DNA of 18,780 nucleotides from a bacterium (GTDB lineage: Bacteria > CAIJMQ01 > JAADFP01): the NCBI GenBank assembly GCA_027021085.1, contig JALUVB010000016.1, positions 1 to 18,780 on the forward strand, written 5' to 3'. Below, in pieces: positions 1 through 18,780 of this stretch. The notes beneath the pieces are model-generated. The model worked only from the letters and a program-made list of their open reading frames with translations. It searched no databases and was not told the DNA's origin. Both the position numbers and the translations under genes were made by a program. Every line of letters begins with the position of its first letter. Position 1 is the stretch's first letter.

Positions 1-587
1 AACCCAGGGACCGCCCCTTTAACCAACAGCAGGTCCTTTTCTTTCTGCACTTCCACTATTTCCAAGTTTTTAACCGTAACTTTCTTGCCGCCTAACCTTC
101 CCGGCATCTTTCTGCCTTTAAATACCCGTGAGGGCCAGGAGGATGCTCCGATAGAGCCCGTCCTTCTGTGCCACTGTTTAGCTCCATGGCTGGCAGGCCC
201 TCCGGCAAACCCCCACCTCTTGACCACTCCCTGGAACCCTTTTCCCTTTGTATTTCCTTCTATATCCACAAACTTATACCCTTCAAATATATCCACGCTT
301 ACCACATCCCCTTCTTTTATTGAATCTACATCTTTCCAGGAAAATTCCCGCAGTATTCGTTGAGGAGTTATCTTATGCTTGCGAAAATAGCCAAGCAAAG
401 GCTTGGAAACTTTTTTATTCTTTACTTCTTCAAAGCCTAACTGCACAGCAGTATAACCATCCTTCTCTTCCGTCCTCTTCCTTACCACCACGCAAGGCCC
501 TGCTTTTATCACAGTGACAGGGACTGCATTTTTCTCCCCGTCAAAGATTTGGGTCATACCAAGTTTTTTACCTATTATTCCCATCAT
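1..587 (-). CDS. rplC: 50S ribosomal protein L3, 3' end cut off by the window edge
   Basis: L3 is an early-assembly protein of the large subunit whose long loop reaches the peptidyl transferase centre. The reading frame from 587 to base 1 is open (195 codons plus). It starts MMGIIGKKLGMTQIF, the standard L3 N-terminus. The internal L3 signature is also present: GFQGVVKRWGF, GGPASHGAK, HRRTGSIGAS, then MPGRLGGKKVTV. Only about 10-15 C-terminal residues should be missing. Two adjacent ATG codons (587 and 584) are possible starts. AGAGGG lies 5 nt before the first and 8 nt before the second, so the choice is open. The gene begins 9 nt after rpsJ, as expected for the start of an S10 operon (rpsJ-rplC). 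Confidence 0.95.
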   Translation of the reverse strand, partial: MMGIIGKKLGMTQIFDGEKNAVPVTVIKAGPCVVVRKRTEEKDGYTAVQLGFEEVKNKKVSKPLLGYFRKHKITPQRILREFSWKDVDSIKEGDVVSVDIFEGYKFVDIEGNTKGKGFQGVVKRWGFAGGPASHGAKQWHRRTGSIGASSWPSRVFKGRKMPGRLGGKKVTVKNLEIVEVQKEKDLLLVKGAVPG

Positions 588-596
588 CTTAACCCT

Positions 597-911
597 CTAC
601 AACTTTATCTCCACGTGCACTCCGGAAGGAAGACTCAACCTCATTAAAGCATCTATCGTGCGAGGAGAAGGCTCTACTATCTCCAGCAATCTCTTGTGAG
701 TCCTTATCTCAAACGTCTCCATAGACCGTTTGTCAATATGCGGGGAACGAGTTACCGTGTACCTTTCTCTCCTGGTAGGAAGAGGTATGGGGCCCACCGT
801 TTTCGCTCCTGTTCTTTCTGCCGTCTGGATGATTTCCTTACAGGAAGCATCCAGGACCCTGTGATCGTACCCTTTCAATTTCACCCGTATTCTCTGCTGT
901 TCAGTAGCCAT
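597..911 (-). CDS. rpsJ: 30S ribosomal protein S10 / antitermination factor NusE
   Basis: This 104-residue protein matches the usual S10 length. It carries the family pattern [12 protein letters not shown] near the N-terminus, then [19 protein letters not shown] in the middle and SGVHVEIKL at the end. S10 sits in the head of the small subunit. In its free form it binds NusB in antitermination complexes and contacts the NusG KOW domain, so its place in the same operon as nusG is fitting. The ATG at 911 is preceded by AAGGA at 8 nt. It follows tuf with a 92-nt gap, the second largest inside the operon, and is followed closely by rplC. Confidence 0.97.
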
Positions 912-922
912 ATTTTATATCC

Positions 923-973
923 TTATGGGAGGACCTTTATGCGAGTAATCTCCTCTCTCTTCTTTTTAATCAT
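923..973 (-). CDS. possible 16-codon leader-like ORF between tuf and rpsJ
   Basis: In the 92-nt tuf-rpsJ gap an ATG at 973 is preceded by AAAGG at 6 nt. It opens a 16-codon frame (MIKKKREEITRIKVLP) that ends in TAA 11 nt before the rpsJ ATG. The peptide is very basic and resembles no family I know. The spacing would allow translational coupling to rpsJ, but a short open frame in an A-rich gap can easily arise by chance. Confidence 0.18.
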   Translation of the reverse strand: MIKKKREEITRIKVLP

Positions 974-1003
974 TGTTTACCTTTTAAGAAGTAGTAAGCT
1001 GTC

Positions 1004-2203
1004 CTATTTGATAACTTCTGTTGCCACTCCTGCTCCTACTGTATGTCCCCCTTCTCTTATTGCAAACCGCAAACCAGGCTCTAAAGCCACTGGCTTCATC
1101 AACTCTACTTCCATCTCTATATTATCCCCAGGCATTACCATCTCCACACCCTCGGGCAACTTTATCGTGCCGGTTACATCCGTGGTCCTCATATAAAACT
1201 GCGGCTTATAGCCGGTGAAGAATGGTGTATGCCTGCCTCCCTCTTCTTTTGTCAATACATAAACCTGTGCTTTGAATATTCTATGCGGGGTTATACTCCC
1301 GGGCTTTGCCACTACCATTCCCCTTTCCACCTCATCCTTCCCAATCCCCCTTAACAGAATACCGACGTTATCTCCTGCTACTGCCTGGTCGAGTTCTTTC
1401 CTGAACATCTCCAGGGAGGTTGCCACTGTCTTCCTGGTTTCTCCCAGCCCTACTATCTCTATCTCATCTCCGGCATTAATTTTCCCTCTTTCCACTCTTC
1501 CGGTTACCACGGTCCCTCGCCCGGTTATGGAGAAAATATCTTCTATCGCTAACAAGAAGGGTTTCTCCGTGTCTCTCACCGGCTCAGGGATATAATCATC
1601 CACTGCCTTCATCAGCTCCCATATCTTACCGCACCACTGGCAATCTTCCTTCCCGCAGCCGCATTCCAGCGCCTTCAAAGCACTTCCCTGGATTACCGGT
1701 GTATCATCGCCGGGGTACTCGTACTTGCTCAACAGGTCTCTTACTTCTAAATCTACCAGCTCCAGCAACTCTTCGTCATCTACCTGGTCCACCTTGTTCA
1801 AAAATACTACCATAGCCGGCACATTCACCTGCCTGGAAAGCAGGATATGCTCTCTTGTCTGGGGCATGGGACCGTCTGCTGCACTGACCACCAATATTGA
1901 ACCATCCATCTGTGCAGCGCCGGTTATCATATTCTTTATGTAATCTGCATGACCAGGGCAATCTATGTGTGCATAGTGCCGCTTTTCTGTTTCATACTCT
2001 ATGTGGGCTATCTGGATGGTCAATCCTCTTTCTTTCTCCTCGGGAGCTTTGTCTATCTCATCCAATGGCTGATAGTCCGCCCATCCCTTTTTTGACAGTA
2101 CCATGGTTATCGCACTGGTTAAGGTTGATTTACCATGGTCCACGTGTCCTATCGTTCCTATGTTTAAATGCGGTTTCTTTCTTTCAAATTTTCCTTTAGC
2201 CAT
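1004..2203 (-). CDS. tuf: elongation factor Tu
   Basis: EF-Tu is the GTPase that delivers aminoacyl-tRNA to the ribosome. Its 399 residues fit the family (about 394-400). G-domain motifs are present: GHVDHGKS (19-26, with Ser where Thr is usual in bacteria), DCPGH (81-85, catalytic His85), NKVD (136-139) and SAL (174-176). Domains 2 and 3 follow, with [15 protein letters not shown] and the C-terminal [16 protein letters not shown]. Two features stand out. The switch I segment reads [10 protein letters not shown] instead of the common ERGITINTAH. A compact four-cysteine cluster, [12 protein letters not shown], lies at residues 181-192. AGGAGG precedes the ATG at an ideal distance, and fusA ends 13 nt upstream. 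Confidence 0.98.
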
Positions 2204-2216
2204 TACTCACCTCCTG

Positions 2217-4325
2217 TTACAACTCTTCAAGTATTTTCTTCAATACATTCGCCGGAACTTCAGAAAACTTTGCAAATTCCATAACATAATTTCCCCTTCC
2301 CTGGGTCAATGAGCGTAGAATTGTAGCATAACCAAACATTTCTCGCAAGGGTACATAGGCAATTATTATGCAGATTTTCCCTCTATGTTTCATCTCTGCT
2401 ATCTCCCCGCCCCGGGCACTCAAATCTGCCAAAACTTCGCCTAAGTATTCTTCCATGGTGACCACTTCCAATTTCATTATGGGCTCAAGGAGATAAGGGT
2501 CAGCTTTCTGAAGGCCATTCCTTACTGCCATACTGGCAGCAGTGTAATAGGCAATGTCGGAAGAATCCACTTCGTGAGAAGAGCCATCTATAAGAGTAAC
2601 CTTTACATTTATTACCGGATAACCAGCCAATACTCCACTATCCAGAGCTTCCCTGGCTCCCTTTTTCACAGAGGGAATAAACTGCGGAGGTATCACTCCT
2701 CCCTTTATTTTATTGACAAACTCAAATTCTTCATTATCTATAGGGGTTAACCGTACCACCACATGCCCGTATTGCCCCCTTCCTCCACTCTGACGAATAA
2801 ATTTACCTTCTGCAGTAACTTCTTTCTTTATGGCCTCCCGGTAAGAGACTTGAGGCTTGCCCAGCCTTATGCCTACTTTGAATTCCCGTATTAACCTGGT
2901 GGTGATAACTTCCAAGTGTAACTCTCCCATGCCTGAGATTAAAGTCTGTCCGGTCTCTTCATCAAACCTTACCTTAAAAGTAGGGTCTTCCTCTTCCAGC
3001 TTCTTAAGGGCTGTTACTAACTTGGTTGCCTCATTTTTATTCTTTGGTTCAATGGCAATGGAAATTACTGGTTCGGGAAACCGCGGCCTCTCCAGAATTA
3101 TAGGGTGAGCTTTATCACACAGGGTGTCCCCGGTAAAAGTATCTTTACAACCCACTATTACTGCAATTTCTCCCGCATGGGCAATAGGCCTTTCTTCTCT
3201 TTTGTTGGCATGCAGGAGCAAAATCTTAGAAATTCTTTCCATTTTCTTGCGAGTAGCGTTGTATACCTTGCTGCCTGCCCTAAGATACCCTGAGTATATA
3301 CGCAGGTAAATTAACCTGCCGGAGAACGGGTCATTGGCCACCTTAAAAGCCAGTGCAGATAAGGGGGCATCCAGGGAAGTCTCCCTAACCAACTCCCTTT
3401 CTGTTACCGGGTCTATGCCTTTTATAGGAGGCACCTCCAATGGCGAAGGCAAATACTTGACCACTGCATCCAGAAGAAGCTGTATCCCCTTATTTTTTAA
3501 CGCAGAGCCGCAGAAAACCGGCACCCAGTATTTCTCCAAAGTAACTTTTCGCAAGGTTTCTTCTATAAGTTCTCTTTCTATTTCTTTATCCTCTAAATAC
3601 TTTTCTAAAATTTCCTCGTTTTCTTCTCCCAGTTGTTCCAAAAGGGATTCCCTCCATCTTCCCGCGAACTCAAGCTCTTCCGGGGTCAATTCCCTTTCCT
3701 CGTAATCCACACCAAGTCCATTTTTCCCGTATATGTAAGCTTTCATGCTCACCAGGTCTATCACGCCCTTGAAATTCTCTTCTTCTCCCAGGGGTAAGGC
3801 AATTACCACAGGATACGCTTCTAATTTATCTCTTATTTCATCCACAACTGTAAAGAAATCGGCACCTTTGCGGTCCATTTTATTAATGAAAGCAATCCGC
3901 GGCACCCCGTAGCGGTCTGCCTGTCTCCATACCGTCTCAGACTGGGGTTCTACCCCTCCCACCCCGCAGAAAACAGCCACTGCCCCATCCAGAACCCGCA
4001 GCGACCTTTCTACCTCAGCAGTGAAGTCCACATGCCCTGGTGTATCTATTATGTTTATCCTGTGCCCTTTCCAGAAACAGGTAGTAGCTGCAGCAGTTAT
4101 GGTAACTCCACGTTCCTTCTCCTGGTCCATCCAGTCCATGGTGGCTGTCCCCTCATGCACTTCTCCCATACGGTATATCTTGCCGGTATAAAAAAGTATC
4201 CGCTCGGTAGTAGTGGTCTTACCCGCATCAATATGCGCCATTATCCCTATATTTCTTATTTTCTGGAGAGGATAGACCTCTCGTTTTTCTTCCTTCTCCA
4301 GCATAATACTTGCTTTTTTTACCAT
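2217..4325 (-). CDS. fusA: elongation factor G
   Basis: EF-G is the translocation and ribosome-recycling GTPase. The 702 residues cover the whole five-domain protein. Motifs seen are [15 protein letters not shown] (G1, 30-44), ERGVTI (switch I), DTPGH (94-98) and NKMD (148-151), followed by domain IV and V signatures such as GQYGHVVV and LRSLTQGRG. The start is uncertain. The ATG at 4325 overlaps the rpsG stop by 7 nt and no Shine-Dalgarno sequence is visible. A second ATG at 4304 (codon 8) has none either. I keep 4325 because stop-overlap reinitiation by ribosomes leaving rpsG would explain the missing site. The extra N-terminal residues before [10 protein letters not shown] carry no known motif. 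Confidence 0.97.
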
Positions 4326-4789
4326 CTGTAATGAGCAAAAGCCCGGTTAGATTCAGCCATTCTGTGAGTATCTTCTTTCTTCTTTATTGCCGCCCCTTCA
4401 CCTTTATACGCTTCTATGATTTGTTTTGCCAGTCTCTCCGCCATACTCCTGCCTTTACCCTGACGTGCAAGAGAGATAACCCACCTTATTGCCAGAGCAA
4501 TGCTCCGGTGTGGACGCACCTCAACCGGCACCTGGTAGGTAGCCCCTCCGACCCTGCGTGGTTTTACTTCCACAGTGGGTCTAACATTATTTATAGCCTG
4601 TTTAAATACCTCAAGCGGGTCTTCATTTTTAATCCGCTGGGCCACATAATCTAAAGCGCGGTAGAAAATTCTCTGGGCTGTGCTTTTCTTGCCATCCCAC
4701 ATTAAAATATTCACAAACTTGGAAACCATAACACTGCCAAACTTCGGGTCAGGCATAGCTTCCCTCTTAGCTGCTCTTCTTCTGCGCAT
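4319..4789 (-). CDS. rpsG: 30S ribosomal protein S7
   Basis: S7 nucleates assembly of the 30S head and lines the E and P sites. In many bacteria it is also a repressor of its own operon. The 156-residue product matches the family length, begins [10 protein letters not shown] and contains [12 protein letters not shown] and ALAIRWVI. It ends NRAFAHYRW, the usual S7 C-terminus. GGAGG stands 5 nt before the ATG. It lies 12 nt after rpsL and its stop overlaps the presumed fusA start. I see no room upstream for an S7-binding leader like that of the E. coli str operon, where the site is between rpsL and rpsG. Confidence 0.97.
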
Positions 4790-4801
4790 ATTTTCCTCCG
4801 T

Positions 4802-5173
4802 CTATTTTTCCCGCTTACTTCCGTAGCGAGAACGAGATTTTTTCCTTCCTTCTACTCCCTCTGTATCCAGAGAGCCACGCACTATATGATACCTCACTCC
4901 AGGAAGGTCTTTAACTCTACCCCCTCTAACCAGAACCAGGGAATGTTCCTGAAGATTATGTCCTTCGCCGGGGATGTACGCAGTCACCTCCACTCCAGAA
5001 GAAAGCCTTACTCGCGCCACCTTTCTCAGGGCAGAATTAGGCTTCTTGGGAGTAACTGTGTACACCCTCATACACACGCCTTTTCTCTGGGGAGAAGCTT
5101 TTAAGGCAGGACTCTTAGATTTTGCCTCAGGCTTCCGTCTCCCCACCTTCGCTAACTGATTCAACGTTGGCAT
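4802..5173 (-). CDS. rpsL: 30S ribosomal protein S12
   Basis: S12 is in the decoding centre and controls accuracy. The 123 residues contain the invariant [11 protein letters not shown] (41-51), [13 protein letters not shown] and [13 protein letters not shown]. Both lysines where streptomycin-resistance changes usually fall are present (K43 and the Lys of VKDLP, K88). Asp89, the residue modified by RimO in other bacteria, is also present. The ATG at 5173 lies inside the last codons of rpoBC, so the two genes overlap by 47 nt in different frames. The next gene, rpsG, follows after 12 nt. Confidence 0.98.
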
Positions 5174-8100
5174 TTTTTATTACCTCCACTTCTCTATAAT
5201 CTCTCCATCCCGTTCCGGCCGGGACTAAGTTGCCAATTATAACATTTTCCTTGATACCCTTCAATGGGTCTCTTTGCGCACTTACCGAGGCGCGGGTAAG
5301 CACACGGCTGGTTTCCTGGAAAGAAGCCGCGGCAATGAAACTATCGGAAGAAAGGGAAGCCTTGGTAATCCCCAGTACCAGGGGACGCGCCTGGGCTGGT
5401 TTACCGCCATTTGCCACCACTTTTTCATTTTCCTCCTGGAACCTGAATTTATCCACCTGCTCTCCCCACAAAAACTCCGTGTCTCCCGGGTCTTCCACCT
5501 GCACCTTCCTGAGCATCTGCCGTACAATAACCTCAATATGCTTATCGTTGATTCTGACTCCCTGAAGTTTGTAAACTTCCTGTATCTCGTTCAACAGGTG
5601 GTACTGCAGCCTTCTCTCTCCTTCTATCCTCAACATTTCCTGCAGAACCGGTGGCCCATCGGTAAGCCTCTGTCCTGCTTCCACTCTGTCTCCTACATCG
5701 ACTTCTATATGTTTGCCAGGGGGAACTTTGTACTCTCTAACCTCCCCGTCTTCTCCCTCAATCACAATTCTTCTTTCTTTTTCTTCCCGCAAAATGCTCT
5801 TTACCACACCATTAATTTCCGTAACTCCCGCCGGGTCCTTGGGCTTCCTGGCTTCAAAGAGCTCGGAAACCCGCGGCAGTCCTCCGGTTATATCCGTAGC
5901 TTTCACCACTTCCCGCATACTCTTTGCTAACATATCCCCTGGCTTAACAATCTGCCCGTCTTCCACAACAATGTGTGTATTGATGGGAAGGGGATACAAT
6001 CTTTCTTCCCCGGTTTCTTCGTTCTTTACCTTAAGGGCCGGCTGGAATTGAGGTCTGTGCTCAATAATTACCTTCTCCCTGAGCCCCGTTTCCCTGTTAA
6101 CTTCTTCCTTGAAGGTAACATCGGGAATCATTTCTTCAAATATTATCTTTCCCCCAATCTCAGATAAGAATGGCCTGACGTAGGGATCCCACTCTATCAA
6201 TACCACACCCTCTTCCACTTCCTTTCCATCTTCCACTTTTACACTGGCACCCACGGGCACCTTAAATTTTTCCACCTCTCTTCCTTCCGGGTCCAGCAGA
6301 ATTAACCATCCGTTACGATTAAGCACCAGTTTTTCTTTTTCTTTATTTATCACCTTCAGGTTGACGTATTTGACTACCCCGCCTTTCTGGGCAACATATT
6401 GATTCTCGCCAATAATACGGGTAGCCATACCCCCTATGTGGAAAGTTCTCAAAGTAAGCTGTGTGCCGGGCTCCCCGATGGCCTGGGCTGCCATTATGCC
6501 TACTGCCTGGCCTACTTCTACAATTTCTCCGGTAGCCAAATCTCTTCCATAACATTTTTGACAAATTCCGCCTTTTGTTTCGCAGGTGAGCACTGAACGC
6601 ACAGGAATCTCCTCCACGCCGGCTTCTTCGATAATTTCTGCTTTATCCGCCGTTATCTCTTCTCCCGCCTTTACAATAATGTTTCCCAGGGAAGGTATTC
6701 TTATATCTTCCAGGGAAAATCTGCCGGTAATTCTGTCTCTCAAGGGGATTATCTCCCTACCACCCACTTCCAAGGGTCTCATAATTATTCCGTTAAGTGT
6801 GCCGCAATCCTCCTCTCTCACCACAATATCCTGCGCTACATCCACTAACCTTCTGGTGAGGTATCCTGCTTCGGCTGTCTTCAAGGCAGTATCTGCCAGT
6901 CCTTTTCTACCTCCATGGGTGGATATGAAGTACTCCAACACAGTAAGCCCTTCCCGGAAATTGGTGAGAATAGGGGTTTCGATAATTTCTCCTATAGCAC
7001 CCACAAGTTTCCTACGCGGACGGGCAATTAGCCCTCTCATACCTCCCAGCTGCCTTATCTGCTGTGCACTTCCTCTTGCTTCCGAGGCCATCATCATGTG
7101 TACCGGGTTAAAGGGTTCACTGGACAATGCTTTTAACATCAAATCCGCTATTTCATCCGAAACCCTGGTCCAGAGGTCTACCACCCTGTTATATCTTTCA
7201 CCCTGGGTAATAACTCCCTTACGGTAATCCCTGTCGATTTTCTCTGCTTCTACCTGGGCCTTCTTTATTATTTCCCACTTCTCACCGGGAATTTTGACAT
7301 CAGAGATAGCCATGGAAATCCCGCCTATCGTGGCATAATGAAATCCCAGTTCTTTTAAATCATCCAGGAATTCTACCGTCTTATCCCTTCCCTTAACTTC
7401 TATAGCCTTGGCAATCAATTCTGTCAACTTGCTCTTTGTCATCGGCTCATTTACAAAAGGTAACCCTTCCGGCAGCAGGGAATTGAACAAAACCCGCCCC
7501 GGCGTAGTCTCTATAAATTCCCCGTCCTGCCTTAGCAAGATAGGCTCATGCAGTTTAACACTACCCATATCATAAGCTAAGATAACTTCTCCCGGGTAAT
7601 AAAACTTATAGCGGGCTTCTTTTATAGAAGGGTCCTGGATAGTAAGATAATAGGTCCCCAGAACAATGTCCTGACTGGGAGTTACCACAGGTCTGCCATC
7701 AGCAGGGCTGAAAAGATTGTTGGGAGATAACATCAATATCTGTGATTCTAAAAGAGCCTCCATGGAAAGAGGCACGAATATGCTCATGGTATCTCCGTCA
7801 AAGTCAGCATTGTAAGCTGAACAAACCAGGGGATGAATTCTTATTGTTTTCGATTCGTGCAGAATGGGGAAGAAGGACTGAATACTTATCCTGTGCAGTG
7901 TGGGCGCACGGTTAAGAAGAACGGGATGCCCCTTAATCACCTCTTCCAGAGCTTCCCATACCTCGGGCGTGCCTTTCTCTATCAAATTTTTCCCTGCTTT
8001 TATCGTATGCACAAATCCCTTCTCCCGCAAATCTCTTATAATGAAGGGCTGGAACAACTCCAGAGCCATTATTTTTGGCACTCCGCACTGGTGCAACTTC

Positions 8101-11100
8101 AACCTGGGGTCTACAACAATAACCGACCTGCCGGAATAGTCCACTCTTTTACCCAGAAGATTCTGCCTGAACCTTCCATGTTTTCCTCCCAGGGTATTGG
8201 CAAGCGATTTAAGGGGTCTTCCATTCTGGTCCACCACGGCTCTTCCCCGCCTTCCATTGTCAAAGAGAGCATCCACAGCTTCCTGCAACATCCGTTTCTC
8301 ATTTCTCAATATAATGTCAGGGGCGCCCATCTCCATAAGTTTTTTCAGGCGGTTGTTACGGTTTATGAGCCTGCGGTAAAGGTCGTTCAAATCAGAGGTG
8401 GCAAATCCCCCCTTGTCCAAGGGGACAAGCGGGCGCAGGTTAGGAGGAATCACAGGAACCACCTCCAGAATCATCCACTCCGGCCTCTGGTTGGATTTGC
8501 GGAATGCCTCGACTAATTTTAGTCTTCTATTTATCCTCCACTTTTGCTGTCGGGAATGGGTCAATTTCTCTGCATTTCTCAATTCTTCCGCAAGTTTGGC
8601 CAGGTCCAGGTCCTGCAGGATTTCCCGGATAGCGGGAGCTCCCATTCCTGCCCGGAACCTTTCCCCGTAATTCTCCTTGGCTTCCTGGTATTCCTGCTCT
8701 CTTAGTACTTCGTATTTCTTTAAGGGGGTGTCACCCGGGTCAATGACTATCCAGGCATCGTAATATATCACCCGTTCAAGATTCGGCAGGCTGACATCTA
8801 AAAGTGTCCCCATAACTGAAGGGACAACTTTGAAAAACCATATATGCGCTACCGGCGTAACTAAATTTATATGCCCCATCCTTTCTCTTCTTACCTTGGA
8901 AAGGGTAACTTCTACACCGCATCTTTCACAAACAACACCTTTATGCTTGATTCTCTTGTACTTCCCGCAGTAGCACTCCCAATCTCGCGTAGGGCCAAAG
9001 ATCTTCTCACAAAACAGCCCATCTCTCTCCGGCCTTAGAGTGCGATAATTGAGGGTCTCGGGCTTCTTTACTTCCCCGTAAGACCAGGACCGGATAAGAT
9101 GCGGCGATGCCAGGCCCAGAGCAACACTTTTTACCTCGCTTCTTCCCCGGTTAATTACCAGGACTCCTTCTTCGGCAGGTGCTCCTCTGGCTTTCTCAAC
9201 CTTAACATCCAGGCATAACCCCTGCAGCTCTTTAACCAAAACATTGAAAGACTCCGGGATAGTAGGGACAAGGGCATTCTCTCTTTTCACTATTGCCTCG
9301 TATATTCTGCTTCTGCCTTCAATATCATCGCTCTTTACTGTAAGCATTTCCTGCAGAGTATAGGCTGCTCCATACGCTTCCAGCGCCCATACTTCCATCT
9401 CACCAAACCTCTGCCCTCCGAATTGGGCCTTACCACCCAGTGGCTGCTGAGTCACGAGGGAGTATGGGCCAGTAGCCCGGGCATGCACCTTATCCTCTAC
9501 CATGTGTACAAGCTTCATCATGTAGATATAGCCCACCATCACGCGTGAATAGAAGGGTTCTCCTGTTCTCCCATCGTAAAGAACAGTTTTACCATCGCCC
9601 GGCAAACCTGCTTCTTCCAGAATCTTTTTTATGTCTTCTTCCCGTGCTCCATTAAATACCGGGGTTATAGCCTCGCATCCCAGGGCCTTGGCCGCCCATC
9701 CCAGATGGGTCTCTAATAACTGCCCCAGGTTCATCCGGGAAGGCACTCCCAGGGGATTTAATACTATCTCTACCGGGGTTCCATCGGGAAGATAGGGCAT
9801 GTCTTCTTTGGGAAGGACGCGTGCCACTACTCCTTTATTCCCGTGTCTTCCCGAGAGTTTATCTCCTTCCTGTATTTTTCTCTTGCTGGCTACATAAACC
9901 TTTACCTTCTTGATTACTCCGGGGGGCAACTCCTCCACTTCCACCAGTTTCTTTATTTCTTCCTCTTCTTTTTTCTTGAATTCTTTACCCCTTTCTCTGT
10001 ACTCTTCTTCTATGGCTTCTATCCTGGACTCAACTTCCGGGTCCCCCACTTTCAGCTTCTTTAAATTCCTACCGCGAATCTTTTCCCAGATTTCCTCGCT
10101 AATTAAAGTCCCCTTGGCAATCACATCTTTTTTCTTTACCTGGAAATCATTGCTTAACTTTTTACCCAGCAGGATATCCCTGATTTTGCGTTCTCTCTCC
10201 CTGGCCAAACAACTTCTAAGGGCAGAATACTTTCTTTTCACCACGGCCACTTCCGGAGAATTCTCTCTTTCCTTCTCTATATCTTTTTCCTCGCGGGAGA
10301 AAACCTTTACATCAATCACCACACCACTGACGCCGGGAGGAACTCGCAAGGATTTATTGATTACATCGCTGGCTTTCTCGCCAAAGATTGCCCGGAGCAG
10401 TTTCTCTTCGGAAGTAGTTACTGTTTCCCCTTTAGGGGTAACTTTCCCCACTAATATATCCCCCGGCTTAACATATGCCCCTATGCGGATAATCCCATCC
10501 TCATCCAGGTTAACTAATTCTTCTTCTCCTACATTGGGAAGATCCCGGGTTATCTCCTCCCTTCCCAATTTTGTTTCTCTGCATTCCAGGCCGAAATCCT
10601 CTATATGCACAGAAGTATAAACATCCTCTTCCACCAATTTCTCGCTTATCAGGATAGCATCCTCAAAGTTATACCCTTCCCAGGGCATGAAGGCCACCAG
10701 CACATTTTTTCCCAGAGCTAACTTTCCCTTACGGGTAGCAGGCCCATCTGCCAGTACATCTCCCTTTTTAACCCGGTCCCCCTTATTTACCAGGGGACGC
10801 TGGTGGAAACAGGTGGACTGGTTAGTACGGGTAAATTTCTTCAAGGGGTAATAGCGGAAATCACTGAATCCTCCTTTTCTCTCTTCCCGCACGATTATAA
10901 TTTCGGAGTTTACCTCCTCCACTACCCCATCACCCAGGGAAACTACCACCGCACCCGAATCTTTTGCCGCAATCTTTTCCACTCCGGTCTGCACTAAAGG
11001 AGCCTGGGGAAAGAGAGGGGGCACTGCCTGTCTTTGCATATTAGAACCCATCAAAGCTCTGTTAGAATCATCATGTTCCAGGAAGGGAATGAGCGAAGTA

Positions 11101-12923
11101 GCCACGCTGACTGTTTGCATGGGTGTAACATCCATGTAGTCAACTTTTTCTCTCTCCACCCGCAGAAAATCGCCCCGATACCTTACTAAGACTTCATGCT
11201 TCTGGAACTTGCCATTTTCATCTACGGGCGCATTTGCCTGGGCAATGACAAAGTTATCTTCTTCGTCAGCAGCAAGCCATTGTATTTCATCTGTGACCAC
11301 ACCCTTTTTTACCTTACGGTAAGGTGTAACCAGCAATCCCAGTTCATTAACCCTGGCATAGGTGGCCAGGGAGGTTATTAACCCAATATTCTGTCCTTCC
11401 GGGGTTTCTATGGGGCATACTCTGCCGTAATGAGTGGGATGAACATCCCTTACTTCAATTCCCGCTCTTTCCCGGCTTAATCCTTCCGGTCCCAGGCAGC
11501 TTAACCTTCTTTTATGGGTAAGTTCTGCCAGGGGATTCGTCTGGTCCAGGAATTGAGACAACTGGCTGCGGGCAAAAAATTCATTCAGGGTAGTGTTAAG
11601 AATCCTGGGATTGATAAGATCATGCGGCATGATACTGCCCTCATTTTCCAGGAGGGTTCTTTCCTGGGCCATGCGAGCCATACGAAGAAGTGCCACACGT
11701 GTTTGATTCTCTAAAAGGTCGCCGATTCTTCTCACCCTTCTATTCCCCAGGTGGTCTACATCGTCAACTTCTGCTTCACCTTTTACCAGTTTTTGCAGTT
11801 CTTTGATGGCAGCAATTATATCCTGTATCCGCAGAGTAACTTCATCCAGGGGGGTATCAAAACCAAATCTACGGTTAAGCCTGTACCTCCCGATTCTGGA
11901 CAGGTCAAATCTATCCCTGTCAAATAAACTGGCAAAAATATAGGCGCGGGCAGTCTCTATTTCAAAAGGATTACCGGGCCTTAAACGAGAGTACACATAG
12001 GAGAGTGCTTCCTCTTCTGTTTTATGCTCATCTTTTCTCAAAGTGTTGATAACCATAAGGTCTTCCAGAGAAGTATCTCTGATAACTTTTATTTTCTTAA
12101 TGCCCTTTATTTTCATAATTTTGAGGTGCTCTTCTTCTACCTTGCTTTTGCTCTCCAGCAGAACTTCTCCTGAATCCGGGTCTATCACATCTTCTGCCAG
12201 TATTTTCCCCAGGGCTTTATGGGGTGCCCTTTTGCTTTCCAGGTTGATAGTATCCACCGTGTAGAAGGCGCGTATAATATCTTCATCCCGCGAGAAACCT
12301 ATGGCACGGAGAAAAGTAGTAATCCACATTCGCCTTCTTCTTCCCACACTCACATAAATAAGGTCATTGTAATCCGTGCTGAATTCCAGCCATATTCCCC
12401 TATCAGGAATTATCCTTCCGGAAAATAGCTCCTTACCCTTGCTTGTGCCCAGAGATTCAAAGATAACACCCGGCGAACGATGTAATTGGGAAACTACGAC
12501 TCTCTCTACTCCGTTTATTATAAAAGTGCCTCGCTCAGTCATTAAAGGGAATTCGCCCAGATAGACTTTCTCTTCTCTTATAGAACTTATCTCTTTTCTC
12601 TTGACACTTTTATAAACGTACAAACGAGTAGTGAGTTCAACCCGGGCAGCATAAGTAAGTCCTTTTCTCAGACACTCTTCCTCAGTGGTATAAGGATCCT
12701 CGATTTCGTAATCAACACAATGAAGTTCTATCCTCCCATTTCTGCCGGTAATGGGAAATACTTCCTCCAGGATTTTTTTCAATCCTTTCCGTTTACGCTG
12801 TGCATACGGTATGCCCTTCTGAAAGAAATCCTGGTAGGACTCTTTAGACACGCCTAACAGGTCAGGGAATTCCCCCACTGACTGTACCTGAGTAAAATAT
12901 CTCTCCTCTACTCTCTTAGGCAT
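5127..12923 (-). CDS. rpoBC: fused RNA polymerase beta-beta' subunit
   Basis: One uninterrupted frame of 2598 codons encodes both large subunits of core RNA polymerase. Residues 1-1244 are Rpo[13 protein letters not shown], the rifampicin region [29 protein letters not shown], and the active-site lysine segment [18 protein letters not shown], ending [12 protein letters not shown] linker of about 18 residues follows. From about 1263 the chain is RpoC: zinc site 1 (C1317, C1319, C1332, C1335), catalytic NADFDGD (1705-1711), bridge helix, zinc site 2 (C2040, C2114, C2121, C2124), trigger-loop [10 protein letters not shown] (His2162), and C-terminal [19 protein letters not shown]. No ATG, GTG or TTG codon occurs in frame in or near the linker, so RpoC could not be made separately from a standard start. 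The two residues after NADFDGD differ from the norm, and an insertion lies at 1970-1977. I use ATG 12923 rather than the in-frame GTG at 12932, which the Shine-Dalgarno sequence would overlap. Confidence 0.96.
5182..5187 (-). promoter_or_regulatory. ribosome binding site of rpsL inside rpoBC
   Basis: GGAGGT lies 8 nt before the rpsL ATG at 5173. The same bases are codons of the RpoC C-terminal tail (the Glu-Val-Glu-Val stretch). Initiation on rpsL must therefore happen on mRNA still being read for rpoBC, which suggests translational coupling. Confidence 0.8.
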
Positions 12924-12931
12924 ATTTGACA

Positions 12932-12937
12932 CCCCCT
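12932..12937 (-). promoter_or_regulatory. ribosome binding site deciding the rpoBC start
   Basis: AGGGGG lies 8 nt upstream of the ATG at 12923. The alternative GTG start at 12932 would overlap this sequence and has no other site, so the ATG is favoured. Confidence 0.75.
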
Positions 12938-12963
12938 ATAGATTTGGACCTAAAACTCAAACC

Positions 12964-12992
12964 TCAATATAATTTTACAGCTTGCAGGTCAA
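12964..12992 (-). promoter_or_regulatory. weak candidate promoter before rpoBC
   Basis: TTGACC (12987-12992) is followed after 17 nt by TATTGA (12964-12969), with an overlapping TATATT at 15 nt spacing. The -35 box is good but the -10 box is poor. The position, downstream of the structured element and about 40 nt before rpoBC, would suit an internal promoter for the polymerase gene. Confidence 0.25.
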
Positions 12993-13033
12993 AACTCTCC
13001 CGGAAACTTTTTGGCCTTATTCTGCTATACATT

Positions 13034-13171
13034 GGGATAGTAACAGGTGATAAGTAATGCTGCATGACAAAGAAATCCATGCAACGATTTACCCCGACCT
13101 TCTGCCGAAGTATGTATATTTAAATTCCTGGCTCGCAAGCCGACCAGATAATTTATCACCTTGTTACTCCC
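13034..13171 (-). repeat. 138-nt inverted-repeat element with cloverleaf-like folding potential
   Basis: This fills about half of the 265-nt rplL-rpoBC gap, which holds no gene. The outer arms are long inverted repeats. GTAACA and GGTGATAA (with one extra A between them, 13153-13167) pair with TTATCACCTGTTAC (13040-13053). Flanking GGGA/TCCC (13168-13171 with 13034-13037) extends this past a two-base bulge, for about 18 pairs. Between the arms are three smaller perfect hairpins: 13130-13141 (4 bp), 13099-13110 (4 bp) and 13061-13083 (6 bp, 11-nt loop). It could be a structured RNA acting in the mRNA (attenuation or processing before rpoBC) or a small MITE-like repeat with terminal inverted repeats. 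Sequence alone does not decide between them. Confidence 0.6.
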
Positions 13172-13188
13172 TTCACTTCCCCATCCTC

Positions 13189-13602
13189 TCACTTCACCTC
13201 TACGGTCGCTCCTACTGCCTCCAATTTCTTCTTCACTTCTTCCGCCTCTTCCTTGGAAACCTTCTCTTTTACAGGCTTAGGAGCATTATCTACCAATTCC
13301 TTGGCTTCTTTAAGCCCCAGGTTCGTTAAAGAACGCACTTCTTTGATTACTTGAATCTTTTTGTCTCCCGGGGATACGAGAACCACATCAAACTCTGTCT
13401 TTTCTTCTTCTGCTGCTGCTCCTCCAGCCGCCTCTCCTGCCTGGGCACCTGCCACTACCGTGCCCACTACCTGTGGCTGAGCAGATACGCCAAATTCCTC
13501 CTCCATCGTTTTTACTAACTCGGATAACTCCAAGACGGTTAGGTTCTTGATTCCTTCCAGGATATCTTCTTTGCTTAACTTTTTACTCTCCTTTTTGGTC
13601 AT
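13189..13602 (-). CDS. rplL: 50S ribosomal protein L7/L12
   Basis: L12 forms the multimeric stalk that recruits and activates translational GTPases such as the EF-Tu and EF-G of this operon. The 137-residue product has the standard plan. An N-terminal dimerisation helix pair (about 10-40, [19 protein letters not shown]) is followed by an Ala/Gly-rich hinge (about 48-66) and a C-terminal domain from KTEFDVVL to GATVEVK containing [10 protein letters not shown]. It is some 10-15 residues longer than the usual 121-128, mostly from a lysine-rich N-terminus. AGGAGG lies 6 nt before the ATG, inside the end of rplJ, and the two genes overlap by 20 nt. The L12:L10 excess must then come from strong initiation rather than a separate transcript. 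Confidence 0.97.
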
Positions 13603-14140
13603 TTCCTTCCTCCTCTCTTTTTTTATCTTTCCAGTTGCTTATGAGAATAACAAAACTACTCAATATACTCCCCAAAAGATACTCCAGGTTAAATATAGGG
13701 GCCTGCATACCGCCCAATACCCTGCCAAGCATAACTTCTCGTGAAGGGAGAGAAGCTAAATACTTAACTTTATCAGCAGCAAAAACAGTTCCTTCCACCA
13801 TCCCTCCCCGGATCTGGAACGCAGGGAAGTCATTTTTCAAGGAGCTCAATTTCTTCAATACATTTAACCCATCTTCTGAAGAAAAAATAACCCCCGTGGG
13901 GCCCTCTATGAATTCCCTCAATCCAGAAGGTCGGGACTCATCGCTTTCCAGAAGCATTTTAAACAAGCGGTTTTTAATAACCTGCAATTCAGCTCCCGCT
14001 TCCCTTATTTGTCTGCGTACCTGCCCCAATTCCTCGGATTTCAAACCTTGATAGGAAACAATAAAGATAGTTTCTGATGCTGATATTTTTTTCTCCCAGC
14101 CTTCAAGTAATATTTTCTTCTTGTCTTTAGTGATTGCCAT
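13583..14140 (-). CDS. rplJ: 50S ribosomal protein L10
   Basis: L10 anchors L12 dimers to the ribosome at the base of the stalk. The 185-residue product has the L10 N-terminal domain ([38 protein letters not shown]). A C-terminal helix (about 148-172) should be the L12-binding segment, followed by a charged tail. The tail is encoded in the 20 nt shared with rplL. The gene starts 3 nt after the rplA stop with AAGGTGA as ribosome binding site. The usual long leader to which L10-L12 binds for autoregulation has no room here. Confidence 0.96.
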
Positions 14141-14143
14141 ATC

Positions 14144-14845
14144 TCACCTTACCATTTCTATAAGTTCCTTAGTATTAACTTTCACTGATGGCCCCATAGT
14201 AGTAGCGATAAAGACACGCTGGATAAAGCTGCCTCTCAAGGAAGGTGGTTTCAGCTTTAGTATAGCCCTTATAGCAGCAATAAGATTTTCCAGTATATTC
14301 TTTTCGGGGAAAGATACTTTCCCTATGGAGAAATGCAAATTGCCACCTTTATCCAGCTTAAACTCCACTCTTCCTGCCTTTATTTCCTTGATTACCGCGG
14401 ATAAGTTCTCGGTTACAGTTCCTGTCTTGGGACTGGGCATCAGACCCCGCGGGCCCAAAATTTTCCCTACTTTCCCCAGCTCTCTCATCATGGAGGGAAC
14501 CGCCACCACGCTGTCAAAATCCAGCCATCCTCCTGCTATTTTTTCCACCAGCTCTTTTCCTCCCACTATATCTGCACCCGCCTTTTCTGCTTCCTGTGCC
14601 TTGTCCCCTTCAGCCAGGGCTAACACCCTTATCTTCTTGCCCACGCCATGCGGAAGGGATGCAGAGCCCCGCACCTGCTGGTCTGAGCGCTTTGGGTCAA
14701 CGCCCAATTTTATGGATACCTCCACTGATTCATCAAATTTTGCCTCACCCATTTTCTTTATCAAACTCACCGCCTCTTGCGGAGAGTACGCCTTGTCCTT
14801 ATCCACCAACTCCGATAACCTTACATATCTCTTACTTCTTTTCAT
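14144..14845 (-). CDS. rplA: 50S ribosomal protein L1
   Basis: L1 forms the mobile stalk at the E site and in many bacteria represses rplK-rplA by binding their mRNA. The 233 residues match the family length. They include KFDESVEVSIKLGVDPKRSD, GKILGPRGLMPSPKTGTVT (the L1 signature) and the C-terminal KVNTKELIEMVR. It starts 1 nt after rplK stops and ends 3 nt before rplJ. A Shine-Dalgarno-like AAGGG lies only 4 nt before the ATG, so coupling to rplK is likely. Confidence 0.97.
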   Translation of the reverse strand: MKRSKRYVRLSELVDKDKAYSPQEAVSLIKKMGEAKFDESVEVSIKLGVDPKRSDQQVRGSASLPHGVGKKIRVLALAEGDKAQEAEKAGADIVGGKELVEKIAGGWLDFDSVVAVPSMMRELGKVGKILGPRGLMPSPKTGTVTENLSAVIKEIKAGRVEFKLDKGGNLHFSIGKVSFPEKNILENLIAAIRAILKLKPPSLRGSFIQRVFIATTMGPSVKVNTKELIEMVR

Positions 14846-14846
14846 C

Positions 14847-15272
14847 TTACCCTTCTATTTCAATGCCCATACTGCGGGCTGTGCCCGCGATTATCTCCAT
14901 AGCGTTATCTATATCCAAAGCATTCAGGTCCTTCATTTTAAGCTGGGCGATTTCCTGCAGCTGTTTACGGGTTATCTTACCCACCTTTACACGATTTGGC
15001 TCACCCGATGCTTTGGCAATGCCTATTGCCTTTTTCAGAAGAACTGAAGCAGGGGGAGACTTGGTGATAAAGCTGAAGCTCCTATCTGCATAAACAGTTA
15101 TCACTACCGGGATTATCATCCCCTCTTCACTCTTTGTTCTTTCGTTGAACTGTTTACAAAAATCCATTATGTTAAGCCCGTGCTGTCCCAGAGCAGGACC
15201 CACAGGAGGAGCAGGAGTAGCCTGCCCCGCAGGAATCTGTAATTTTATCTGCGTCAATACTCTTTTAGCCAT
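14847..15272 (-). CDS. rplK: 50S ribosomal protein L11
   Basis: L11 binds the GTPase-associated region of 23S rRNA. With the ATG at 15272 the protein has 141 residues, the normal length. It contains [52 protein letters not shown] and [12 protein letters not shown] at the end. The same frame stays open upstream to 15326, but that part overlaps nusG and carries no L11 sequence, so I reject it. GGAG lies 10 nt before the chosen ATG. Only 1 nt separates it from the nusG stop and 1 nt from rplA. Confidence 0.97.
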
Positions 15273-15273
15273 T

Positions 15274-15810
15274 TTAAATCTTCTCCACTTGCCAGTATTC
15301 CAATTCAACAGGGGTAGACCGACCAAATATAGAAACCATAACCCTCACCCTCCCTTTATCAGAATCAACTTCGTCTATGTACCCGGAAAAATTAGTGAAA
15401 GGCCCTTCCACTATTTTAACATTCTCCCCTATCTCCAGAACAATGGTGGGACGAGGCTTGGATTTCCTCTCCTCAACCAAATTCTTAATCTTTGCTATCT
15501 CTTCCTCAGAAACAGCAAGAGGCTCTCTACCCCCAACAAAACCAGTAACACCAGGAATTCTTCGTATGAGATACCACAGCTTCTTATTCTCCGCCGGGTT
15601 TTCCATCTTTATGAACAAGTAGCCCTTATATATAACCTGCGTCCTCAAAGTACTCTTACCTTTTTTTATCTCCTTAACTTCCTCAGTAGGGACTAAAATC
15701 TCCTCCACTACATCTTCCATTCCCTCTAACTTCAGCCTGTGCTCTATTTCCTGCCGAACCTTCTCTTCCTGTCCGGTAAGAATATGCAAACTATACCAAT
15801 TTTTAGCCAT
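15274..15810 (-). CDS. nusG: transcription elongation/termination factor NusG
   Basis: NusG binds the RpoC clamp helices through its N-terminal NGN domain (about 4-115). Its KOW domain (about 126-176, [19 protein letters not shown] and [12 protein letters not shown]) binds Rho or S10. The 178 residues are a normal size, with [14 protein letters not shown] at the N-terminus. It starts 14 nt after secE. The spacer is almost pure A/T and the nearest AGG is about 14 nt upstream in the end of secE, so the ribosome binding site is weak and reinitiation from secE is plausible. Confidence 0.97.
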
Positions 15811-15824
15811 TTTTTTTAGTTTTT

Positions 15825-16019
15825 TTACCTGATTACTAAGGCAATGATTTTGCTGACCAGTAAGTCAACCACCCCTATATAAAATGCACTTATCACGCTG
15901 ACAATTATTACCAGGAAAGTAGAAACCCATAAGAGTTTTTTCTCCACCCAGGAGACTCTTTTCATCTCCGCTTTTACTTCCCTTAAATACCCTTTGAACC
16001 TACCTATTACACCCACCAT
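15825..16019 (-). CDS. secE: preprotein translocase subunit SecE
   Basis: SecE clamps the SecY channel in the inner membrane. The 64-residue product is the short single-span type common outside Enterobacteria. An amphipathic basic helix (RFKGYLREVKAEMKRVSWVE, about 7-26) is followed by one hydrophobic span (about 29-58). I place the start at ATG 16019, with AGGAG at 5-6 nt. The frame is open further upstream to 16064 but runs into tRNA-Trp, so that extension is not real. It sits between tRNA-Trp and nusG, the classic secE-nusG order. Confidence 0.95.
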   Translation of the reverse strand: MVGVIGRFKGYLREVKAEMKRVSWVEKKLLWVSTFLVIIVSVISAFYIGVVDLLVSKIIALVIR

Positions 16020-16033
16020 TTTTCTCCTTACTG

Positions 16034-16108
16034 CAGGCCTGGAGGGATTCGAACCCCCAACCACCGGATTTGGAGTCCGGCGCTCTCGCCAGTTGGAGCT
16101 ACAGGCCT
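16034..16108 (-). tRNA. tRNA-Trp (anticodon CCA)
   Basis: A 75-nt cloverleaf can be drawn. The acceptor stem AGGCCTG/CAGGCCT is perfect. The anticodon stem CCGGA/TCCGG encloses loop CTCCAAA with anticodon CCA. The T arm contains GTTCGAATC, and the discriminator base is G73, as expected for Trp. The 3' CCA is not encoded. It lies 14 nt upstream of secE and downstream of the promoter at 16225-16253, so it must be cut out of the protein-coding transcript. Confidence 0.97.
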
Positions 16109-16176
16109 ATATCAAGGCACTCAGCACATTATCCAGAGAAAAAATTAAAAACCTAACTATATCCTTTTAGCAAAGC

Positions 16177-16217
16177 AGGGGGTAATCCACAAATACCAAC
16201 AACACGAAACACCCCCT
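16177..16217 (-). promoter_or_regulatory. inverted repeat forming a 5'-terminal hairpin of the tRNA-Trp/secE transcript
   Basis: AGGGGGT (16211-16217) and ACCCCCT (16177-16183) are perfect 7-base inverted repeats with a 27-nt loop. The first arm falls exactly where transcription from the promoter at 16225-16253 should begin (about 16217-16218), so the RNA would start with this stem. No U-tract follows directly, which makes a terminator unlikely. Confidence 0.5.
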
Positions 16218-16224
16218 CCTTTTT

Positions 16225-16253
16225 ATTCTAACCTAACCTAATTGTAAAGTCAA
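16225..16253 (-). promoter_or_regulatory. sigma70-type promoter for tRNA-Trp-secE-nusG-rpl operon
   Basis: TTGACT (16248-16253), a 17-nt spacer and TAGAAT (16225-16230) give a near-consensus housekeeping promoter. It starts 4 nt after the rpmG stop and gives an untranslated leader of about 110 nt before tRNA-Trp. The 149-nt gap from 16109 to 16257 holds this promoter and the following hairpin and no gene. Confidence 0.75.
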
Positions 16254-16257
16254 CTAC

Positions 16258-16404
16258 CTACCTGGACTCTTTATGCAACGTATGTCTGCGGCAAAATCTA
16301 CAGTATTTACGAACTTCCATCTTCTCTCTTTTTTCTTTTCTTCTGGTGGTAATATAATTTTTTCTCTTGCATTCGGTACAGGCAAGATGCACAATCTCTC
16401 TCAT
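16258..16404 (-). CDS. rpmG: 50S ribosomal protein L33
   Basis: This small gene encodes 48 residues, MREIVHLACTECKRKNY... ending YCRFCRRHTLHKESR, the usual L33 size and pattern. Two cysteine pairs, CTEC (9-12) and CRFC (35-38), make it the zinc-binding form rather than a cysteine-free paralogue. L33 sits near the E site of the large subunit. The ATG at 16404 is preceded by AGGA. It follows tRNA-Thr(GGU) by 51 nt and precedes the promoter of tRNA-Trp-secE, so it is probably the last gene of the tRNA transcript. The tRNA/rpmG/secE/nusG grouping is common in bacteria. Confidence 0.95.
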   Translation of the reverse strand: MREIVHLACTECKRKNYITTRRKEKREKMEVRKYCRFCRRHTLHKESR

Positions 16405-16455
16405 TTCACTTCCTGTTATCTTAGATATTATTAAATCACTTTCTTCCTAACCCTG

Positions 16456-16529
16456 AGCCCACGGGCGGACTTGAACCGCCGACCTCGTCCTTACCAAGGA
16501 CGCGCTCATACCGACTGAGCTACATGGGC
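16456..16529 (-). tRNA. tRNA-Thr (anticodon GGU)
   Basis: A 74-nt cloverleaf. The acceptor stem GCCCATG/CGTGGGC has one G-U pair. The anticodon stem CGTCC/GGACG encloses TTGGTAA with anticodon GGT. The T arm is GGCGG-TTCAAGT-CCGCC. The discriminator is U73 and CCA is not encoded. Confidence 0.96.
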
Positions 16530-16534
16530 ACAAG

Positions 16535-16606
16535 AGCGGGAAACGGGACTTGAACCCGCAACCCTCGGCTTGGAAGGCCGATGCTCTACCATTGAGCTAT
16601 TCCCGC
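16535..16606 (-). tRNA. tRNA-Gly (anticodon UCC)
   Basis: A 72-nt cloverleaf with perfect acceptor stem GCGGGAA/TTCCCGC. The anticodon arm TCGGC-CTTCCAA-GCCGA gives anticodon TCC. The T arm contains GTTCAAGTC and the discriminator is U73. CCA is not encoded. Five nt separate it from tRNA-Thr(GGU) and one nt from tRNA-Tyr. Confidence 0.96.
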
Positions 16607-16607
16607 G

Positions 16608-16689
16608 TGGAGGGGGAAGGATTTGAACCTTCGAAGGCTGCGCCAGCAGATTTACAGTCTGCCCCCTTTGGCCACTTGGGTACCCCTCC
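16608..16689 (-). tRNA. tRNA-Tyr (anticodon GUA)
   Basis: An 82-nt class II tRNA with the long variable arm expected for bacterial tRNA-Tyr. The acceptor stem is GGAGGGG/CCCCTCC, the anticodon loop CTGTAAA has GTA, and the discriminator is A73. CCA is not encoded. The 3' end is one nt from tRNA-Gly, so the two are separated by processing within a joint precursor. The 107 nt upstream to tRNA-Thr(UGU) (16690-16796) hold no gene that I recognise, only a 6-bp inverted repeat at 16712-16717/16751-16756. Confidence 0.96.
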
Positions 16690-16796
16690 AATTAAAATAA
16701 GCAACATTCCCGCTTGAAATTCTAAATCCAAAACAGCAAACCCGAATCTCTCAAGCCCGCATCACAGTCTACTACATCTCCGCAGCAAGCCGGCTG

Positions 16797-16868
16797 AGCC
16801 GACGGGAGGATTCGAACCCCCAACCCCCTCATTACAAGTGAGGCGCTCTGCCCTTGAGCTACGCCGGC
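16797..16868 (-). tRNA. tRNA-Thr (anticodon UGU)
   Basis: A 72-nt cloverleaf. The acceptor stem GCCGGCG/CGTCGGC has one G-U pair. The anticodon arm CCTCA-CTTGTAA-TGAGG gives TGT, and the T arm has GTTCGAATC. The discriminator is U73, the same as in the other Thr tRNA here. CCA is not encoded. It is the first gene after the promoter at 16885-16912. Confidence 0.96.
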
Positions 16869-16884
16869 CTCGTATAGGCACTAA

Positions 16885-16912
16885 ATTTTACCAGAAAAGT
16901 CCGCACTGTCAA
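16885..16912 (-). promoter_or_regulatory. strong promoter of the tRNA-rpmG transcript
   Basis: Consensus TTGACA (16907-16912), a 16-nt spacer and TAAAAT (16885-16890), with TGG just before the -10 box acting as an extended -10. The predicted start near 16878 leaves a leader of about 10 nt before tRNA-Thr(UGU), typical of stable-RNA promoters. The 141-nt gap 16869-17009 contains this promoter. I see no convincing terminator for the preceding arg operon in it. Confidence 0.75.
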
Positions 16913-17009
16913 GTCAATGAACTGGCTGGCAAAAAGATTTTCTCGTTGGGAGTGAACTTACCCCGGATGAAAGTCTCTTTATTTTCCCTCTATCATAACG
17001 CATTCCTGT

Positions 17010-17549
17010 TTAAAATTTCCCCTTTATCCATTTTGTAATTTCTTCTGCCAGGGCAGGAGAATCAAGCAATAAAGAGACTTCCTTGTTCTTAGTCAGTGCA
17101 TAGTAGCTCCAGTTATGGCTTCCCACCACACAGTATCTCTCGTCAACTATCACCACCTTCGCATGAGTGGTTATATCCATGGAGTCATATTTTACTTCTA
17201 TTCCATTTTTACTTAATATCTTTCCTACTTCCTTATTTCTTTGGGTATTCTTTTCGTTGTAGGAGGAGACGTCCAGTATTACCGTCACATTTACTCCTCT
17301 TTTCCCTGCTTTTATAAGTTCCTGGATCAACTGGTTGGAAGGAGAGAGAGGATACTGGGAATAGTACCTCATTTCATACATGACCACGTAAATAGAAGAT
17401 TCGGCTTTTTCCAAAAGCTGTTTAACCCGGGGGAAATAGTGATTGCCTTCTAAAAGCTCGATATCCTTGGCCGGGAAAGAATAGAGAAGAGAAGGAAGAA
17501 AAAATAGTAAAAAAACTAACCCAATTCTTTTTCTTTTCTCATACACCAC
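17010..17549 (-). CDS. secreted phospholipase D-family protein, probable Nuc-like endonuclease
   Basis: A 179-residue protein with one HKD catalytic motif: His129, Lys131, Asp136, then GSHNWS at 143-148. One HKD per chain in a short protein is typical of bacterial Nuc-like phosphodiesterases (often DNA-degrading), which dimerise to make one active site. Full-length phospholipases usually have two motifs. The N-terminus (KRKR followed by a hydrophobic run at about 9-25) is a signal peptide or membrane anchor, so the enzyme should act outside the cytoplasm. The frame has no ATG near its start. The GTG at 17549 has AGGGG at 8 nt, and a second GTG follows at once. It overlaps argF by 34 nt, suggesting translational coupling. 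Substrate unknown; it could cleave nucleic acid or phospholipid. Confidence 0.85.
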   Translation of the reverse strand: MVYEKRKRIGLVFLLFFLPSLLYSFPAKDIELLEGNHYFPRVKQLLEKAESSIYVVMYEMRYYSQYPLSPSNQLIQELIKAGKRGVNVTVILDVSSYNEKNTQRNKEVGKILSKNGIEVKYDSMDITTHAKVVIVDERYCVVGSHNWSYYALTKNKEVSLLLDSPALAEEITKWIKGKF

Positions 17550-18448
17550 AGGATTATCCCCTTCTGCACGTGGAGCCTATTCTTTGCCTCTTCCCAGATT
17601 ACAGAATTTCTACCATCCAGGACTTCACCGGTAATTTCTTTTCCCCGGTGCGCAGGGAGGCAGTGCATTACCAGGCAATCAGGAGCGGCCTGGGCAAGTA
17701 GAGAGGTGTTTACCTGGTAGGGAGCAAATGTTTCCTCTCTTTCTTTTTCTTCTTTTTCCATCCCCATACTTGTCCAGACATCGGTATAAATCACCTGGGC
17801 ATCTTTTACTGCCTTATATGGATCCGGTATATAGGCAGGTTTCCTCCTGAGCCACCCTCTTTTTTCCAGTTCTTCCCACTGGGGCTGAAATCCGGGAGGT
17901 GTGCTTACCACAAGCTCAAAATCCAGGGCCTGGTAGGCCAGTATCCAGGAGTGGCATACATTGTTCCCATCACCTATATATACTACCCTGATATCTTTGT
18001 AGGTGCCTTTTTTCTCTCTGATGGTGAAGAGGTCAGAAACTATCTGGCAGGGATGCAAAAAGTCGCTTAGCCCGTTGATTACCGGAACGGAGGAATTCTT
18101 GGCCAATTCTTCCACTCTATCCTGGGCAAAGGTACGCAGCAGCAAAATATCCAGGTAACCCGAAAGTACCCGGGCGGTATCTCCTATGGTCTCTCCTCTT
18201 CCCAGCTGAGTATCCCTTCCCGGCAGGTAAATGGCCCTTCCTGCCAGCTCTTCCATAGCTACCTGGAAGGACACCCTGGTGCGAGTGGAGGGCTTTTCAA
18301 ATATCATTCCCATGAATCTTCCTTTTAAAAGGGGAACAATCTTTTCCCCTTTCTCCCTGCGCTCTTTCAACTCCTCGCTTACCCGGAAAATATCCTCAAA
18401 ATCCTCTGCATTCAGATTACCCAGATTAAGAAAGTCACGCTTCTCCAT
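17516..18448 (-). CDS. argF: ornithine carbamoyltransferase
   Basis: This enzyme joins ornithine and carbamoyl phosphate to give citrulline in arginine biosynthesis. The 310 residues match the family. Signatures are STRTR (54-58, carbamoyl phosphate), HPCQ (132-135), DVWTSMG (223-229, ornithine loop) and HCLPAHRG (262-269, with the catalytic Cys). These distinguish it from aspartate carbamoyltransferase. The ATG at 18448 has GGAG at 5 nt. The start overlaps the upstream aminotransferase by 14 nt and the end overlaps the phospholipase D-family gene. Linkage to argD supports an anabolic role, but a catabolic argF-type enzyme cannot be ruled out by sequence alone. Confidence 0.95.
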   Translation of the reverse strand: MEKRDFLNLGNLNAEDFEDIFRVSEELKERREKGEKIVPLLKGRFMGMIFEKPSTRTRVSFQVAMEELAGRAIYLPGRDTQLGRGETIGDTARVLSGYLDILLLRTFAQDRVEELAKNSSVPVINGLSDFLHPCQIVSDLFTIREKKGTYKDIRVVYIGDGNNVCHSWILAYQALDFELVVSTPPGFQPQWEELEKRGWLRRKPAYIPDPYKAVKDAQVIYTDVWTSMGMEKEEKEREETFAPYQVNTSLLAQAAPDCLVMHCLPAHRGKEITGEVLDGRNSVIWEEAKNRLHVQKGIILWCMRKEKELG

Positions 18449-18780
18449 TATTGCTCCCGAATTCTTCCAGACACTCTTCTATTATTTTCATAGCCAGGTT
18501 CACTTCCTCTTCCTTTACAATAAGGGGAGGAAGTAAACGGACTACACTCTTTCCCGCTATGCCGATAAGCAACCCCTTCCCCTGAGCGAGTCTGCGGATT
18601 TCGCCTGCTTCTCCCTCTATTTCCACTCCAATCATTAATCCTGTACCCCTGATTTCTTTTATGAAACGGAATTTATCCTTTAAGGAGGCAAGGCGGGAAA
18701 AGATATCTTCCCCTTTTAGTCGAGCATTTTCCACAATACCTTCTTCTGAAAGCACCTCGAGCACCTCGCAGGCCACACGT
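18435..18780 (-). CDS. argD: acetylornithine aminotransferase, C-terminal part only
   Basis: The frame is open from the right window edge to the stop at 18435, about 114 codons. It matches the C-terminal domain of class III PLP aminotransferases: FIKEIRGTGLMIGVEIEG, then GKSVVRLLPPLIVKEEEV and a final helix. The PLP-binding lysine lies outside the window. The specific call rests on the neighbour argF, which overlaps it by 14 nt, because argD-argF is a common pair. Another ornithine or omega-amino acid aminotransferase is possible from this fragment alone. Confidence 0.82.
   Translation of the reverse strand, partial: RVACEVLEVLSEEGIVENARLKGEDIFSRLASLKDKFRFIKEIRGTGLMIGVEIEGEAGEIRRLAQGKGLLIGIAGKSVVRLLPPLIVKEEEVNLAMKIIEECLEEFGSNNGEA

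Follow-up and report, generated by a model that had tools for sequence, protein, structure and literature searches.

The beta and beta' subunits of RNA polymerase are encoded by a single gene, rpoBC, in a candidate bacterial phylum. We hold with high confidence that this gene is a genuine inherited rpoB-rpoC fusion, that one translation event would yield a chain of about 290 kDa, that the fusion probably arose once before the phylum split from its sister, and that it is kept under purifying selection. The gene was studied in a window of 18,780 nucleotides, i.e., the whole stretch of DNA that was analyzed, and in its relatives across bacteria.

RESULTS AND DISCUSSION

One frame encodes complete beta and beta' subunits

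The rpoBC frame is uninterrupted from GTG 12932 or ATG 12923 to the stop codon at 5127 (Table 1). Pfam, NCBIfam, and the translation agree with the earlier note, which had described a complete RpoB, a linker of approximately 18 residues, and a complete RpoC in one frame. Both NCBIfam models scored far over their cut-offs, and the RpoC portion contains the catalytic NADFDGD motif and the zinc-ligand cysteines. ATG 12923 is likely to be the start, and is preferred over GTG 12932, because AGGGGGTG, which precedes it, is likely to be the rpoBC ribosome binding site; position 12923, given previously as the gene boundary, was thereby upheld. The strand, absent from that description, is minus for rpoBC and for the ribosomal/translation operon around it.

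Table 1. Features of the rpoBC locus (positions in the window)
Feature	Position	Strand	Basis or remark
rpoBC, fused beta/beta' gene	5127..12923	minus	2598 aa from ATG 12923; 2601 aa from GTG 12932
RpoB (beta) portion	9195..12923	minus	Pfam Rpb2 domains, residues 31-1246; TIGR02013 (rpoB), residues 10-1245
Linker, ~18 residues	9141..9194	minus	Rpb2_7 ends at 1246, Rpb1_1 starts at 1265 (Pfam)
RpoC (beta') portion, including stop codon	5127..9140	minus	Pfam Rpb1_1 to Rpb1_5, residues 1265-2528; TIGR02386 (rpoC), from residue 1270
AGGGGGTG, likely ribosome binding site of rpoBC	12930..12937	minus	Sequence and position relative to ATG 12923
AAGGAG in linker	9164..9169	minus	Unconserved; no support as relic of a ribosome binding site (RBS) or as internal RBS
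Out-of-frame TAATTAA	9151..9157	minus	Unconserved in congener G001
29 codons of selection test, G000 versus congener G001	9114..9200	minus	14 synonymous changes, 1 nonsynonymous change
Upstream genes rplL, rplJ, rplA, rplK, nusG, secE, usual order	13189..16064	minus	Pfam, NCBIfam
Downstream genes rpsL (S12), rpsG (S7), fusA, tuf, usual order	1004..5173	minus	Pfam

The fusion is shared by the phylum, and its linker is constrained

The source genome (G000) is a MAG of 1.93 Mb in 307 contigs, 94% complete, with a single RpoC locus. We sampled seven genomes of its phylum, from four genera and two families, and the junction is read through in frame in all of them. Six contain full fused frames of 2600 to 2691 amino acids; the seventh genome, G005, has a frame that begins at a contig edge with RpoB residue 976 and continues to the end of RpoC, and the remaining RpoB lies at the edge of another contig. 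Each genome carries a single RpoB C-terminal domain, in the same frame as its only RpoC, and a search of the seven revealed no separate or second rpoB or rpoC. The question whether close relatives keep the two genes apart is thus answered by fusion in 7/7 genomes.

The same junction occurs in both families of the phylum, with linkers that differ in length (17 and 24 residues). The source and congener G001 sequences are aligned with zero indels over 7809 nt, and dN/dS between them is 0.012 in the linker, versus 0.025 in RpoB and 0.019 in RpoC. Together with the ratio of 14 synonymous changes to 1 nonsynonymous change, this value shows that the linker is translated and under strong purifying selection within the genus. 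That the fusion is real, and not an assembly error, is borne out by the phylum relatives and by this coding constraint.

Fusions occur in at least 13 bacterial families

The earlier note had suggested a search for RpoB-RpoC fusions over bacterial genomes. We searched for the RpoC N-terminal domain in 386 genomes at least 80% complete, representing approximately 260 families and, judging from list order, approximately 150 phyla; the open frame was read around each match, and long frames were verified by blastp of both halves. True fusions were found in 13 families, a lower bound as some frames are cut by contig ends. Two are the source phylum's own families. The others are f77, the sister phylum, fused in 3/3 genomes (G081, G223, and G348); f67, f185, and f245 (G071, G212, and G338); f126 and f209 (G130 and G265); f40 and f166 (G044 and G189); f96 (G100); f108 (G112 and G246, with G370 assigned by frame length only); and f43 (G047, of the Helicobacter type). 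The grouping of these families into phyla was deduced from list order and agrees with the trees described below. Fusions had been considered otherwise rare and, by implication, local, a view contradicted by their presence in the whole phylum sample, in its sister phylum, and in a number of other families. None was found among the 80 named loci of another collection, a set that includes incomplete loci, is limited to exact-peptide matches, and may omit near relatives.

Frames of approximately 2000 to 2300 amino acids in four genomes turned out by blastp of their halves to be large separate RpoC proteins, and G259 was rejected as its genes are separate. The four proteins, L126 (G045), L127 (G124), L128 (G382), and L129 (G042), are unusually large and contain long insertions. 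The RpoC N-terminal frames of G053, G197, and G325 span only 632 to 638 amino acids, reminiscent of the cyanobacterial RpoC1/RpoC2 split. In f200, the RpoC N-terminal match was read through three TGA codons in each of two genomes (G247:C1:743300-744430 and G371:C1:739282-740412); this lineage probably reads TGA as an amino acid.

The fusion has several origins

The tree that the earlier note had envisaged for counting fusion events was built on concatenated RpoB and RpoC (2381 columns), using only regions that one or the other of the two halves matched and leaving out the linker, and several origins were found. The source phylum was sister to G081/G223/G348 in four trees (support of 0.991, 100, 85, and 100). 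As every tree places it beside an all-fused phylum, the fusion event probably predates the split between the two. The Helicobacter-type G047 was located elsewhere in all trees, grouped with the unfused G192 (100). In the 41-row set, constraining every fused row to one clade cost 1246 log units (p-AU of ~1e-67), so that a single origin of all fusions tested was rejected; this and the position of G047 beside an unfused relative support the suspected independence from the Helicobacter type. Parsimony on the trees yielded 5 or 6 changes, and approximately five fusion gains would be the simplest reading.

The deeper phylogeny was unstable between models; the nearest named groups include Hydrogenedentota and Planctomycetota. 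G071/G212/G338 joined the source and sister phyla at 97 in two trees; in the remaining two, their place was taken by G130/G265, in one case with hardly any support. These four fused groups did not form one clade in three free trees, but forcing them together cost only 5.4 log units (p-AU of 0.283), so that one clade of the four was not rejected. We tentatively propose, with somewhat more doubt than conviction, that one ancient fusion underlies four candidate phyla (the source phylum, G081/G223/G348, G071/G212/G338, and G130/G265) and is thus deeper than the phylum, and that at least four additional fusions (G100, G044/G189, G112/G246/G370, and the Helicobacter type) mark the beta/beta' junction as a hot spot where genes have fused repeatedly and, apparently, seldom separated again. 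If the single origin under four phyla is true, the fusion would be a synapomorphy deeper than the phylum.

Comparison with known fusions

The fusion of Helicobacter and Wolinella has been published (Zakharova et al. 1999, cited in a passage of PMC1557499). The rpoBC gene described here shares with it the single frame, the gene order, the junction at which beta ends and beta' starts, and a short linker. It differs by its position on another branch in all trees, by a linker that cannot be aligned, and by being approximately 300 amino acids shorter; its score with the Helicobacter model NF007172/PRK09603 was 2760.8, under the cut-off of 5372, which the Helicobacter-type G047 exceeded with 5736. 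The published Wolbachia fusion (PMC6403173) has the same architecture, but the Wolbachia model NF011417/PRK14844 scored our protein at 2594, under its cut-off of 4632. Short peptides also link the same two ends in an engineered Bacillus subtilis RpoB-9 aa-RpoC, built to express the core enzyme, and in the M. bovis fusion cited in the same work (PMC8266666); unlike the natural rpoBC, these are artificial. A fused beta/beta' has been reported in "Candidatus Adlerbacteria" (PMC11515920). That fusion is reported, as here, from an uncultivated lineage. The group is a lineage of Patescibacteria; the fusion is not general in Patescibacteria, because those among the 80 named loci are unfused. Our literature search, thin on subscription papers, found no report of the phylum-wide fusion. 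On these sequence comparisons, rpoBC is a new phylum-wide case of a known fusion architecture, with an origin separate from the Helicobacter type.

Accounts of the fusion usually treat it as a peculiarity of Helicobacter/Wolinella and Wolbachia. In this analysis, it was present in all sampled genomes of a candidate phylum and of the sister phylum, and it recurs in other families. As a rare genomic change, it offers a phylogenetic marker where candidate phyla are poorly resolved. Independent fusions represent natural experiments on the effects, if any, that tethering the large subunits has on their assembly, stoichiometry, or regulation. Annotation and marker-gene pipelines that expect separate rpoB and rpoC may mishandle fused genomes.

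Proposed origin of the fusion and alternative explanations

Translation from ATG 12923 would yield the predicted beta/beta' polypeptide in one event, in which approximately 18 residues connect the conserved beta C terminus with the conserved beta' N terminus. These two termini lie near each other in bacterial RNA polymerase, and a fused chain could therefore fold and assemble as usual; tethered E. coli subunits reportedly work (Severinov 1997). Tethering would ensure that beta and beta' are made 1:1 and paired in cis. The fusion probably arose by loss of the rpoB stop codon in a tightly packed operon. Of 179 unfused pairs, 31 have nothing but a single in-frame stop codon between the genes, with the rpoC frame opening right after it, so that one substitution can fuse them; another 48 have overlapping frames. 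Fused linkers measure 9 to 35 residues between the homology ends (median of 19.5), versus a longer interval in unfused pairs (median of 55 codons). A strong functional need is doubtful, because the fusion of H. pylori was reported to be dispensable for viability (PMC12718164). That the protein remains single and uncleaved, that it assembles in cis, and what caused its fixation are the parts of this explanation that we infer.

The fused chain might be cut in the linker after translation to give two ordinary subunits. The linker differs in sequence and length among families and phyla, as expected of a dispensable spacer, but its strong constraint within the genus makes cleavage improbable, and we know of no such linker processing in Helicobacter.

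A second alternative involves the motifs of the linker. AAGGAG and the out-of-frame TAATTAA are present as the earlier note had pointed out, but their interpretation as relics of a ribosome binding site and a stop codon was rejected: both are missing already from the congener, where the same codons read AAGGTG and then TTG GTG ATT AAC, without TAATTAA. The linkers of G002 and of the sister family lack this arrangement as well, and AAGGAG occurs seven times in the rpoBC ORF. The absence of ATG, GTG, and TTG from the RpoC frame around the junction (codons -48 to +59 relative to 'IRSW') was confirmed for the source genome. It fails as an argument for fusion and is incidental, because the congener has an in-frame TTG-GTG at this place; conservation concerns the amino-acid reading instead. 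Separate production of beta', in addition to the fused chain or as the main route, through internal initiation near the junction could make use of AAGGAG in the linker, or of the congener's TTG-GTG soon after AAGGTG. Nevertheless, the source genome has no start codon in frame near the junction, and neither the SD-like motif nor a start codon is conserved over the seven phylum genomes, which renders internal initiation very improbable.

The omega subunit helps beta' fold and assemble, and fixation of the fusion as a replacement for this aid would fit the five fused genomes G001, G265, G112, G246, and G370, in which no omega (PF01192) match was found. However, omega matches over the cut-off were present in 14 of the 21 fused genomes and in 17 of the 25 unfused ones. 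This lack of a difference refutes the replacement as a general cause and leaves it very improbable. In the f108 genomes, which are 95 to 96% complete, omega may have been lost or may have diverged too far to give a match.

Finally, the probability that an assembly or sequencing error merged two neighboring genes is negligible, since in spite of the fragmentation of this MAG the junction agrees in seven separate phylum genomes, is free of indels relative to the congener, and has a linker that evolves like coding sequence.

Genes surrounding rpoBC

Apart from the fusion, the genes identified with Pfam and NCBIfam follow the standard order on the minus strand, secE-nusG-rplK-rplA-rplJ-rplL-rpo-rpsL-rpsG-fusA-tuf-rpsJ-rplC. 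With its first ATG as the start, the rpsL ORF (4802-5173, minus) would share 47 bases with the end of rpoBC; the Pfam S12 match begins at residue 18, and the true start is thus probably internal. A 48-aa ORF at 16258-16404 (minus), located between tRNA-Thr and tRNA-Trp, reads like ribosomal protein L33 (rpmG). At 17010-17549 (minus), a 179-aa phospholipase D-like protein, with NucT, DrmC, and cardiolipin synthase matches under the cut-offs, overlaps argF.
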